From Streptomyces sp. 6-11-2 (GTDB lineage Bacteria > Actinomycetota > Actinomycetes > Streptomycetales > Streptomycetaceae): 64,000 bases of DNA. Each line of letters opens with the position of its first letter. The first letter of the stretch is position 1. Location of the stretch: assembly GCF_006540305.1 (NCBI RefSeq), contig NZ_BJOR01000001.1:1240001-1304000 (forward strand). Reading direction: 5' to 3'. Both the position numbers and the translations under genes were made by a program. The notes beneath the pieces were generated by a model. That model ran no database searches. It had not been told where the DNA came from and saw only the letters and a program-made list of their open reading frames with translations. Below are positions 1 through 64,000 of the stretch, one piece after another.

Positions 1-408
1 CTGTTCGTCGGGGTGGCGATGCTTCCCGGGTTCGACCTGGTGCCCGCGTCCCGGTGGCCCCTGCTGATTCCCGTCATGGTCCTCGGCATCACCACCTTCC
101 TGCTGCTCGGGGTGATCATCGGCAGTATCGCCGACACCCCGGAGTCGGTCGCCGGCATCGCCAACTTCCTGATGCTGCCCATGGCCTTCCTGTCCGGGTC
201 GTTCTTCCCGCTGGACGCCATGCCCGACTGGCTGCAGAAGGTCTCGCTGATCATGCCGCTGCGCTATCTCAACGACGCGGTGTCGGCGGCTCTGACCGGC
301 CGCGGCGACCTGTCCGACGTCGGTGTGGGGTGCGCGGGGCTCGTCGCGTTCGCCGTCGTCTTCGGGGCAGCCGCGGCGCGCACCTTCCGCTGGACGAAGA
401 CGTCATGA
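1..408 (+). CDS. ABC-2 type transporter permease, C-terminal part (cut by window start)
   Basis: The frame is open from the first base, so this is the last ~135 residues of a membrane permease. Hydrophobic stretches (LLIPVMVLGITTFLLLGVIIGS, then IANFLMLPMAFLSGSFFP) and the 'FLSGSFFPLDAMPDWLQ' segment are typical of the C-terminal half of ABC-2 permeases, which form the channel of drug or peptide exporters. The ATPase partner must lie to the left of the window. The stop overlaps the start of the next gene (ATGA), so it is translationally coupled to the YcaO gene. That suggests export of, or self-immunity to, the modified peptide. Substrate unknown. Confidence 0.85.
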   Translation: MFVGVAMLPGFDLVPASRWPLLIPVMVLGITTFLLLGVIIGSIADTPESVAGIANFLMLPMAFLSGSFFPLDAMPDWLQKVSLIMPLRYLNDAVSAALTGRGDLSDVGVGCAGLVAFAVVFGAAAARTFRWTKTS

Positions 409-2357
409 GCACCACGCCCCGGCTGCTCGCGCACCCGATGGAGGAGGCCCGCGACGCTCTCCAGGCGTTCCTGGGCGACCACTTCGGCGCCGACGCCCCA
501 CGGGTTGTGCCGGTCGGTGCCGTCGGCGCGGAGGACGGGGACGCCGGGGCCCCGGACCCCTGGGCCGCGGACCGCTCGACGGCGCTGGTCCACGTCAGCG
601 CCTCGGCGATCCTGCTCGGCCCGTGGGGAGGCGACGGCAGCGCACCCGCCTGCGGCCGCTGTCTCGCCGTACGGTGGCAGCGCCTGCGCAGCCGCAGCGA
701 GCGCAACGCCCTGGAGACCGGCGGCCCGGAGGGGCCCCGCCCGGCGGGCGCCTGGCCGCTGCTCACCAGTCATGTCCAGGACACCGTGGCCGCGCTGTGC
801 GAGGCCCTGTTGAACAGGCCCGGCCCGGTGCCCCCCGCCGGACTTCCCGCCGACCGCGCCCTGCCCCAGGTGACCCGGCTGGACCTGGCCAACTTGCTGA
901 TCAGGACGTTCCCGCTGCTCGCCGACCCGCTCTGTCCCGACTGCGGCCCGCCCGTTCAGGCACCGGACAGCGTCCCGCCGCTCACCCCGGCCCCGCGTCC
1001 CAAGCCGGATCCCGGCGCCTACCGGCTGCGTTCGGCCTTCGCCCACCCGCTCCCCACCGACGCCCTGGCCAATCCGGTCTGCGGCGCCCTGGGGGCCGGC
1101 ACCTGGACCGACGTCACCTCGTCGACCACCGCTCCGGTGGCCGGCAGCGTGTTCATCCGGGGGTACGCGGGGCTGCACGACGTCACCTGGAGCGGGCAGG
1201 AGAACTCCTTCGCCACCAGCCGCCGGCTCGCCTTCCTCGAAGGCCTTGAACGGTACGCGGGCACCCATCGGCGGGGCGGCTCCGCGCCGGTCGTCGGCTC
1301 CTACGACGAGCTGAAGGCCGACGCGGTCGACCCCGCGGTGTGCGGCCTGTACAGCCCGGAGACCTACCGGGACGACCCCCTGGTCGAGCCCTTCGACCCG
1401 GGCCGGCCCATCCCCTGGGAGTGGGGCTGGTCACTGCGGGACGAGCACCCCGTACTGGTGCCGTCGCGGCTGGTCTACTACAGCATCCCGCCGGCCGACG
1501 ACAACTTCGTCTTCGAGTGCTCCAACGGCTGTGCCATCGGCGGCTGTCTGGAGGAGGCGGTCCTGGGCGGCCTCCTCGAACTCGTCGAGCGCGACTCCTT
1601 CCTGAACGGCTGGTACGGCGCGGCCCGGCTCCCCCGCATCGACCTGGGGACGGTCGGCAGTCCGACGGCCGCCGCCATGGCCGAGCGGGCCGCCCTGCAG
1701 GGCTACGACGTCCATGTCTTCGACAACCGGATCGACCTGGCGATCCCGGCCGTCACCGTGGTCGGCGTCCGCCGGGACGGGGGCCCGGGCACCCTGTCCT
1801 TCGCGGCCGCGGCCTCGCTGGATCCGAGGAGCGCGGTCGAGGGGGCACTGTCCGAGGTACTGAGCTACATCCCGCACCTGGCCCGGCAGACCGCCGAGCG
1901 CCGCGGCGAACTGGAGGCCATGGCCGACGACTTCTTCCTGGTGCGTCATCTGAAGGACCACCCCCAGCTCTACGGGCTGCCCCGCATGGCCGAGTACGCG
2001 CGCGGCTATCTGGAGCCGTCCGTGGCCCGTCCCTTCGACGAGGTGTACCGGGACTGGGAGAGCCGCGGCCGCCCCCGCACCGGCGACCTGCGCGACGACG
2101 TCGCCGTGGTCAGGGACGAACTGGTCCGGGCGGGCCATGACGTCATCGTCGTCGACCAGACCTCGCCCGAGCAGGAGCGGATGGGGCTGCGGACGGTCGG
2201 CACGGTGGTGCCGGGACTGCTGCCGATCGACTTCGGCTGGAACCGGCAGCGGGCCCTGCTGATGCCCCGGCTGCGCACCGCGCTGCGCCGCGGCGGACAC
2301 CGGGACCGCGACCTCACCGACGCGGAGATCCGCCGGGCCCCGCATCCCTTCCCGTGA
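405..2357 (+). CDS. YcaO-domain TOMM cyclodehydratase / SagD-like scaffold protein
   Basis: 650 residues from the ATG that overlaps the permease stop. The N-terminal third carries two CxxC pairs (near residues 83 and 177) that would hold a structural zinc, as in TOMM leader-peptide-binding/docking regions. The YcaO ATP-grasp-like fold follows, with 'EGLERYAG' near 278 and 'GGCLEEAVLGGLLELVERDSF' near 385. The protein ends in PHPFP, matching the PxPxP tail that YcaO cyclodehydratases need for catalysis. Known members use ATP to turn Cys/Ser/Thr of a ribosomal peptide into azolines. It lies between a permease and an M20 hydrolase, as expected in a linear azol(in)e-type cluster. No precursor peptide or flavin dehydrogenase is visible here; they are probably to the left. 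YcaO proteins can also make thioamides or amidines, but the PxPxP tail favours cyclodehydration. Confidence 0.88.
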   Translation: MSTTPRLLAHPMEEARDALQAFLGDHFGADAPRVVPVGAVGAEDGDAGAPDPWAADRSTALVHVSASAILLGPWGGDGSAPACGRCLAVRWQRLRSRSERNALETGGPEGPRPAGAWPLLTSHVQDTVAALCEALLNRPGPVPPAGLPADRALPQVTRLDLANLLIRTFPLLADPLCPDCGPPVQAPDSVPPLTPAPRPKPDPGAYRLRSAFAHPLPTDALANPVCGALGAGTWTDVTSSTTAPVAGSVFIRGYAGLHDVTWSGQENSFATSRRLAFLEGLERYAGTHRRGGSAPVVGSYDELKADAVDPAVCGLYSPETYRDDPLVEPFDPGRPIPWEWGWSLRDEHPVLVPSRLVYYSIPPADDNFVFECSNGCAIGGCLEEAVLGGLLELVERDSFLNGWYGAARLPRIDLGTVGSPTAAAMAERAALQGYDVHVFDNRIDLAIPAVTVVGVRRDGGPGTLSFAAAASLDPRSAVEGALSEVLSYIPHLARQTAERRGELEAMADDFFLVRHLKDHPQLYGLPRMAEYARGYLEPSVARPFDEVYRDWESRGRPRTGDLRDDVAVVRDELVRAGHDVIVVDQTSPEQERMGLRTVGTVVPGLLPIDFGWNRQRALLMPRLRTALRRGGHRDRDLTDAEIRRAPHPFP

Positions 2358-2424
2358 GCCCACCTCCCGCACCCGGGCCTCCCCGCACCGCGATGGAGGC
2401 CCGGCCGTTCCCCGGAGTCCGCCC

Positions 2425-3762
2425 ATGAACCCGCCGTCCCCCCACGCCCCGGTCCCGGCACGGGCCGGCCACAACGCCCCGCTCGTGACCGATCAAGACC
2501 CGCCTCCGGGCGGGGAGGACCTGCTCACCCGCGCCGGGGACGTTCTGCGCCCCGCTCTCTCCCTCTGTCTGGACCTGCACGCGCATCCGGAACCGTCCGG
2601 ACAGGAGGCCCGCACCGCGGACCGCTTCGGCCGGCGACTCGCGGCGGCGGCCTGCGAGATCACCCAGGGGGTGGGCGGCCACGGCGTCGTCGGCGTGCTC
2701 CGCAACGGGGACGGCCCCCGCGTCTGGCTGCGGGCGGAGCTCGACGCGCTCCCGATGCGCGAGCGGACCGGGCTGCCGTACGCCAGCCGCAACGACGCCA
2801 TGCACGCGTGCGGCCACGACCTGCACCTGGCCGCCGCGGCCGGCGCCGCCGACCTGCTCGCCCGCCTGTCCCACCGATGGCGGGGCACCCTGGTGGTGGT
2901 GGGACAGCCGGCCGAGGAGACGCTCAGCGGGGCCGAGGCCATGCTGCGCGACGGACTGTACGAACGGTTCGGCAGCCCCGGCGTCGTCCTCGCCCAGCAT
3001 GCCGCGCCGCTGCCCTCCGGCACGGTCGCGCACTCGGCGCGGCAGGCGCCGATGGCGGCGGCCGGCGCGGTGCTCGAGGTGGTGCTGCACGGACAGGGCG
3101 GTCACGCCGCCACTCCGCATCTGGCGGTGGATCCGGTCGTCGCCGCGGCCGCCGTCGTCACCCGGCTCCAGAACATCGTCGCCCGCGAGACCGCGCCCGC
3201 CGACCAGGTGACCCTGACCGTGGGCACGCTGCGGGCCGGAACGGCCGCCAACGTCATACCGGACCGCGCCGAACTGGGCGTCGGGGTCCGCGCGTCGAGC
3301 GAGGCGTCCCTCGACCGGGCGCTGACCGCGGTGCGCCGCATCGTCCTCGCCGAGAGCGCCGCCACGGGCGCCCCCCGAGAGCCCGAGGTGACCGTCACCT
3401 CCCGCTCGGCGGCCCTGCGGTGCGACCCGGACACCACCGACTCGATACGGCGCGCTCACACCGGACTCCTGGGGCCCGGACGGGTTCTGCCCTGGCCGGG
3501 ATCGATGGCCACGGAGGACTTCCCGCTGTTCGGGGACGCCGGAGCCGGCGTCCACGGGCAGCACGGAATCCCGCTGGTCTACTGGATGCTGGGCGTGGTG
3601 GGCCCGGACGAATGGCGCCGGGCAACGGCCGACGGCCCTGACGCCTCACCACCCCCGGCCCCGAACCACTCCCCGTACTTCGCCCCCCACATCGGCAGCG
3701 CCCTGCGCCCCGCGATCGCCGCGCTGACGATCGCGGCACTCGACCGGTTCGCGGCCACGTGA
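2425..3762 (+). CDS. M20 family metal-dependent amidohydrolase
   Basis: 445 residues. The metal site of the M20D amidohydrolase/aminoacylase family is visible: HACGHD near residue 127, PAEET near 162, AQHAAP near 190, a GGHAATP dimer-interface segment near 228, and a late His (PNHSPYFAP) near 412. Such enzymes remove acyl groups from amino acids or small peptides. It starts 67 bases after the YcaO stop on the same strand, so it is probably co-transcribed. In that setting it could trim the leader, deacylate a product, or confer resistance. It could also be an unrelated neighbour, such as an indole-acetyl-amino-acid or hippurate hydrolase. Confidence 0.85.
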   Translation: MNPPSPHAPVPARAGHNAPLVTDQDPPPGGEDLLTRAGDVLRPALSLCLDLHAHPEPSGQEARTADRFGRRLAAAACEITQGVGGHGVVGVLRNGDGPRVWLRAELDALPMRERTGLPYASRNDAMHACGHDLHLAAAAGAADLLARLSHRWRGTLVVVGQPAEETLSGAEAMLRDGLYERFGSPGVVLAQHAAPLPSGTVAHSARQAPMAAAGAVLEVVLHGQGGHAATPHLAVDPVVAAAAVVTRLQNIVARETAPADQVTLTVGTLRAGTAANVIPDRAELGVGVRASSEASLDRALTAVRRIVLAESAATGAPREPEVTVTSRSAALRCDPDTTDSIRRAHTGLLGPGRVLPWPGSMATEDFPLFGDAGAGVHGQHGIPLVYWMLGVVGPDEWRRATADGPDASPPPAPNHSPYFAPHIGSALRPAIAALTIAALDRFAAT

Positions 3763-3853
3763 GAGACCGGCGCCGGAAGAGGGGCCGCGGGCAGTGGCGG
3801 TCACGCCTGGGACCTGTCCGGCGCCGCAGGTGCCCGTGCGTCAGGACATGTGC

Positions 3854-3907
3854 ACACAGGACCGCCCGCCCCCGCTGCACTGGGCGCGGGAGCGGGCGGG
3901 CCTGTGT
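3854..3907. terminator. Bidirectional hairpin terminator
   Basis: A 16-base arm at 3854-3869 pairs with 3892-3907 with one mismatch. It sits between the convergent M20 gene and the secreted nuclease gene, five bases from the latter's stop. Confidence 0.75.
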
Positions 3908-3912
3908 CAGCC

Positions 3913-6399
3913 TTACGGCTTCACACGCAGAACCTGCGGGTCGTGGTCGCTGACCTGGTCGGCGAACTCGGAGTTGATGTGCACCACGTCGTAGGTGACG
4001 TGGTTCAGCATGCTCGGGTTCACCATCATGTGGTCCAGCACCTGCGAGTTGCCCTGGAAGACGTAGGAGTAACGCTCGTTCGCCGGCAGGGTGTTCACCA
4101 GGTCGGTGAGCTGCTTGCCGTCACCGGTCAAGGTCTTCATCGCGGAGGAGAACTGGTAGTCGTTGTAGTCGCCCAGGGAGACGATGAGTGCCTTGGGGTC
4201 GGCGGCCTCGAGCTTCTTGACGAAGGCGTTCTCCAGCGTGGCCTGCTTGTTCCGCTGGATCTCGGAGTTGAGGACGGGCGGCTGGATGCGGCCGGCGACG
4301 TTCTGGTCGCCGCCCTTGCTGTTGAAGTGGTTGGCTATCACGAAGATCTTCTTGTTGTTCTTCGTGAGGAACTCGCCGACCAGCGGCTTGCGGCTGCTGT
4401 TCCAGGCCTCGTCCGTCGGGGCGATGCGTCCGGGCGAGACGGACAGGTGCGTGTCGCTGCCCTTGCCGACGACGTCGACGGCGGTGACGGAGTCGCCACC
4501 GGGCCGGTCCACGAACGTGACCCGCTTCGGGTCGAACAGGAAGACGGTGCGGATGTTGCCACCCGGCTGGCCGCCGTCCTTGTCGTTCACCGGGTTGATC
4601 TGACGGTACTCGTAGCGCGGGCCGCCGGCGGCGACGATGGCGTCGGTGAGCTTGGCCAGCGTCTTGTCGGGGTCCACGGTGCCGTCGTCGATGGCGCCGC
4701 TGTTGTCCTGGATCTCCTCGACGCCGACGATGGCGGGCGCGCGGAGGTTCGTCACCAGGTTGTGGCCGAGCCGGTCGAACTTGGCCTGCGGGTCGCTCGG
4801 CGCGAGGTTCTGCACGTTGTACGTGCCGATGGTGACCTCGTTGGACTTCGCCTCGCTCGTGACCTCGGGCTTGAGGCCGTTGTCCTTGTAGGTACCGAGC
4901 TGGCGGGCCGCGAGGATGTAGGTGCCGGCGAACTGGCTGTAGTCCAGCGGGCCCTCGGTGACGCCGGTGAGCTCGTCGCCCACGTTCGCCTTCGGGAACG
5001 GGTCCGTGGTGTTGATCGCCTGAACCTGGAGGCGAGCCACGTTCGGGTCGTCGTACGACGGGTAGTAGACGCCGCCGCGCTTGGTCCTGTTGTGGTCGGG
5101 GTCGGCCGTGACCCACATCTCGTGGTAGGCGTCCGTGGCGCCGACGACGCGGGCGTCGGAGATCTGGACGTTCATGCCCTCCAGGGACTCGTAGAAGTCC
5201 AGGGCGTACTTGGTCGGCTCGAGGTCGAGGTACTCGGTGTTGCCGGTGCTGTCGCCCTTCGGGGACCACGCGGCGGGGATGCTGTTCTTGTCGAGGACGA
5301 CCGGGGCCGGCAGCGGGTTGCCGCTGGACAGCACGGTGACCGTCGGCTTCATGATCTCGGTCGTCGACTGGATGCCGGTGTCGTAGCCGCCCGGGTAGTA
5401 CTCGGTGACCACACCGGACACGGTGACGCTGTCGCCGACCTTCACCGTGGGGTTGGAACTGGTGTAGACGAAGATGCCCTCGCTGGTGCGGGGGTCGTTG
5501 TCCGGGTTCGGGTCCTGCATCCAGAAGCCCTTGGACGTGGAGGACGTGCTGGTGGTGCGGACACCGGTGACGATGCCGGTGACGTCCTTGACGTTCTTGG
5601 TGGACAGCGGGGAGCGCCGGTTGGTGCCCTGGATGTCGTGGATCTTCGCCGAGATCGCGTCGGCGGGGGCGGTCTGGGTCGGCGTCGGGGTCGGCGTGGG
5701 GTCACCGCCGGAGCCGCCGCCCTGGCCGCCGGAGTTCTCCGGGGTGGGGGCACCCGCGGCGAAGTCGGCCGCGTTGTCGTCGGTGTCGACCAGGGTCTTG
5801 CGGGCGACCGAGGCGGTGTTGCTCGCGCCGGCGGCCGGGCCGGAGCCCTCGCGGACGACGGCGGTGCCAAAGCCGACCAGGTCCTTGATGCGGGGGTCGG
5901 CGGCGCAGTCCTCGGCGGTGACACAGGTCAGCAGGTCGGTGCCCTTGACCAGCGCGACGGTGCCGGTGGTGCCCGACATGTTGATGTTGCCGGTGGCGTC
6001 CGGGGTGGGCAGTGCGGCGGTGCCGCCGGTGCCTGCGGCCTCCTGGATCAGATAACGGCCGTTGCCGGCGAGGGTGCCGGTGAGGCGGGTGGCCTGCCAC
6101 TTGGTGGTCGGGCCGGGGTTGCCCGACAAGTACTGGACGCTGTAGTCGGAGAGGTCCAGCGAGCCGGAGCCGGCGTTGGCCAGCTCGATGAAGTCGTTGA
6201 TCAAGGTGGCGCCGGAGTTGCCGCCGCCTCCGTAGACCTCGGATATGACGGCGTCGGCCGACGGGGTCGCAAAGGCGGAGTGGACGCCCACTCCGGCCAG
6301 CACGACCGAGCCGGTGATCGCCAGGGGTATCAGACGCTTGCGCAGAGAAGTCGCGCGGTGTCTTGCGGGGCGGGGCGTTTCAGCGCTGGAGTTCGACAC
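3913..6399 (-). CDS. Secreted lamin-tail domain / endonuclease-exonuclease-phosphatase protein
   Basis: 828 residues. A GTG start is chosen because AAGGAG lies 7-8 bases upstream; the longer frame adds 31 residues with no ribosome site. The signal peptide has 'LRKRLIPLAITGSVVLAGVGV' and an Ala-rich cleavage region near 48. A lamin-tail domain follows ('ADAVISEVYGGGGNSG... DFIELANAGSGSLDLSDYSV'), then a Pro/Thr linker, an OB-fold segment ('KIHDIQGTNRRSPL') and a C-terminal EEP nuclease domain. The nuclease residues can be seen: YNVQNL, VEEIQD, NHFNSKGG, GDYNDYQ and SDHDPQ. This order matches ExeM/NucH-type extracellular nucleases, which degrade DNA for nutrients. Exported phosphatases share the fold, so the substrate is not certain. 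It is monocistronic, with a terminator just after it. Confidence 0.88.
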   Translation of the reverse strand: MSNSSAETPRPARHRATSLRKRLIPLAITGSVVLAGVGVHSAFATPSADAVISEVYGGGGNSGATLINDFIELANAGSGSLDLSDYSVQYLSGNPGPTTKWQATRLTGTLAGNGRYLIQEAAGTGGTAALPTPDATGNINMSGTTGTVALVKGTDLLTCVTAEDCAADPRIKDLVGFGTAVVREGSGPAAGASNTASVARKTLVDTDDNAADFAAGAPTPENSGGQGGGSGGDPTPTPTPTQTAPADAISAKIHDIQGTNRRSPLSTKNVKDVTGIVTGVRTTSTSSTSKGFWMQDPNPDNDPRTSEGIFVYTSSNPTVKVGDSVTVSGVVTEYYPGGYDTGIQSTTEIMKPTVTVLSSGNPLPAPVVLDKNSIPAAWSPKGDSTGNTEYLDLEPTKYALDFYESLEGMNVQISDARVVGATDAYHEMWVTADPDHNRTKRGGVYYPSYDDPNVARLQVQAINTTDPFPKANVGDELTGVTEGPLDYSQFAGTYILAARQLGTYKDNGLKPEVTSEAKSNEVTIGTYNVQNLAPSDPQAKFDRLGHNLVTNLRAPAIVGVEEIQDNSGAIDDGTVDPDKTLAKLTDAIVAAGGPRYEYRQINPVNDKDGGQPGGNIRTVFLFDPKRVTFVDRPGGDSVTAVDVVGKGSDTHLSVSPGRIAPTDEAWNSSRKPLVGEFLTKNNKKIFVIANHFNSKGGDQNVAGRIQPPVLNSEIQRNKQATLENAFVKKLEAADPKALIVSLGDYNDYQFSSAMKTLTGDGKQLTDLVNTLPANERYSYVFQGNSQVLDHMMVNPSMLNHVTYDVVHINSEFADQVSDHDPQVLRVKP

Positions 6400-7100
6400 A
6401 GGAAGGGTCTCCTTGGGAGCCGGGAAAGCATGAGGGCGCGTGGGGATGCGCCGACCGACCCGGATCCGCTGTCGACGGCCAGGGCCTGGCAAGCGCTCAA
6501 GCTACGCGCATAGATACGTCTGAAAAAAGGCCGGGGGTTAAAACGCTTGGCAAACTGTTATCCGGCACCCGGCGCGCCCGACGCCCCGTGCGCGTGGCGA
6601 CATGACCGGTGGTGAGCCGATCCGATGGGTGCGGCGGCAGGCTGCGCCTTGCGTCGGCCGGTTGGCGAGGTGACACCCGTTCAGAGAGGAACGGCGGGAG
6701 GCCGTCAGCCGAGTGTGAAGCGGGCGGGGCCGCCCAGGCTCGCGAGGGCGCAGCACACCGCGAACAGGGTGTCGACATCCACAGACTTTCGTTCAACGGG
6801 ACGCTTCCGGATCGTCGGCGCCGCCGGGGGGGGGAGGCCACGGCACACCAGGCCAGAGGTCCTGCGGACGCTGCGGCTCCGTCCCGCATCCCAGCGCCGG
6901 AAAGTGAACGGCGGGCAACGAGGGTTTCCTCATCTCGAAACCAATGGGTGAGCAGTTGGTCGCGGCAGGGGAAGGTGCGGCGTTCGGAAACTCATCGTTG
7001 CTGCTCGGCGACGGCCTTCGCGACGAACCGCGGATCGGCGGGGAGTTCGACGTCCCCAGGTCACCGGCCTTGACGGCCACGGACACGGACCCGCCGGGGG
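6400..7100. other. Gene-poor interval with decayed-looking frames
   Basis: No intact gene is recognised. The part next to the nuclease (about 6500-6570) is unusually AT-rich and should hold the nuclease promoter; on the minus strand TATCTA near 6510-6516 is a -10-like hexamer, without a convincing -35. On the minus strand a short frame ends at 6705 (…VDTLFAVCCALASLGGPARFTLG) with normal Streptomyces codon use but no start, close to a run of ten G on the plus strand (6826-6835). Another such fragment lies at 6992-7100. Both look like gene remnants. Confidence 0.4.
6992..7100 (-). pseudogene. Possible C-terminal gene remnant with a frameshift
   Basis: Directly after the IucC stop, the minus strand reads GGSVSVAVKAGDLG in one frame. 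After a G run, the adjacent frame reads DVELPADPRFVAKAVAEQQR before a TGA at 6992. Both halves have strong Streptomyces third-position GC and protein-like composition. A single missing base in the G run would join them. No start codon or family is recognised; chance open reading in GC-rich DNA is a real alternative. Confidence 0.2.
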
Positions 7101-8606
7101 TCAGCCTGGGATCCAGGCGCTCACCAGCGGATTCGGCAGCGGCTGATAGCGGGCGGCGGCGCCGTCGGCGTTCGTCCAGCGCAGCAGCAGGTTCGTCTTC
7201 CCGGGCACGGTGGGCGAGGTGAGCAGGGCGGCGGCCTCGGGCAGGTCGTGGCAGGCGAGTTCACGGCGGGCGGCGGGCCAGGGGTCGAGACCCGGGTGGC
7301 GTTCGGCGAGGGCGGCGGCGATCTCGCTGAGGTGGTTGACGACCAGGCAGTACACCAGCCGCTCCCATCCGGCGGCCCGGGAGACGTCCGGCAGCAGCTT
7401 GACGCCCTCCGCGTCGCGGAAGAGTGCCTGCACGGGCAGGCCGGCGGCGTCCACGGCGATCAGCGAGTTCTGCAGATGGGCCTCCAGGACGACACCGTGC
7501 CGCGCGAAGGCGCCGAGGACGGGGGGTATCACCTGGCGCAGATACGCCTCCCACCACAGCGCCGGGTCCGCCGGGCCGTCCAGCGGGTTGCCGTCGAAGC
7601 CCTCGGCGAGGGCCGCGGCGAGCAGCGGGGTCGCGCCGGGCACCAGGTGTTCGCCCAGTCCGTCGCGGACGACGACGGCGAGTTCCTCGAAGGCGAAGGC
7701 GGCGGTGCGGTAGCCGCGGTCGGACAGCCAGGCCGCCCGGCCCGGCAGGTGGGCGAAGGCGGTCGCGACCGCCGTGTCGGTGCGGCGCAGCCTGCCGAGG
7801 TCGTGCCGCCACAACCGCCGCACGTCGTTGGTGATCCGCACGTCCAGACTGAACTTCAGGAAGAGGTCCGTGCCGGGGACGTGGACGGTGCGGACGGCCG
7901 CCGTGGGCCACACCGACCGGGCCGTCGTGCCCAGCCGCAGCAGCCGTCCGTCGGCGAAGGCCTCGGCGAGGTCGCGGCCCACCAGTTCGAGCTGCCAGGG
8001 GTGGGCGGGCAGCAGCCGGTAGCCGGGCGGGGCCAGGCCCAGCGCGTCGAGCGCCGAGGTGTCGCCCTCCTCGGCGACCAGGTCCTCGCGCACCCCGAGC
8101 AGCACCAGGGGGAAGCGGGCGTGTGCCTCGGGCGCGTACGGCAGCCAGGAGGCGGCCGGGCCGCCACCACGCGCCTTGGGCGCCGGGTGGTACGGGTGGC
8201 CGGTGACGAGCGCCTGCTCGGACCGGATGTACGGGCCCTCGGGCACCGGCGCGCGGTCGCGGGCGGCGAGCAGCGCCGCCACCGCCTCCCGGCTGTCGAT
8301 CATCTCGGCGGGCAGTTCGTCGTTGGACAGGCCCGTGTGCCGACGCAGCTCCTCCGCCACGAGTTTGACCAGTTCCGGGTGGTCGATCCGCTGCCAGCCG
8401 CCCTCCGCGTACACCTCCGGCGCGGTGGGCCGCCGCCCGTCGCGCACGCGCAGCAGCCGGTCCCCGCCGGGCAGCCGGTACGTCCGCCGGCCGCCCGGAT
8501 CCGGGTACGGCCGCGCGACCTCGCGGATCAGGCAGTTCAGCAGGGGCGCGGCCGCGTACGCGTCGGCGCGCTCCGCGACGTCGTCGGTGGGGGGCGTGAG
8601 CTCCAT
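7101..8606 (-). CDS. IucA/IucC family NIS siderophore synthetase (copy 1)
   Basis: 501 residues from the ATG at 8606; an in-frame ATG 27 bases upstream is also possible, and neither has a good Shine-Dalgarno sequence. NIS synthetase landmarks are present: GHPYHPAPKARGG near 160, LPAHPWQLE near 215, LKFSLDVRITNDVRR near 255, EAHLQNSLI near 380, FRDAEGVKL near 403 and KTNLLLRWTN near 475. These ATP-dependent enzymes condense a carboxylic acid such as citrate or succinate with an amine or alcohol to build NRPS-independent siderophores. It is divergent from a second family member. No hydroxylase, acyltransferase, exporter or receptor is nearby, so the product cannot be predicted. Confidence 0.9.
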   Translation of the reverse strand: MELTPPTDDVAERADAYAAAPLLNCLIREVARPYPDPGGRRTYRLPGGDRLLRVRDGRRPTAPEVYAEGGWQRIDHPELVKLVAEELRRHTGLSNDELPAEMIDSREAVAALLAARDRAPVPEGPYIRSEQALVTGHPYHPAPKARGGGPAASWLPYAPEAHARFPLVLLGVREDLVAEEGDTSALDALGLAPPGYRLLPAHPWQLELVGRDLAEAFADGRLLRLGTTARSVWPTAAVRTVHVPGTDLFLKFSLDVRITNDVRRLWRHDLGRLRRTDTAVATAFAHLPGRAAWLSDRGYRTAAFAFEELAVVVRDGLGEHLVPGATPLLAAALAEGFDGNPLDGPADPALWWEAYLRQVIPPVLGAFARHGVVLEAHLQNSLIAVDAAGLPVQALFRDAEGVKLLPDVSRAAGWERLVYCLVVNHLSEIAAALAERHPGLDPWPAARRELACHDLPEAAALLTSPTVPGKTNLLLRWTNADGAAARYQPLPNPLVSAWIPG

Positions 8607-8717
8607 GCGTTTTACTCGGTCCGTTCGGTCCATAAGTCCACACGGTGCGAAGGTGATCAGTATGTCTGCCCGGCACGCGCCGACCTGACGCCCGCCCGCT
8701 ATCGGAGGAGTCCGACC
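8607..8717. promoter_or_regulatory. Divergent promoter region between the two IucA/IucC genes
   Basis: This short interval must hold both promoters. The plus-strand gene has a clear GGAGGAG site seven bases before its GTG. I looked for a TTAGG…CCTAA-like iron box as at 60590 and did not find one. Confidence 0.5.
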
Positions 8718-10250
8718 GTGCACCGTCCCCCAGCCACCGAGACCGAGGTCGCCGAGGAGCTGGCCGCCGTGCGGCCCGACCTGGTCTCACGGTACGCGGC
8801 GCGGCTGCACGACGCGCGGGCCGCCGTACTGACCCGGCTGTGGCGCGCGCTCGCCCACGAGCCGCTGCCGTGGATCACCGGCCGGGAGCGCACACGGGAC
8901 GCGCTCGTCCTGCGGCTGCGCGACGGCCGCCGGCTGGAGGGGCCGCCGTCCGACCCGTACGCCACCTCCGCGTACGTCACGGCCGTACGTCTGGCCGGGG
9001 CGGCCCACGACGATCCGGCGCGGCTGATGAGGGACCTCGCCGTGCCGCACGGCGACTCGCTCGCCGCCGAACTCGGGCACAGTGTCGCCTCGCTGGCGCT
9101 GTCGCGGGCCGATCAGCCACCCGTTGAGGAGGCCCACCGCGAGGAGTGGCCGGTGGCGGACTGGCAGTGGGAGCAGCGGGTGGTCGACGGCCACCCCTTC
9201 CACCCCAACTGCCGTTCCCGGCCGGGCTTCTCAGTCGCCGAGCAGCTCGCGTACGGGCCCGAGCACCGGCCGTCGGTCGAGCTGGGCCTGGTGCCGGTGC
9301 CGGAGCGGGAGTGCCTGGTGAGCGGGGCGTGGCCGAGTGACCTGCGGGACGGCGGGCGGCTGCTGATCCCCGTGCACCCCTGGCAGGCGGCGCATGTGCT
9401 CAAGCAGCCGCGCGGGGAACGTGCCCTCGCGGCCCGTCCGCTGCTGTCGCTGCGCACCCTGGCCGTGCCCGGCGGGCTCCACGTCAAGACCTCGCTCAGC
9501 GCCCGGCTGACGTCCTCGGTCCGGGACATCTCGGTCGGCTCGGTGACCGCCTCCGCCGCCCTGTCGGACTTCGCCGTGGACCTGGCGGCCCGCACGGACG
9601 GCCTGCTGCACATCACCCGCACTCTGGGCGCGGCCACCTCGGGCTCCCCCGATCTGGCGGCTCTGTGGCGCGAGTCGCCCGGGACGTACGCCGCATCCGG
9701 GGAGCACGTGGTGCCGGTGGCGGCGCTGCCGACCACGGACCTGCCCGACTCACCCGCCTGGACGGGCGAGTTCACACGCCTGGCGCTGACCGTCGGACTG
9801 CGTCTGCTGGAGCTGGGGGTGGCCCTGGAGGCACACGGCCAGAACCTGCTCGTCGTGCTGTCCGAATCCGGCTCCCCGCTGCGGCTGGTCTACCGCGACC
9901 TCGCCGACATCCGGATCAGTCCGGCCCGCCTGACCCGCCACGGCATCGGCGTACCGGAGTTGCCCGCCCGGAACCTCACCGACGACCCGACCGCCCTGCG
10001 CCGCAAGCTGTTCGGCTCGCTGGTGGCGGGCGCGCTGGCGGGCACGGCCGGATCGGCGGCCGCGCTGCGGGCGGCACTGGAGCCGGCCGTACGGGACCTG
10101 CCGCGCACCCCGGACCTCGTGGCGTTGTGCGAACAGCCGCTTCCGGCCAAGGCGTTGACGCTGATGCGGCTGTCTCCCGGCACACCCGGCGACCAGTGGA
10201 CCGGGCTGCCCAACCCGCTCGTTTTGGTCCCCGGCACGTCCGATCAATAA
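8718..10250 (+). CDS. IucA/IucC family NIS siderophore synthetase (copy 2)
   Basis: 510 residues from a GTG behind GGAGGAG. Motifs: GHPFHPNCRSRPGF near 159, IPVHPWQAAH near 218, KTSLSARLTSSVRDIS near 257, EAHGQNLLV near 373, YRDLADIRIS near 392 and a C-terminal 'KALTLMRLS'. The longer conserved substrate loop differs clearly from copy 1, so the two enzymes probably catalyse successive, different condensations of one siderophore. Only nine bases separate its stop from the following VWA gene, so the three genes 8718-12346 are likely one operon. Confidence 0.9.
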   Translation: MHRPPATETEVAEELAAVRPDLVSRYAARLHDARAAVLTRLWRALAHEPLPWITGRERTRDALVLRLRDGRRLEGPPSDPYATSAYVTAVRLAGAAHDDPARLMRDLAVPHGDSLAAELGHSVASLALSRADQPPVEEAHREEWPVADWQWEQRVVDGHPFHPNCRSRPGFSVAEQLAYGPEHRPSVELGLVPVPERECLVSGAWPSDLRDGGRLLIPVHPWQAAHVLKQPRGERALAARPLLSLRTLAVPGGLHVKTSLSARLTSSVRDISVGSVTASAALSDFAVDLAARTDGLLHITRTLGAATSGSPDLAALWRESPGTYAASGEHVVPVAALPTTDLPDSPAWTGEFTRLALTVGLRLLELGVALEAHGQNLLVVLSESGSPLRLVYRDLADIRISPARLTRHGIGVPELPARNLTDDPTALRRKLFGSLVAGALAGTAGSAAALRAALEPAVRDLPRTPDLVALCEQPLPAKALTLMRLSPGTPGDQWTGLPNPLVLVPGTSDQ

Positions 10251-10259
10251 GATCCGCCG

Positions 10260-11525
10260 ATGATCACAAGACAACGGCTGGCGGCGGGAGTCTGTGCTCT
10301 GCTCGCCGCCCTGACGGCCGGGATGGCCTTTCCCGCCGGTGCGGTAGCCGACGAGATGGAGGGGCAGGACGCCCCGAAGGTCGAACTCGTCCTGGACGTC
10401 AGCGGCTCCATGCGGACCCGGGACATGGACGGCGGGACGCGGATGGCCGCGGCCAAGCAGGCGTTCAACGAGGTGCTCGACGCGACCCCCGAGGAGGTCC
10501 AGCTCGGAATCCGAACCCTCGGGGCCAACTACCCCGGCAACGACAGGAAGACGGGCTGCAAGGACACCGCCCAGCTCTACCCGGTCGGCCCGCTGAACCG
10601 CACCGAGGCCAAGACCGCGGTGGCGACGCTGGTGCCGACCGGCTGGACCCCCATCGGACCGGCGCTCCAGAAGGCGGCGACGGACCTCGACGGCGGCAAC
10701 GGCATGCGCCGGATCGTCCTGATCACCGACGGCGAGGACACCTGTCAGCCGCTGGACCCGTGCGAAGTGGCCCGCGAGATCGCGGCCAAGGGCATCGGGC
10801 TGACCATCGACACCCTCGGCCTGGTGCCGGACGCCAAGACCCGCGACCAGCTCATCTGCATCGCGGAGGCGACCGGCGGCACCTACACCTCCGTACAGCA
10901 CAAGGAGGAACTCAGCGACCGAGTCGGCCAGTTGGTCGACCGGGCAGCCGACCCGGTGGTGACGCCGGTGGCCACGGAGGGCGCCACCGAGTGCGCGAAG
11001 GCGCCGACGCTCAAGTCCGGCCTCTACACCGACCGTGAGGAGTTCGGACAGCAGCGCTGGTACCGGGTGGACGTCAACCCCGGCCAGGAGCTGCGGGCCT
11101 CGGTGAGCGTCGCCGCGGACCGGGCCGTCGACACCGACTACGGCCTGCTGGTGCGGGCCGTGACGGAGCGCGGCCGGGAGATCGTGCGCGGTGAGGCGGC
11201 GGGCAACGGCCGTACGGACGTGATCTCCACGGGTCTGCGCTACCCGAAGCCGGAGAGCGACGACGAGAGCGCCCCGGCCGAGACCGTGTGCCTTCAGATC
11301 ACCAACGCCTTCTCGGCGGCCTCCGGCGTGAAGACCACGCCGGGTCTGCCGCTGGAGCTGACCGTCGACGTGGTGGACGGTCCGGGCAAGTCGAGCGATG
11401 TGGCCTCCTTCGGTCTCGGCCGCGGCTGGTGGCTGCTCGGCGCGCTGGTGCTCACCGGCTTCGTCGCGGGCCTGCTGTGGGGCTGGGTGTCGCGTTGGCG
11501 GGTCGCAATCTGGAGGACGAACTGA
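10260..11525 (+). CDS. Secreted, membrane-anchored von Willebrand factor A protein
   Basis: 421 residues. A signal peptide (residues 1-30, cut after Ala-Val-Ala) leads a VWA domain with a complete metal-ion-dependent adhesion site: DVSGSM near 45, the TGWTP threonine near 125 and TDGED near 158. A β-rich region (residues ~250-385) follows, and a C-terminal membrane span (WWLLGALVLTGFVAGLLWGW) precedes a short basic tail, so it is displayed outside the cell. No Shine-Dalgarno sequence is evident. Translation may depend on the gene nine bases upstream. The stop overlaps the next start (TGATG), so the pair probably acts together. Role unknown; VWA domains usually bind a protein partner through a metal. 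Confidence 0.85.
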   Translation: MITRQRLAAGVCALLAALTAGMAFPAGAVADEMEGQDAPKVELVLDVSGSMRTRDMDGGTRMAAAKQAFNEVLDATPEEVQLGIRTLGANYPGNDRKTGCKDTAQLYPVGPLNRTEAKTAVATLVPTGWTPIGPALQKAATDLDGGNGMRRIVLITDGEDTCQPLDPCEVAREIAAKGIGLTIDTLGLVPDAKTRDQLICIAEATGGTYTSVQHKEELSDRVGQLVDRAADPVVTPVATEGATECAKAPTLKSGLYTDREEFGQQRWYRVDVNPGQELRASVSVAADRAVDTDYGLLVRAVTERGREIVRGEAAGNGRTDVISTGLRYPKPESDDESAPAETVCLQITNAFSAASGVKTTPGLPLELTVDVVDGPGKSSDVASFGLGRGWWLLGALVLTGFVAGLLWGWVSRWRVAIWRTN

Positions 11526-12346
11526 TGCGTATCACCCGTGTGTTGGGCGCCGCTCTGCTGGCGCTCGGGCTGGCCGCGGGCCCCGCGGCAGCCGACTCGT
11601 CACCCTCGGCGGATCCGTCCGGCGACAGCGGGGCGCCCAGCCAGGCGGGCACCTCGTTCCGTAGCGCGACCGAGATCGAGCAGGGGCAGCAGGCCACCGC
11701 CAGCGGCTCCACCGGCGACTACCTGTACTGGTCGTTCGCCGCGGACGCCGGGCAGCGCCCCACCGTCAAGGCGACGGTGAAGCTGCCCGAGGCGCACGCC
11801 TCGCAGACCTGGCAGATCGACGTCTACGACGGTCTGCGGCGCCGCCAGTCCTGCCAGTACGGCGCCCAGACCCGCACCGCCGCACAGGGCACGGCCTCGG
11901 TCGAACTCGCCTGCGTGCTGCGCACGGTGCGGGCCTGGTCGGAACCGTGGGCCAACGACCCGCTGCCGGGCACGTACTACATCCGGCTCATGGCGGCCGG
12001 TCTGCCCGCCTCCGACCTGGGTCTGCCGGTGAGCGCCGAGGTGCGGGCCGACTCCAAGGACATCGGCGGCGCCGCGGCGGTCGACGGCTCGCTCGCGCAG
12101 CCGCTGACCCCGGGCATCGCGGTCAAGTCCGAGCAGGACGGCAGCGGTTCGCAGGACGACCAGGGTTCGAAGAAGTCGGCCGTGCTGTCCAGCATCGAGC
12201 CGGACGGCGGCTGGTCCTCCACCTGGTGGTCGGACCGATGGGTGTGGACCGGGATCGGCGGCCTGCTCGCCGCGCTCGCGGGCATCGGCGGGTACGCGCT
12301 GACGCGCGGCTCGGGACGCCCGTCGCGCATACCGCCGGGCGTCTGA
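11525..12346 (+). CDS. Secreted membrane-anchored hypothetical protein, partner of the VWA protein
   Basis: 273 residues; the ATG shares one base with the VWA stop. It has an N-terminal signal peptide (LGAALLALGLAAGPAAA), a β-rich extracellular domain beginning 'GTSFRSATEIEQGQQATASGSTGDYLYWSF', two Cys (SCQYG and ELACVL) that could form a disulphide, and a C-terminal membrane span (VWTGIGGLLAALAGIGGYAL). The domain resembles the pre-peptidase C-terminal type of β-sandwich, and a similar region sits after the VWA domain in the gene before it. No enzymatic motif is seen. Confidence 0.75.
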   Translation: MRITRVLGAALLALGLAAGPAAADSSPSADPSGDSGAPSQAGTSFRSATEIEQGQQATASGSTGDYLYWSFAADAGQRPTVKATVKLPEAHASQTWQIDVYDGLRRRQSCQYGAQTRTAAQGTASVELACVLRTVRAWSEPWANDPLPGTYYIRLMAAGLPASDLGLPVSAEVRADSKDIGGAAAVDGSLAQPLTPGIAVKSEQDGSGSQDDQGSKKSAVLSSIEPDGGWSSTWWSDRWVWTGIGGLLAALAGIGGYALTRGSGRPSRIPPGV

Positions 12347-12372
12347 CGGCAGTTCCGCCCGACGGCACCTCG

Positions 12373-12404
12373 GAAGGCCCGCTCCTCCTTTGGGGCGGGC
12401 CTTC
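12373..12404. terminator. Bidirectional hairpin terminator
   Basis: Perfect 10-base arms (12373-12382 and 12395-12404) lie between the convergent VWA operon and the HxlR gene. Confidence 0.8.
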
Positions 12405-12406
12405 TC

Positions 12407-13045
12407 TCATGCCCCGCGCAACGCCTTGGCCGCAGAGCCGTCCCCGCCCACCTCGACGCGCCCGTCCCGTACCGCGTCCACCAGGCCCAACTCCCCGCGG
12501 CTGACGGCCGTACACGTGACGGAGTCGAGAGCCAGCCGGGCGTCCGGCTCCACCGGCGCGGGTCCGCACCCGTAGAGCGGGCCCTCCACGGCTCCCAGCC
12601 ACAGATGGAAGTCGCCTTCCTCCAGCCGGACTTCGACGACGCCCGTCCCGATCCCCGCCTCCTCCAGGGCGCGCAGCAGGGGCAGCGCGAACCAGTGCGC
12701 GCGCAGCGCGTCGGTGGGCCGCCGCTCCCCCAGCTCCGTCCGCCCCCACTCCCCGAGCGCCCGCAGTACCGGCAGCAACTCACGCCCCCGCGAGGTGAGT
12801 TCGTAGACGTGGACGGCTCCGGGCGGCGGCAGCCGGCGCCGGGTCGTCAGCCCGTCCCGTTCCATGTCCTTCAGCCGTGAGGCGAGCATGTCCGTGCTCA
12901 CGCCCGGCAGGTCGGCGTGCAGATCGGTGTACCGGCGCGGACCGGCCAGCAGCTCCCGGACGATCAGCAGGGTCCAGCGGTCGCCGACGGCATCGAGCGC
13001 GCGGGCGGCGGAGCAGAACTGGTCGTAGCTACGGCGAGGTGACAT
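12407..13045 (-). CDS. HxlR-family winged-helix transcriptional regulator
   Basis: 212 residues from the ATG at 13045 (MSPRRSYDQFCSAARALD). The N-terminal 100 residues are a classic HxlR domain: the early Cys (QFC), 'VGDRWTLLIVRELLAGPRRYTDLHADLPGVSTDMLASRLKDMERDGL', and a wing ending 'VYELTSRGREL'. HxlR factors sense quinones, aldehydes or redox state, often through that Cys, and usually control a neighbour and themselves. The C-terminal ~100 residues resemble a sterol-carrier-like fold sometimes fused to HxlR; that is inference. It is divergent from the aminotransferase gene across an interval with a palindrome. Confidence 0.88.
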   Translation of the reverse strand: MSPRRSYDQFCSAARALDAVGDRWTLLIVRELLAGPRRYTDLHADLPGVSTDMLASRLKDMERDGLTTRRRLPPPGAVHVYELTSRGRELLPVLRALGEWGRTELGERRPTDALRAHWFALPLLRALEEAGIGTGVVEVRLEEGDFHLWLGAVEGPLYGCGPAPVEPDARLALDSVTCTAVSRGELGLVDAVRDGRVEVGGDGSAAKALRGA

Positions 13046-13087
13046 GCGACGCAGTGTAGACGGGTTGTTGGACTTTCCAAGCTCCCG

Positions 13088-13102
13088 CTTGGTAAAACCA
13101 AG
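13088..13102. promoter_or_regulatory. Palindromic operator candidate (CTTGGT-AAA-ACCAAG)
   Basis: A perfect 15-base inverted repeat lies in the 87-base divergent interval. A further CCAAG half-site sits just to its left (near 13077-13081). This is the expected position for an HxlR operator controlling both genes. Confidence 0.55.
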
Positions 13103-13132
13103 CAAGACCAGTTACCGGAAGGGAAGCGGCGC

Positions 13133-14341
13133 ATGGAGTTCCGGCAGTCGAGCAAGCTCAGCGAGGTCTGTTACGAGATCCGCGGCCCGGTGATCGAGCA
13201 CGCCGACGCGCTGGAGGAGGCCGGTCACAGCGTGCTGCGGCTGAACACCGGCAACCCCGCGCTGTTCGGCTTCGAGGCACCGGAGGAGATCCTCCAGGAC
13301 ATGATCCGGATGCTTCCGCGGGCACACGGCTACACCGACTCGCGCGGCGTCCTCTCCGCCCGCAGGGCCGTCGCCCAGCGCTACCAGAACCTCGGCCTGG
13401 AGGTGGACGTCGACGACGTCTTCCTGGGCAACGGCGTCTCGGAACTGGTCTCGATGGCTGTGCAGGCACTGATCGAGGACGGCGACGAAATCCTCGTGCC
13501 CGCACCGGACTTCCCCCTCTGGACGGCCGTGACGACGCTGGCCGGCGGCACGGCGGTCCACTATCTGTGCGACGAACAGGCCGACTGGTACCCGGACCTG
13601 GACGACATGGCCTCGAAGATCACCGACCGTACGAAGGCCGTGGTCGTCATCAACCCCAACAACCCGACCGGCGCGGTCTACCCCAAGGAGGTCCTGGAGG
13701 GCATCTGCGACCTCGCCCGCCGCCACGGCCTGATGGTCTTCGCGGACGAGATCTACGACCAGATCCTCTACGACGACGCCGTCCACCACTCCACCGCCGC
13801 GCTCGCCCCGGACCTGGTCGTGCTCACCTTCTGCGGCCTGTCCAAGACCTACCGAGTGGCGGGCTTCCGCTCCGGCTGGCTGGTGGTCACCGGCCCCAAG
13901 CAGCACGCGAAGGACTATCTGGAGGGCCTGACCATGCTGGCCTCCATGCGCCTGTGCGCCAACGTCCCCGCCCAGTACGCGATCCAGGCCGCCCTCGGCG
14001 GCCGCCAGTCCATCCGCGAACTGACCGCACCGGGCGGCCGGCTGCACGAACAGCGGAACGTGGCCTGGCAGAAGCTCAACGAGATCCCGGGCGTGACGTG
14101 CGTGAAGCCCAGGGGCGCGCTGTACGCGTTCGCCCGCCTGGATCCCAAGGTCCACCGGATCCACGACGACGAGAAGTTCGTCCTGGACCTCCTCCTGCGC
14201 GAGAAGATCCAGGTGGTCCAGGGCACGGGCTTCAACTGGCCGGCCCCGGACCACTTCCGCATCCTCACGCTCCCCCACGCGGACGTCCTGGACACGGCGA
14301 TCAGCAGGATCGGCCGGTTCCTCGGCGGATACCGGCAGTAG
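13133..14341 (+). CDS. alaA: PLP-dependent aminotransferase, AlaA (alanine) type
   Basis: 402 residues, class I/II aminotransferase fold. The N-terminus ('LSEVCYEIRGPVIEHADALEEAGHSVLRLNTGNPALFGFEAP') matches the E. coli AlaA/YfbQ type closely. Other landmarks are VINPNNPTG near 178, FADEIYDQI near 203, the PLP-binding lysine in SKTYR near 238 and the substrate arginine in the C-terminal 'FRILTLP'. The expected reaction is glutamate + pyruvate ⇌ 2-oxoglutarate + alanine in the cytoplasm. A GGAAGGG site precedes the ATG. The HxlR divergence suggests stress-linked control. Confidence 0.9.
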   Translation: MEFRQSSKLSEVCYEIRGPVIEHADALEEAGHSVLRLNTGNPALFGFEAPEEILQDMIRMLPRAHGYTDSRGVLSARRAVAQRYQNLGLEVDVDDVFLGNGVSELVSMAVQALIEDGDEILVPAPDFPLWTAVTTLAGGTAVHYLCDEQADWYPDLDDMASKITDRTKAVVVINPNNPTGAVYPKEVLEGICDLARRHGLMVFADEIYDQILYDDAVHHSTAALAPDLVVLTFCGLSKTYRVAGFRSGWLVVTGPKQHAKDYLEGLTMLASMRLCANVPAQYAIQAALGGRQSIRELTAPGGRLHEQRNVAWQKLNEIPGVTCVKPRGALYAFARLDPKVHRIHDDEKFVLDLLLREKIQVVQGTGFNWPAPDHFRILTLPHADVLDTAISRIGRFLGGYRQ

Positions 14342-14582
14342 GTCCGGCACCGCGCCTCCCGGGCCCGCGGCCGTCCCGGGCCCCTCCGGCCAGGGGAAAC
14401 TCCTCCGAGCCCGCGACCCGCGCCGTGTTACGGTCCCGGTGCCGGCCGCGGGACTTCGGTGCGACTTCCGGAACCTGCCTATGAAGCAATGATTCGCAGC
14501 TCGTGCCCCCATTCCCCGGCCGGCCCCGGCAAGGGAGTGCCGACCAGCCCCGGCAGGGGGCCGCGAGTGAACGGGTGAGGGC

Positions 14583-16052
14583 ATGGACGAGGGCATGAAG
14601 TCGTCCGGGGATCCGATCGCGGCCGAGGACGTACTGCTCTTCGTCAACGCCGCGATCACCGCGACCGGCCAGCGCGAGTTCCGCTCCGACGCGGCGGCCC
14701 AGCGGCTCTCCCTCGACTTCCTGCACGCCTACACGCTGGGCAACTACCGCGACCTCTACGCGGGCGTGCTCGCCCTCGACATCAACGACCACAACGCGGC
14801 GCTGATCGTCCGCCGGCTGCTGGAGACCGCCCGCGAGGCCACCGCGGACCAGCGCCGCAGCGAGGGCCGGCTGATCGCCGGACGGCTGGCGCTGCTGCCG
14901 CCGCAGCGCGTCTACGGACTCTTCGGCGCCCTGCGCCGCTCCGGGGTGAACAACCGCCGCACCCGCGCCCTGCTGCGCGACTGGCTGGCCGCCCGACCCG
15001 ATCCGGCCCTCGACGCCGTCAAGTACCGCAACGGCCTCAAGCGGGCGCTGCGGCACGCGCATCTGTCGCCGGACGACGCCGAACTCGGCGCCTTCCTCTT
15101 CGCTCCGCACAGCCGCGCCCGCTACGACACGCCGATCCTGGAGGCCTGGCGGCGCGCGCACTACGAGCAGGCGGTGCTCTACGAACTCCCGTACACCGTC
15201 GCGGAGGGCTTCGCCGCCAGGCACGGCATACCGCGCGGCGTGTTCCTGGAACGCATCGCCCCCCGGCTCACCCGCCTGGAGACGCTGCGGCTCCAGGAGG
15301 CGGCGCGGCAGCACGGTCCCGCGGCGGCGCGGGCGGTGGCGGCCGACCTGTCCCGGATGCCGCTCACCCGGCTCGCCGGGTACGTGCTCTCCCTCACCGC
15401 ACCGGAACGGGTCGCCCGGCGCGAGGAGCTGACCGGCGCGCTGCGCACGGCCGCCCTTCGGACGGCGGGCCGGCACCGGGGAACCTGGGGCCGGGTGGCC
15501 GCCGTCCTGGACGACAGCTTCTCCTCCTCCGGTTCGGGTGTGAAGCGGCGCCGGCCGCTGGCGGTCGCCCTGGCCTGCCACTACCTGCTCGAAGCGCTCG
15601 CCGGCCACTACACCGGGCTGTGGACCTCCGGCCGCGGCGACGCGCTCCTGGCCCACCCCGTCGGCCCGACCCCGCTGGGTGAGCGGATCCTCGACGGCCT
15701 GGAGACGGCACCGGAACGTCTGGTGATCGTCTCCGACGGCTGGGACAACTCTCCTCCCGGGCTGGCGGGTGAGGTGCTCCGGACCTGGCGCACCCGCCTC
15801 GATCCGGCCCGCCGCACCAGCGTGGTGCACCTCAACCCCGTGTACGACGCCGAGGACTTCGACGTGCGCCGGCTGTCCGCACGGGTGCCGACGGCGGGCA
15901 TCCGCGACGCCGAGGACCTGCCCGCGCTCGTCGAGATCGCGCAGTTCGCCGAGGGCCGGACCGGCCTGGCCGACCTGACGGCCTACCTGGACTCCCGCGC
16001 GGCGCGGCTCACCGCCGCCGCGGACCGGCGGGCGGAGAGGAACCCCCGATGA
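14583..16052 (+). CDS. Helical-repeat + VWA-like protein (Ro60/TROVE-like architecture)
   Basis: 489 residues. The first ~320 residues are all-helical and repeat-like ('NYRDLYAGVLALDINDHNAALIVRRLLETA', 'VYGLFGALRRSGVNNRRTRALLRDWLA'). The C-terminus is a VWA-like fold: a β-strand leads into DDSFSSSGS (the DxSxS metal site) near 321, and SDGWDN near 385 supplies a further acidic position. Ro60/Rsr proteins use the same order: a helical RNA-binding ring followed by VWA. I do not see the canonical TROVE sequence, so homology is an inference. The stop overlaps the start of the next gene (ATGA), which indicates a coupled pair. There is no signal peptide, so it is cytoplasmic. Confidence 0.6.
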   Translation: MDEGMKSSGDPIAAEDVLLFVNAAITATGQREFRSDAAAQRLSLDFLHAYTLGNYRDLYAGVLALDINDHNAALIVRRLLETAREATADQRRSEGRLIAGRLALLPPQRVYGLFGALRRSGVNNRRTRALLRDWLAARPDPALDAVKYRNGLKRALRHAHLSPDDAELGAFLFAPHSRARYDTPILEAWRRAHYEQAVLYELPYTVAEGFAARHGIPRGVFLERIAPRLTRLETLRLQEAARQHGPAAARAVAADLSRMPLTRLAGYVLSLTAPERVARREELTGALRTAALRTAGRHRGTWGRVAAVLDDSFSSSGSGVKRRRPLAVALACHYLLEALAGHYTGLWTSGRGDALLAHPVGPTPLGERILDGLETAPERLVIVSDGWDNSPPGLAGEVLRTWRTRLDPARRTSVVHLNPVYDAEDFDVRRLSARVPTAGIRDAEDLPALVEIAQFAEGRTGLADLTAYLDSRAARLTAAADRRAERNPR

Positions 16053-17200
16053 CACCGCACGGACTGCTCGACGGGCTGGAGACCCGCCCCGCGCAGGTGT
16101 GGGGCGCCGTACGGCTGGTGCCGCTCGTACGGGCCGAGCCGATCCAGGACCTGCGCCTGCACCCGCGAATCCACGACGGACCGGGCGAGGTGGACCTGGG
16201 CCGGGGACGGAGCTACTGCTCCTACGTCCCGCACAGCTTCGTCGCCGACTGGACCGGGGACGGCTCACCCGCCGCGGCCTACGGAACACAGCTGACCGAC
16301 GGGCGGCCCGAGCAGGAAGTCGGGTTCGCACGACTGCACTTCCACCGCCGGGCGGCCCGCCGGGAGGCCCGGCACCGGCTGCGTTTCCTGCCGCTCCACC
16401 TCGCGCTGGAGGGCTATCTCGCACTTCACTTCGGCGGTCCCGCCGTCGCCTGGGAGCACTGGTCGCACCGAGCCGTGCGTCAGGGGCTCTCCCCGCGTGT
16501 CGAGGCCGCCTACCTCGGCACCGAAGTACTTGGACTGGCCGACGCGTTGCGCGTCTTCGAGATCCACCCGGGCCAGTGCGGCATGCTGATCCATCTGGCC
16601 GACGCGCCCGCCGCGGCGTTCGTGGTGCCGCACCCGGAGGACTACCGCACCCTGCACCCGACCCTGCTCCAGGACCTCTACGGCGACCTGGTGCACCACT
16701 ACGCCACCCTGATGCCTCCCGTCACGGACTTCCGCGCCCGCATCCCCGACACCCGGATCCGCACGCTCGCCGACCTGCGGGACGCCGCGGCGGAACAGAC
16801 GGCGCGGTGGGCCGACTTCCACGACACCACGATGGCGGCCGGACTGCTGGACCAGCCGAGCACCTGGCAACTGGTCCGGCGCATGGGCCGCTTCACCCTC
16901 TCCCGCTTCCTGCCGCCGTTCCGCCCCAAGCAGGACAACCACATCGGCGAGGCGATCACCGACGAACACGGCCGGACCGTCTACCTCAAGACCTTCCGCC
17001 TCTCGGAGAGCCAGGTCCGCCGCGGCCACCTCCTCACGCACCTCGCCGCCCACGACTGGCACCTCCCCGCCACCGCCACCGCCCTCGGCCTGACCGAGCC
17101 CCAACTGGCCCTCCGCCTGGAGGCGTCCGGCTTCGCCCACCTCCTCCGTCAGGACGTCCTGGACCACTACCGCAAACAGAACCGCGCCGGAAACCCCTGA
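16049..17200 (+). CDS. ARPP-like protein with C-terminal Fis-type HTH
   Basis: 383 residues, coupled by a 4-base overlap to the helical/VWA gene. The N-terminus ('WGAVRLVPLVRAEPIQDLRLHPRIHD') recalls the ARPP domains that were described computationally in bacterial conflict and RNA-repair neighbourhoods. The last ~45 residues ('HLAAHDWHLPATATALGLTEPQLALRLEASGFAHLL') look like a Fis-type helix-turn-helix, as in activators of RNA-repair operons. An internal 'MLIHLADAPAAAFVVPHPEDYRTLHPTLLQDLYGDLV' is well formed, but I recognise no catalytic motif. It probably works with the upstream protein, for example as DNA-binding or effector partner. Naming is tentative. Confidence 0.55.
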   Translation: MTPHGLLDGLETRPAQVWGAVRLVPLVRAEPIQDLRLHPRIHDGPGEVDLGRGRSYCSYVPHSFVADWTGDGSPAAAYGTQLTDGRPEQEVGFARLHFHRRAARREARHRLRFLPLHLALEGYLALHFGGPAVAWEHWSHRAVRQGLSPRVEAAYLGTEVLGLADALRVFEIHPGQCGMLIHLADAPAAAFVVPHPEDYRTLHPTLLQDLYGDLVHHYATLMPPVTDFRARIPDTRIRTLADLRDAAAEQTARWADFHDTTMAAGLLDQPSTWQLVRRMGRFTLSRFLPPFRPKQDNHIGEAITDEHGRTVYLKTFRLSESQVRRGHLLTHLAAHDWHLPATATALGLTEPQLALRLEASGFAHLLRQDVLDHYRKQNRAGNP

Positions 17201-17312
17201 CCAGAAGCGGAGATCGGACGCCGCGAGACGGCGGGACCGGTGGAAGAAGGCACCCCCCGAACACCGGGCTCGTGCCAGGCAGGAGGAGCAGGAAGAGAAG
17301 CCACGCGAGGCC

Positions 17313-17495
17313 TTGCCTACGTATCCCGTCGACCATCGTGGCTACATCACACCGCACCCGGAGGACTACCCCGCCCTGTCGCGGCAGCGGGCGGTCCGCA
17401 TCGCCGGGGAGATGGGGCTGCGTGCCGAGACGTGGGGGAACAAGGGGTCGTGGCGGTACGAGGAGAGCGTGGTCGAGGAAGTGCCGCTCGACTGA
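17313..17495 (+). CDS. Small hypothetical protein (60 aa)
   Basis: The reading from TTG gives a compact soluble protein ('VDHRGYITPHPEDYPALSRQRAVRIAGEMGLRAETWGNKGSWRYEESVVEEVPLD') with consistent Streptomyces codon use. The start is uncertain: an AGGAGG at 17281 is too far from the TTG, and no ATG or GTG lies between. The HPEDY phrase also occurs in the preceding protein, probably by chance. Function unknown. Confidence 0.55.
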   Translation: MPTYPVDHRGYITPHPEDYPALSRQRAVRIAGEMGLRAETWGNKGSWRYEESVVEEVPLD

Positions 17496-17511
17496 GCCGG
17501 AGGGGCCCGGG

Positions 17512-17757
17512 CTAGTGAGGATCGTCCGCGTCCGAGGGGGTTTCCCAGTGGAAGGACGCGAGGGTGACCTGGTCCTCGTCGGGCTCGGTGTCGTCGTCCT
17601 GTTCACGGCGGGTCAGGTGGCCGAGGGCCACCATCGCGCCGAGCAGCAGGCCGATCAGGCAGATCAGGCCGAGTACGAGCGCGGCCAGGCTCAGCAGCGT
17701 GTTGCCGACCAGGTCGGCCAGTATTCCGATCGGGTCCAGACATCCGCACGCCAGCAT
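17512..17757 (-). CDS. Small hypothetical membrane protein (81 aa)
   Basis: The ATG at 17757 follows GGGGAA by about 10 bases. The protein has two Cys at the N-terminus (MLACGCLDP) and one long hydrophobic region (NTLLSLAALVLGLICLIGLLLGAMVAL), which makes one or two membrane spans. An acidic C-terminal tail (DDDTEPDEDQ) should be cytoplasmic. Function unknown. The next plus-strand gene starts 138 bases beyond its start, so the two diverge. Confidence 0.65.
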   Translation of the reverse strand: MLACGCLDPIGILADLVGNTLLSLAALVLGLICLIGLLLGAMVALGHLTRREQDDDTEPDEDQVTLASFHWETPSDADDPH

Positions 17758-17895
17758 GCCGATACGTTCCCCGCCGGCGGCGCGGTCGGGACGCCGCGTT
17801 GCCGATCCGTGCTCCGAAAGTGCCCGGGCCGCGATGCCCCGCCGTGGGCGCGTGAGTCCGCCGGAGCGGGGACGCGGGCTCGTAGCCTGTGACGC

Positions 17896-18501
17896 ATGGG
17901 TGATCTCTTTCTCGTACGGCACGGCGAGACCGAGTGGTCGCGGTCCGGGCGGCACACCGGGTGGACGGACGTGCCGCTCACCGAGCGCGGGCGGGAGGAG
18001 GCACGGCGGCTGGTGCCGTTGATCCGCTCGCACCGGATCGGGGCCGCGTTCGTCAGCCCGTCGCAGCGGGCGCGGGAGACGGCCCAGCTCATCGGGGTCC
18101 ACGACGCGCGGGTCGACACGGATCTGCGGGAGTGGGACTACGGCGGCTACGAGGGCGTCACCACCGTCGAGATCCAGCGGACGTGGCCCGGCTGGTTCCT
18201 GTTCACGGACGGGGTCGCCCCGGGACCGCCGGAACATCCCGGGGAGAGCGTGGAGCAGGTCGGGGAGCGGGCCGACCGGATGCTGGGCAAGGTGGACGCC
18301 GCGCTCGCCAACACCGAGGGGGCCGTCGTGCTGGTGGCCCACGGGCACTTCCTGCGGGTGCTCACCGCCCGGCGGCTCGGACTGCCGCCGTCGGCGGGCG
18401 CGCTGTTCCAGCTGGCCACGGGCACGGTGTGCCGGCTGGGCACGGAGCACGGGCGGCCGGTGATCGCGGGCTGGAACATCCGGGCGACCCCGTCGGCGTA
18501 A
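17896..18501 (+). CDS. Histidine phosphatase superfamily (phosphoglycerate-mutase-like) protein
   Basis: 201 residues. The N-terminal LVRHGETEW carries the phospho-accepting His near residue 9; the second His is in VAHGHFLRV near 147. Active-site Arg (SQRARETA) and acid/base Glu (LREWDYGGYEG) are present. Its size and short insert loop fit small-molecule phosphatases rather than glycolytic phosphoglycerate mutase. Cytoplasmic; substrate unknown. Confidence 0.88.
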   Translation: MGDLFLVRHGETEWSRSGRHTGWTDVPLTERGREEARRLVPLIRSHRIGAAFVSPSQRARETAQLIGVHDARVDTDLREWDYGGYEGVTTVEIQRTWPGWFLFTDGVAPGPPEHPGESVEQVGERADRMLGKVDAALANTEGAVVLVAHGHFLRVLTARRLGLPPSAGALFQLATGTVCRLGTEHGRPVIAGWNIRATPSA

Positions 18502-18586
18502 GCGGCGGCGGCACGTTGTCGGACCCGGGTCGTAGTCTTCGAATGGGCCGTTCGACGGCTGTTCGACGATTCGGGGAGGCCGCGCC

Positions 18587-19219
18587 GTGACACGACCACC
18601 TACCGCCGCGCAGCGCCGCGTCATCGACGCCGCCGACCCCGTGACCGGCCGGCTCAGGGGTACGGAGGCGCAGCTCGCGGCGCTGGCGAAGCGGGGGCTC
18701 GCCTTCCGGCATCCACGGCCGCCGCACGACCACTTCCTCACCCCGGCCGGACATCGGATACGGGAGGCGGAGGAGGTGACGAAGAAGGCGCCCGACGTCG
18801 GGGAGGCGCCTGCCGGTACCGGCGTGTTCTCCGCCCGCGTCGGCGGCGAGGAGGCCCCGTACGACGGTCCCGGGCGGGTGCGCGAGGTGCACAGCGCCTG
18901 GCAGGGACTGCTGGAACTGCGCCGGATGACCAACCCGGACGGTGCCGTCGAACGGCCCTGCGGCTGGGAGCGCGCGCATCTGGTGCGGGCCGCCGCGCTC
19001 GCCCTGGAGGCGGCGGGACAGCGGCCCGCGGGGCCGGACGCGGACGGATACCGGGTACGGGCGACCCCGCAGCCGGAGGCGGTCGCGGTGTACGGGCCGG
19101 ACGGCGCGGCACTGCGGGCGTGCGCGGCCGCGCTGGAGCGGGCGGGCTGGCAGGCCGGGGAGTACACCGAGCCCCGGACCAGGGCCCGGTACCTGCTGGC
19201 GTCGCCGCGCAGGATGTGA
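18587..19219 (+). CDS. Hypothetical protein (210 aa)
   Basis: A GTG start lies 7-8 bases after GGGGAGG. The N-terminal half looks like a small helical/winged DNA-binding-like segment ('AAQRRVIDAADPVTGRLRGTEAQLAALAKRGLAFRH'). The C-terminal half has an α/β pattern ('GYRVRATPQPEAVAVYGPDGAALRACAAALERAGW'). No catalytic motif is visible. It lies 85 bases after the phosphatase gene and 50 before the thioesterase on the same strand, so a loose operon is possible. Confidence 0.65.
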   Translation: MTRPPTAAQRRVIDAADPVTGRLRGTEAQLAALAKRGLAFRHPRPPHDHFLTPAGHRIREAEEVTKKAPDVGEAPAGTGVFSARVGGEEAPYDGPGRVREVHSAWQGLLELRRMTNPDGAVERPCGWERAHLVRAAALALEAAGQRPAGPDADGYRVRATPQPEAVAVYGPDGAALRACAAALERAGWQAGEYTEPRTRARYLLASPRRM

Positions 19220-19269
19220 CGGCCGTGCCAGGATCGGTGGGTCCGAGCGGCGTACGAGAAGGGGACGCG

Positions 19270-19695
19270 GTGAGCGAGCCGTTTTCCGTCCGGGTGACCG
19301 TCCGCGGTGACGAGACCGATGTGCAGGAGCACCTCAACCAGGCCGTGTACCTCAACTACGCGGAGCACGCCCGCTGGTCGTTGCTCCACCAGGCTGCCGG
19401 GATCAGCCAGGCGGGCCTCCTGTCCGGCGGCGTGGGGCCGGTGGCCCTGGAGACGACGATCCGCTACCCGCGTGAGCTGCCGGCCGGCGACGAGGCCGAG
19501 GTGACCTGTGCCTTCGAGTGGGGCGGGGGCAAGACCTTCCGCATCCGGCGGACGGTCCGGAAGGCCGACGGCGCGGTGGCGGCCGAGATCGACGCGGCCG
19601 TCGGCCTCCTGGACCTCAAGGCGAGGAAACCGGTGCCCGCTCCGCACGACCGCTTCAGGCAACTGGCGACGGATCCCGCACTGTTCGGGCTGTGA
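19270..19695 (+). CDS. 4HBT-family hot-dog acyl-CoA thioesterase
   Basis: 141 residues. A GTG start follows AAGGGGA. The family signature 'DVQEHLNQAVYLNYAEHARWSLL' near residues 17-40 has the helix and Asn/Tyr/Asn pattern of 4-hydroxybenzoyl-CoA/YbgC-type thioesterases; the usual catalytic Asp of YbgC appears as D17 before V-Q-E-H. It hydrolyses acyl-CoA or acyl-carrier thioesters. Substrate not predictable. Confidence 0.82.
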   Translation: MSEPFSVRVTVRGDETDVQEHLNQAVYLNYAEHARWSLLHQAAGISQAGLLSGGVGPVALETTIRYPRELPAGDEAEVTCAFEWGGGKTFRIRRTVRKADGAVAAEIDAAVGLLDLKARKPVPAPHDRFRQLATDPALFGL

Positions 19696-19704
19696 CACAC
19701 ACGG

Positions 19705-19740
19705 CGGGAGGGGCACGGCACAGCGGCCGTACCCCTCCCG
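19705..19740. terminator. Bidirectional hairpin terminator
   Basis: Nine-base perfect arms CGGGAGGGG / CCCCTCCCG, extendable by four more pairs after one mismatch, lie between the convergent thioesterase and purine permease genes. Confidence 0.8.
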
Positions 19741-19802
19741 AAGATCGGCGCGGTGGCCGCCCCTCCCGAGGGCCCGCGCGGCGGCCGTACCCCTCCGGGG
19801 GA

Positions 19803-21224
19803 TCAGCGCGCCACCGCGATCTCCTCCCCCGCCTCCATCGGATGGGTGACGTCCTGGGCGTCCACCAGCCCGGGCCTGCCCAGGTGGTTGAACACGAAGT
19901 TGAGCAGGACGGCCGCGACGCAGCCCGTGGAGATGCCGGAGTCGAGGACGATCCGGGCGGTCTCCGGGAAGGCGTGGTAGAAGTTCGGCGCCGTGATCGG
20001 GATGATGCCGACGGCGATCGAGACGGCGACGATCAGGACGTTGTTGTCCTTGTCGAGGCCGGCCCGGGCCAGGGTCTGGATGCCGCTGGCGGCCACCGAG
20101 CCGAACAGGACCACGCCCGCGCCGCCGAGCACCGGGCGCGGTACGACGGCGATGAGCGAGGCGGCCATCGGGCACAGGCCCATCAGGACCAGGAAGCCGC
20201 CGCCGAAGGCCACCACGAAGCGGCTGCGGATCCGGGTCATGGCCACCAGGCCGATGTTCTGCGCGAAGGCACTGCACATGAAGCCGTTGAACAGGGGGCT
20301 GAGGGCGGAGCCGAGGGTGTCGGCGCGCAGGCCGGCGGCGATCGTCTTCTCGTTCGCCGGGCGTTCGACGATCTCACCGAGGGCCAGCATGTCCGCGGTG
20401 GACTCGGTCATCGAGACCACCATCACCACGCACATCGACAGGATCGCGGCGACCTGGAACTGCGGCGCGCCGAAGTGGAAGGGGGTCGGGAAGCCGACCA
20501 CCTGGGCGTCCGCCACCGGGCCGAAGTCCGTGACGCCGAACGGGATCGCGATGACCGTGCCGGCGATCAGCCCGAGCAGGACCGCGATCTGCTTGACGAA
20601 GCCGCGGGTGAAGCGGCGCAGCAGCAGGACGATGACCAGGGTGGTGCCGGCCAGGGTGAGGTTCGTCGCCGAACCGTAGTCGTGCGCGGCCGGGTTGGGG
20701 CCCTGGGCCCAGCCGAAGGAGACCGGCAGCAGGGAGACACCGATGAGGGTGATCACGGTGCCGGTGACCACCGGTGGGAAGAAGCGGATCGCCTTGCAGA
20801 AGATCGGCGCGGCCAGGAAGCCGAGGACGCCCGCCACGATCACCGCGCCGAAGATGATCGGCAGGGCGTCGGACTTGTCCTTGGTGGCGGCGACGACCGC
20901 CGTCATCGGGGCGACACCGGCGAAGGTGACGCCGTTGACGAAGGGGAGCCGGGCGCCGATCTTCCAGATGCCGAGGGTCTGGAGGAAGGTGGCGAGACCG
21001 GCCGTGAACAGGCAGGCCCCGGTGAGGAACGTCAGCTCGGTGCCGGACAGGCCCACGGCGGCGCCGACGATCAGGGGCGGGGCGACCACGCCCGCGTACA
21101 TGGCGGCCACATGCTGAAGGCCGCTGGTCGCCATCTTCAGGATGGGGAGTTTCTCGTCCACGGGATGGGTGGTGGACTCGGCTGGCTGTAGCGCCTCGTC
21201 ACGGGACGTGGGGTGAGCGGCCAC
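19803..21224 (-). CDS. NCS2 nucleobase:cation symporter (xanthine/urate type), copy 1
   Basis: 473 residues from a GTG behind GGAGGA. About 14 membrane spans. NCS2 landmarks: 'LQHVAAMYAGVVAPPLI' at the start of the core, 'PVVTGTVITLIGVSLLP', 'MVVSMTESTADMLALGEI', and the signature 'GFMCSAFAQNIGLVAMT'. Such proteins take up xanthine, urate or uracil with H+ or Na+. The position beside uricase and 8-oxoguanine deaminase argues for a purine. It is last in the minus-strand purine gene string, but a strong hairpin upstream (21345-21374) may make it a separate or attenuated unit. Confidence 0.92.
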   Translation of the reverse strand: MAAHPTSRDEALQPAESTTHPVDEKLPILKMATSGLQHVAAMYAGVVAPPLIVGAAVGLSGTELTFLTGACLFTAGLATFLQTLGIWKIGARLPFVNGVTFAGVAPMTAVVAATKDKSDALPIIFGAVIVAGVLGFLAAPIFCKAIRFFPPVVTGTVITLIGVSLLPVSFGWAQGPNPAAHDYGSATNLTLAGTTLVIVLLLRRFTRGFVKQIAVLLGLIAGTVIAIPFGVTDFGPVADAQVVGFPTPFHFGAPQFQVAAILSMCVVMVVSMTESTADMLALGEIVERPANEKTIAAGLRADTLGSALSPLFNGFMCSAFAQNIGLVAMTRIRSRFVVAFGGGFLVLMGLCPMAASLIAVVPRPVLGGAGVVLFGSVAASGIQTLARAGLDKDNNVLIVAVSIAVGIIPITAPNFYHAFPETARIVLDSGISTGCVAAVLLNFVFNHLGRPGLVDAQDVTHPMEAGEEIAVAR

Positions 21225-21344
21225 GGCGGCTCCTCCGGTCGGTTGACACGTCGTCTTCGACGTGGGTGTCTGGGAGGTGGTGCGTGTGGTCGTGCGGGAC
21301 CGGGTCGGGCCCTCGGTGGGGTCCGCGGGGCGAACGGAGACCGT

Positions 21345-21374
21345 TCCGGGGCGCGTGTCCAAGCGCGCCCCGGA
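21345..21374. terminator. Hairpin between deaminase and permease genes
   Basis: Perfect 11-base arms (21345-21355 and 21364-21374) with an 8-base loop lie in the 229-base gap after the 8-oxoguanine deaminase stop. It may be a terminator or attenuator that lowers expression of the distal permease. The rest of the gap shows no gene. Confidence 0.6.
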
Positions 21375-21453
21375 GCCGGCCCGCCGCGGACCCCGCTCGG
21401 GTCCACGGCTACCGGTCGGGAGCCGTCCCTCCCGCCCGGAGTTCCTCAGTCGG

Positions 21454-22839
21454 TCAGCTCTGCGCGGTGATGCGCGCCAGCCGCTGTGCTTCGGCCCGCG
21501 TGGCGCGGGCGATGGCGTCCTCGTCGACGGTCAGCAACCGGCCGTCCTCGACGATCTGCCGCCCGTCCACGAAGGAGGCGGTGACCGGTGCCGCCGCGCC
21601 CAGGACCAGGGCGGTCACCGGGTCGGCGATCGAGGCGTGGGCCAGCGTGTCCATCCTCCACAGCACCAGGTCGGCCAGCTTGCCCGGCTCCAGCGAGCCG
21701 ATCTGGCCGGCCCGGCCGAGTACCCGGGCGCCGCCGTAGGTGCCCAGGCGCAGCGCCTGACGGGCGTTCAGGGCCGCCTCGCGGTGTGCGCCGAGGCGGT
21801 TGATCAGCAGGGCGTTGCGCAGTTCGGTGTGGAGTTCGCCGGACTCGTTGGAGGCGGTGCCGTCGACACCGAGGCCGACCGGGACGCCGGCCGCCAGCAT
21901 GTCGGGGACCCGGGCGATTCCGGCCGCGAGGCGGGCGTTGGAGGAGGGGCAGTGCGCCACACCGGTCTTCGTACGGGCGAAGGCGGCGATGTCGGAGTCG
22001 TTCATGTGGACGCAGTGCGCCATCCACACGTCCTCGCCCAGCCAGCCCGTGGACTCGAAGTAGTCGGTGGGGCCCTTGCCGAACAGCTCGTGGCAGAACT
22101 TCTCCTCCTCGACCGTCTCCGAGCCGTGGGTGTGCAGCCGTACGCCGAGGCGGCGGGCCAACTCCGCGGCCTGCTGGAGCAGTTCGGTGGAGACGGAGAA
22201 CGGGGAGCAGGGGGCGACGGCGATCTGTGTCATGGCGTCGAAGGAGGCGTCGTGGTGCCGCCGAACGGTCTCCTCGGTGGCGGCGAGCGCGCCCTGGAGC
22301 GTCTCCACGGCGAAGTCCGGCGGCAGCCCGCCGTCCTTCTCGCCGCGGTCCATCGAACCGCGGGCCAGGGTGAACCGCACGCCCGTCTCGCGGGCCGCCC
22401 GGATGATCGCGCCGGACAGGTCTCCGGAGCCGTGCGGGAAGACGTAGTGGTGGTCCATGGCGGTGGTGACGCCGCCGCGGGCCATCATCGCCAGCGACCC
22501 CTGGGCCGCCGCGTACACCATCTCCTCGTCGATGCGCGCCCAGGTCGGGTAGAGCGCGACGAGCCAGTCGAACAGGTTGTGGTCGGTGGCCAGGCCCCGG
22601 GTGATCCACTGGTAGAAGTGGTGGTGGGTGTTGACCAGACCGGGCGTGGCCAGATGGCCGCTCGCGTCGATGCGGCGCACCACGTCCTTCAGACCCTCGG
22701 GGGCCTTGCCCGCGCCGACCGACTCGATCCGGTTGCCGGCGAGGACGAGGTGTCCGGAGGCGTACTCGGTGTCGTCCGCGTCCACGGTCGCGATCGCGCA
22801 GTTCTCGATGACGATGCGCTGGGCTGCCGATGGTGCCAT
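21454..22839 (-). CDS. 8-oxoguanine deaminase-like amidohydrolase
   Basis: 461 residues; the ATG follows AAGGA. Cyclic deaminase metal site: 'GLVNTHHHFYQ' near 68 (HxH), 'RLHTHGSE' near 234, 'MAHCVHM' near 270 and the acidic 'GLGVDGTASNE' near 326. The sequence style ('VNTHHHFYQWITRGLATDHNLFDWL', 'MDHHYVFPHGSGD') is that of 8-oxoguanine deaminases, which convert 8-oxoguanine to urate + NH3. The context supports this: urate made here would feed the uricase encoded upstream in the same string. Other members of the subfamily act on triazines or guanine, so substrate assignment is by family and context. Confidence 0.82.
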   Translation of the reverse strand: MAPSAAQRIVIENCAIATVDADDTEYASGHLVLAGNRIESVGAGKAPEGLKDVVRRIDASGHLATPGLVNTHHHFYQWITRGLATDHNLFDWLVALYPTWARIDEEMVYAAAQGSLAMMARGGVTTAMDHHYVFPHGSGDLSGAIIRAARETGVRFTLARGSMDRGEKDGGLPPDFAVETLQGALAATEETVRRHHDASFDAMTQIAVAPCSPFSVSTELLQQAAELARRLGVRLHTHGSETVEEEKFCHELFGKGPTDYFESTGWLGEDVWMAHCVHMNDSDIAAFARTKTGVAHCPSSNARLAAGIARVPDMLAAGVPVGLGVDGTASNESGELHTELRNALLINRLGAHREAALNARQALRLGTYGGARVLGRAGQIGSLEPGKLADLVLWRMDTLAHASIADPVTALVLGAAAPVTASFVDGRQIVEDGRLLTVDEDAIARATRAEAQRLARITAQS

Positions 22840-22906
22840 TGCGCTTCCTTGTCTTTGGTGGCGGCCCGTGGACGTGGGGCGTCCACGGGGAGGGCACGGC
22901 AGGACC

Positions 22907-24316
22907 CTAGGAGGATTTGAGTGCCGGAGCCGTGCTGCTCCGGGTGCCGAGGTGGTGGAAGAACAGGTTGAGCATGACGGCGACGATGGCGCCGGCGCTG
23001 ATTCCGGAGCCGAGGACGGTCTGCGCCCAGGCGGGGAACTGGGTGTAGAAGGTGGGCGCGGCCAGCGGGATGATGCCGGCGCCGAGGGCCACGGCGACCA
23101 GGATGATGTTGGAGCTGTCGTCCAGTCCGGCCTCGGACAGGGTGCGGATGCCGCTGACGGCGATCGAGCCGAAGAGCACGATGCCCGCGCCTCCGAGGAC
23201 CGGCATGGGCACCAGGGAGACGACCGCGCCGAGGACCGGGAAGGCGCCGAGGAGCAACAGGGCGGAGCCGGCGACGGCGACGACGTAGCGGCTGCGCACC
23301 CGGGTCAGCGAGACGACGCCCACGTTCTGGGCGAAGGCCGAGGTGGGGAAGCCGCCGAAGACGGGGCCGAGCAGGGTGGCGAGGCCGTCGGTGCGCAGGC
23401 CGCGGGTGATGGTCCGGGCGTCGGCGCGGCGGTCGCAGATCTCGCCGAGGGCGAGCATGCCGGCGCTGGACTCGGTCATCAGCACCAGCATCACGATGCA
23501 CAGCGACAGGATGGCCGCGGGCTGGAAGACGGGGGCGCCGAAGGCGAAGGGGGTGGGCAGCGCGGCGACCGGGGCGGACGCGAGGCCGCGGAAGTCGGCC
23601 ATGCCGAACGGAAGGGCGGCCAGGGTGCCGATGAGTAGTCCGAACAGCAGGGCGACCTGCTTGACGAAGCCCTTGCCGAAGCGCTGGATCAGCAGGATCA
23701 CCACGAGGGTGAACGCGGCGAGGGCGAGGTTCTTCATGGAGCCGAAGCCGGCGGCGGTCCGGTCCCCGCCCTGCGCCCAGCCGACGGGCACGGGCATCAG
23801 GGTGACCCCGATGAGGGTGATCACCACGCCGGTGACCAGCGGCGGGAAGAACTTCAGCAGCCGTCCGAAGAACGGGCCGACGGCCAGGCAGAAGGCGCCG
23901 GCGACCATCACCGCGCCGTAGATCGCCGGGAGTTGGTGTCCCTTGGCGTTGTTCTCGGCGATGGCGAGGATGGGGGCGATGCCGGCCGAGGAGGCGGCGT
24001 TCACGAACGGCAGGCGGTTGCCCACGAGTTGCCTGACGCCGATGGTCTGGAGGATCGTCGCGACGCCGGCGATCAGCAGGCTGGCGGCGATGAGCCGGGT
24101 GCGGCCCGCGATGTCGAGTCCGCAGGCCTGGCCGATGATGAGCGGAGGGGTGACAACGCCCGCGTACATGGCGGCGATGTGCTGGAGCGCGGCGGGGACG
24201 AGCCGCGAGGGGTGGAGCTTCTCGTCGACCGGGTGCACGGACGTGACGGCGTCCTCGGTGTGCACCGGCGGGGTGGAACACGGGCCTTCGACGGGCCCTT
24301 GAGCAGGCAGTGCCAT
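22907..24316 (-). CDS. NCS2 nucleobase:cation symporter (xanthine/urate type), copy 2
   Basis: 469 residues; the ATG follows GGAGGG. The NCS2 core is the same as in copy 1: 'LQHIAAMYAGVVTPPLI', 'PLVTGVVITLIGVTLMP', 'VLMTESSAGMLALGEI', 'GGFPTSAFAQNVGVVSLT'. It lies between the uricase and deaminase genes, 62 and 67 bases from each, and so is surely part of the operon. The two NCS2 copies are clearly diverged and may differ in affinity or in substrate (urate versus xanthine). Confidence 0.92.
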   Translation of the reverse strand: MALPAQGPVEGPCSTPPVHTEDAVTSVHPVDEKLHPSRLVPAALQHIAAMYAGVVTPPLIIGQACGLDIAGRTRLIAASLLIAGVATILQTIGVRQLVGNRLPFVNAASSAGIAPILAIAENNAKGHQLPAIYGAVMVAGAFCLAVGPFFGRLLKFFPPLVTGVVITLIGVTLMPVPVGWAQGGDRTAAGFGSMKNLALAAFTLVVILLIQRFGKGFVKQVALLFGLLIGTLAALPFGMADFRGLASAPVAALPTPFAFGAPVFQPAAILSLCIVMLVLMTESSAGMLALGEICDRRADARTITRGLRTDGLATLLGPVFGGFPTSAFAQNVGVVSLTRVRSRYVVAVAGSALLLLGAFPVLGAVVSLVPMPVLGGAGIVLFGSIAVSGIRTLSEAGLDDSSNIILVAVALGAGIIPLAAPTFYTQFPAWAQTVLGSGISAGAIVAVMLNLFFHHLGTRSSTAPALKSS

Positions 24317-24378
24317 TTCGTTCCCTCCGGTGTGGCGCGCCACCGGTCCGGAGCGGGTCCGGTGGCGCGCGTCCCGCG

Positions 24379-25314
24379 TCAGAGGTTTGTCATGTCGACC
24401 GGGATGAGCTGCTCGGCGCCGTCCCGCAGGATGGTGGCCTCGATCAGGCCGTAGGGGCGGTCGGCGGCGTAGTAGACGGCGCCGTCCTTGGCCGCGTTGT
24501 CGATCCCGAAGGGCGACAGGTCCGAGCGGAAGTGGTGCTTGTTGGGCATCGAGAAGCGGATCTCGTCGACCTCGTCGCGGGAGTTCAGCACCCGCACACC
24601 CATCTCGAAGAGGGTCTGCTGGAGCGAGTACGAGTAGGTCTCGGCGAACGCCTGGAGCGCGTGCTTGCGCACCCCGTTGTACGAGCGCTCCCAGTCGGGG
24701 GCGTGCGAGTCGATGCCGTTCCAGTTGTGCCGCCACCAGGTGGAGACGGTGGTGGCGAGGATGCGGTCGTGGTCCTCCTGAAGGGAGGTGTACTTGTCCT
24801 TCAGGAAGCCGAAGAACTCGGAGTTGGTCGAGTTCAGGACGGTCAGGTCCTTGAACCCGGAGAGCACCTGGATTCCGTGGCCGTCGTAGGTGATCTGCGC
24901 GACGCGGGTCTCCTGGCCCTTGCGGACGAAGGAGTGGGCGATCTCGTCGGAGCCGACGAAGCGCGCGCCGGACTGCGCGGTCTCGATCCGCTCCCAGGCG
25001 TACTCCTCGATGCGGATGCGGGCCCGGTGGATGGGCTCGGTGTTGTCCACGAAGTGGCGGGCGAGCCTGACGCCGAAGTCTTCGGCGCTCTGGATCCCGT
25101 GCTCCTTGGCGAAGGCGAACACCGTGTTCTTGGTGGTGTCAGTCGGCAGGACGTTCGCGTTGGAGCCGCTGCGGTGGACCTCCTCCATGTCGCCGGAGAG
25201 GGCGACGGAGACGTTCAGGTCCTTGATGTGGTGCGTGTCGCCGGCACGCGTGATCTTGACGACTCGGTTCTCGGCCTTGCCGTACTGGTTCTGTCCCAGG
25301 ACGAAACGGGTCAT
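24379..25314 (-). CDS. uox: Urate oxidase (uricase)
   Basis: 311 residues. Cofactor-free uricase motifs: 'LGQNQYGKAENRVVKI' with the catalytic Lys near 13, 'NVLPTDTTKNTVF' with the catalytic Thr-Thr near 59, 'VLNSTNSEFFGF' with substrate-binding residues near 159-170, and 'MPNKHHF' near 260 with the catalytic-triad His. It oxidises urate with O2 to 5-hydroxyisourate and H2O2. It starts eight bases after the HIU hydrolase stop, so the product goes straight to the enzyme encoded next door. The H2O2 by-product gives a reason for the operator shared with catalase. Confidence 0.96.
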   Translation of the reverse strand: MTRFVLGQNQYGKAENRVVKITRAGDTHHIKDLNVSVALSGDMEEVHRSGSNANVLPTDTTKNTVFAFAKEHGIQSAEDFGVRLARHFVDNTEPIHRARIRIEEYAWERIETAQSGARFVGSDEIAHSFVRKGQETRVAQITYDGHGIQVLSGFKDLTVLNSTNSEFFGFLKDKYTSLQEDHDRILATTVSTWWRHNWNGIDSHAPDWERSYNGVRKHALQAFAETYSYSLQQTLFEMGVRVLNSRDEVDEIRFSMPNKHHFRSDLSPFGIDNAAKDGAVYYAADRPYGLIEATILRDGAEQLIPVDMTNL

Positions 25315-25322
25315 GGTGTCGG

Positions 25323-25724
25323 TCAGCTCCCTCGGTAAACGGAGTAGCCGAACGGGTTGAGCAGCAGCGGAACGTGGTAGTGCTCACCGGGCACCACCGC
25401 GAAGGTGATGGTGACCTCGGGGAAGAACACCGGCCGGCCGTTCTCGCTGTCCCGGAGCGCGGGGGCGTCCTGCTGGGCCGCGGCTTGCTTCTTGGCGAAG
25501 TACGTCTCGGTGTCGAACTCGAGCCGTACGTGGGTGGTGCCCTCCGGCGGCGCCGGAAGATCCTTGCACCGCCCGTCGGCGTCGGTCGAGGATCCGCCGA
25601 GCGCCTGCCAGTCCGCTTCCCGCCCGCAACGGGCCAGGATGTGGACGGCGACGCCCTCGGCGGGGCGGCCGGCGGAGGTGTCCAGGATGTGCGTGGACAC
25701 GGAGGCGGTGGTCTCGGTGCTCAT
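25323..25724 (-). CDS. uraH: 5-hydroxyisourate hydrolase (transthyretin-like)
   Basis: 133 residues. The family marks are 'VSTHILDTSAGRPAEGVAV' with the active-site His near residue 11, the central 'RLEFDTETYF', 'HYHVPLLLNPFGYSVYRGS' and the diagnostic C-terminal YRGS tetrapeptide. It hydrolyses 5-hydroxyisourate to OHCU in the cytoplasm. It lies between uraD (22-base gap) and uricase (8-base gap) in one operon. Confidence 0.96.
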   Translation of the reverse strand: MSTETTASVSTHILDTSAGRPAEGVAVHILARCGREADWQALGGSSTDADGRCKDLPAPPEGTTHVRLEFDTETYFAKKQAAAQQDAPALRDSENGRPVFFPEVTITFAVVPGEHYHVPLLLNPFGYSVYRGS

Positions 25725-25746
25725 GGTTTCCTCTTCGGGCGTCTTC

Positions 25747-26256
25747 TCAGGCGACTTCGAGCAGTCGGGCGAGCCGGATGCGGTTGATCTTCCCCAGTTC
25801 GCTGCGGACGATCTCGCGTTCCTGCTCCGGCGCGTTGCCGATCCGCTCCTTGAGCGCGTCGCGCATCTGCTCGCCGGTCCGGCCGGTGGCGCAGATGAGG
25901 AAGACGTGGCCGAACTTGTCCTGGTAGGCCAGGTTGAGGTCGAGCATCTCGGCCTTGAGTTCCTCGGAGACGCCGGCCATGCCGCGCTGTTCGCGGGCCG
26001 ATGCCGGGTCGCCGGGCTTGGGACGACCTATCGGCGGGTGGCCGGCCATCGCCTCCCCGAGGTCCGCTGGGGTCAGCTCCGCCATGGCGGCGTCGCTCGC
26101 GGCTTCGAGGTCTTCGGGGGTGCCGCAGGGGCGGGCCGCCAGCAGCCGCTCGGCCCAGGCCCTGCTGGCGCACGCCTCCAGAAGGGCGGCTCGGGCCGCG
26201 TCTTCGGGGAGGGCGTTGAATCGGGCGAGGCCCGGTGGCGTTGCGGTCGAAGTCAC
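25747..26256 (-). CDS. uraD: OHCU decarboxylase
   Basis: 169 residues; a GTG start after GGAGGC. The motifs 'FNALPEDAARAALLEACASRAWAERLLAARP', 'GHPPIG' (catalytic His near 73) and 'YQDKFGHVFLICATGRTGEQMRDAL' are those of 2-oxo-4-hydroxy-4-carboxy-5-ureidoimidazoline decarboxylase, which yields S-allantoin. First gene of the urate-degradation operon, directly behind the 26307-26347 promoter. Confidence 0.95.
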   Translation of the reverse strand: MTSTATPPGLARFNALPEDAARAALLEACASRAWAERLLAARPCGTPEDLEAASDAAMAELTPADLGEAMAGHPPIGRPKPGDPASAREQRGMAGVSEELKAEMLDLNLAYQDKFGHVFLICATGRTGEQMRDALKERIGNAPEQEREIVRSELGKINRIRLARLLEVA

Positions 26257-26306
26257 GGGAGCCTCCGTGGGCTGTTGACGGCCTTCGCGTTGAACGGGCT
26301 GCGGAT

Positions 26307-26347
26307 AGCTAACGCCCTGACGAACACTGCGTCAACAGTTTGTTGAA
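26307..26347 (-). promoter_or_regulatory. Promoter of the urate operon with TCAACA-N3-TGTTGA operator
   Basis: Read on the minus strand: TTGACG (26335-26330), a 17-base spacer, then TTAGCT (26312-26307). The palindrome TCAACA-AAC-TGTTGA overlaps the -35, and the 19 bases 26329-26347 are identical to 29044-29062 in front of catalase. An extra TGTTGAC half-site lies near 26272. The position suggests repression by blocking RNA polymerase. Confidence 0.7.
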
Positions 26348-26376
26348 AATTCCGGGACGCCGGGCCCGTGGGCGGC

Positions 26377-26739
26377 TCAGCCGCGCTTGTCGCGGTTGAG
26401 GTAGTTGTAGACGGTGAAGCGGCTGACGCCCAGCGCGCTCGCCACGGTCTCCACCCCGTGCCGGACGGAGAAGGCTCCGCGCGCCTCGAGCACCCGCACG
26501 ACCTCCTGCTTGGCCTTGCGGTCCAGGTCCGCGAGCGGCATGCCCTGCTTGCGCTCCATGGCGGCCAGGATGTGGTCCAGCGAGTCGGCGAGCTGCGGCA
26601 GGCGTACGGCGACGGCGACGGCACCCTCCCAGGAGAGCACGACATCGTCGGGGCCCGCCTCGTCCGGCGGGAGCATCCGGCCGCCGATCGCGTCGACCAG
26701 CGGCTTCAGGGCCGCGATGAAGGGCTCCTCCCCGATCAC
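26377..26739 (-). CDS. HTH regulator-like protein in the purine cluster
   Basis: 120 residues; the GTG overlaps the upstream stop (GTGA). The N-terminal region has a small α/β pattern ('FIAALKPLVDAIGGRM... VVLSWEGAVAVAVRLPQLADSLDHILA'). The C-terminus 'EVVRVLEARGAFSVRHGVETVASALGVSRFTVYNYLNRDKRG' is a helix-turn-helix of the DauR/YheO C-terminal kind. The natural inference is that it regulates the adjacent urate operon, perhaps through the TCAACA-N3-TGTTGA site. It is transcribed in the same direction, ending 121 bases before the uraD start. Confidence 0.75.
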   Translation of the reverse strand: MIGEEPFIAALKPLVDAIGGRMLPPDEAGPDDVVLSWEGAVAVAVRLPQLADSLDHILAAMERKQGMPLADLDRKAKQEVVRVLEARGAFSVRHGVETVASALGVSRFTVYNYLNRDKRG

Positions 26740-26993
26740 CTCCCGTCCTCCCCGATCACGGTGACCTGAAGGGAGATCCGGGTGGCGCCGGCCCGGAGGG
26801 TCCTGCGCAACAGGGCGTCCACGGCGTCCAGGACGGCGTCGGTACCCCCCTCGGCCGTGTTGCCGAACGGGCCGACGTCCACGGCGTCCAGTTCGGCGGC
26901 CTCGACGACCTCCCGCGCCACCACCGCGTGCGCGGGGGCCTCGTCCAGGTCGAAGGGTTCGGTCGTGAACTCCACTCTCAATCGCACGCGCAC
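26736..26993 (-). CDS. MTH1187/thiamine-binding-like small protein
   Basis: 85 residues from GTG. The pattern 'RLRVEFTTEPFDL... VDVGPFGNTAEGGTDAVLDAVDALLRRTLRAGATRISLQVTV' (β-α-β-β-α-β) resembles the MTH1187/YkoF family of ferredoxin-like proteins that bind thiamine-like ligands. It is coupled by a 4-base overlap to the HTH gene, so it may provide ligand sensing in trans. Family assignment is by eye only. Confidence 0.55.
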   Translation of the reverse strand: MRVRLRVEFTTEPFDLDEAPAHAVVAREVVEAAELDAVDVGPFGNTAEGGTDAVLDAVDALLRRTLRAGATRISLQVTVIGEDGR

Positions 26994-27061
26994 AACCTAA
27001 CGCGCGGGCCGCTTTCCGGGCAGTCCCGGCGACCGGGATCCACACGGGAGCCCGCACCCTC

Positions 27062-27127
27062 TTGACAAGCCACGACACCCCCCGGCAGTCTTCCATTACG
27101 CAGAAACCAAATTCCGCAATACGGAAT
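27062..27127 (+). promoter_or_regulatory. hyi promoter with ATTCCG-N5-CGGAAT operator
   Basis: TTGACA at 27062-27067, an 18-base spacer and CAGTCT at 27086-27091 form a plausible promoter. The perfect palindrome ATTCCGCAATACGGAAT at 27111-27127 lies about 20 bases downstream of the -10. A near-identical box sits in the same place relative to the gcl promoter. IclR-family allantoin regulators (AllR) are known to control gcl/hyi/glxR genes in Streptomyces; calling this an AllR box is inference. Confidence 0.65.
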
Positions 27128-27157
27128 ACGGCGACAACGGAAGGGAGCGCGGCCCTG

Positions 27158-27997
27158 ATGGGATTCGCAGACCAGCGCTTCAACGTCAACCTGTCGATCC
27201 TCTTCACGGAACTCCCGCTCCTGGAGCGGCCGGCGGCCGCCGCCGCGGCCGGCTTCACCGCGGTCGAACTGTGGTGGCCGTGGATCGACTCCCCCACCCC
27301 GGAGCGTTCCGAGACCGATGCCCTGAAGAAGGCGATCGAGGACGCGGGCGTACAGCTCACCGGCCTGAACTTCTACGCGGGCAGGCTCCCGGGCCCCGAC
27401 CGCGGCGCACTGTCCGTCCCCGGTGAGGAGGCGGAGAGGTTCCGCGCCAACATCGACGTGGCCGCGGACCTGGCCCGGTCCCTCGGCTGCACGGCCCTCA
27501 ACGCGCTGTACGGCAACCGGGTCGAGGGCGTGGACCCGGCCGAGCAGGACGCGCTCGCGCTGGACAACCTGGTCCTCGCGGCCCGGGCCGCCGACCGGAT
27601 CGGCGCGATCCTGCTGATCGAGGCGCTGAACAAGCCGGAGTCGCCGCTGTACCCGCTGGTGAGCGCGCCCGCCGCCGTCGAAGTGGTGGACAAGGTGAAC
27701 GCGGCGTCGGGCCTCGGCAACGCCAGGTTCCTGATGGACCTGTACCACCTGTCCATGAACGGCGAGGACCTGCCGTCGGTGATCGAGCGGTACGCCGCGC
27801 GGACCGGCCACGTCCAGATCGCCGACAACCCCGGCCGCGGCGCGCCCGGCACGGGCTCGCTCCCGCTGGAGGACCTCCTCGACCAGCTGGGGAAGGCCGG
27901 CTACGACGGCTGGGTCGGCCTGGAGTACAAGCCGGGCGACAGGCCGAGCGCCGAGGCCTTCGCGTGGCTGCCGGCCGAGGCCCGAGCGGCCCGCTGA
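27158..27997 (+). CDS. hyi: Hydroxypyruvate isomerase
   Basis: 279 residues; the ATG follows AAGGGAG by 11-12 bases. TIM-barrel isomerase with 'NLSILFTELPLLERPAAAAAAGFTAVELWWPW' at the start, 'LNALYGNRVEGVDP' near 112, the metal ligand Glu in 'LLIEALNKPES' near 150, 'FLMDLYHLSMNGEDL' near 190 and 'VGLEYKPGD' near 255. It interconverts hydroxypyruvate and tartronate semialdehyde. It stands first in a hyi-glxR operon that complements gcl, located 4 kb away. Confidence 0.92.
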   Translation: MGFADQRFNVNLSILFTELPLLERPAAAAAAGFTAVELWWPWIDSPTPERSETDALKKAIEDAGVQLTGLNFYAGRLPGPDRGALSVPGEEAERFRANIDVAADLARSLGCTALNALYGNRVEGVDPAEQDALALDNLVLAARAADRIGAILLIEALNKPESPLYPLVSAPAAVEVVDKVNAASGLGNARFLMDLYHLSMNGEDLPSVIERYAARTGHVQIADNPGRGAPGTGSLPLEDLLDQLGKAGYDGWVGLEYKPGDRPSAEAFAWLPAEARAAR

Positions 27998-28063
27998 CCA
28001 GCCCGGGCACCTTCCAGGGCCCCGACTCCCAGACGCAGCACAGAAGTGAGAGAGGCACCCGCA

Positions 28064-28957
28064 ATGACCACCACCCTTCCCAAGGTTGCCTGGATCGGCC
28101 TCGGCATCATGGGCTCCCCCATGTCCGAGAACCTGATCAAGGCGGGCTACCCCGTCACCGGCTACACGCTGGAGCAGGCGAAGCTGGACCGGCTGGCCGC
28201 CGCGGGCGGCACCACGGCGGGCTCGATCGCCGAGGCGGTCCGGGACGCCGACGTGATCGTCACGATGGTGCCCGCGTCGCCGCAGGTCGAGGCCATCGCC
28301 TACGGCCCGGACGGCATCCTGGAGAACGCGCGCTCCGGCGCGCTGCTGATCGACATGTCCTCGATCACCCCGCAGACCTCGATCGACCTGGCCGCCGCCG
28401 CCAAGAACAAGGGCATCCGGGTCCTGGACGCCCCCGTCTCCGGCGGTGAGGCGGGCGCCGTCGAGGCGGTGCTGTCGATCATGGTCGGCGGCGAGCAGGC
28501 CGACTTCGACACGGCCAAGCCGCTCTTCGAGTCGCTGGGCAAGACGATCGTGCTGTGCGGCCCGCACGGCTCCGGCCAGACCGTGAAGGCCGCCAACCAG
28601 CTGATCGTCGCCGTGAACATCCAGGCGTGCGCCGAGGCCGTGGTCTTCCTGGAGAAGTCGGGCGTGGACCTGAAGGCGGCGCTGGACGTCCTGGGCGGCG
28701 GCCTGGCCGGCTCGACCGTGCTGACGCGGAAGAAGGACAACTTCCTCCAGCGGGACTTCAAGCCGGGCTTCCGTATCGAACTGCACCACAAGGACATGGG
28801 CATCGTGACGGACGCGGCCCGCGCCGTCGGCGCCGCCCTGCCCGTCGGCGCGGTGGTCGCCCAGCTGGTGGCCTCCCTGCGCGCGCAGGGCGACGGCGGC
28901 CTGGACCACTCGGCCCTGCTGCGGGCCGTGGAGCGCCTGTCCGGCGCCCAGGTCTGA
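28064..28957 (+). CDS. glxR: 2-hydroxy-3-oxopropionate (tartronate semialdehyde) reductase
   Basis: 297 residues. The start at 'MTTTLPKVAWIGLGIMGSPMSENL' has an AGAGAGG site. β-hydroxyacid dehydrogenase motifs: Rossmann GLGIMG near 11, 'DAPVSGGEAGA' near 123 and the catalytic lysine in 'GSGQTVKAANQLI' near 173. It reduces tartronate semialdehyde to glycerate with NAD(P)H. It follows hyi by 66 bases, and a very strong hairpin ends the operon. Confidence 0.93.
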   Translation: MTTTLPKVAWIGLGIMGSPMSENLIKAGYPVTGYTLEQAKLDRLAAAGGTTAGSIAEAVRDADVIVTMVPASPQVEAIAYGPDGILENARSGALLIDMSSITPQTSIDLAAAAKNKGIRVLDAPVSGGEAGAVEAVLSIMVGGEQADFDTAKPLFESLGKTIVLCGPHGSGQTVKAANQLIVAVNIQACAEAVVFLEKSGVDLKAALDVLGGGLAGSTVLTRKKDNFLQRDFKPGFRIELHHKDMGIVTDAARAVGAALPVGAVVAQLVASLRAQGDGGLDHSALLRAVERLSGAQV

Positions 28958-28970
28958 CGGACCCCAGACC

Positions 28971-29030
28971 TCCGGACGGCGCCGCCGCCGACACCAGTCA
29001 TGTCGCGCCCAGGCGGCGGCGCCGTCCGGA
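28971..29030. terminator. Very strong hairpin terminator after glxR
   Basis: Perfect 19-base arms (28971-28989 and 29012-29030) with a 22-base loop. It separates the hyi-glxR operon from the catalase promoter, which begins 14 bases later. Confidence 0.85.
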
Positions 29031-29043
29031 TCCACCCCCCTTG

Positions 29044-29126
29044 TTCAACAAACTGTTGACGCGCCGATCACACCGATCCTAGGCTCCACGCAAGCGGAAA
29101 CTCCACGAAGCGGAAGTACGTTTCCG
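29044..29126 (+). promoter_or_regulatory. Catalase promoter with TCAACA-N3-TGTTGA operator and CGGAA repeats
   Basis: TTGACG (29056-29061), an 18-base spacer and TAGGCT (29080-29085). The 19 bases 29044-29062 are identical to the urate-operon promoter element at 26329-26347. Downstream, a second inverted repeat CGGAA-N6-TTCCG (29111-29126) and two further CGGAA copies lie in the leader. Confidence 0.7.
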
Positions 29127-29152
29127 TTGTCCCTCTGCACGGAAGGTCCCTG

Positions 29153-30616
29153 ATGTCGAAGCGCGTCCTCACGACCGAGTCCGGCGCCCCGGTCGCCGAC
29201 AACCAGAACTCCGCCTCCGCCGGCATCGGCGGCCCCCTCCTCCTCCAGGACCAGCACCTGCTGGAGAAGCTGGCGCGCTTCAACCGCGAGCGCATCCCGG
29301 AGCGCGTGGTGCACGCCCGCGGCTCCGGCGCCCACGGCCACTTCGAGGTGACCGACGACGTCACAGGTTGGACTCACGCCGATTTCCTGAGCGCGGTCGG
29401 CAAGCGCACCGAGGTGTTCGCGCGCTTCTCCACGGTGGCGGACTCCCTCGGCGGCGCGGACGCGGTGCGCGACCCGCGCGGCTTCGCGGTGAAGTTCTAC
29501 ACCGAGGAGGGCAACTACGACCTCGTCGGCAACAACACGCCGGTGTTCTTCGTCAAGGACCCGGTGAAGTTCCCCGACTTCATCCACTCGCAGAAGCGCG
29601 ACCCGTTCACGGGCCGTCAGGAGCCGGACAGCGTCTGGGACTTCTGGGCGCACTCCCCCGAGGCCACGCACCAGGTGACCTGGCTGATGGGCGACCGCGG
29701 CATCCCTGCCTCGTACCGCCACATGAACGGCTACGGCTCGCACACCTACCAGTGGACGAACGCCGACGGCGAGGCCTTCTTCGTCAAGTACCACTTCAAG
29801 ACCGACCAGGGCATCCGCTGCCTGTCCACCGAGCAGGCCCAGGAGATCGCCGGCACGGACCCGGCCTCCCACCAGACGGACCTGCTCCAGGCGATCGAGC
29901 GCGGGGTGCGCCCGTCCTGGACGCTGTACGTCCAGATCATGCCGGCGGCCGAGGCGGCCGACTACCGCTTCAACCCCTTCGACGTGACCAAGGTCTGGCC
30001 GCACAGGGACCACCCGCTGCGACGGGTGGGCCGACTGGTCCTGGACCGCAACCCGGACAACGTGTTCGCCGAGGTCGAGCAGGCCGCGTTCTCCCCGAAC
30101 AACTTCGTACCGGGCATCGGCCCGTCGCCGGACAAGATGCTCCAGGGGCGGCTGTTCGCCTACGCCGACGCCCACCGCTACCGCCTGGGCGTCAACCACA
30201 CCCAGCTCGCGGTGAACGCGCCGAAGGCCGTGCCCGGCGGCGCGGACAACTACGGCCGTGACGGCCTCATGGCGTCCAACTCCCAGGGCCGGTACGCCAA
30301 GAACTACGAGCCGAACTCCTACGACGGCCCCGTCGAGACCGGCCGTCCGCTGTCGGCCCCGCTGGCGGTGACGGGCCACACGGGCACCCACGCGGCGCCC
30401 CCGCACACCAAGGACGACGACTTCTTCCAGGCCGGCGAGCTGTACCGGCTGATGTCCGAGGAGGAGAAGCGGCGTCTGGTCGCGAACATCGCCGGCGGCC
30501 TCTCGCAGGTCTCCCGCGACGACGTGATCAAGAAGAACCTCGCGCACTTCCACGCCGCCGACCCGGACTACGGCAGGCGCGTGGAGGAGGCGGTACGCGC
30601 CCTGCGCGAGGACTGA
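29153..30616 (+). CDS. katA: Monofunctional haem catalase
   Basis: 487 residues. Catalase signature: the distal His H54 in 'RVVHARG', N127 in 'GNNTPVFF', and the proximal haem-ligand Tyr near 337 in '[14 protein letters not shown]'. The length fits small-subunit (clade 3) catalases. It breaks down H2O2. Its promoter element is shared with the uricase operon, which suggests it handles peroxide from urate oxidation rather than, or as well as, general oxidative stress. The gene stands alone. Confidence 0.95.
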
Positions 30617-31067
30617 CACCAAGAGCCGCGTACGGGGTCCGCCGGGAGGTCATGCCCCGGGCCCCGTACGCGCACGGCCCGCCCGGGCCGTCGGGCGACC
30701 CGGATGAGGGGTGGCCGTCCGACGGCCGTGCGGGCGCGTGGACCGCGGCGGCGTGCGAGCCAGTGCGGTGGTGAAGGCGACGGAGCGTTCTCCCGACCGG
30801 AGGGAGGACGTCCCGGAGCCGTCGCACCCGCCGCGGTCCCGGCCACCCGCCTCGCGCAGAACGGTCCTGCCGCGAGGCCCCTGATCCCGTCCGGCGGCGC
30901 GAATGTCCTGTCGCGCCCAGTCTCGCGCCGTCGGACGGCAACCAAGCGGACCGCAGGAGGAGCGCCGGACCCGGGTCCGGCGCTCCTCGTCGTCCACCCG
31001 GTCCCGGTGTCCCCGGAGTGCGGACCGGGGGCCGGCGCAGCAGGCTGAGGGTCAGGAGGCTGAGGAC
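30617..31067. other. Intergenic interval after catalase
   Basis: No gene is supported in these 451 bases. The notable content is the 32-base perfect palindrome at 30957-30988, entered separately, and an AGGAGG ribosome site at 31053 for the next gene. Confidence 0.6.
30957..30988. terminator. 32-base perfect palindrome, probable terminator
   Basis: The arms 30957-30972 and 30973-30988 are fully complementary with no spacer. It ends about 80 bases before the next start. It may terminate catalase transcripts or insulate the next promoter. Confidence 0.5.
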
Positions 31068-31304
31068 ATGGACAACCCCACGAAGCATCCGCACATCGTG
31101 GTGCACGCACCGGCCCTGGACGGCTCCCGGCGGGTGACCGAGGGCGACGTGACCCTCGGACTCGCGTCCCACCTGGACGACGTGGTCGAAATCCTCCGAC
31201 TGGCCGACCTGGACCGCGTGGAGGTGGAGGAAAGCGACCTCATCGAATGGCAGGGCGGCGGCCCCGAAACCTGGCCGGGCCTGCCGGAACACGACGACAC
31301 CTGA
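31068..31304 (+). CDS. Small conserved-looking hypothetical protein (78 aa)
   Basis: The ATG lies behind AGGAGG. The sequence 'HPHIVVHAPALDGSRRVTEGDVTLGLASHLDDVVEILRLADLDRVEVEESDLIEWQGGGPETW' has a regular β-β-α-β pattern and resembles a family of ~70-80 residue proteins that are frequent in Streptomyces. Acidic, no membrane span, cytoplasmic. Function unknown. Confidence 0.75.
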   Translation: MDNPTKHPHIVVHAPALDGSRRVTEGDVTLGLASHLDDVVEILRLADLDRVEVEESDLIEWQGGGPETWPGLPEHDDT

Positions 31305-31459
31305 ACGTACGGAGCAGCCGGGCCGCCGCATGGCGGAGGGAGGGTGCGGCCGGGGTGTCTACCGCAGGGGGCGTACCGCGGGTACGGCATGCTCAAATCA
31401 TGCTCTGAAGTAGGGGCGGCAGGTATCGAGCAGCCCCGGGTGCGGGCACATTCTCCTCG

Positions 31460-31494
31460 ACGGGGCCCGCCGGCACGGGGGCGGCGGGCCCCGT
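31460..31494. terminator. Hairpin terminator
   Basis: Perfect 13-base arms (31460-31472 and 31482-31494) lie between the 78-aa gene and the TIGR04222-like gene. Confidence 0.75.
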
Positions 31495-31515
31495 GTTCCG
31501 GCCGCTGGGGGTCCC

Positions 31516-32097
31516 ATGGACAGTGACGCAACGAACCGGCTCGCGCCGCACGAGATCGCGTTCCTACGGGGCGGCCGCCGCGCCGCCGCCACGGTCGCCG
31601 TGCTCGCTCTGCAGGCGCGGGGCGCCATCGGCCCCGGACGCGGCGGCACGATGCGCACCACGGGGCCGGCCCACGGCGCGGGGACGGATCTCCCCGCCCT
31701 CCCGCAGCTGACGAAGACCGTGCACGCCGCCCTCTACCGCCCCGCGGGCATGCGGCAGTTACTGGACCGGGAACCCGTCGCGCTCGCACTGATCGACCTG
31801 CGCTTCGAACTCACCGTCGCCGGGCTGCTGCGCGTCTTCCCGCCCGGACGCACCCGGGCCGGCCGGCGAACCCTGAGGGACCTGCGGGACCGGCATCCGC
31901 TGCCCGCGACCGGAAGGGGCCTGTCGTTCGACGACCGGCTGCTGGCCGTGGCCCTGTACGGGGACCGGGCGCTGACCCGGCTCGTGCCGCGCTTCGCGCG
32001 GGAGGCGGGACTTCTCGGGCGGGGCGGGACGACCGAGCGGGAGCTGCCGCAGTCCTGGGGCGGCGGCTCGGGCGGCTTCAGCTGCGGTTCCGTGTGA
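31516..32097 (+). CDS. TIGR04222-like soluble protein with a TTA (bldA) codon
   Basis: 193 residues. The opening 'LAPHEIAFLRGGRRAAATVAVLALQARGAI' and the Gly-rich Cys-containing end 'GGGSGGFSCGSV' match the TIGR04222 membrane-protein family of actinomycetes. The N-terminal membrane part usual in that family is absent, so this is a soluble or shortened form. Codon 82 (31759-31761) is TTA, the rare leucine codon read by the bldA tRNA, so translation should rise during aerial growth and antibiotic production. No catalytic motif is seen. Confidence 0.65.
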   Translation: MDSDATNRLAPHEIAFLRGGRRAAATVAVLALQARGAIGPGRGGTMRTTGPAHGAGTDLPALPQLTKTVHAALYRPAGMRQLLDREPVALALIDLRFELTVAGLLRVFPPGRTRAGRRTLRDLRDRHPLPATGRGLSFDDRLLAVALYGDRALTRLVPRFAREAGLLGRGGTTERELPQSWGGGSGGFSCGSV

Positions 32098-32135
32098 CGG
32101 TGCCGGCGAGGTACGTCGGAACAGCATGAACATGA

Positions 32136-32172
32136 GAAGGGGACGGCCCCCTGCGGGCGGGCCGTCCCCTTC
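32136..32172. terminator. Bidirectional hairpin terminator
   Basis: Perfect 14-base arms (32136-32149 and 32159-32172) lie between convergent genes, immediately after the gcl stop region. Confidence 0.85.
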
Positions 32173-32188
32173 GATCGGTGTCCGTGCC

Positions 32189-33973
<1,785 letters not shown>

Positions 33974-34042
33974 CGAGTTCTCCTGCTTCGGCTGTCTTCG
34001 GCTGTCGGATTCGCACGCCCGTCGCGCCCCGCGGTTGTGGCT

Positions 34043-34111
34043 ATTCCGTATAGCGGAAACTACTTTCTACTATCTGGAAGCAATGTAAGTGCGGCCCGCA
34101 AAGGGCGTCAA
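34043..34111 (-). promoter_or_regulatory. gcl promoter with TTTCCG-N5-CGGAAT operator
   Basis: On the minus strand TTGACG (34111-34106), a 17-base spacer and TTACAT (34088-34083). The box TTTCCGCTATACGGAAT (34059-34043) sits about 25 bases downstream of the -10, inside the start of the transcript. It matches the hyi box at 15 of 17 bases and at nearly the same offset. This supports a common repressor, probably AllR-like. Confidence 0.7.
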
Positions 34112-34302
34112 GAGTGGGCAAGGGGCGGCCTCGGGCGGCGGAAACTCCGGACGGGCGGCGGTTCGGCGGAGACTCACGGGACGCGCGCCCGGCAGGCCGG
34201 GGCGCCCGCAGGACCGCGCCACCCAGGGCGACGATGGCACTCACGGGTGACGGTGACGCTCAGCGCGCCGATCGGGCCGGGTGTGACGTTCGGGACGGCT
34301 GT

Positions 34303-35058
34303 TTATGCGCGACCCGGACCTGACTGAGCGGAGTCGGTCGAGGTTGTCCCGGGTTTGGTGTGGAGGACCGCGCGGGCCTGCTCGGCGGCGCGGGTGATGC
34401 TTTCGCTGATGAAGTCGAGAAAGCGGGCGATGTTCTCCAGGCGGGCGGCGGCGGGGGTGCGGGGGCCGAGGACGGCGACGCCTTGACGTGCGGTCTCGAC
34501 GAGCTGGTCGTTGGACCGGGCGCTGGCGATCGTCGCCTGGTAGAAGAGTTCGTCGTCGACGATGTAGCGGTCGCGGCGGCGTTCGTCGCGTTCCCGGCGG
34601 ACGAGGCTCTGACTCTCCAGGAAGGCGATCGCCTTGGAGATGGACGCCGGGCTGACCTGGAGGCGCTGAGCGAGCTGGGACGCGGTGAGGCTGCCCGCGT
34701 CCGTGGTGAACAAGCAGGTCAGCACGCGGGCCGTCATCCTGGGCAGGCCCGAGGCCATGAGGACGGTGGTGAGTGTCTCCTCGTACTCGGCCACGGCCCC
34801 GGCGTCGCGCCCGTGCGACTGGGGGACCGACTCCGCCCCGCGGGAGGGGGCGGGCCCGCGCCGGCGAGCACGGTGTTCGGTGGCGCGGTGGGCCAGGTCG
34901 GCGCGATAGGCGGTGGGGCCGCCGTTGCGCATCACCTCGCGCGTGACCGTCGAGGTCGGACGGCCGAGGCGGCGGGCGATCTCCGCGTAGGGGAGGCTGT
35001 CGGCCAGCCCCAGCGCGATCTGCTGGCGCTCCTGCTGGGTGAGCCTGCCTCCCGGCAT
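34303..35058 (-). CDS. Two-HTH transcriptional regulator (HTH_38 + MarR-like)
   Basis: 251 residues; the ATG follows AAGGAG. The N-terminal ~55 residues ('LTQQERQQIALGLADSLPYAEIARRLGRPTSTVTREVMRNGG') are an HTH_38 domain like the N-terminus of IS30-type transposases. A MarR/GbsR-type winged helix follows ('VLTCLFTTDAGSLTASQLAQRLQVSPASISKAIAFLESQSLVRRERDERRRDRYIVDD'). There is no transposase catalytic domain, so this is a regulator with two DNA-reading heads. It is divergent from the DUF4097 gene across a repeat-rich region that it probably binds. Confidence 0.85.
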   Translation of the reverse strand: MPGGRLTQQERQQIALGLADSLPYAEIARRLGRPTSTVTREVMRNGGPTAYRADLAHRATEHRARRRGPAPSRGAESVPQSHGRDAGAVAEYEETLTTVLMASGLPRMTARVLTCLFTTDAGSLTASQLAQRLQVSPASISKAIAFLESQSLVRRERDERRRDRYIVDDELFYQATIASARSNDQLVETARQGVAVLGPRTPAAARLENIARFLDFISESITRAAEQARAVLHTKPGTTSTDSAQSGPGRA

Positions 35059-35292
35059 CGCGGTCTCCTTGGTGATCCTTCGTGGTGGTCCCACCTCCAC
35101 CCTAGCGTTCACTCATCACCCATTGCAATGATCGGAGCAGTCGTCGTTGCGTTACCGATGAGCCCGTTGCAACACTTTTCCGGCATCTACCTGCACCGAT
35201 GCTCATCCTATGCAACGAGCGTGTTGATGGTTTCTGGAAAGCAACGTAGCGTTTCTGGCATCGGAAACAACGAGCGAGCACGGGAGAGCATG
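35059..35292. promoter_or_regulatory. Divergent regulatory region with repeated CGTTGC/GCAACG elements
   Basis: The interval is AT-richer than its surroundings and holds CATTGCAATG (near 35122-35131), three CGTTGC copies or extensions (near 35148, 35164 as GTTGCAAC, and GCAACG near 35213), and a further GCAACG near 35241 followed by GTAGCGTTTC. It looks like a multi-site operator for the adjacent two-HTH regulator. A GGGAG site serves the plus-strand gene. Confidence 0.5.
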
Positions 35293-35958
35293 ATGCAGAA
35301 GTTCGACAGCCCCGCCCCGATCTCCGCCGTCCTGGACATCCCCGCCGGACGCGTCCAGTTCATCGCCGCCGACCGCGCCGACACCACCGTCGAGGTCCTG
35401 CCCGCCAACCCTTCCAAGAAGCGCGACGTCCAGACCGCCGAGCAGACCACCGTCGCCTACGCCGACGGCGTCCTGCGGATCCGGACCGCCGAGCCCAAGA
35501 ACCAGCTCTTCGGCCCCTCCGGATCCCTGGAGGTCACCGTCCAGTTGCCCGCCGGCTCCCGCGTCGAGGTCAAGGCCGCCGGCTCCGAGCTCCGCGGCGT
35601 CGGCCGCCTCGGCGACGTCGCCTTCGAGGGGGCGTACCGTCAGATCAAGATCGACGAGGCCGCGAGCGTCCGTCTCACCGCGATCGACGGCGACGTCGAG
35701 GTCGGCCGGCTGGGCGGCCCCGCGGAGATCAGCACCGCGAGGGGCGACATCCGGATCACCGAGGCCGTGCGCGGCACGGTTGTGCTCCGCACCCAGTCCG
35801 GCGACATCTCGGTCGCCGCCGGCGGCGGCGTCTCGGCCACCCTGGACGCCGGCACCGGTCACGGCCGTGTCAGCAACACCCTCAAGAACGACGGCAGCGC
35901 CGAACTCGACATCCGCGCCACCACCTCCCACGGCGACATCACCGCCCGCAGCCTGTGA
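35293..35958 (+). CDS. DUF4097-family β-helix protein
   Basis: 221 residues from the second of two adjacent ATGs, which has better spacing to GGGAG. The sequence is a regular series of short β-strands ('VDIPAGRVQFIA', 'GSLEVTVQLPAGSRVEVKAAGSELRG', 'AASVRLTAIDGDVEVGRLGGPAEISTARGDIRITEAVRG'), the pattern of DUF4097 adhesin-like right-handed β-helices. There is no signal peptide or membrane span, so it is cytoplasmic. Such proteins are often paired with dedicated regulators, as here, and are induced by cell-envelope stress. Function unknown. Confidence 0.82.
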   Translation: MQKFDSPAPISAVLDIPAGRVQFIAADRADTTVEVLPANPSKKRDVQTAEQTTVAYADGVLRIRTAEPKNQLFGPSGSLEVTVQLPAGSRVEVKAAGSELRGVGRLGDVAFEGAYRQIKIDEAASVRLTAIDGDVEVGRLGGPAEISTARGDIRITEAVRGTVVLRTQSGDISVAAGGGVSATLDAGTGHGRVSNTLKNDGSAELDIRATTSHGDITARSL

Positions 35959-36010
35959 AGGGAGCAGAGCCAGGACCGTCCGGACCGTACCCGCGGCCGG
36001 TGAACCGCAC

Positions 36011-36051
36011 GGCCGGCGTCCCGCGCACCACAGGTGCCCGGGACGCCGGCC
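36011..36051. terminator. Bidirectional hairpin terminator
   Basis: Perfect 13-base arms (36011-36023 and 36039-36051) lie between the convergent DUF4097 and acyl-CoA synthetase genes. Confidence 0.8.
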
Positions 36052-36057
36052 ATCCGC

Positions 36058-37680
36058 TCACAGGGCGTACTTCTCGCGCAGTTCGATCTTGCGCACCTTC
36101 CCGGAGACGGTCATCGGGAAGGAGTCCAGGACCCGCAGCAGGCTCGGGATCTTGTAGTGGGCCAGCCGGCCCTCGCAGAAGGCCCGCAGGTCCTCCAGGG
36201 TCAGCGGGTCGGCCGCGTCCAGCGGGATGACGCAGGCCAGCACCTCCTCGCCGTACCTCTCGTGCGGCACGCCGACCACCTGGACGTCGCGGATCTTCGG
36301 GTGGCCGTGGAGGAACTCCTCGATCTCGCGCGGGTAGATGTTCTCGCCCCCGCGGATGATCATGTCCTTGATACGCCCGACGATCTCGACGTACCCGTCC
36401 TCGCGCATCACCGCCAGGTCGCCCGTGTGCATCCAGCGGCCCGGGTCGACGGCCTCGGCGGTCTTCTCGGGCTCGTTCCAGTAGCCGAGCATCACGCTGT
36501 AACCGCGGGTGCACAACTCGCCCGCCGTGCCACGGGGTTGGGTGACGCCGGTGGCCGGGTCGACGACCTTGACCTCCAGGTGCGGCAGTACGCGGCCGAC
36601 CGTGCCGGTGCGGTGTTCGAGGTCGTCGTCCATCCGGGTCTGGAGGGAGACCGGCGAGGTCTCGGTCATGCCGTAGCAGATGGAGACCTCCTCCATGTGC
36701 ATCTCGGCGACCACCCGCTTCATCACCTCCACCGGGCAGGGCGAGCCCGCCATGATGCCGGTGCGCAGGGAAGTGAGGTCGTACGACGCGAAGTCGGGGA
36801 GGTTCAGCTCCGCGATGAACATCGTCGGCACCCCGTACAGCGAGGTGCAGCGCTCCTGCTGCACGGCCTCCAGGGTGGCCCTCGGCTCGAAGGACGGCGC
36901 CGGGATGACCATGCACGCGCCGTGCGACGTCGCCGCCAGGTTGCCCATCACCATGCCGAAGCAGTGGTAGTACGGCACGGGGATGCAGATCCGGTCCCGT
37001 TCGGTGTAGCCGACCGTACGGCCCACCCAGTAGCCGTTGTTGAGGATGTTGTGGTGGGAGAGCGTGGCGCCCTTGGGAAAGCCCGTGGTGCCCGAGGTGT
37101 ACTGGATGTTGACCGGGTCGTCACAACTCAACTCGCCCTGAATCGCACGCAGCTGATCTACCGACACATCGGCTCCGGCGGCCGTCAGCGCGTCCCACGA
37201 CGGGTCGCCGATGTAGACGGTCTCCCGCAGCTCGGGGCACTTGCCGCGGACCTGCTCGACCAGCCCCCGGTAGTCGGTGCCCCGGTGGGCCGGCGAGGCG
37301 ACCAGCAGCGAGATGCCGGCCTGCCGGAGCACGTACTCCACCTCGTGGGCCCGGTAGGCCGGGTTGATGTTCACCATGATCACGCCGATGCGGGCGGTGG
37401 CGTACTGGACGAGCACCCACTCGGGGCAGTTGGCCGCCCAGATCCCGACCCGGTCGCCCTTGGCCACGCCCTTGGCGAGCAGTCCGCGCGCCACCTGGTC
37501 GACGGCGGCGCCGAACTCGGCGTAGGTCCAGCGGCGTCCGGAGGGTACGTCGACGAGCGCCTCGCGGTCGCCGAAGGCGGCGACCGCCCGGTCGAGGTTG
37601 GCGCCGATGGTGTCGCCCAGCAGCGGGGTGCCGCTGGTGCCGTGGGCGTAGGACGGTTCGATCACCGCGAGTGCGCTCAC
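36058..37680 (-). CDS. AMP-binding fatty-acyl-CoA synthetase
   Basis: 540 residues; the GTG overlaps the upstream stop (GTGA) and is served by GAGGAGGA inside the previous gene. Adenylate-forming motifs: '[11 protein letters not shown]' near 190, 'YGMTETSP' near 330, '[32 protein letters not shown]' near 410-440 and the catalytic lysine in '[11 protein letters not shown]' near 525. Overall similarity is to FadD-like medium/long-chain acyl-CoA synthetases. It forms a two-gene operon with another synthetase, which suggests a shared organic-acid or fatty-acid degradation pathway. Confidence 0.9.
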
Positions 37681-39350
37681 CGGAAGTCCTCCTCGCGGTA
37701 CTCGTTCGCCGAGCCCTCGGCCGTGGCCTCGCGCAGCTCGATCCGGCGGATCTTGCCGGAGACGGTCTTGGGCAGTTCGCCGAACTCCAGGCGGCGGATG
37801 CGCTTGTAGGGGGCGAGCACCTCCCGGGAGTGCTCGAAGAGCGCCTTCGCGGTGCCGGTGCCGGGCTCCCAGCCCTCGGCAAGGACGACGTACGCCTTCG
37901 GCACCGCCAGACGCAGCGGGTCCGGCGCGGGTACGACCGCCGCCTCGGCCACGGCCTCGTGCTCCAGCAGGGCGCTCTCCAGCTCGAACGGGCTGATCTT
38001 GTAGTCGGACGCCTTGAAGACATCGTCGGAACGTCCGATATACATGAGATACCCCTCTTCGTCCCTGGAGGCGACGTCCCCCGTCCGGTAGTAGCCGCCG
38101 GCCATCGCCTCCGCGGTGCGGTCCGGGTCGCCGTGGTAGCCGGTCATCAGGCCGACCGGGCGCGCGGACAGGTCGAGCGCGATCTCGCCCTCGGCGGCGC
38201 CGGGCGCGCCGGACACCGGGTCGAGCAGTTCGACGCGGTAGCCGGGGCTGGGCCGGCCCATGGAGCCGGTCTTCAGCGGCTGACCGGGGCTGTTGGAGAC
38301 CTGCACGGCGGTCTCGGTCTGCCCGAAGCCGTCCCGGATGGTCACGCCCCAGGCACGCCGGACCTGCTCGATGACCTCGGGGTTCAGCGGTTCGCCCGCT
38401 GCCACGGCCGCGCGGGGCGGGGTGCGCAGCTGGGTGAGGTCGGCCTGGATCAGCATGCGCCACACCGTCGGCGGGGCGCAGAAGGTGGTGACGCCCGCGC
38501 GGTCCATCTCGGCCATCAGCCGGGCGGCGTCGAAGCGGGTGTAGTTGTGGATGAAGACGGTCGCCTCGGCGTTCCACGGCGCGAACAGGTTCGACCAGGC
38601 GTGCTTGGCCCAGCCGGGCGAGGAGATGTTCAGGTGCACGTCGCCCGGCTTCAGGCCGATCCAGTACATGGTCGCCAGGTGCCCGACGGGGTACGAGACG
38701 TGGGTGTGCTCCACCAGCTTGGGGCGGGCCGTGGTGCCCGAGGTGAAGTACAGCATCAGCGGATCGTCGGCGAGGGTGGGCCCGTCCGGGACGAACTCGG
38801 CGGGGGCGGCGTACGCGTCCTCGTAGGGCTCCCAGCCCTCCTCCGGCAGGCCGCCGACCGAGATACGGGTGTAGGCGCCGGGGACGTCGGCGAACTTCGC
38901 GGTGTCGGCGGCGCGTGCGATCACGTGCCTGACCCGGCCGCGTTCGACGCGGTCGGTCAGGTCGGCGGGGCCGAGCAGCGGGGTGGCGGGGATGACGACC
39001 GCGCGCAGCTTCATCGCGGCGAGCGCGGTCTCCCACAACTCGGCCTGGTTGCCGAGCATGACGAGGATGCGGTCCTCGGCGGCGACACCGCGGTCGCGCA
39101 GCCAGTTCGCCGCGCGGCTGGAACGCTCGGACATCTCGGCGAAGGAGAGGCGGGTCTCGGTGCCGTCCTCCTCGACGATGTGCAGGGCGGTGCGGTCGTT
39201 CCCCTCGGCGACGGCGTCGAACCAGTCCAGTGCCCAGTTGAAGTGGGAGGGGCGGGGCCACTCGAAGCCGGCGTAGGCGGTGGCGTAGTCCTCACGGTGT
39301 TCCAGCAGGAAGTCCCGTGCCCTGCGGAAGAGCTCCGTCGCCGTCGTCAT
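37677..39350 (-). CDS. AMP-binding acyl-CoA synthetase (acetyl/medium-chain type)
   Basis: 557 residues; the ATG follows AGGAGGACAG. Motifs: '[17 protein letters not shown]' near 190, '[10 protein letters not shown]' near 335, '[38 protein letters not shown]' near 425-465 and a C-terminal '[14 protein letters not shown]' with the catalytic lysine. The phosphate-loop residues are complete. The style is that of Streptomyces AMP-dependent acetyl/benzoate-CoA-like ligases. It is co-transcribed with, and overlaps, the following synthetase, and is divergent from a LuxR-type regulator that may control the pair. Confidence 0.9.
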
Positions 39351-39485
39351 CTGTCCTCCTAGGTTCCGGACCATTGCCGGGCGGCTCTCTGCCATCGTGT
39401 AATCCGTGATGTGCGTCTCACCACCCCCGAACGGGGGTGTGGTGGGCGGGAAGGTCCACGACGGTCCACGGCGAAGGGGCGAGCG

Positions 39486-40322
39486 GTGAGGACGGAGGCG
39501 TCCGGGGCGGCGGAGATCCGCGGTGCGCTGGTACGGCTGCGGCGTGCGACGGGCCTCCCGGTCGCCTTCGGCGGCCTGGTCGAGCCGGGCCGGCCGCGGG
39601 TGCGGATCAGCGAGCTGACCGGCACGACGACGCTCGCGCTCAGGGCGCTCGCGGTGAGCTCCGGCAACGGGCTCGGCGGCAAGGCGGTGGCGCTCGCCCG
39701 CCCGTGCGCGGTCACGGACTACTCGCTGTCCCCGCGGATCAGCCACGAGTACGACGTCCCGGTCGCCGCGGAGGGGCTGCGCTCGGTGCTGGCCGTGCCG
39801 GTGGTCGTACGGCGCCGGGTGCGCGGCGTGCTGTACGGCGCGCTGCGCACGGCCCAGCCGCTGGGCGACCGGACGCTGAGCGCGGCCGTGGAGGCGGCGC
39901 GGGACGTGGAGCAGGCGCTGGTGGCGGAGGAGCAGGCGCGGGACCTGCTGGCGGCGTCCCGTGCGGCGCCCGCGCCTGACCCCGCGGACGGGGTCGCCTG
40001 GGAGCAGGTCCGCGAGGCCCACGCGGCCCTGCGCGCCCTGGCCCCGCGGATCTCCGACCCCGGCCTGCGCGCCGAACTCCTCGACGCCTGCGGCCTGTTG
40101 ACCACGGCGGCTGCCCCGGTGGCGGGCGTGAGCCTGGCCCCCCGCGAGATCGACGTACTGACCTGCGTCGCCGCCGGGGCGACCAACGCCGCCGCGGCGA
40201 CCCGCCTGGGCCTGAGCCCGGAAACCGTCAAGAGCTACCTCCGCGCGGCCATGCGCAAACTGGGCGCCCACACCAGAGGCGAGGCGGTGGCGACGGCCCG
40301 CCGGGCGGGGCTACTGCCGTAG
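39486..40322 (+). CDS. GAF-like + LuxR HTH transcriptional regulator
   Basis: 278 residues from a GTG behind AAGGGG. Residues ~15-150 look like a GAF sensor domain ('EIRGALVRLRRATGLPVAFGGLV... LRSVLAVPVVVRRRVRGVLYGALR'). The C-terminus is a LuxR helix-turn-helix ('LAPREIDVLTCVAAGATNAAAATRLGLSPETVKSYLRAAMRKLGAHTRGEAVATARRAGLL'). There is no receiver domain, so it senses a ligand or partner directly. Its divergence from the acyl-CoA synthetase operon makes that operon the likely target. Confidence 0.88.
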   Translation: MRTEASGAAEIRGALVRLRRATGLPVAFGGLVEPGRPRVRISELTGTTTLALRALAVSSGNGLGGKAVALARPCAVTDYSLSPRISHEYDVPVAAEGLRSVLAVPVVVRRRVRGVLYGALRTAQPLGDRTLSAAVEAARDVEQALVAEEQARDLLAASRAAPAPDPADGVAWEQVREAHAALRALAPRISDPGLRAELLDACGLLTTAAAPVAGVSLAPREIDVLTCVAAGATNAAAATRLGLSPETVKSYLRAAMRKLGAHTRGEAVATARRAGLLP

Positions 40323-40845
40323 GGGCGGGGGCTTGGCCCGCGAGGGGTGCGGGGGTAGTGACGCGCGGGCGCGCGGGCGCAGCCCGGTGGGCGGGCACAG
40401 CCCAGTGGGCGGGCACAGCCCAGTGGGCGGGCACAGCCCAGTGGGCGGGCACAGCCCAGTGGGCGGGCTTCCGGTATCGGCTGGGGGCCGGGCTCCGGCA
40501 GGCGCCGGCGGAAACCCGCACCCCCGCGGGCCTACCGGCAGCGGGGGGTGCCGGGGCGTGGATCCTCCCCAGGTCGGGGTCAGGGCCCCGGCACGCGCCG
40601 GTGGGAGCGGCTTCCGTAGAGGCCGGTGGCCCGGGCGGGAAGGCCGGTACGGGAGTGTTCGTGGGGGTGTGGCGGGGGTACCGTCGGAGGGCTCTGCTCG
40701 TGGGGAGGCGTATTCATTCAGCGGTGCTTTGAATATGGGCCTGCTCCGGGCGCTGTTATTTCCCTCACCACCCTGGCTGTCCGAAATTCACGGGCGGGTT
40801 GCCTAGAATTTGGCCCGAACACGACACTCGAGGGGAGCGGTGACC
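40323..40845. other. Intergenic interval upstream of the LAL regulator
   Basis: No gene is supported. It contains the 18-base tandem repeat at 40378-40467, an inverted repeat TATTCA-N13-TGAATA at 40711-40735, and a TAGAAT -10-like hexamer at 40804-40809. The right third is much less GC-rich than the flanks and should hold the LAL promoter; no convincing -35 pairs with TAGAAT. Confidence 0.55.
40378..40467. repeat. Tandem repeat, 5 x 18 bases
   Basis: The unit CACAGCCCAGTGGGCGGG occurs four times perfectly in a row (40396-40467), preceded by one copy with two changes (40378-40395). The unit contains the near-palindrome GCCCAGTGGGC. It lies just after the LuxR-type gene. Slipped-strand copy-number variation is likely between strains. 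Confidence 0.9.
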
Positions 40846-43680
40846 GTGCGACGGGACTTCAAGGGCCCTGCGAGCTGCCGTTCCGACCTGGTCATCGGCC
40901 AGGAGGAGCCGTCCGCGGCGGCGCGGGAGCAGCTCGCGCGCGGTGGGAGTGTGCTGCTGCACGGGCCGGCCGGAATAGGAAAGTCGACGGTGCTGCGGGC
41001 ATTGGCCGCGGAATATGCCCCGAACGCCCGCACCGTGTTGCGCTGCTCTGCCACCGAGTCCGAATCCCACCTGCCCTTCCTCGCCCTGGCCGACCTCTTC
41101 GGCCTGGTCCTGGACGAGGTGTCCGGCAAGCTGCCCGCCGCCCAGCACACCGCGCTGGAGTCCGCGCTCACCGGCCGCGGCGAGTCCACCCTCCAGCGCG
41201 ACGGCCTCGCCCTGCGCCTGGCCGTGCTCTCCACGCTGCGCGCGCTCGCCGCGAAGGGCCCGGTCCTGATCGTCGCCGACGACCTCCAGTGGCTGGACTC
41301 GGCCAGCGCCGAACTGCTCGGCTTCGCCGCCCGGCGCCTCGGCGAGACACCCGTGCAGATGCTGTGCGCGGTGCGGACCGAGGAGGAGGAGTACGACCGC
41401 CATCTGCGCGCCTGCCCGCCCGACACCCTCTCCGTCCGGCTGGGCCCGCTGACCCGTACCCAGGTGTCCTCGCTGCTCGGCCACCGCGGCTACGCCGGCC
41501 TGTCCCGCTCCACGGTCCGCGACATCCACCGCACCAGCGGCGGCAACCCGCTGTTCGCGCTGGAACTGGGCCGCGCCCTGGCCGAGAGCCCCACCCCGCC
41601 CCGGCCGGGCGAGCCGCTGCCGGTGCCGACCTCGCTGCGCGCCCTCGTCCTGAGCCGGCTGGAGATGCTGTCGGACGAGGCCCGCCGCACCCTGCTGGTG
41701 GCCAGTGCCGGCGCCCGCCCCACCCCCGCCCTGCTGCACGCGGCCGGCCGCGGCAACGCCGAGGCCGAGTGCGCGCAGGCCGCCGAACTGGGGCTGCTGG
41801 CCACCGAGCCGGAAGACCCCGCCGTACGGTTCGCGCACCCGCTGATATCGGCCGCGCTCTACGCGGAGGCCCCGGCCCAGGAGCGCCGTGCCGCCCACGC
41901 CGCGCTGGCAACCGCCGCCCCCGACCCCATCGAGCGGGCCCGGCACCTGGCGCTGGCCACCACCGGCACCGACCCGGAGGTGGCCGCCCGGCTCGCCGAG
42001 GCCGCCGCGCTGGCCCGGGACCGCGGGGCGCCCTCGGTGGCCGCCTCGCTGGGCCTGCTCGCCGCCCGGCACACCCCGGCCGGCAGCGGGCCGGGACCGG
42101 ACGGCCGGCGGTTGCAGGCCGCCGAGGACGCCATCACGGCCGGCGAGGTGGACCTCGCCCGGGACATCGCCCGCGAGGTGCTGACCCGGGCCACCGTGCC
42201 CGCCGAACGCGTGCGGGCCTGGATGGTGGTGATCGAGTCGGCCGGCCAGGCCCTCGGGGACGTCGACATCGTCTTCCCGCAGGCCCTGGCCGACGCCGGC
42301 GACGACCCGCGGCTGCTCGCCCTGGTCCACTACCAACTGGCCTGGCGCGGGCTGGTCGTGGAGGGCGACTTCGCCGAGGCCCGCCAGGAGGCCGCGCACG
42401 CCGCCGAACTGGCGGAGCGCGGCCGGGACCGGCGCACCGAGCTGATGGCGCTCGCCTTCCAGGCCTCCACCGAGACCCTGATGGGGCATCCGAACGCCCC
42501 CGCCACCATCAAGCGGGCCCTGAGGGAGCCTCAGGACCCGTACGTCGCCTGCCATCACAACGGCGTCGGCTCGGCCCGCTACCGCTGGCTGCTGATGAGC
42601 GACCGGCTGGCCGAGGCCCGGGCGACCATCACCGCGCTGCTGCGCGAGGTCCGGCGGCGCGGCATGGTCGAGAGCGAGGTGCACTTCCTGCGCCTGCTCG
42701 CCGAGACCGAACTGCGCTCCGGCCACTGCGGCCGTGCCCTGGACCTGGCCCGCGAGAGTCTGCGGATGGCCCGGGACACCGGCATCGGCGAGAGCGCCTC
42801 GGCCACGCTGGCGTCCCTCGCCGAGGCCTCCGGCGGCAGCACCGACCGGGCGCTGGCCCTGGCCCGGGAGGCGGTGGGGCACGCCGAGGAGGACGGCGAC
42901 CAGATGTATCTCTCGCGCGCCCTGACCGCCCTGGGGCACGCCCAGTTGGTGGCCGGGGACGACCAGGCCGCCGTGACGGCGCTGCGCCGGGTGCGGGAGC
43001 TGGAGCTGGGGCTCGGCATCACCGATCCGGCGCGCGGCCGCTGGCACGGCGACCTCGCGGAGGCCCTGGTGCGGACCGGGGAGCGGGCCGAGGCCCAGCG
43101 CGTCATCGACGTGGCCCGCGAGCACGCGCTGCGGCTCGGCCGCGAGAGCGTGCTGGCCGTACTCGACCGGTCCGAGGCGCAGGTACGGGCGGCCTGCGGC
43201 GAACAGGACGTGGCCGTGGCCCAGTTGACGTCCGCACAGGACCGGCTGGCGAAGCTCGGCAACGGTCTGGAGGAGGCCCGCGCCGCGTTCGCGCTGGCCC
43301 GGCTGCGCACCCTCGCCCCGGCCCTGGGAGTCGGCCGGGCTGGGGCGGCCCCCGTGCCGGGGCCGACGTCGTACGACGAGGCGGCGCGGCTGTTCCGGCG
43401 CTGCCGCGCGCTGCCGTGGCTGCGCCGGGTGGAGGAGGCCGCCGCCGCCCGGCCCAAGCAGCAGCCGGAGGTGGCCCCGGCGGCGCTGGACGGACTGGCG
43501 GCGATGGAGCGTCAGGTGGCGGCGCTGGTCATGGAGGGCGCGACGAACCGGGAGATCGCGGCGCGGCTGTTCATCAGCGTCAAGACGGTGGAGGCGACCC
43601 TGACCCGGGTCTACCGCAAGCTGGGGATCCGTTCGCGCGTCGACATCGTCCGATTGGCGGCAGGCCGGCGCGCGAAGTGA
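40846..43680 (+). CDS. Large ATP-binding LuxR (LAL) family transcriptional regulator
   Basis: 944 residues from the GTG with eight-base spacing to GGGGAG; a GTG six bases upstream is possible. STAND-type ATPase: Walker A 'GPAGIGKST' near 41-49 and Walker B 'VLIVADDLQWLD' near 142. A long helical TPR-like arm occupies residues ~330-850. A C-terminal LuxR HTH is clear: 'LAAMERQVAALVMEGATNREIAARLFISVKTVEATLTRVYRKLGIRSR'. LAL proteins act as ligand- and ATP-gated activators of catabolic or antibiotic gene clusters. No obvious target operon is adjacent except the trypsin gene downstream. Confidence 0.93.
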   Translation: MRRDFKGPASCRSDLVIGQEEPSAAAREQLARGGSVLLHGPAGIGKSTVLRALAAEYAPNARTVLRCSATESESHLPFLALADLFGLVLDEVSGKLPAAQHTALESALTGRGESTLQRDGLALRLAVLSTLRALAAKGPVLIVADDLQWLDSASAELLGFAARRLGETPVQMLCAVRTEEEEYDRHLRACPPDTLSVRLGPLTRTQVSSLLGHRGYAGLSRSTVRDIHRTSGGNPLFALELGRALAESPTPPRPGEPLPVPTSLRALVLSRLEMLSDEARRTLLVASAGARPTPALLHAAGRGNAEAECAQAAELGLLATEPEDPAVRFAHPLISAALYAEAPAQERRAAHAALATAAPDPIERARHLALATTGTDPEVAARLAEAAALARDRGAPSVAASLGLLAARHTPAGSGPGPDGRRLQAAEDAITAGEVDLARDIAREVLTRATVPAERVRAWMVVIESAGQALGDVDIVFPQALADAGDDPRLLALVHYQLAWRGLVVEGDFAEARQEAAHAAELAERGRDRRTELMALAFQASTETLMGHPNAPATIKRALREPQDPYVACHHNGVGSARYRWLLMSDRLAEARATITALLREVRRRGMVESEVHFLRLLAETELRSGHCGRALDLARESLRMARDTGIGESASATLASLAEASGGSTDRALALAREAVGHAEEDGDQMYLSRALTALGHAQLVAGDDQAAVTALRRVRELELGLGITDPARGRWHGDLAEALVRTGERAEAQRVIDVAREHALRLGRESVLAVLDRSEAQVRAACGEQDVAVAQLTSAQDRLAKLGNGLEEARAAFALARLRTLAPALGVGRAGAAPVPGPTSYDEAARLFRRCRALPWLRRVEEAAAARPKQQPEVAPAALDGLAAMERQVAALVMEGATNREIAARLFISVKTVEATLTRVYRKLGIRSRVDIVRLAAGRRAK

Positions 43681-43810
43681 GCGCGGCGTGGGTTGACTGA
43701 CCGCGTGGACGACCGCGTGAACGCAGTGAGGACCGGCACCGGAGCGCGCCGCGGGACGAGGGCGGACCACCGGGGCCCACCGGGGTGGGACCGAGGGATT
43801 TCCCTGCCCG

Positions 43811-43825
43811 ACTCCCCTAGGGAGT
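43811..43825. promoter_or_regulatory. Palindromic operator candidate (ACTCCC-CTA-GGGAGT)
   Basis: A perfect 15-base inverted repeat centred on CCTAGG, with another GGGATTTCCC-like element just upstream (43795-43804), in the 288-base interval before the trypsin gene. A -10-like TAGCGT lies near 43857-43862. Suitable for a NarL/LuxR-type regulator; the binding protein is unknown. Confidence 0.45.
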
Positions 43826-43968
43826 TCCCTCATTGGAGGAGGGTGGGCCCGGTCCTAGCGTAAGGGGCGTGCCGCTCGCCCGGGCACACGGGACCCGAGC
43901 ACGGACCCCACGGCCCCCGGTGCTCCCCCGCCCGCGCGATCCCCCATCGGCCTGCCCCGAGGAGACGC

Positions 43969-44754
43969 ATGTTCGGCCTCACCCGCGCCAGACGGACCGC
44001 CGCCGCGGTCGCGTTCGGCGCTGCCGCGGCCGCGCTGCCCACCGCCCCCTCGGCGGTCGCCGCCCCCAGGCCCGTCGTCGGTGGCACGACGACCACGACG
44101 GCGGAGTACCCGTTCGTCATGCAGATCACGGACGCGACCGGCGGCCAGTTCTGCGGCGGCACCCTGGTCGCGCCCATGAAGGTGGTCACCGCCGCGCACT
44201 GCGTGGTCGGCGAGACCCCGGGCACGCTGCGGGTGGTGGGCGGGCGCACCCACCTCGACGGCACGGACGGCACGGTCAGCGAGGTCAGCCGGATCTGGTT
44301 CGACCCCGGCTACACGGACGTCGTCGACGGCGGCGACGTGGCCGTGCTCACCCTGGCGACGCGGATGCCGTACGCCACGGCGGCGTACGTCTCCCCCACC
44401 GGCACCGGGGTGTACGCGCCCGGCATGACGGCCCGCGTCCTGGGCTGGGGCACCACGGGCGAGAACGGCGGCTCCTCCGGCCAGTTGCGGACGGCGACGG
44501 TACCCGTCGTGTCCGACACCGAGTGCCGCGACTCCTACGGCTCCGACTTCGTCGCGAGCGACATGGTTTGCGCCGGATATCCGTCCGGCGGCGTCGACAC
44601 CTGCCAGGGCGACAGCGGCGGTCCCCTGCTCATCGGGGGCGTCCTGGCAGGGATCACTTCCTGGGGCAACGGCTGTGCCGAGGCGGGCCGGCCGGGTGTC
44701 TACACCCGACTGGCCTCCTTCTCCAGCCTCGTGACCGAACAGGTCCTGACCTGA
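43969..44754 (+). CDS. Secreted trypsin-like serine protease
   Basis: 261 residues. Signal peptide 1-31 ends Ala-Val-Ala-Ala; a very short propeptide leads to the mature N-terminus 'VVGGTTTTTAEYPFVMQI', the usual trypsin activation site. Catalytic triad: His in 'TAAHC', Asp in 'GGDVAVL' and Ser in 'DTCQGDSGGPL'. The Asp six residues before the catalytic Ser predicts cleavage after Lys/Arg. Six Cys can form three disulphides. It resembles Streptomyces griseus trypsin closely. Exported and self-activated; role in nutrition or developmental proteolysis. Confidence 0.94.
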   Translation: MFGLTRARRTAAAVAFGAAAAALPTAPSAVAAPRPVVGGTTTTTAEYPFVMQITDATGGQFCGGTLVAPMKVVTAAHCVVGETPGTLRVVGGRTHLDGTDGTVSEVSRIWFDPGYTDVVDGGDVAVLTLATRMPYATAAYVSPTGTGVYAPGMTARVLGWGTTGENGGSSGQLRTATVPVVSDTECRDSYGSDFVASDMVCAGYPSGGVDTCQGDSGGPLLIGGVLAGITSWGNGCAEAGRPGVYTRLASFSSLVTEQVLT

Positions 44755-44774
44755 GCCGTGCCCCGGTGAAAGCC

Positions 44775-44817
44775 AGGGGGCGTTGCGAGCCACCACGAGC
44801 GGCCCGCAACGCCCCCT
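44775..44817. terminator. Bidirectional hairpin terminator
   Basis: Perfect 13-base arms (44775-44787 and 44805-44817) followed by TT on the plus strand, between the convergent trypsin and winged-helix genes. Confidence 0.85.
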
Positions 44818-44880
44818 TTCCATCGCCTCGTTGGCCCCGGCACCGCCACCGCCGGGGTCCGCGTCCGGGCCGCCGGGCGC

Positions 44881-46020
44881 TCACCGCCCCACGACGGTCC
44901 CGAACCGTATGTCGTACGCCGCACCCGGGTGCAGGACGGCGAGCATGCGCTCGGCCTCCGCGGTCACGTCCTGCCGCTGGTCCCTGCTCAGCCGGCCGAA
45001 GGGCTCGATCACCAGCGTGTCGCCCTCCGGTTTCCACACCCCGGCCAGGAAGCCGTCGACGAGGAGGGTGCGATGGGCCAGGTTCCCCTGCGCGTTGCGG
45101 CCCCGGTACCGCTCGGGCACCACGCGGGCGCGGTCGGCGTGGGACAGGAGCAGGTTGTCGAACTCGGGCAGGAAGCGGGGCGGTGCCGAGGTGTCCGGGT
45201 CGGGACGGGGAGCGTCGGGAAGGTCGAACAGTTCGGCGCCGCGGTCGTCCCGGAAGGTGACGAGCCGGGGGCGGAGGCGTTCGAAGACGGGGCGCATCCG
45301 GGTCAGGCCCGCCCAGGTCTGCATGTCCCGGACGGAGGCCGGACCGAAGGCGGCGAGGTAGCGCAGGACGGCGACTTCCAGGGCGGTGGGGTCGTCCCCC
45401 TCCGCGAGCCCTGGAGGGAAGCCCGTGGGCCGGCCGAGCCAGTGCTCCGCGGTCGTGAGGGCGACCTGCCCGCTTCTGTCCCACAGTCCGCGCGGGGTGA
45501 CCTGCACCAGCGGGAGCCGGCAGCGGGCGGCGACGCCGAGGGCCTGCGGGTCGGCGTCGGGCCACTCGGCGCCGAGCGCGGCGCGCAGTTGTGTCATCGT
45601 GCGCGGCTCGGTCTCGACGAGGTCGCGGACGAGCACGGTGAGCCGGTCGAGGTCGACGCCGTCCAGGCCCTTGCGGAACTGGTTGAGTTCGCGTTCGCGG
45701 GCGCCCTGGACGAGCGGTCGCAGGGTGAGGCAGTCGTCGGCGGTGTGGGTGTGGATGGTCGAGCGCAGGGTGACGATGCGGACCGTCTCACGGCCGGCCA
45801 TCAGCTCCGACAGCCGCTCCGGCGCGAAGCCGTCGAGGCGGGCGGCGAGGGCGTAGTACGGCGGCTTGACGTTCTGCGCCTGAAGGCCCACCAGGTGCTC
45901 CACGGCCGCCTTGGCCGGCAGCGGTGCGCGGCGCAGGAGCAACTGCCGGTCGAGAGTCGCCCGGTTGAGGGCGCGTACGCCCAGCACGGGGGCCGACGCG
46001 GTGGTCGTCGTCTTCGTCAT
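44881..46020 (-). CDS. Winged-helix DNA-binding protein, AlkZ/YcaQ-like (HTH_42)
   Basis: 379 residues. The motifs 'LLLRRAPLPAKAAVEHLVGLQAQNVKPPYYALAARLDGF', 'LRSTIHTHTADD' and the C-terminal 'LLVDGFLAGVWKPEGDTLVIEPFGRLS' are those of the HTH_42 family. The family includes AlkZ/YcaQ DNA glycosylases, which unhook alkylated bases or crosslinks. The 'QAQ' near residue 48 agrees with the catalytic Gln-x-Gln of AlkZ. Streptomyces members often protect against DNA-damaging metabolites. The promoter region carries GAGGACAG repeats. Confidence 0.82.
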   Translation of the reverse strand: MTKTTTTASAPVLGVRALNRATLDRQLLLRRAPLPAKAAVEHLVGLQAQNVKPPYYALAARLDGFAPERLSELMAGRETVRIVTLRSTIHTHTADDCLTLRPLVQGARERELNQFRKGLDGVDLDRLTVLVRDLVETEPRTMTQLRAALGAEWPDADPQALGVAARCRLPLVQVTPRGLWDRSGQVALTTAEHWLGRPTGFPPGLAEGDDPTALEVAVLRYLAAFGPASVRDMQTWAGLTRMRPVFERLRPRLVTFRDDRGAELFDLPDAPRPDPDTSAPPRFLPEFDNLLLSHADRARVVPERYRGRNAQGNLAHRTLLVDGFLAGVWKPEGDTLVIEPFGRLSRDQRQDVTAEAERMLAVLHPGAAYDIRFGTVVGR

Positions 46021-46041
46021 GTCCGCACGGTAGCGGCCCTT

Positions 46042-46100
46042 GAGGACAGCATCTGTCCTCTTTCGTCCGTCCTCCTTTTTCGTTTGTCCTCTGTCCTCTG
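46042..46100. promoter_or_regulatory. GAGGACAG/CTGTCCTC repeat cluster upstream of the AlkZ-like gene
   Basis: A 19-base perfect palindrome GAGGACAG-CAT-CTGTCCTC lies at 46042-46060. It is followed by further GTCCTC copies (near 46069, 46086 and 46093), giving five half-sites in 60 bases, just upstream of the minus-strand start at 46020. It looks like a cooperative operator. Confidence 0.55.
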
Positions 46101-46110
46101 CCCTCTTGCG

Positions 46111-46611
46111 TCAGGGTCCCGGTCCTCGGTCACCGGGGTCCTGGCCGCCGGGGCCGGCGGCGGGCGGTTCGGTGGCGTACCAGCCCGTCCAGTGGCGGAC
46201 GGTGATCGCGATCACCGGTCCGTCCGGCGGGATCTCGCGGTACTGCGGGTACTTGCGCAGCAGCCGGGCGAGCGCGGTCCCGTACCGCACCACGGTCCGT
46301 TCGTCCTCCGCGTCGGGTGGCACGATCCGGGCGTCGCCGTCGGCGCGGGCCCACCACAGGCGGTTCCAGTCCTCGTCGTAGTCGTCCGCCAGCAGGGACA
46401 CGGACCCGGTGGCCTCGATGTTCCGCAGGCGCTTGAGCCGGGTCGTGGTCTTCGGCTTGCGGTCGACGGCCGTCACGATGCCGTCGTCGCCGAAGGCGGC
46501 GAACACCGTGGGCACCAGGTACGGGCGGCCGGCCGCGTCCACCGTGGCCAGCCGCGCCACCCTGGCGGCGAGGAACCGGCGGCGTGCCTCGCCGGGGTCC
46601 ATGCGGGGCAC
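46111..46611 (-). CDS. PPOX-class F420-dependent oxidoreductase (TIGR03668-like)
   Basis: 166 residues; the GTG start has GAGGAGG seven bases upstream. Split-barrel flavin/F420-binding fold: 'RRRFLAARVARLATVDAAGRPYLVPTVFAAFGDDGIVTAVDRKPKTTTRLKRLRNIEATGSVSLLADDYDEDWNRLWWARADG'. This pattern is that of the TIGR03668 subfamily of actinobacterial F420-dependent enzymes. Substrate unknown. It starts 15 bases after the phosphoribosyltransferase stop, so they form an operon. Confidence 0.85.
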   Translation of the reverse strand: MPRMDPGEARRRFLAARVARLATVDAAGRPYLVPTVFAAFGDDGIVTAVDRKPKTTTRLKRLRNIEATGSVSLLADDYDEDWNRLWWARADGDARIVPPDAEDERTVVRYGTALARLLRKYPQYREIPPDGPVIAITVRHWTGWYATEPPAAGPGGQDPGDRGPGP

Positions 46612-46625
46612 GGGCGTGCCTCCTC

Positions 46626-47267
46626 TCAGCCGTCCGTCAGGGCCCGCAGCACCTCCTCGTCCGTCAACTGCTCGAAGTCGTCGTACCAGACGCCCACGGC
46701 GGTGAAGGTGGGCGGCTGGTGGAGGCAGATCACTTCGTCGGCCTCGCCGCTCAGCGCGCGGACGGCGTCGGGGGCGCCGACGGGGACGGCGAGGACGGTG
46801 CGCGCGGGTGCGCCGCGCCGGACGTGCCGCAGCGCGGCGCGGGCGGTGGAGCCGGTGGCCAGGCCGTCGTCGATGACGATCGCGGTGCGTCCGCGCAGGT
46901 CCGTGGCGGGGCGGCCATGGCGGTAGCGCCGGGCTCGGCGGCGCAGTTCGGCGCGTTCGCGCTCCACCGCCGGGGCGAGGTCCTCCTCGGTCAGGCCGAG
47001 CAGGTGCAGGGCCGTCTTGTCGAACAGCGGCGGGTCGTCCCCGGCGATGGCGCCGAGGCCGTACTCCTCCTGCGAGGGGGCGCCGATCTTGCGGACCACG
47101 ACCACGTCCAGCGGGGCGTCCAGCACCCGTGCGACCTCCCGGGCCACCGCGACGCCGCCTCGGGGCAGCGCCAGCACCACGGGGTCGGGCAGTGCGCCCG
47201 CCTCGTACCGGGGGCGCAGCCGTTCGGCCAGTTGCCGGCCGGCCTGTGCGCGGTCACGGAACCTCAT
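46626..47267 (-). CDS. Type I phosphoribosyltransferase-domain protein
   Basis: 213 residues; the ATG follows GGAGA. The PRPP-binding loop 'TAIVIDDGLATGSTARAALRHVR' near 125-145 is clear. An N-terminal 'LPRGGVAVAREVARVLDAPLDVVVVRKIGAPSQEEYGLGAIAG' matches the ComF/erythromycin-esterase-associated group of PRTases of unknown substrate. The C-terminus 'VWYDDFEQLTDEEVLRAL' is the typical end of this group. First gene of a small minus-strand operon with the F420 enzyme. Confidence 0.87.
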   Translation of the reverse strand: MRFRDRAQAGRQLAERLRPRYEAGALPDPVVLALPRGGVAVAREVARVLDAPLDVVVVRKIGAPSQEEYGLGAIAGDDPPLFDKTALHLLGLTEEDLAPAVERERAELRRRARRYRHGRPATDLRGRTAIVIDDGLATGSTARAALRHVRRGAPARTVLAVPVGAPDAVRALSGEADEVICLHQPPTFTAVGVWYDDFEQLTDEEVLRALTDG

Positions 47268-47416
47268 GGGCGTGTCTCCTTCCGCCCCGAGTGCCGGGTA
47301 CCCCGCGGGACCCGGCCGTCCACATCCCGCCGGCGCCGCCGGCCGGCCGGTTAGGCCGAGGTGTGAGGGGCAGTCGGAGAGGACTCACGGCAGACCGGTT
47401 CCCCGTAGGAGCAACA

Positions 47417-47719
47417 GTGTCGACAGGCCGACTCCCCGACCGCGAACAGCGGATCCTGAACGAGATAGAACGCGCCCTCAGCCGTGACCGCCGTCTGGTC
47501 CGGCGGCTGCGGTCGGCGCGCAGACCACCGGCCCTCTCCCGGGTGGCGTCCTACGCTCCCGGGATGTGGACCGTGGTGCTGCTGGTGGCGGTCTCCGCCG
47601 CCCTCCTGACGGCCGGTGCCGTCACCGCGGAGCCGGGCGTGATCTGGGCGTTCGCGGCGGTGTGGCCGGTGACGCTGTTCTCCGTCCTGCGGCTGCTGTG
47701 CCGCCGGGCCGAGTCCTGA
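47417..47719 (+). CDS. DUF3040-like small membrane protein
   Basis: 100 residues; the GTG follows AGGAG. The opening 'LPDREQRILNEIERALSRDRRLVRRLRSAR' is the DUF3040 signature of actinobacterial membrane proteins. Two membrane spans follow (WTVVLLVAVSAALLTAGAV and VIWAFAAVWPVTLFSVLRLL). Function unknown; the basic amphipathic N-terminus is cytoplasmic. It is divergent from the PRTase operon. Confidence 0.78.
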   Translation: MSTGRLPDREQRILNEIERALSRDRRLVRRLRSARRPPALSRVASYAPGMWTVVLLVAVSAALLTAGAVTAEPGVIWAFAAVWPVTLFSVLRLLCRRAES

Positions 47720-47811
47720 CACACCGCCGACAGGCCCGGTCCCCGCCGTGGCCGCCGTGGTGCCCGTTCGACCGGCCCAGACCTTCGCTTTCGATCAGTT
47801 ATTCGACCCTG

Positions 47812-47832
47812 CTATACACCGCGTCTATACAC
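47812..47832 (+). promoter_or_regulatory. Direct repeat CTATACAC x2 in the deacetylase promoter
   Basis: CTATACAC occurs at 47812-47819 and 47825-47832, thirteen bases apart, in an AT-richer stretch 20-40 bases before the deacetylase start. TATACA could serve as a -10. No ribosome site is evident before the ATG, so the transcript may have a very short leader. Confidence 0.4.
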
Positions 47833-47850
47833 GCCGCATAAAGTCCGGGC

Positions 47851-48636
47851 ATGCCTTGTGTGACCAGGAAGACGACGAAAACGGGGGCCCGGTTCCGGGC
47901 ATCGACGGCACTGGCGGCACTGACGGCCGCGTGTCTCACGCTGAGCGGCTGCGCACGCGACGGCACGGCGCCGAGCGCGGCCCGCGCGCACCCCGCCGCG
48001 GGCGCGCCGGCCGGGTTCGGCACGGTGGACTGCCGTCACGCCAAGTGCATCGCGCTGACCTTCGACGCGGGGCCGAGCGAGAACTCCGCCCGGCTGCTCG
48101 ACATCCTCCAGGAGAAACAGGTACCGGCGACCTTCTTCCTGCTCGGTGCCCGGCACATCGAGAAGTACCCGGAGCTGGTCGTCCGCATGGCCGCGGAGGG
48201 CCACGAGGTGGCGAACCACACCTGGGACCACCAGATCCTGACCCGGATACCGGCGGAGCGCGTACGCGAGGAGATACAGCGCCCGAACGAGGAGATAGAG
48301 CGGCTGACCGGGCACAAGCCGACCCTGATGCGGCCGCCGCAGGGCCGCACCGACGACACCGTGCACCGGATCTGCGAGGAGCTGGGCGTGGCCGAGGTCC
48401 TGTGGAGCGTGACCGCCAAGGACTACACCACGACCGACTCCGCGCTGATCACCCAGCGTGTCCTCGACCAGTCCTCCCGGGACGGGATCATCCTGCTGCA
48501 CGACATCTACGCGGGCACGGTGCCCGCGGTGCCCGGGATCATCGACGCGCTGAAGGAGCGGGGGTACGTCTTCGTCACCGTGCCGCAGTTGCTGGCGCCG
48601 GGCAGGGCGGAGCCGGGCAAGGTCTACCGGCCGTAG
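47851..48636 (+). CDS. NodB-like polysaccharide deacetylase lipoprotein
   Basis: 261 residues. The lipobox LSGC near residues 32-35 predicts a membrane-attached lipoprotein. The NodB domain starts at 'IALTFDAGPSENSARLLDILQEKQVPATFFLLG'. Motif 1 reads TFDAGP instead of TFDDGP, so the metal-binding second Asp is Ala. The metal His pair in 'NHTWDH' is present. Motif 3 reads RPPQG where RPPYG is usual. The late motif 'IILLHDIYAGT' is intact. It may act on peptidoglycan or chitin with a changed metal site, or may be a binding-only variant. Confidence 0.85.
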   Translation: MPCVTRKTTKTGARFRASTALAALTAACLTLSGCARDGTAPSAARAHPAAGAPAGFGTVDCRHAKCIALTFDAGPSENSARLLDILQEKQVPATFFLLGARHIEKYPELVVRMAAEGHEVANHTWDHQILTRIPAERVREEIQRPNEEIERLTGHKPTLMRPPQGRTDDTVHRICEELGVAEVLWSVTAKDYTTTDSALITQRVLDQSSRDGIILLHDIYAGTVPAVPGIIDALKERGYVFVTVPQLLAPGRAEPGKVYRP

Positions 48637-48649
48637 GACGACCCGCGGC

Positions 48650-48680
48650 ACCGGGCCGCGCTCCTGACGCGTGGCCCGGT
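48650..48680. terminator. Hairpin terminator after the deacetylase gene
   Basis: The arms ACCGGGCC (48650-48657) and GGCCCGGT (48673-48680) are perfect, with an additional partial stem inside. Confidence 0.6.
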
Positions 48681-48818
48681 TCAGCCACCGCTGCCGAGAC
48701 GGATCCGGTAGCGCTCCCCGTGATCGGGTGCATACGCGGAAGGGCCGGGCGATGAGCCAACCGTGTGAGCGGAAGGCGAACGCACAAGAGGAGGCCCCCG
48801 ATTGCCTACGATCGTGGC

Positions 48819-49259
48819 GTGGTGAACTTCTCGCTCGAACGCACCGCGCCGCTCCCCCTCGACGAGGCGTGGCGGCGGATCACGCGGTGGTCGCGGCATG
48901 CCGACACGGTGCCGTTGACCCGTATCAACGTGGTCACGTCCGCGCCGACCCGGGAGGGCACGGTGTTCGTGGCCCGCTCGGGGATCGGTCCGCTCGGCTT
49001 CGACGATCCGATGGAGGTCACCGTCTGGCGCCCGCCGGCCGACGGCGAGCCGGGGCTGTGCCGGGTGGAGAAGCGGGGCCGAGTGGTGCTGGGCTGGGCC
49101 GAGTTCGAGGTGCGGCCCGGCCCCGGGGGCCGTACGCGGGTGGTGTGGCGGGAGGAACTGCGGGTCCGCTTCCTGCCGGGCCTGTTCGACGAACCCCTGC
49201 GCGGCGCGGCCCGGTCGGTGTTCGGGCGGGCGCTGAACCGGCTGCTCAGGCAGCCCTGA
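48819..49259 (+). CDS. SRPBCC-family (polyketide cyclase-like) protein
   Basis: 146 residues from the first of two tandem GTGs (VVNFSLERTAPLPLDEAWRRITRWSRHADTVPLTRI). The pattern is that of START-like SRPBCC proteins: an opening strand, an amphipathic helix, a run of antiparallel strands ('GLCRVEKRGRVVLGWAEFEVRPGPGGRTRVVWREEL') and a long C-terminal helix ('GAARSVFGRALNRLLRQ'). They bind hydrophobic ligands or shield lipids. A strong GAGGAGG at 48788 is ~25 bases from this start; an ATT lies at the right spacing, so the true start is unsure. Function unknown. Confidence 0.75.
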   Translation: MVNFSLERTAPLPLDEAWRRITRWSRHADTVPLTRINVVTSAPTREGTVFVARSGIGPLGFDDPMEVTVWRPPADGEPGLCRVEKRGRVVLGWAEFEVRPGPGGRTRVVWREELRVRFLPGLFDEPLRGAARSVFGRALNRLLRQP

Positions 49260-49264
49260 GAAAG

Positions 49265-49279
49265 CTGACGTACCGTCAG
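49265..49279. terminator. Weak palindrome between convergent genes
   Basis: CTGACG-TAC-CGTCAG is a perfect 15-base inverted repeat between the SRPBCC and XdhC genes that overlaps the XdhC stop. It is short for a terminator and could be coincidental. Confidence 0.3.
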
Positions 49280-50427
49280 GCCACCGTGCCGATGCGCTCG
49301 GTGGCCGCGGGCACGCCGTCGTGGTGGATCGGGGTGTGCACTCCGGTGAGGGACACACCGCTGCCGCCGCGCCGGTCGGCGACGATCTCGGAGGCGATCG
49401 ACAGGGCCGTCTCCTCGGGCGTACGGGCGCCGAGGTCGAGGCCGATCGGGGACCGCAGCCGCGCCAACTCCAGCTCCGTGACGCCTACTTCGCGCAGGCG
49501 GCGATTGCGGTCGAGATGGGTGCGGCGGGAGCCCATGGCGCCGACGTAGGCCACCGGAAGGCGCAGCGCCAGCTCGAGCAGGGGAATGTCGAACTTGGCG
49601 TCGTGGGTCAGGACGCACAGCACCGTGCGGGCGTCGACCCCGGTGCGGGCCAGGTACTCGTGCGGCCACTCGACGACGGTCTCGTCGGCCTCGGGGAAGC
49701 GGGCCCGGGTGGCGAAGACGGGCCGGGCGTCGCACACCGTGACGTGGAAGCCGAGGAACTTGCCGATGCGCACCAGCGCCGAGGCGAAGTCGATCGCGCC
49801 GAAGACGATCATCCGGGGTGGCGGCACCGCGGACTCGACGAGGACCGTGAGCGGGGCGCCGCAGCGCGAGCCCCGCTCGCCGATCTCCAGGGTGCCGGTG
49901 CGTCCGGCGTCCAGGAAGGCGGACGCCTCGCCGACGACCGTGCGGTCCAGTTCCGGATGGCCTCCGAGGCCGCCCTCCCAGGAGCCGCCCGGGCGGACCA
50001 GCAGCGCCCTGCCCAGCAGCCGGGCCGGACCGGACACGATCCGCGCGAGGGCCGCCGCCTCCCTGCGCGCGGCGGCGGCCAGCGCGGAGGCGGCCACGGT
50101 ACGGGCCGGATCGGCGGCCCGTACCGGTGTGACGAGGATGTCGATGACGCCGCCGCAGGTCAGTCCCACGGCGAAGGCGTCCTCGTCGCTGTAGCCGAAG
50201 CGCTCCAGGACGGTTTCGCCGTCCTCCAGCGCCTGCCGGCACAGCTCGTAGACGGCGCCCTCCACACAGCCGCCGGAGACGGAGCCGATGGCCGTGCCGT
50301 CGGCGTCGACCGCGAGGGCGGCACCCGGCCTGCGCGGTGCGCTGCCGCCGACGGCCACCACGGTGGCCACGGCGAAGTCGCGTCCCTGCGCGACCCACCG
50401 GTCCAGTTCCTCGGCGATGTCCAGCAT
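49276..50427 (-). CDS. xdhC: XdhC-family molybdenum-enzyme maturation factor
   Basis: 383 residues. An N-terminal XdhC/CoxI domain ('VATVVAVGGSAPRRPGAALAVDADGTAIGSVSGGCVEGAVYE', with the Cys of GGCVEG near 54) is followed by a C-terminal Rossmann domain ('RMIVFGAIDFASALVRIGKFLGFHVTVCDARP... AYVGAMGSRRTHLDR'). The family binds molybdenum cofactor and adds the essential sulfido ligand before inserting it into xanthine dehydrogenase. It lies 64 bases behind the permease at the end of the xdh gene string, which suits this role. Confidence 0.92.
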   Translation of the reverse strand: MLDIAEELDRWVAQGRDFAVATVVAVGGSAPRRPGAALAVDADGTAIGSVSGGCVEGAVYELCRQALEDGETVLERFGYSDEDAFAVGLTCGGVIDILVTPVRAADPARTVAASALAAAARREAAALARIVSGPARLLGRALLVRPGGSWEGGLGGHPELDRTVVGEASAFLDAGRTGTLEIGERGSRCGAPLTVLVESAVPPPRMIVFGAIDFASALVRIGKFLGFHVTVCDARPVFATRARFPEADETVVEWPHEYLARTGVDARTVLCVLTHDAKFDIPLLELALRLPVAYVGAMGSRRTHLDRNRRLREVGVTELELARLRSPIGLDLGARTPEETALSIASEIVADRRGGSGVSLTGVHTPIHHDGVPAATERIGTVA

Positions 50428-50491
50428 CAGTCGGTCTCCTTGCGGCGGTCGTGGGGGCGCGTCGGCGGCGGGTGGTGGGCGGTGGGCGCCG

Positions 50492-51949
50492 CTAGCGCAC
50501 GCCCAGCCAGCTCTCGATGGGGCTGAGTGCGAAGTACACGAGGAAGACCGCCGTCAGGCCCCACATGAAGGCGCCGATCTCCCGGGCCCTGCCCTGGGCG
50601 GCCTTGATGGCGGTGTACGAGACGACCCCGGCCGCGACACCGGTGGTGATGGTGTACGTGAACGGCATCAGGACCACGGTGAGGAAGACCGGGATCGCGG
50701 TGGACCGGTCGGCCCAGTCCACGTGCCGGGCGTTCATCAGCATCATGGCCCCGATGACCACCAGCGCGGCGGCCGCGACCTCCTGCGGAACGATCGCGGT
50801 GAGCGGGGTGAAGAACAGGCAGGCCGCGAAGAACAGGCCGGTGACGACCGAGGCGAGGCCCGTGCGGGCGCCCTCGCCGACGCCGGTCGCCGACTCGATG
50901 AACACGGTCTGCCCGGATCCGCCGGCGACGCCGCCGATCGCGCCGCCCGCGCCGTCGATGAACAGCGCCTTGGACAGGCCGGGCATCCGGCCCTCGGCGT
51001 CGGCCAGCTTCGCCTCGGTGCCGACGCCGATGATGGTGGCCATCGCGTCGAAGAAGCCGGCCAGGACCAGAGTGAAGACGATCAGGCCGACCGTCATCGC
51101 GCCGACCTGGCCCCAGCCGCCGAACTCGACGTGCCCGAAGAGCGAGAAGTCGGGCATCGACACCGCGCTGCCGTGCAGTACGGGCGCGCCGCCCGCCCAG
51201 GCGCCGGACTTGATGACGCCCGCCCCGTTCAGGACGGCCGCCGCCACGGTGCCGCCGACGATGCCGATGAGGATGGCGCCGGGGACGTTTCGGGCCTGGA
51301 GCATGAAGATCAGCAGCAGGGTGCAGGCGAAGAGCAGCACCGGCCAGCCGGCGAGTTCGCCGGCCGGGCCGAGGGCGAGCGGGGTGGACTTGCCCTGGTG
51401 CACGAAGCCGGACTTGTAGAAGCCGATGAGCGCGATGAACAGGCCGATGCCGATGGTGATGCCGTGCTTGAGCGCCTGCGGAATGGCCTTCATGATCATC
51501 TCGCGTAGGCCGGTGACCACCAGCAGCATGATGACCACGCCGTAGACCACGCACATGCCCATCGCCTGCGGCCAGGTCATCTGCGGCGCGACCTGCGAGG
51601 ACAGGACGCCGGACACGGACAGGCCGGCGGCGAGGGCGAGCGGCACCCTGCCGACGAGGCCCATCAGCAGGGTGGTGAGGGCCGCGGCGAACGCGGTCGC
51701 GGTGATCAGGGCCTTCTGGCCGAGGGTGTCGCCGGCGGCGTCCTTGCCGGACAGGATCAGCGGGTTGAGGAGCAGGATGTACGCCATCGCCATGAAGGTG
51801 GTGACGCCGCCGCGCACTTCACGCGCGACCGTGGATCCCCGCCGGGATATGTGGAAGTAGCGGTCGAGCCAGGACCGGCCCGCCGGGACGCGGCTGCCCG
51901 CGCCCGCGTCCTCGGCGGTGGTCCTCGGCTCCACTGACTGCTGGGTCAT
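50492..51949 (-). CDS. AzgA/PbuG-type NCS2 purine permease
   Basis: 485 residues; the ATG follows GGGAG. About 12-13 membrane spans. The AzgA-like start 'SWLDRYFHISRRGSTVAREVRGGVTTFMAMAYILLLNPLIL', 'LAAGLSVSGVLSSQVAPQMTWPQAMGMCVVYG' and 'FFDAMATIIGVGTEAKLADAEGRMPGLSKALFIDGAGGAIGGVAGGSGQTVFIESATGVGEGARTGLAS' are characteristic of H+-coupled hypoxanthine/guanine/adenine importers. It is distinct from the two xanthine/urate-type carriers at 19803 and 22907. Its location between xdh and xdhC points to hypoxanthine supply for the dehydrogenase. Confidence 0.92.
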   Translation of the reverse strand: MTQQSVEPRTTAEDAGAGSRVPAGRSWLDRYFHISRRGSTVAREVRGGVTTFMAMAYILLLNPLILSGKDAAGDTLGQKALITATAFAAALTTLLMGLVGRVPLALAAGLSVSGVLSSQVAPQMTWPQAMGMCVVYGVVIMLLVVTGLREMIMKAIPQALKHGITIGIGLFIALIGFYKSGFVHQGKSTPLALGPAGELAGWPVLLFACTLLLIFMLQARNVPGAILIGIVGGTVAAAVLNGAGVIKSGAWAGGAPVLHGSAVSMPDFSLFGHVEFGGWGQVGAMTVGLIVFTLVLAGFFDAMATIIGVGTEAKLADAEGRMPGLSKALFIDGAGGAIGGVAGGSGQTVFIESATGVGEGARTGLASVVTGLFFAACLFFTPLTAIVPQEVAAAALVVIGAMMLMNARHVDWADRSTAIPVFLTVVLMPFTYTITTGVAAGVVSYTAIKAAQGRAREIGAFMWGLTAVFLVYFALSPIESWLGVR

Positions 51950-52052
51950 GGGGCCATCTCCCAAGGTTCACAGGGACACCCGACGCCGTCGACGGCATGC
52001 GGGATCTGGGAATGGACGACCCGGGGGACGGCCCGAGACGAACAGTTGGGGT

Positions 52053-52077
52053 CCCCGGGGGCGGACTCCCCCCGGGG
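52053..52077. terminator. Hairpin after the xanthine dehydrogenase genes
   Basis: Nine-base arms (52053-52061 and 52069-52077) with a 7-base loop lie in the 153-base gap between the Mo subunit and the permease. It may terminate or attenuate transcription, so the permease and xdhC may be expressed at a lower level or from their own promoter. Confidence 0.55.
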
Positions 52078-52102
52078 GTTCATCGGTTCGGACGCCGTGG
52101 GC

Positions 52103-54484
52103 TCACATGCCGGTGAGGTGTTCCGGCCGGACCGGCGTGCGGTTCAGCTCCAGCCCCGTCGCGTTGCGGATCGCCGCCAGGACGGCGGGTGTGGACGACA
52201 GGGTGGGGGCCTCGCCGACGCCGCGCAGCCCGTACGGCGCGTGGTCGTCGGCGAGTTCGAGCACGTCGACGGGGATGGTCGGCGTGTCGAGGATGGTGGG
52301 GATGAGGTAGTCCGTGAAGGACGGGTTGCGCACCTTCGCCGTCTTCGGGTCGACGACGATCTCCTCCATGACCGCCACGCCCAGGCCCTGGGTGGTGCCG
52401 CCCTGGATCTGGCCGACGACGGACAGCGGGTTGAGCGCCTTGCCGACGTCCTGGGCGCAGGCCAGCTCGATCACCTTCACCAGGCCGAGGTCGGTGTCCA
52501 CCTCGACGACCGCGCGGTGCGCGGCGAAGGAGTACTGCACATGGCCGTTGCCCTGACCGGTGCGCAGGTCGAAGGGTTCGGTCGGCCGGTGCCGCCACTC
52601 CTCCTCCACCTCGACGGCCTCGTCCTCGAGGACGTCCACCAGGTCGGCGAGGGCCTCGCCGCCGTCGGTGACGACCTTGCCGCCCTCCAGGAGGAGTTCG
52701 GCGGTGGCCCAGGCCGGGTGGAAGGAGCCGAACTTGCGGCGCCCGATCTCCAGGACCCTCTCGCGCACGAGCTCGCAGGCGTTCTTGACGGCGCCGCCGG
52801 TGACGTACGTCTGCCGGGAGGCGGACGTCGAACCGGCGCTGCCCACCCGGGTGTCGGCCGGGTGGATGGTCACCTGGGTGACGCCCAGCTCGGTGCGGGC
52901 GATCTGCGCGTGGACGGTGACGCCGCCCTGGCCGACCTCCGCCATCGCGGTGTGCACGGTGGCGACCGGCTCGCCGCCGACGACCTCCATGCGGACCTTG
53001 GCGGTGGAGTAGTCGTCGAAGCCCTCGGAGAAGCCGACGTTCTTGATGCCGACCGCGTAGCCCACCCCGCGCACGACGCCCTCGCCGTGCGTGGTGTTGG
53101 ACAGGCCGCCGGGCAGTTGCCGTACGTCGGCGCCCTCGGAGCTCTCCCACTGGCGCTCCGGCGGCATCGGCATCGCCTTGACGCGGCGCAGGAGTTCGGC
53201 GACCGGGGCCGGGGAGTCGACCGGCTGCCCGGTCGGCATGATCGTGCCCTGGGACATGGCGTTCAGCTGCCGGAACTCCACTCGGTCCATGCCGACGGCG
53301 TCGGCGAGCTTGTCCATCTGCGCCTCGTAGGCGAAGCACGCCTGGACCGCGCCGAAGCCGCGCATGGCGCCGCAGGGCGGGTTGTTGGTGTAGAGGGCGA
53401 TGGCCTCGATGTCGACGTCGTCGACCTCGTAGGGGCCGATGCCGAGCGAGGCGGCGTTGCCGACGACCGCCGGGGAGGCGGAGGCGTACGCGCCGCCGTC
53501 CAGCACGATCCGGCACTTGACGTGGGTGAGCTTGCCGTCCTTGGTGGCCCCGTGCTCGTAGTACAGCTTGGCCGGGTGGCGGTGGACGTGTCCGAAGAAG
53601 GACTCGAACCGGTTGTAGACGATCTTGACGGGCTTGCCGGTGCGCAGCGCCAGCAGGCAGGCGTGGATCTGCATCGACAGGTCCTCGCGCCCGCCGAAGG
53701 CGCCGCCGACTCCGGCCAGCGTCATGCGGACCTTCTCCGGCGGCAGGCCGAGCACCGGCGCGATCTGGCGCAGGTCGCTGTGCAGCCACTGGGTGGCGAT
53801 GTAGAGGTGGACGCCGCCGTCCTCCTCGGGCACGGCGAGCCCGGACTCGGGGCCGAGGAAGGCCTGGTCCTGCATGCCGAAGTGGTACTCCCCCTTGACG
53901 ACGAAGTCGGCTCTCCTCGCGGCCTGTTCGGCGTCGCCGCGGACGATCGGCTGGCGGTGGACGACGTTGGGGTGCGGGACGTGGCCGGCGTGGTGGTCGG
54001 TGCGGTTCTCGTGGACGAGGATCGCGTCCGGCGCGGTCGCGGAGGCCTCGTCGGTGATCACCGGCAGTTCCCGGTACTCCACCCTGATCTTGGCGGCGGC
54101 GCGGCGGGCGGTCTCGGGGTGGTCGGCGGCGACGACGGCGACGGGCTCGCCGTGGTGGCGGACCTTGCCGTGGGCCAGGACCGGGGTGTCCTGGATCTCC
54201 AGGCCGTAGTTCTTCACCTCGGTGGGCAGGTCGTCGTACGTCATCACGGCGTACACGCCCGGCAGGGCGAGGGCCTCGGCGGTGTCGATCGAGACGATCT
54301 CGGCGTGCGCGACCGTGGAGCGCAGGATCTGGCCCCAGAGCATGTCCTCGTGCCACATGTCGGAGGAGTACGCGAACTCGCCGGTGACCTTGAGGATGCC
54401 GTCGGGGCGGAGCGTGGACTCGCCGATGCCGCCCCTGGTCCGCGAGCCCTGGGTGATTTTGGTGGGAGCGCCGTTGGCCGCCAT
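52103..54484 (-). CDS. xdhB: Xanthine dehydrogenase, molybdenum-cofactor subunit
   Basis: 793 residues; the ATG follows GAGGGGG. XDH large-subunit landmarks: 'GESTLRPDGILKVTGEFAYSSDM' at the start, 'FLGPESGLAVPEEDGGVHLYIATQ' near 195, 'AGVGGAFGGREDLSMQIHACLLAL' near 245, 'GAMRGFGAVQACFAYEAQMD' near 375, 'AEVGQGGVTVHAQIARTELG' near 535 and 'PYGLRGVGEAPTLSSTPAVLAAIRNATG' near 755 with the catalytic Glu (GVGEAP). It binds the Mo cofactor and oxidises hypoxanthine or xanthine to urate. It overlaps no gene but starts 2 bases after the 2Fe-2S subunit stop. Confidence 0.94.
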   Translation of the reverse strand: MAANGAPTKITQGSRTRGGIGESTLRPDGILKVTGEFAYSSDMWHEDMLWGQILRSTVAHAEIVSIDTAEALALPGVYAVMTYDDLPTEVKNYGLEIQDTPVLAHGKVRHHGEPVAVVAADHPETARRAAAKIRVEYRELPVITDEASATAPDAILVHENRTDHHAGHVPHPNVVHRQPIVRGDAEQAARRADFVVKGEYHFGMQDQAFLGPESGLAVPEEDGGVHLYIATQWLHSDLRQIAPVLGLPPEKVRMTLAGVGGAFGGREDLSMQIHACLLALRTGKPVKIVYNRFESFFGHVHRHPAKLYYEHGATKDGKLTHVKCRIVLDGGAYASASPAVVGNAASLGIGPYEVDDVDIEAIALYTNNPPCGAMRGFGAVQACFAYEAQMDKLADAVGMDRVEFRQLNAMSQGTIMPTGQPVDSPAPVAELLRRVKAMPMPPERQWESSEGADVRQLPGGLSNTTHGEGVVRGVGYAVGIKNVGFSEGFDDYSTAKVRMEVVGGEPVATVHTAMAEVGQGGVTVHAQIARTELGVTQVTIHPADTRVGSAGSTSASRQTYVTGGAVKNACELVRERVLEIGRRKFGSFHPAWATAELLLEGGKVVTDGGEALADLVDVLEDEAVEVEEEWRHRPTEPFDLRTGQGNGHVQYSFAAHRAVVEVDTDLGLVKVIELACAQDVGKALNPLSVVGQIQGGTTQGLGVAVMEEIVVDPKTAKVRNPSFTDYLIPTILDTPTIPVDVLELADDHAPYGLRGVGEAPTLSSTPAVLAAIRNATGLELNRTPVRPEHLTGM

Positions 54485-54486
54485 GC

Positions 54487-55059
54487 TCAGACCCCCTCGG
54501 ACTGCCGGGCGGCCGCCAGGCGGACCGCGTCCATGATCTTCTCGTAGCCCGTGCAGCGGCACAGATTGCCCGACAGGGCCTCGCGGATGTCCGCGTCGGT
54601 CGGGTTGGGGTTGCGCTCCAGCATCTCGTCGGCGGCGACGAGCAGGCCCGGGGTGCAGAATCCGCACTGGACGGCGCCCGCGTCGATGAACGCCTGTTGG
54701 ACCGGCGAGAGTTCGCCCTCCACGCCGGTCTGCGCGCCGGCGCCCCGCGGCTGCCACCGCTGGGCGTCCTCCAGCGTCGTACCGCAGGCGCCCGTGCCGC
54801 AGGACCGCTGCCTGGCGTAGTCCGCCAGGCCCTCGACGGTCACGACCTCGCGGCCCTCGACCTGCCCGGCGGCGACCAGGCAGGAGCACACCGGCACGCC
54901 GTCCAGGCGCACCGTGCAGGAGCCGCACTCGCCCTGCTCGCAGGCGTTCTTGGAGCCGGGCAGCCCCAGTCGCTCGCGCAGCACGTACAGCAGGGACTCG
55001 CCCTCCCAGACGTCGTCGGCCTGCTGGGGGCGTCCATTGACGGTGAAGTTGACGCGCAT
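54487..55059 (-). CDS. xdhC2 (2Fe-2S): Xanthine dehydrogenase, 2Fe-2S subunit
   Basis: 190 residues; the ATG shares one base with the FAD-subunit stop. The first cluster is plant-ferredoxin-like ('CEQGECGSCTVRLDGVPVCSC', residues 40-60). The second is the helical 'CGFCTPG... SGNLCRCTGYEKI' near 133-172. An ~25-residue insert with extra Cys ('RQRSCGTGACGTTLEDAQRWQPRGAGAQTGVEGE') lies between the two, longer than in many homologues. It passes electrons from the Mo centre to FAD. Middle gene of the three-subunit enzyme. Confidence 0.94.
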   Translation of the reverse strand: MRVNFTVNGRPQQADDVWEGESLLYVLRERLGLPGSKNACEQGECGSCTVRLDGVPVCSCLVAAGQVEGREVVTVEGLADYARQRSCGTGACGTTLEDAQRWQPRGAGAQTGVEGELSPVQQAFIDAGAVQCGFCTPGLLVAADEMLERNPNPTDADIREALSGNLCRCTGYEKIMDAVRLAAARQSEGV

Positions 55060-55949
55060 CACGCCGCTCCCTCGTTCGTTCGGCGGGCGCCGCGGTACGA
55101 CTCCCAGGTCCAGGTGAGCGTCCGGCGGGCCATGACGCCCACCGCGTGGCGGCGGTAGCTCGCGGTGCCGCGGACGTCGTCGATCGGGTTGCAGGCGGCG
55201 GAGCACAGCTGCGCGAACTGCCGGGCGACGGAGGGGGTGATGATCTCCCCGCTGTCCCAGAAGCCTCCCTCGTCGAGCGCCGCGTTCAGGAACTCCTCGG
55301 CGGCCCTGGCCCGGATGGGCGTGGGCGCGGCCGAGCCGATGCCGGTGCGCACCGTACGGGTCTCCGGGTGCAGGGCGAGGCCGAAGGCGCACACGGCGAT
55401 GACCATGGCGTTGCGGGTGCCGACCTTGGAGAACTGCTGCGGTCCGTCGGCCTTCGCGACGTGGACGGCGCGGATCAGCTCGTCGGGTTCCAGGGCGTTG
55501 CGCTTGACGCCGGTGTAGAAGGCGTCGATCGGGATGCGGCGGGAGCCGCGGACCGACTCCACCTCTACCTCCGCGCCGGCCGCCAGCAGGGCGGGGTGGG
55601 CGTCGCCGGCCGGGGAGGCGGTGCCGAGGTTGCCGCCGACGCCGCCGCGGTTGCGGATCTGCGGGGAGGCCACCGTGTGCGAGGCGAGGGCCAGGCCCGG
55701 CAGCTCGGCCCGCAGGTTCTCCATGATCTTCGAGTACGGAACGGAGGCGCCGAGCCGCACGGCGTCCTCGCCGACCTCCCACTCGTAGAGATCCGGGACG
55801 CGGTTCAGGTCGAGCAGATACTCGGGCCGGCGGTGGTCGAAGTTGATCTCGACCATCACGTCGGTGCCACCGGCAATCGGCACAGCGGCGGGGTGCTCGG
55901 CCTTCGCGGCGAGCGCCTCCTCCCAGCTGGCGGGGCGAAGGAAGTCCAT
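55059..55949 (-). CDS. xdhA: Xanthine dehydrogenase, FAD-binding subunit
   Basis: 296 residues. CO-dehydrogenase-type flavoprotein: 'AVPIAGGTDVMVEINFDHRRPEYLLDLNRV' and 'IRNRGGVGGNLGTASPAGDAHPALLAAGAEVEV' are the two FAD-binding stretches (near 22-50 and 98-130). It transfers electrons to NAD+ or another acceptor. First gene of the operon; the ATG follows GGAAGAAGAG. The promoter lies in the 345-base interval shared with the divergent PucR gene. Confidence 0.94.
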   Translation of the reverse strand: MDFLRPASWEEALAAKAEHPAAVPIAGGTDVMVEINFDHRRPEYLLDLNRVPDLYEWEVGEDAVRLGASVPYSKIMENLRAELPGLALASHTVASPQIRNRGGVGGNLGTASPAGDAHPALLAAGAEVEVESVRGSRRIPIDAFYTGVKRNALEPDELIRAVHVAKADGPQQFSKVGTRNAMVIAVCAFGLALHPETRTVRTGIGSAAPTPIRARAAEEFLNAALDEGGFWDSGEIITPSVARQFAQLCSAACNPIDDVRGTASYRRHAVGVMARRTLTWTWESYRGARRTNEGAA

Positions 55950-56294
55950 GACCGGCTCTCTTCTTCCGTCTCGTGAGTCGTACAGATTGAGCCAATCCGT
56001 GTGCGGCGGGCCCGGCTCGTTCCTGTCCCTTTTACGCGGAGTGGAGTCAGTACACCGTTGACCGCTCCGGCTCGGTCAGTCACCGAAAACATGAAGGGTT
56101 TGGCTGGTCGGCGCGGGCATCTTGTAGATTCGTATGAACCGAGGTCTTCAGAAACCTCTTGGGTTCCCCTGGAAACAGAGGTGGCCGAGGGGACGCGGAC
56201 TCACCTCCTGGCGGAGCTGCTGCCCGGCCGCGCGGCCGGGCCCTCGCCACTTGATCCATCGTAGTTTTCTAGACACAGAACGGCGGCGACGAGA
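55950..56294. promoter_or_regulatory. Divergent xdh/pucR control region
   Basis: It holds both promoters. On the plus strand TTGGCT (near 56100) with TGTAGATT about 17-18 bases on is a possible pucR promoter, leaving a ~170-base leader. The leader carries an 18-base palindrome CCCGGCCGCGCGGCCGGG (56223-56240) and pairable ACCTCT/AGAGGT arms (near 56154 and 56177). These could form an attenuator. A 57-codon frame (56091-56264) ends with coding-like codons but is not convincing as a gene. No TCAACA-N3-TGTTGA or TTCCG-N5-CGGAA box is seen here. Confidence 0.45.
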
Positions 56295-57968
56295 ATGCGG
56301 CTGCGCGCACTGCTGGACACCGATGCGCTGGGCCTGAAGCTGCTCGGCGGGGAGGACGAGCTGGACCGCACCGTCCGGGGTGTCATGACCACCGACCTGC
56401 GCGATCCCAGCCGCTACCTCTCCGGCGGTGAGCTGGTGCTGTCGGGGCTCGCCTGGCGCCGGGACGCCGCCGACTCCGAGCCGTTCGTACGGATCCTCGT
56501 GCGGGCCGGGGTGGCCGCCCTGGCGGCCGGTGAGGCCGAACTGGGGCCCGTGCCCGACGACCTCGTGGTGGCCTGCGCCCGGCACCGGCTGCCGCTGTTC
56601 GCGGTGAACGAGTCGGTGGCGTTCGCGACGATCACCGAGCACGTGGTGCGGCAGGTGTCCGGCGAGCGCGCCGGCGACCTGGCGGCCGTGGTGGAGCGCC
56701 ACCGCAGGATGATGACGGCCGGCCCGGCGGGCGGCGGCCCGGACGTGGTGCTGGACCTGCTGGGCTCCGACCTGGACCTGCGGGCCTGGCTGCTCTCCCC
56801 CACCGGCCGGCTGATCGCCGGGCCCAAGGTGGCGGGCCCGGCGCTGCCCGCCGACGTGTGCGCCCGGCTCGCCGCCGAGCACCTGGCGGCCGCCCGCACC
56901 GGCCGGCGCGGCCCGCACCGGGTGACGCTGGGCCCGACGACGTACTCCCTGTTCCCCATCCGCGGCGGCGGCCGCTCCCCGCGGGCCGCTCGGGAGGTGC
57001 GCGAGACGGTGCTGTCGGACTGGCTGCTGGCCGTGGAGGCGGACGCGGGCGAGTGGCCCGAGGAGCGGCTGGATCTGCTCCAGGGCGTCACCCAGCTGAT
57101 CGCGGTCGAACGGGACCGCCGGGACGCGGCCCGCACGGTGCGCAGGCGGCTGGCCCAGGAGGTGCTGGAGCTGGTGCAGAGCGGCGCGCCGCCCGCGGAG
57201 ATCGCCGCGCGGCTGAGGGTCGCCGCGCCGGTGCTGCTGCCCGGCCTCGGGGCGGCCCCGTACTGGCAGGTGGTCGTGGCCCGGGTCGAGTGGGACGACG
57301 AGGAGAACGAGGGCGGGCCGATCGCCCAGTCGCTGCTGGAGGAGATCCTCGTCGACCCCCACAGCACCGGTCCCGAGCCGTCCGACCGGATCGCCGTCGC
57401 CCACACGGGCGACGAGGCGGTCGCGCTGGTCCCGCTCCCGGCCGTCTCGGCCGAGCACGACGGCTCCGAGACCGGGATCCTCGCCGACGCGCTGCTGGAG
57501 GCCGTGCGCGACCCGCTGTCGGCCGGCCTCGACGACGACGGGCGGCTCACCCTGGGCGTCAGCGCGGCCGTGCACTCGGCCGAGGGGCTGCGCGGGGCGC
57601 TGGAGGAGGCCCGGCACGCCCGGCGGGTCGCGGCGGCGCGCACCGGCCGCGTCTGCGCGGCCGGGCACCAGGAGCTGGCCTCCCACGTCCTGCTGCTGCC
57701 CTTCGTCCCGGACGACGTGCGCCGCGCCTTCACCGCGCGGCTGCTGGACCCGCTGCGGGACTACGACCGCCGGCACCGCGCCGAGCTGATCCCCACCCTG
57801 GAGGCCTTCCTCGACTGCGACGGCTCCTGGACCCGCTGCGCCACCCGGCTCCACCTGCACGTCAACACGCTGCGCTACCGGGTCGGGCGTATCGAGCAGT
57901 TGACGGGCCGTGACCTGTCCCGCCTCGAGGACAAGCTGGACTTCTTCCTGGCGCTGCGCATGAGTTGA
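56295..57968 (+). CDS. pucR: PucR-family purine catabolism regulator
   Basis: 557 residues. The N-terminal PucR domain ('MRLRALLDTDALGLKLLGGEDELDRTVRGVMTTDLRDPSRYLSGGELVLSGLAWRR... VVACARHRLPLFAVNESVAFATITEHV') and the C-terminal HTH_30 ('LEAFLDCDGSWTRCATRLHLHVNTLRYRVGRIEQLTGRDLSRLEDKLDFFLALRM') are complete. In Bacillus PucR controls purine degradation. Divergence from the xanthine dehydrogenase operon strongly suggests that this protein regulates xdh, and perhaps itself. Confidence 0.93.
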   Translation: MRLRALLDTDALGLKLLGGEDELDRTVRGVMTTDLRDPSRYLSGGELVLSGLAWRRDAADSEPFVRILVRAGVAALAAGEAELGPVPDDLVVACARHRLPLFAVNESVAFATITEHVVRQVSGERAGDLAAVVERHRRMMTAGPAGGGPDVVLDLLGSDLDLRAWLLSPTGRLIAGPKVAGPALPADVCARLAAEHLAAARTGRRGPHRVTLGPTTYSLFPIRGGGRSPRAAREVRETVLSDWLLAVEADAGEWPEERLDLLQGVTQLIAVERDRRDAARTVRRRLAQEVLELVQSGAPPAEIAARLRVAAPVLLPGLGAAPYWQVVVARVEWDDEENEGGPIAQSLLEEILVDPHSTGPEPSDRIAVAHTGDEAVALVPLPAVSAEHDGSETGILADALLEAVRDPLSAGLDDDGRLTLGVSAAVHSAEGLRGALEEARHARRVAAARTGRVCAAGHQELASHVLLLPFVPDDVRRAFTARLLDPLRDYDRRHRAELIPTLEAFLDCDGSWTRCATRLHLHVNTLRYRVGRIEQLTGRDLSRLEDKLDFFLALRMS

Positions 57969-58022
57969 GACCGCGGCGGACGGGCACGGCACGCCACCTG
58001 CGGCCTCCTCCGTCCCACGACT

Positions 58023-58040
58023 TTGTGAAATTTTTCACCC
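58023..58040. promoter_or_regulatory. Rex-like operator (TTGTGAA-ATTT-TTCACCC)
   Basis: The 14-base core GTGAA-ATTT-TTCAC is a perfect inverted repeat. The left half matches the Rex consensus TTGTGAA exactly; the right half departs at the last two bases. It lies in an AT-rich patch 80 bases before the TPR-like gene. Rex represses respiratory genes and releases DNA when NADH is high. A CRP-like or other regulator is possible. Confidence 0.45.
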
Positions 58041-58120
58041 ATCCTCTTGGCCGGGCCACGGATTTCGTGCTGAGATGCCGCCACCACTCAAGGCTCGATG
58101 GCGTGCTCGGGGAGGGCAAC

Positions 58121-58915
58121 GTGGCGCATACCGCCATGTCTGGTAACGGAACGACCCCTGGTGACGATCCACTCCAGACCGCGGTATGGCGGCTGCGCTC
58201 ACGCGCGTGCTGGGCCGACGCGGCGGCGCTGCTCCAGTCGGCCACCGCGGCCGCGGCGCTGCAGAGAACCGCACTGCTGGTCGAACGCTGCCTCTACACC
58301 GAGGCGGGCTGGGAGGAGGCCGAGGACGCGCTGCGCACCGCCGAGGCGCTGGCCCACACCGACGAGGAGCGGGGCGCCGCCGCTTGTGAACGCGGGTACC
58401 TTGCCTACGCGGCCACGCTGCACGGCGTACGGGACCGGGCGGACGAGGCGCGGTCGGCGCTCGGCCGGGCCGCGGCGCTGATCCCGCCCGGGGTACCGGG
58501 ACGGGCCCTGCTGGACTTCCGGCGCGGACTGATCGCCGAGAACCTCACCCGCTCCCCGCAGGCCGCGCACGCCGCGTACCGGCGCGCGCACGCGGGCGCG
58601 ATCGCCCACGCCGATCCGCTGCTGCTCTCCTTCACCTGGCGCCATCTCGCCGGACTGGCGATGCGGGACGGCGAGTTGGCCGAGGCCCGGAACGGGTTCG
58701 CCGAGTCGCTGCGGATCCGCGAGGAACTGGGCTACCTCGTCGGCACCGCGCCGGCCCTGGTCTCCCTGGCCGACACGGAGACCGAACCGGAGGCGTCCCG
58801 CCTGCGCGAGGAGGCACGACGGCTGTTCCGGCTGCTGGGGGGCGTACCGACGTGGCTGGCACAGCAGTTGACCCCGGCACCACCGACACCGGCGCCGGGC
58901 GCGGCCACGGCCTGA
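58121..58915 (+). CDS. TPR-like helical repeat protein
   Basis: 264 residues; the GTG follows GGGGAGG. The whole protein is Ala/Leu/Arg-rich helices in ~34-residue steps ('AALLQSATAAAALQRTALLVERCLYTEAGWEEAEDALRTAEALAHTDEERGAAACERGYLAY', 'GELAEARNGFAESLRIREELGYLVGTAPALVSLAD'), typical of tetratricopeptide-like arms used for protein binding. A Pro/Ala tail ends it. Partner unknown. The Rex-like site upstream hints at redox-dependent expression. Confidence 0.75.
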   Translation: MAHTAMSGNGTTPGDDPLQTAVWRLRSRACWADAAALLQSATAAAALQRTALLVERCLYTEAGWEEAEDALRTAEALAHTDEERGAAACERGYLAYAATLHGVRDRADEARSALGRAAALIPPGVPGRALLDFRRGLIAENLTRSPQAAHAAYRRAHAGAIAHADPLLLSFTWRHLAGLAMRDGELAEARNGFAESLRIREELGYLVGTAPALVSLADTETEPEASRLREEARRLFRLLGGVPTWLAQQLTPAPPTPAPGAATA

Positions 58916-59043
58916 GAGACCCACGAGGCGACTGCTTCTCAGAGGAACCTGAGAGGTTGCTGTGCCAGGCTGACCAGCCCCAACGCGCGGACGGCCGACG
59001 GTGTCCGCGCGCACCCCCCACGGTCGCTCCGGAGGATCGCCCG

Positions 59044-59544
59044 ATGAGCCTGGTCAACGGACTTCCCGCCCATGTGCTGCTGGTCCACGCAGTCGTCGTC
59101 CTGGTCCCTCTCAGCGCCCTGGCGCTCGTGCTCTGCGCCGTGTGGCCGCAGGCCGCCCGGCGCCTCGGTCTCGTGCTGCCACTGCTCGCCCTGGTCACGC
59201 TGGTGAGCGTGCCGCTGACCACACAGGCCGGGGAGTGGCTGGAACGCCATGTGAGCGGCGACGCGCTGGTGCGCCGGCACGCGGAGCTGGGTGACGGGCT
59301 GCTCCCGTGGGTCCTCGGCCTGTTCGTGCTGGCGGCCGGCGTCTGGTGGATATCCCGCCGGACGCCCGCACCGGACGGGGGGACGCGCGCGGGCTCGGTG
59401 CTCCGGGTCGCCGCGGTCGTCCTGTCCGTGGTGGTGGCCGCGGGTGCGGTCGTCGACGTGTACCGGATCGGCGACTCGGGCGCGAAGGCCGCCTGGCACG
59501 ACGCCTACTCGAAGACGGCCACGCAGTCGGGCGGCGACGACTGA
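59044..59544 (+). CDS. DUF2231 membrane protein
   Basis: 166 residues; the ATG follows CGGAGG. Four membrane spans are visible (VLLVHAVVVLVPLSALALVLCAV; LGLVLPLLALVTLVSVPL; LPWVLGLFVLAAGVWW; VLRVAAVVLSVVVAAGAVVDV). The family pattern 'LPAHVLLVHAVVVLVPLSAL' and 'HAELGDGLLPWVLGLF' contains conserved His residues that could bind haem or metal. The C-terminal 'RIGDSGAKAAWHDAY' is also usual for DUF2231. Function unknown. Confidence 0.82.
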   Translation: MSLVNGLPAHVLLVHAVVVLVPLSALALVLCAVWPQAARRLGLVLPLLALVTLVSVPLTTQAGEWLERHVSGDALVRRHAELGDGLLPWVLGLFVLAAGVWWISRRTPAPDGGTRAGSVLRVAAVVLSVVVAAGAVVDVYRIGDSGAKAAWHDAYSKTATQSGGDD

Positions 59545-59604
59545 CGGGCGGAACACCGCCACCACGTGTCACCGCGCGCCGGCCCGCACCGCATGACCGC
59601 CTGC

Positions 59605-60453
59605 TCAGTCCGCGCCCGCGAAGTGCTCGGCGACCAGGGCGCGTACCACGTCGACGTCCCGCGCGACGAGGGCGTCCAGGAGGGCCGTGTGCTCGGCCGC
59701 GTCGGCGACGAGGTCGGCGCGGGCCGGGCGCGCGGAGCCGCCGACGAGCGGCCACTGGGCACGGCGGTGCAGGTCCTCGGCGATCTGGACGAGCTGGTCG
59801 TTCCCGGAGAGGGACAGCACCGCGCGATGGAAGGCGCGGTCGGCCTCGGCGTAGGTCGCCCGGCACCCGGAGGACGCGGCCCGCACGGTGGCCTCGGCGA
59901 GCGGGCGCAGTTCGTCCCAGCGCTCGACGGGCACCCGGCGGGCCAGCCGCAGCATCACCGGCACCTCCAGCAGGGCCCGCACCTCGGCCAGTTCGGCGAG
60001 CTCGCGGTCGCCCCGCTCGATCACCCGGAAGCCGCGGTTGGGCACGACCTCCACGGCGCCCTCCAGCGTGAGCTGCTGCATCGCCTCGCGTACGGGGGTC
60101 GCGGAGACCCCGAACCGCTCGCCGAGCGCGGGTGCCGAGTAGACCTCGCCGGGTTTCAGCTCCCCCGCCACCAGGGCGGTGCGCAGGGCCTGCAGGATCT
60201 GGCCGCGTACCGAGGAGCGCCGCACGAGGGGCCGGGGGTGCGGGACGGGCGGTTCGCCGTGCGTGTGCTCGCCGCGGACGCCCGCCCGAGGGAGGTCCGC
60301 GGCCCCGGGGGCCTCCTGGTCCCGCCGCGGCTCCCCGGCTGCCTGCTCCCGCCGCAGATCCGCGACCTGCGGCTGGCGCGGCACGCGAGGCACGGCGCCC
60401 CGGCCGGCCCCGGGGGCCCGGGTGCCGGCGGAGTCCTGTGCGCCCTGCTTCAC
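59605..60453 (-). CDS. GntR-family transcriptional regulator (FCD domain)
   Basis: 282 residues; the GTG follows GGAGGAG. The first ~75 residues are low-complexity and Pro/Arg-rich, an unusual N-terminal extension. The winged helix follows ('VRGQILQALRTALVAGELKPGEVYSAPALGERFGVSATPVREAMQQLTLEGAVEVVPNRGFRVI'). The FCD helical ligand domain ('ELAEVRALLEVPVMLRLARR... DRAFHRAVLSLSGNDQLVQIAEDL... EHTALLDALVARD') carries metal-ligand Asp/His residues. It senses a small organic acid. Target unknown; no obvious divergent catabolic operon. Confidence 0.88.
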   Translation of the reverse strand: MKQGAQDSAGTRAPGAGRGAVPRVPRQPQVADLRREQAAGEPRRDQEAPGAADLPRAGVRGEHTHGEPPVPHPRPLVRRSSVRGQILQALRTALVAGELKPGEVYSAPALGERFGVSATPVREAMQQLTLEGAVEVVPNRGFRVIERGDRELAELAEVRALLEVPVMLRLARRVPVERWDELRPLAEATVRAASSGCRATYAEADRAFHRAVLSLSGNDQLVQIAEDLHRRAQWPLVGGSARPARADLVADAAEHTALLDALVARDVDVVRALVAEHFAGAD

Positions 60454-60473
60454 GGTTCTCCTCCGGGCTCGCG

Positions 60474-60509
60474 GTGCTTGGGGTGCTTGGGGTGCTTGGG
60501 GTGCTTGGG
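60474..60509. repeat. Tandem repeat, 4 x 9 bases
   Basis: GTGCTTGGG is repeated four times perfectly with one extra G following, in the leader just upstream of the GntR gene start. On the minus strand it would read Pro-Lys-His repeats, but I see no gene using it. Copy-number variation could affect GntR expression. Confidence 0.85.
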
Positions 60510-60589
60510 GTCATTACGGCGGCTTGTCGCTCTGCCGTCAAGCACCTTAGGCGCTGTAGGCCAAGGCTTCACATTCCGATCAGCTGAAG

Positions 60590-60608
60590 TAAGGTAAGCC
60601 TTACCTAC
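60590..60608 (+). promoter_or_regulatory. DmdR1/IdeR-type iron box
   Basis: TAAGGTAAGCCTTACCTAC matches the 19-base actinomycete iron-box consensus (TTAGGTTAGSCTAACCTWA) at 15 positions. Its core AGGTAAG-C-CTTACCT is a perfect inverted repeat. It lies 28 bases before the iron-reductase start. DtxR-family regulators with Fe2+ bind such boxes and repress. Confidence 0.8.
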
Positions 60609-60635
60609 AATCGAACGTGAAAACGGTGGTCCGGC

Positions 60636-61469
60636 ATGCCTGTGCCCTCTTCGGCCGTAGCGGACGCCTACGCCCGCCTCACCGAGGCCTTCCCCGGACT
60701 CGCGGTGACGGAGACGGGCCCCGGCGAGAGCGTCCCGGACGGCGGCGGCTGGACCTCGGCCGCCTCCCTCGCGGCGGGCGGGAGGGGCCTGGACGCGTTC
60801 CTGGCCTGGGACGACGCCCAGGTGCTGCGGGACTACGGCACGCACGCCCGGCCGGACGTCGTGGCGAGCTTCGGGCTGCACCGCTACGCCTGGCCCACTT
60901 GCCTGCTGTTCACCGTGCCCTGGTTCCTGCACCGCCGGGTGCCCCGCCTCCCCGTGACCCACGTCTCCTACGACCGCGCCGCCGGCCGCATGGCCGTACG
61001 CCCCGCCGCCTTCGCCTGCCTGCCGGGCGACCCGGCGGCCGCACTGCCCGGCGCGCGCGTCGTCCGCGACGAGGAGGCGCTGCGGGCCGAACTCCGCTCG
61101 GCCGTCGCCGAGCACCTGGAGCCGGTACTGGCCGGATTCGGCCCGCGTATGCGGCGGCGCGGGCGCGCCCTGTGGGGCATGGCGACCGACGAGGTCGTCG
61201 AGGGACTCTGGTACGTCGCCCATCTGCTCGGCGAACAGGAGCGGGCGGTGCGCGAACTGGAGCTGCTGCTGCCGGGGGCGACCCGGCCGTACGTCGGCTC
61301 CGCCGCCTTCCGGGAACTGACGGGGCCGGACGGCGAGTCCCTGCCCACCCGCGACCGGGCCAGCTGCTGCATGTTCTACACCGTGCGCCCCGAGGACCTC
61401 TGCGTCACCTGCCCGCGCACCCGCGACGCGGACCGGATCGCCAAGCTGACGGCCACGGCGGCCGGCTGA
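60636..61469 (+). CDS. FhuF-like 2Fe-2S ferric-siderophore reductase
   Basis: 277 residues. The C-terminal 'SCCMFYTVRPEDLCVTCP' near 243-260 is the CC-x10-C-x2-C 2Fe-2S site of FhuF-type proteins. The N-terminal ~200 residues follow the FhuF pattern ('DAYARLTEAFPGLAVTE... DYGTHARPDVVASFGLHRYAWPTCLLFTVPWFLHRRVPRLP'). Such proteins reduce Fe3+ in imported siderophore complexes to release iron. The iron box upstream predicts derepression in low iron. Siderophore synthetases are present at 7101-10250, but the two loci are not adjacent. Confidence 0.88.
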   Translation: MPVPSSAVADAYARLTEAFPGLAVTETGPGESVPDGGGWTSAASLAAGGRGLDAFLAWDDAQVLRDYGTHARPDVVASFGLHRYAWPTCLLFTVPWFLHRRVPRLPVTHVSYDRAAGRMAVRPAAFACLPGDPAAALPGARVVRDEEALRAELRSAVAEHLEPVLAGFGPRMRRRGRALWGMATDEVVEGLWYVAHLLGEQERAVRELELLLPGATRPYVGSAAFRELTGPDGESLPTRDRASCCMFYTVRPEDLCVTCPRTRDADRIAKLTATAAG

Positions 61470-61795
61470 GCCCTCGTCACACCGGACTGAAACCGCCCTG
61501 ACGGTCCGGCGCACCCCAGCGATCGCGTAAGATCACTCGCGACTGGGACACCCACAAGGTCACAGGTGATTCACAAATTCCTCACCTGCCACGGGAACTT
61601 TCCGCGGAACCACCGGTACGGGTAGTCTTATTCGAACTCAACTCCCGCCCCTCAAGCGGCGGTTCGAGCAGAACGCCGCCCCGGGCATCCCCTTGCACCT
61701 CCTTGGCGGCCTCTTGCCCCGAAAACCCCTGAGGGCCGACGGGATTGGGCCACTATGGCGGGCGTTACGCCCTATCCCAATGCAAGGGACCCCAG
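61470..61795 (+). promoter_or_regulatory. Promoter region of the DUF2637 gene
   Basis: No gene lies here. TTCCGC (61600-61605), a 17-base spacer and TAGTCT (61623-61628) form a plausible promoter, giving a ~160-base leader. Upstream, the inverted repeat CAGGTGA-N12-TCACCTG (61563-61588) sits just before the -35, a good place for an activator or repressor. Confidence 0.5.
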
Positions 61796-62833
61796 ATGAG
61801 ACTGACCGACATATCGCTGAACTGGCTGCTTCCGGGCGCCGTGCTGCTCCTGGGCGTGCTGGCGGCGGTTGCGGTGATCGCGCGCGGCAAGCGCTCCTCC
61901 GGGGAGAACGCGAGCGCGGACGACTCGTGGGAGCGCAACGAGGAGCGCCGCAGGCGCAAGGAGGCCATCTACGGCACGGCCTCCTACGTTCTGCTGTTCT
62001 GCTGTGCGGCGGTGGCCGCGGCACTCTCCTTCCACGGCCTGGTCGGCTTCGGCGAGCAGAACCTCGGCCTGACCGACGGCTGGCAGTACCTGGTGCCGTT
62101 CGGTCTGGACGGCGCGGCGATGTTCTGTTCCGTGCTTGCCGTGCGCGAGGCCAGCCACGGTGACGCGGCGCTCGGCTCGCGGATACTCGTGTGGATGTTC
62201 GCCGCCGCCGCGGCCTGGTTCAACTGGGTGCACGCGCCCAGGGGCATCGACCACGCGGGGGCGCCGCACTTCTTCGCGGGCATGTCGCTCTCGGCCGCTG
62301 TCCTGTTCGACCGCGCGCTGAAGCAGACCCGCCGGGCCGCCCTGCGCGAGCAGGGTCTGGTGCCGCGCCCGCTGCCGCAGATCCGTATAGTCCGCTGGCT
62401 GCGGGCGCCGCGCGAGACCTACAAGGCCTGGTCGCTGATGCTCCTGGAGGGCGTGCGGAGCCTGGACGAGGCGGTCGACGAGGTGCGCGAGGACGAGCGC
62501 CAGAAGGCGGAGAGCCGACGGCTGCGGCGCGATCAGGAGCGCATGGAGCGGGCGCAGTTGAAGGCGCTCAGCCGAGGCCACCGCGGCTTCATCGGCCGGG
62601 GCGGTCGGCCCGTCGAGCAGCAGGCCCTGGAGCGCGGCTCCACGCAGGTCACCGCGGAGCCTGCCATAGCGGCGGCGGAGCTTCCCGTGCGCGCGCGTCC
62701 GTCCCTTCAGCCCGTCCGCAAGGGATCCGAGAGCTCAGCCGTCGACCTCACCGCGGAGGACGACACAATGGCCCTGCCGCGCCTCGACTCCCTGGAGCGC
62801 AAGCTCAAGGACCTGGAGCAGCAGTTCGGCTAG
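61796..62833 (+). CDS. DUF2637 / SpdB-like membrane protein
   Basis: 345 residues; the ATG follows AAGGGA. One N-terminal span (WLLPGAVLLLGVLAAVAVIA) and three more (YVLLFCCAAVAAALSFHGLV; YLVPFGLDGAAMFCSVLAV; WMFAAAAAWFNWVHAP) with 'FFAGMSLSAAVLFDRAL' form the DUF2637 region. The domain is shared with plasmid-spread (Spd) proteins and with chromosomal Streptomyces developmental proteins. A long charged cytoplasmic C-terminus (residues ~185-345) ends in a short coiled coil ('LDSLERKLKDLEQQF'). Function not known; a link to hyphal growth or DNA transfer is inference. Confidence 0.85.
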   Translation: MRLTDISLNWLLPGAVLLLGVLAAVAVIARGKRSSGENASADDSWERNEERRRRKEAIYGTASYVLLFCCAAVAAALSFHGLVGFGEQNLGLTDGWQYLVPFGLDGAAMFCSVLAVREASHGDAALGSRILVWMFAAAAAWFNWVHAPRGIDHAGAPHFFAGMSLSAAVLFDRALKQTRRAALREQGLVPRPLPQIRIVRWLRAPRETYKAWSLMLLEGVRSLDEAVDEVREDERQKAESRRLRRDQERMERAQLKALSRGHRGFIGRGGRPVEQQALERGSTQVTAEPAIAAAELPVRARPSLQPVRKGSESSAVDLTAEDDTMALPRLDSLERKLKDLEQQFG

Positions 62834-62852
62834 GAACGAGTCGACTGGACCG

Positions 62853-62902
62853 GTGAACGGGTGGGGGGCGCGGCCTGCGGGCCGCGCCCCCCACCCGTTC
62901 AC
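62853..62902. terminator. Very strong bidirectional terminator
   Basis: A perfect 23-base stem (62853-62875 with 62880-62902) with a 4-base TGCG loop lies between the convergent DUF2637 and kinase genes. Its right arm overlaps the stop of the kinase gene. Confidence 0.9.
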
Positions 62903-63405
62903 GCGGCGTCCGCGCCCAGTTCGAACCAGACGGACTTTCCGACCCCGTGCATGCACACGCCCCAGGTGTCCGCGAGGGACTGCACCAGGAACAGGCCCCG
63001 GCCGCCGGTGCCGTCGCCCGTCCCCGGTGTCCGGGGTCTGGGCCGGCGGGCCACGAAGTCCCGTACCTCCACGCGCAGTCCGCGCGGTGACACGGTGGCC
63101 GTCAGGATCGCGTCGTCGTCGGTGTGGACGAGCGCGTTGGTGACCAGTTCGCTGGTGAGCAGTTCCGCGACCTCCGACGTGCCGGGCCTGCCCCAGTGGC
63201 GCAGCAGTGCGCGCAGCGCCCGTCGTGCCTCGGGCACCGCCTTGAGGTCGGCCCGCCCCAGTCTGCGTCTGAGCTGCGGCGGGACGGGCCGTCCCGGGAG
63301 GCCGTCCCTCTCTCCGCCCGCCGGTCTCTGCGTGTGTTCCTCCGTCGTCCGAGCCGAGGAGGCCCCGACCGTCGCGGGACCGCCCCCTCGTGCCTGCCTC
63401 TTCAT
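62899..63405 (-). CDS. RsbW-like ATP-binding regulatory kinase (HATPase_c)
   Basis: 168 residues. GHKL ATP-binding motifs: N box 'ELLTSELVTNALVHTDDD' near 82-100, G1 'VEVRDFVARRPR' near 112 and G2 'GRGLFLVQSLADTWGV' near 134. The N-terminal ~45 residues are disordered. This size and pattern is typical of the many Streptomyces RsbW/SpoIIAB-like proteins that bind sigma or anti-sigma-antagonist partners, often as serine kinases. No partner gene is adjacent. The ribosome site is weak, so the start could lie a little downstream. Confidence 0.83.
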   Translation of the reverse strand: MKRQARGGGPATVGASSARTTEEHTQRPAGGERDGLPGRPVPPQLRRRLGRADLKAVPEARRALRALLRHWGRPGTSEVAELLTSELVTNALVHTDDDAILTATVSPRGLRVEVRDFVARRPRPRTPGTGDGTGGRGLFLVQSLADTWGVCMHGVGKSVWFELGADAA

Positions 63406-63540
63406 GGCCCCCGTCCGCGTGCCGATGTCGGTTCCCCTCCAGTTCGAACACGTTCACGGAGATCCATGCCCCGTCGGGCGCGGGCCAGTCATGTGGAATG
63501 GCCCACGCCAGTTGTCCGGCGCTCCCCTGTCCCGACGGGC

Positions 63541-64000
63541 CTACGGCCGGGGCATGTTGCGCAGGTTGGAGCGCGCCATCTGCACCATGCGGCCGACGCC
63601 TCCGTCCAGCACCATCTTCGAGGCCGACAGCGCGAACCCGGTCACCATCTCGGCCTTGATCTTCGGCGGGATCGACAGGGCGTTGGGGTCGGTGACGACG
63701 TCCACGAGGGCGGGGCCCTTGTGGCTGAAGGCCTCCTTCAGGGCACCGGCGAGGTGCCTGGGCTTCTCCACCCGGACGCCGTGGGCGCCGCAGGCGCGGG
63801 CGACGGCGGCGAAGTCGGGGTTCTTCATGGCCGTTCCGTAGGCGGGCAGGCCCGCGACCATCATCTCCAGCTCCACCATGCCCAGCGAGGAGTTGTCGAA
63901 CAGGACGACCTTCACCGGCAGGTCGTACTGCACCAGGGTCAGGAAGTCGCCCATCAGCATGGCGAAGCCGCCGTCCCCGGACATGGACACCACCTGCCGG
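63541..64000 (-). CDS. poxB: Pyruvate dehydrogenase/oxidase (PoxB type), C-terminal part (cut by window end)
   Basis: The frame is open to the last base; 152 residues are visible. 'VVSMSGDGGFAMLMGDFLTLVQYDLPVKVVLFDNSSLGMVELEMMVAGLPAYGTAM' contains the ThDP-binding GDG…N(S) motif of the PP domain. The following 'GVRVEKPRHLAGALKEAFSHKGPALVDVVTDPNALSIPPKIK' is closely similar to PoxB. Those enzymes decarboxylate pyruvate to acetate + CO2 using ThDP and FAD and pass electrons to quinone. The N-terminal PYR and FAD domains lie outside the window. Confidence 0.9.
   Translation of the reverse strand, partial: RQVVSMSGDGGFAMLMGDFLTLVQYDLPVKVVLFDNSSLGMVELEMMVAGLPAYGTAMKNPDFAAVARACGAHGVRVEKPRHLAGALKEAFSHKGPALVDVVTDPNALSIPPKIKAEMVTGFALSASKMVLDGGVGRMVQMARSNLRNMPRP

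Follow-up and report, generated by a model that had tools for sequence, protein, structure and literature searches.

A palindromic sequence shared by the uricase operon and a catalase gene of Streptomyces, and an HTH_22/UPF0045-type protein pair as its candidate regulator

Known regulators of uricase genes

In other bacteria, uricase genes are under the local control of urate-related regulators such as HucR and PucR. The control proposed here would likewise be local, but both proteins belong to families other than HTH_22, the family of the candidate regulator. AllR of Streptomyces coelicolor, a member of the IclR family, acts in the same pathway and, going by the title of a 2015 study, reportedly controls the allantoin genes. 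Its palindrome and its protein family are unlike those of the present system, although likely AllR sites share the catalase leader with the operator described below, which is called X. The candidate regulator has its C-terminal HTH_22 domain in common with YheO/DauR-type regulators (PF13309), some of which also have a similar recognition helix and X-like promoter sites. In YheO-type proteins, however, HTH_22 is preceded by a PAS_6 domain (the full architecture is present in L362), for which the protein studied here gave no match at E ≤ 1. Its putative partner resembles the UPF0045/MTH1187/DUF77 proteins (PF01910), a family that fused homologs match; whereas the solved members stand alone, the domain is here paired with, or fused to, a DNA-binding domain. 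A literature search, with the full 2015 AllR study outside its reach, yielded no description of this operator or regulator. SCO6208, the S. coelicolor counterpart by gene position only, is seemingly listed as a transposase (PMC3897704).

A putative operator overlapping two promoters

The window, i.e., the whole stretch of 64,000 nucleotides of Streptomyces sp. 6-11-2 that was analysed, holds exactly two copies of the 19-mer TTCAACAAACTGTTGACGC, as the first-pass annotation had stated (Table 1). Allowing up to three mismatches added no match in the window, and no dinucleotide shuffle of it, out of 100, contained as many. The genome-wide search suggested at the time (8.7 Mb, up to three mismatches) returned the same two sites only, and a reversed-pattern control returned none. 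The genes were also as claimed, Pfam assigning OHCU decarboxylase, HIUase/transthyretin and uricase after the first site and catalase after the second.

Table 1. Positions of the genes, promoter elements and palindromes in the window
Feature	Position	Strand	Remarks
uox, uricase	24379..25314	-	Pfam
uraH, hydroxyisourate hydrolase (HIUase/transthyretin)	25323..25724	-	Pfam
uraD, OHCU decarboxylase	25747..26256	-	Pfam
-10 TTAGCT, uraD promoter	26307..26312	-	17 bp from -35
-35 TTGACG, uraD promoter	26330..26335	-	overlaps X
Operator X before uraD-uraH-uox	26331..26347	-	TTCAACAAACTGTTGAC; within 19-mer 26329-26347
HTH_22 protein, 120 aa, proposed reader of X	26377..26739	-	Pfam PF13309
UPF0045/PF01910-like protein, 85 aa, proposed sensor partner	26736..26993	-	GTG start at 26993
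Operator X before catalase	29044..29060	+	TTCAACAAACTGTTGAC; within 19-mer 29044-29062
-35 TTGACG, catalase promoter	29056..29061	+	overlaps X
-10 TAGGCT, catalase promoter	29080..29085	+	18 bp from -35
Second, different palindrome in catalase leader, possible AllR-type site	29111..29126	+	CGGAAGTACGTTTCCG
Catalase	29153..30616	+	Pfam

X is a 17-bp palindrome, TTCAACA-N3-TGTTGA(C/A), with the core TCAACA-N3-TGTTGA. A looser form of it is matched just three times in its own genome (uraD, catalase and malate synthase), as against four in the reversed-pattern control; it is thus not spread over many unrelated promoters, an outcome that would have spoken against the original proposal. Searching the same genome at two mismatches was too loose (at least 133 matches, and 34 in the reversed control). 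Four places with one mismatch that were inspected, among the matches listed, seemingly lie inside genes.

As had been proposed, X overlaps a -35 hexamer, TTGACG, in front of both uraD and catalase, with a -10 hexamer at 17-18 bp. Among relatives, a -10 is found at 17 bp in 76 of 80 uraD sites (at 18 bp in three, unmatched in one) and at 17 or 18 bp in all 53 catalase sites of the form examined. The conserved 17-bp palindrome extends upstream of the -35.

Conservation and co-occurrence with HTH_22

The site is conserved between species: the exact X core lies before uraD in each of 80 related uricase loci and before the catalase gene nearby in 55 of 57, the catalase genes of L066 and L069 being without it. 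Related loci totalling 1.56 Mb contain 139 exact core sites, 138 of which are located at uraD or catalase and one before a truncated catalase start. This conservation supports, in silico, the earlier suggestion that uricase and catalase may be under shared control via one operator. Strict X occurs in 98 of 104 genomes of the same genus and in none of 15 from the order's other families. Nine genomes lacking strict X gave best catalase matches of just 53-71% identity, so that close orthologs of the catalase seem to be absent there.

On the scale of the class (345 genomes), strict X was found in 31 genomes, all of them among the 33 with an HTH_22 ortholog (E ≤ 1e-17; scoring covered at most 13 candidates in each genome and may have overlooked a distant ortholog). 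The two remaining HTH_22-bearing genomes have a one-base variant instead. Much of this co-inheritance is by descent, as 30 of the 33 orthologs come from one genus, and since HTH_22 usually adjoins uraD, the gene and X could travel together passively. Yet in two genomes (G176 and G177) HTH_22 lies 20 or 80 kb from uox and exact X is nevertheless present both at uraD and before catalase. A third genome (G080) has lost HTH_22 and the adjacent site; its uraD is decayed as well, and the case is no independent test. All 20 HTH_22 loci from 15 other genera of the family have the exact core between HTH_22 and uraD, and five of them carry a further core site (zero or one mismatch) just upstream of the regulator pair, which is the pattern that autoregulation would give. 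A Tsukamurella plasmid carries the pair in divergent orientation to uraD-uraH-pucL, and X lies in the region between them. X accompanies HTH_22 in three families, in several different arrangements of the genes.

The regulator pair

The HTH gene at 26377, put forward as the nearest candidate regulator by the first-pass annotation, is in fact two genes, one for the HTH_22 protein and a separate small one whose end overlaps the HTH_22 start by GTGA. A single ORF of 327 aa (26377-27360), like a 206-aa stretch used as a query, was discarded since its front half is in the wrong frame; the protein database holds a 120-aa protein that is 99% identical to the HTH_22 reading (P0121). For the small gene, an alternative start at 26987 is possible.

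The HTH_22 protein scores 73.4 bits against PF13309 (cut-off, 29.6) and has no match at E ≤ 1 to PAS_6 or to the MarR or PucR families. The small protein, with 23.2 bits, falls just under the PF01910 cut-off of 24.9; fused homologs exceed it (41.2 and 40.8 bits). In G335 and G573, which represent another family, both regulator proteins are fused into one and X is located before uox, and both Pfam domains are present in 114 of the 120 homologs listed for the fusion. A 46-member profile matched 1yqh (8e-7) and 1lxn (4e-6). AlphaFold2 predicted two confident domains and a loose linker for the G335 fusion (mean pLDDT 84, pTM 0.47), and with the N-terminal domain of this model, DUF77/MTH1187/MJ1052/TM0486 (UPF0045) chains ranked first in Foldseek. 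A second structure aligner gave many ferredoxin-like folds at tied Z and so carries no information on the family. The regulator appears to consist of two proteins, of which the UPF0045-type one could be the sensor.

The recognition helix was compared in 18 hand-chosen loci of YheO-type relatives, nine from genome searches and nine from plasmid matches, with start codons assigned by script; L253 and L391, where the helix pattern was not found, were left out. An X-like promoter site is present in four of five relatives with the helix [ST]R[FY]T[VI]YNYL, at most 2 of 300 shuffles being as good, and in none of 11 with other helices, for which at least 44 of 300 shuffles were as good; the grouping was partly made after the sites had been seen, and some of the 11 are near-duplicates. 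The exception with a matching helix is R. jostii, whose own promoter has no good site (22 of 300 shuffles as good). The X-like sites of relatives whose helix is similar are located at unrelated genes. X as a trait of the whole HTH_22 family was ruled out by the 11 relatives with other helices. Taken together, co-occurrence, fusion and helix provide good in silico support for the HTH_22 protein as the predicted cognate regulator.

Operator X and other palindromes at further genes

Other species have X also at urease, allantoinase/IclR and malate synthase and at a small number of further genes. At ureA it precedes a TA(G/C)(G/T)GT hexamer by 7-8 bp in 11 of 13 loci, and it is therefore placed differently there than at the uraD and catalase promoters. 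With these genes included, purine-nitrogen catabolism is a better fit than a response to peroxide alone. We interpret the X sites as a probable purine-catabolism regulon whose one-component regulator is split and probably a repressor. A cyclophilin-like gene beside cydA, which has no clear tie to purines, has X next to its start codon (17 loci fetched).

The genome studied here also has, ~24 kb ahead of the window, an IclR-family gene that is divergent from one for an allantoin-type permease. The promoter of this gene contains CGGAAGTAAACTTCCG and is free of X, as it was in a loose genome-wide search. Palindromes of the type TTCCG-N5-CGGAA or CGGAA-N6-TTCCG are located at hyi, gcl, an allantoinase-like gene and the IclR/permease pair, and the E. 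coli IclR and AllR motifs (PMC8222616) are closer to these than to X. SenR was considered as well. In PMC4991794, uraD-uraH-uox is lower in the wild type and not in the mutant, and a G+C-rich SenR site is predicted before SCO6209, a gene left out of the gel shifts described there. This predicted site is unlike X, and SenR was rejected as its reader.

Proposed regulation and alternatives

Overall, we consider it likely that X is the operator of the HTH_22 protein and its UPF0045-like partner, through which uricase and catalase would be controlled jointly. Site conservation, promoter overlap, HTH_22 co-inheritance and domain fusion were computed; from these we infer that the HTH_22 protein binds the 17-bp palindrome. 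The partner would work with it, most likely by supplying the ligand-sensing domain. When bound, the HTH_22 protein would cover the -35 at uraD-uraH-uox and at catalase and keep RNA polymerase out until it is released from X by a metabolite of purine degradation, for which urate is the simplest guess; uricase would then be made together with the catalase that removes its H2O2. Through the degenerate X site, malate synthase would be included; this enzyme consumes the glyoxylate that arises when allantoin is degraded. Repression rather than activation is a guess, as is the identity of the ligand. The -35 region overlapped by X is one where some activators bind too.

A wider reading, to which we give slightly less than an even chance, is that actinobacteria possess an undescribed class of transcription factors whose HTH_22 domain reads TTCAACA-N3-TGTTGAA and whose UPF0045 ("thiamine-binding") domain is the sensor of urate or one of its breakdown products. 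Such factors would govern the degradation of uric acid along with the removal of the peroxide, urea and glyoxylate that it yields; Streptomyces and the rest of its family would make them as two proteins, other families as a single fused one. Should the proposed regulation hold, purine-nitrogen use in Streptomyces would gain a defined operator and regulator and a list of targets, with one switch common to an oxidase and the catalase that deals with its peroxide. It would also give a role to a conserved, so far unstudied protein (SCO6208 by position) and a DNA motif to some members of the HTH_22 family, and point to UPF0045 domains as sensors of small molecules in transcription.

X might instead be read by AllR, so that uricase and catalase are controlled with the allantoin genes, as AllR is said to control the latter in S. 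coelicolor. The IclR-family gene near the window would suit this, as would L150 and L200, in which X lies between allR-like and allantoinase-like genes; but hyi, gcl, the allantoinase-like gene and the IclR/permease pair carry the other palindromes, and none of these four was matched in the loose genome-wide X search. On this comparison of motifs AllR was set aside, and we hold it to be unlikely. The linkage of a gene is no proof, and some unlinked factor common to these actinobacteria could read X, with the HTH_22 pair a mere neighbour; sites such as that at the cyclophilin-like gene would agree with this. It is made improbable by X following HTH_22 over three families, including the divergent Tsukamurella promoter and the uox genes with a fused regulator, and by the X-like sites that similar-helix relatives have at unrelated genes. 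Finally, since its TTGACG serves as the -35 at both genes, X could be a strong shared promoter form, an extended -35, and no operator at all. This is hardly credible, as what is conserved is a palindrome that extends beyond the -35 on its upstream side, and as it is placed differently at ureA and, next to the start codon, at the cyclophilin-like gene.

The candidate operator site and its conservation

The 19-mer that the first-pass annotation had reported in front of both uraD and catalase is present exactly at both positions, and a genome-wide search gave no other match at ≤3 mismatches. Its core, TCAACA-N3-TGTTGA, is referred to below as X, a candidate operator. The site is also conserved across other Streptomyces: a search of complete assemblies for the strict form TTCAACANNNTGTTGACG gave matches in 98 of 104 members of the genus and in 0 of 15 genomes from the order's other families, the reversed-pattern control being 0 in all rows. 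In the best 80 of at least 565 confirmed uricase loci (1.56 Mb in all), the exact core precedes uraD in 80/80 loci; 57 of the loci include a near-complete catalase start plus upstream DNA, and in 55 of these it also precedes catalase. Out of 139 exact core sites in this 1.56 Mb, 138 are at uraD or catalase; the remaining one precedes a truncated catalase start. The -35 to -10 distance is 17 bp in 76/80 uraD promoters and, considering only sites ending in CG, 17 or 18 bp in 53/53 catalase promoters. The window uricase is 93-98 % identical to those of 27 named loci (26 Streptomyces, 1 Kitasatospora), the range for best segments being 92-98 %.

Features of the locus; the labels hyi, tartronate semialdehyde reductase and gcl were assigned from gene order and relatives (L054, DNA of the same genome preceding the window)
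Feature	Position	Strand	Basis
Amidohydrolase	21454-22839	-	Pfam
Xanthine/uracil-type permease	22907-24316	-	Pfam
Uricase (uox)	24379-25314	-	Pfam
uraH	25323-25724	-	Pfam
uraD	25747-26256	-	Pfam
19-mer before uraD	26329-26347	-	
HTH_22 gene	26377-26739	-	Pfam, 73.4 bits (cut-off 29.6)
Small PF01910-like gene	26736-26993	-	23.2 bits, below PF01910 cut-off (24.9)
Second palindrome before hyi	27112-27126		
TIM-barrel protein, hyi-like	27158-27997	+	Pfam
NAD-binding reductase, tartronate semialdehyde reductase-like	28064-28957	+	Pfam
19-mer before catalase	29044-29062	+	
Second palindrome in catalase leader	29111-29126		
Catalase	29153-30616	+	Pfam
Second palindrome before gcl	34044-34058		
Second palindrome before allantoinase-like gene	L054:8079		
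Allantoin-type permease	L054:9004-10497		
Second palindrome between IclR gene and permease	L054:10551		
IclR-family gene	L054:10735-11538		

The candidate regulator gene pair

The candidate regulator is encoded by two genes, the small gene and the HTH_22 gene, which overlap by GTGA. In two genomes, G335 and G573, the two domains form a single protein in which both exceed the Pfam cut-offs, and X is located between this fusion gene and uox. Within the G335 fusion, the N-terminal part aligns with the small protein from the window (40 % over 77 aa, E 5e-6) and the C-terminal part with the window HTH_22 protein (60 % over 67 aa). Both domains are present in 114 of the 120 fusion homologs listed, out of 1025. 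The small protein is likely to be the sensor, a putative role. The S. coelicolor position of the locus is fixed by PMC4991794, where SCO6209-6211 have the names hpxQ, hpxT, and hpxO. Because it adjoins SCO6209, we infer that SCO6208, entered as a putative transposase in PMC3897704, is the counterpart of the window HTH_22 gene.

Co-occurrence of candidate regulator and site

Orthologs of HTH_22 occur in 139/150 genomes of the family, and the exact core lies between HTH_22 and uraD in 20/20 HTH_22 loci from 15 other genera. A further core site directly upstream of the small gene is present in 5 of these 20 loci at 0-1 mismatch (8/20 at ≤2); hyi adjoins in all such loci except L315, which ends with its contig. 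At the level of the class, with at most 13 candidates scored per genome, 33/345 genomes have an HTH_22 ortholog at E ≤ 1e-17; 30 of them belong to the family and three to two others. Strict X was found in 31/345 genomes, every one among these 33, and the remaining two (G093 and G573) carry variants of X differing by one base. On a Tsukamurella plasmid, X lies in the promoter region common to the regulator pair and the divergently oriented uraD-uraH-pucL genes. In G176 and G177, uox lies 20 and 80 kb away from the pair, which has remained beside hyi and catalase; exact X is present at uraD and at catalase.

Nine genomes of the genus lacked the searched pattern (three from one search, six from another). 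Four (G089, G098, G136, G043) have no uricase, and their HTH_22 matches are weak or absent. Uricase, HTH_22, and a one-base variant of X occur in G093, G166, and G010, the last with HTH_22 in two pieces. G080 retains a small-gene remnant and a decayed uraD, without HTH_22 or X. In G050, an 82 % complete genome, the contig stops within uraD. The uraH and uricase of G080 nonetheless match at full length. Among 12 genomes of the order's other families, 8 have uricase, HTH_22 matches are weak at most, and strict X is found in 0/12.

YheO-type relatives were compared at 16 usable loci (18 tried, 2 dropped). In five, the recognition helix reads [ST]R[FY]T[VI]YNYL, near the SRFTVYNYLN of the window protein, and for four of these five the promoter of the regulator gene itself contains an X-like site, equalled by at most 2/300 shuffles. 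The fifth, from R. jostii, has no such site (22/300 shuffles as good), and neither has any of the 11 loci with other helices (best: 44/300). The association of helix and site has p = 0.003 at face value, for hand-picked loci with several near-duplicates and partly post hoc classes. One PAS_6+HTH_22 (YheO-type) gene (L362:5770) is divergent from an amino-acid permease gene, with a perfect TTCAACACAATGTTGAA in the common promoter; an alanine-racemase/D-serine-dehydratase-type gene follows the permease gene.

Co-occurrence, fusion, and helix comparison together argue strongly for a pairing of X with the HTH_22 regulator; the proposal that the HTH protein at 26377, the nearest candidate, is the regulator is borne out as far as sequence tells. 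HucR, PucR, and DauR are the regulators named for comparison. Uric acid induced uricase in other studies cited by PMC11555846. None of six spellings of the site occurs in the mostly open-access literature searched, and among the best-ranked matches for the gene numbers, topics, and protein families concerned there was no account of an HTH_22 uricase regulator or X operator.

A second palindrome family

A second family, TTCCG-N5-CGGAA and CGGAA-N6-TTCCG, resembles the motifs of IclR and AllR from E. coli as given in PMC8222616, and its members therefore look like candidate AllR (IclR-family) sites. The IclR-family gene before the window, divergent from the allantoin-type permease gene, is probably AllR. 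With such a site and X both in front of it, catalase would answer to both systems.

Candidate targets of the site

In the genome of the window, TTCAA-N7-TTGA(A/C) has three matches: two are at uraD and catalase, and the third is at malate synthase, ~18 kb ahead of the window. The reversed control gave four, so that the location of the matches matters, not their count. Among the 80 loci, all seven with complete malate synthase and upstream DNA have an X-like core (≤2 mismatches) upstream of it.

A survey of other loci covered 72 exact sites, 70 in loci from searched genomes (30 from one search, 40 hand-picked among matches listed) and 2 in L096; owing to the hand-picking, the counts indicate kinds of target, not frequencies. 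X precedes uraD (23 sites), catalase (6), and ureA (13, at 58-64 bp), and lies between cyclophilin-like gene and cydA (17), at DUF6986 (4), between allantoinase-like and IclR genes (2; allantoinase-specific domain below cut-off), and between isochorismatase-type and DJ-1/AraC-type genes (2); five sites have no assigned target. In 11/13 ureA loci, a TA(G/C)(G/T)GT hexamer is located 7-8 bp downstream of X. If this is the -10, X would lie inside the promoter, which would favour repression.

At the 17 cydA (cytochrome bd) loci (L196, L199, L204, L208, L210, L212, L213, L215, L218, L219, and seven others), X adjoins the start of the small, divergent cyclophilin-like gene. The DUF6986 sites (L155, L206, L214, L223) are at the start of this aldolase-like gene; in L358 and L359, DUF6986 is also found close to the gene for the regulator fusion. 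In one genome (L221:2002), X has two neighbours classified by eye: a long regulator-like gene of PucR/GAF-like appearance, which starts 80 bp further on, and a WrbA-like gene. Both X sites are also carried by plasmid p3 of S. angustmyceticus, a circular 27-kb record (NZ_CP104320.1) on which the locus spans catalase to 8-oxoguanine deaminase; its annotation gives the thiamine-pyrophosphate enzyme as a pair of separate short genes.
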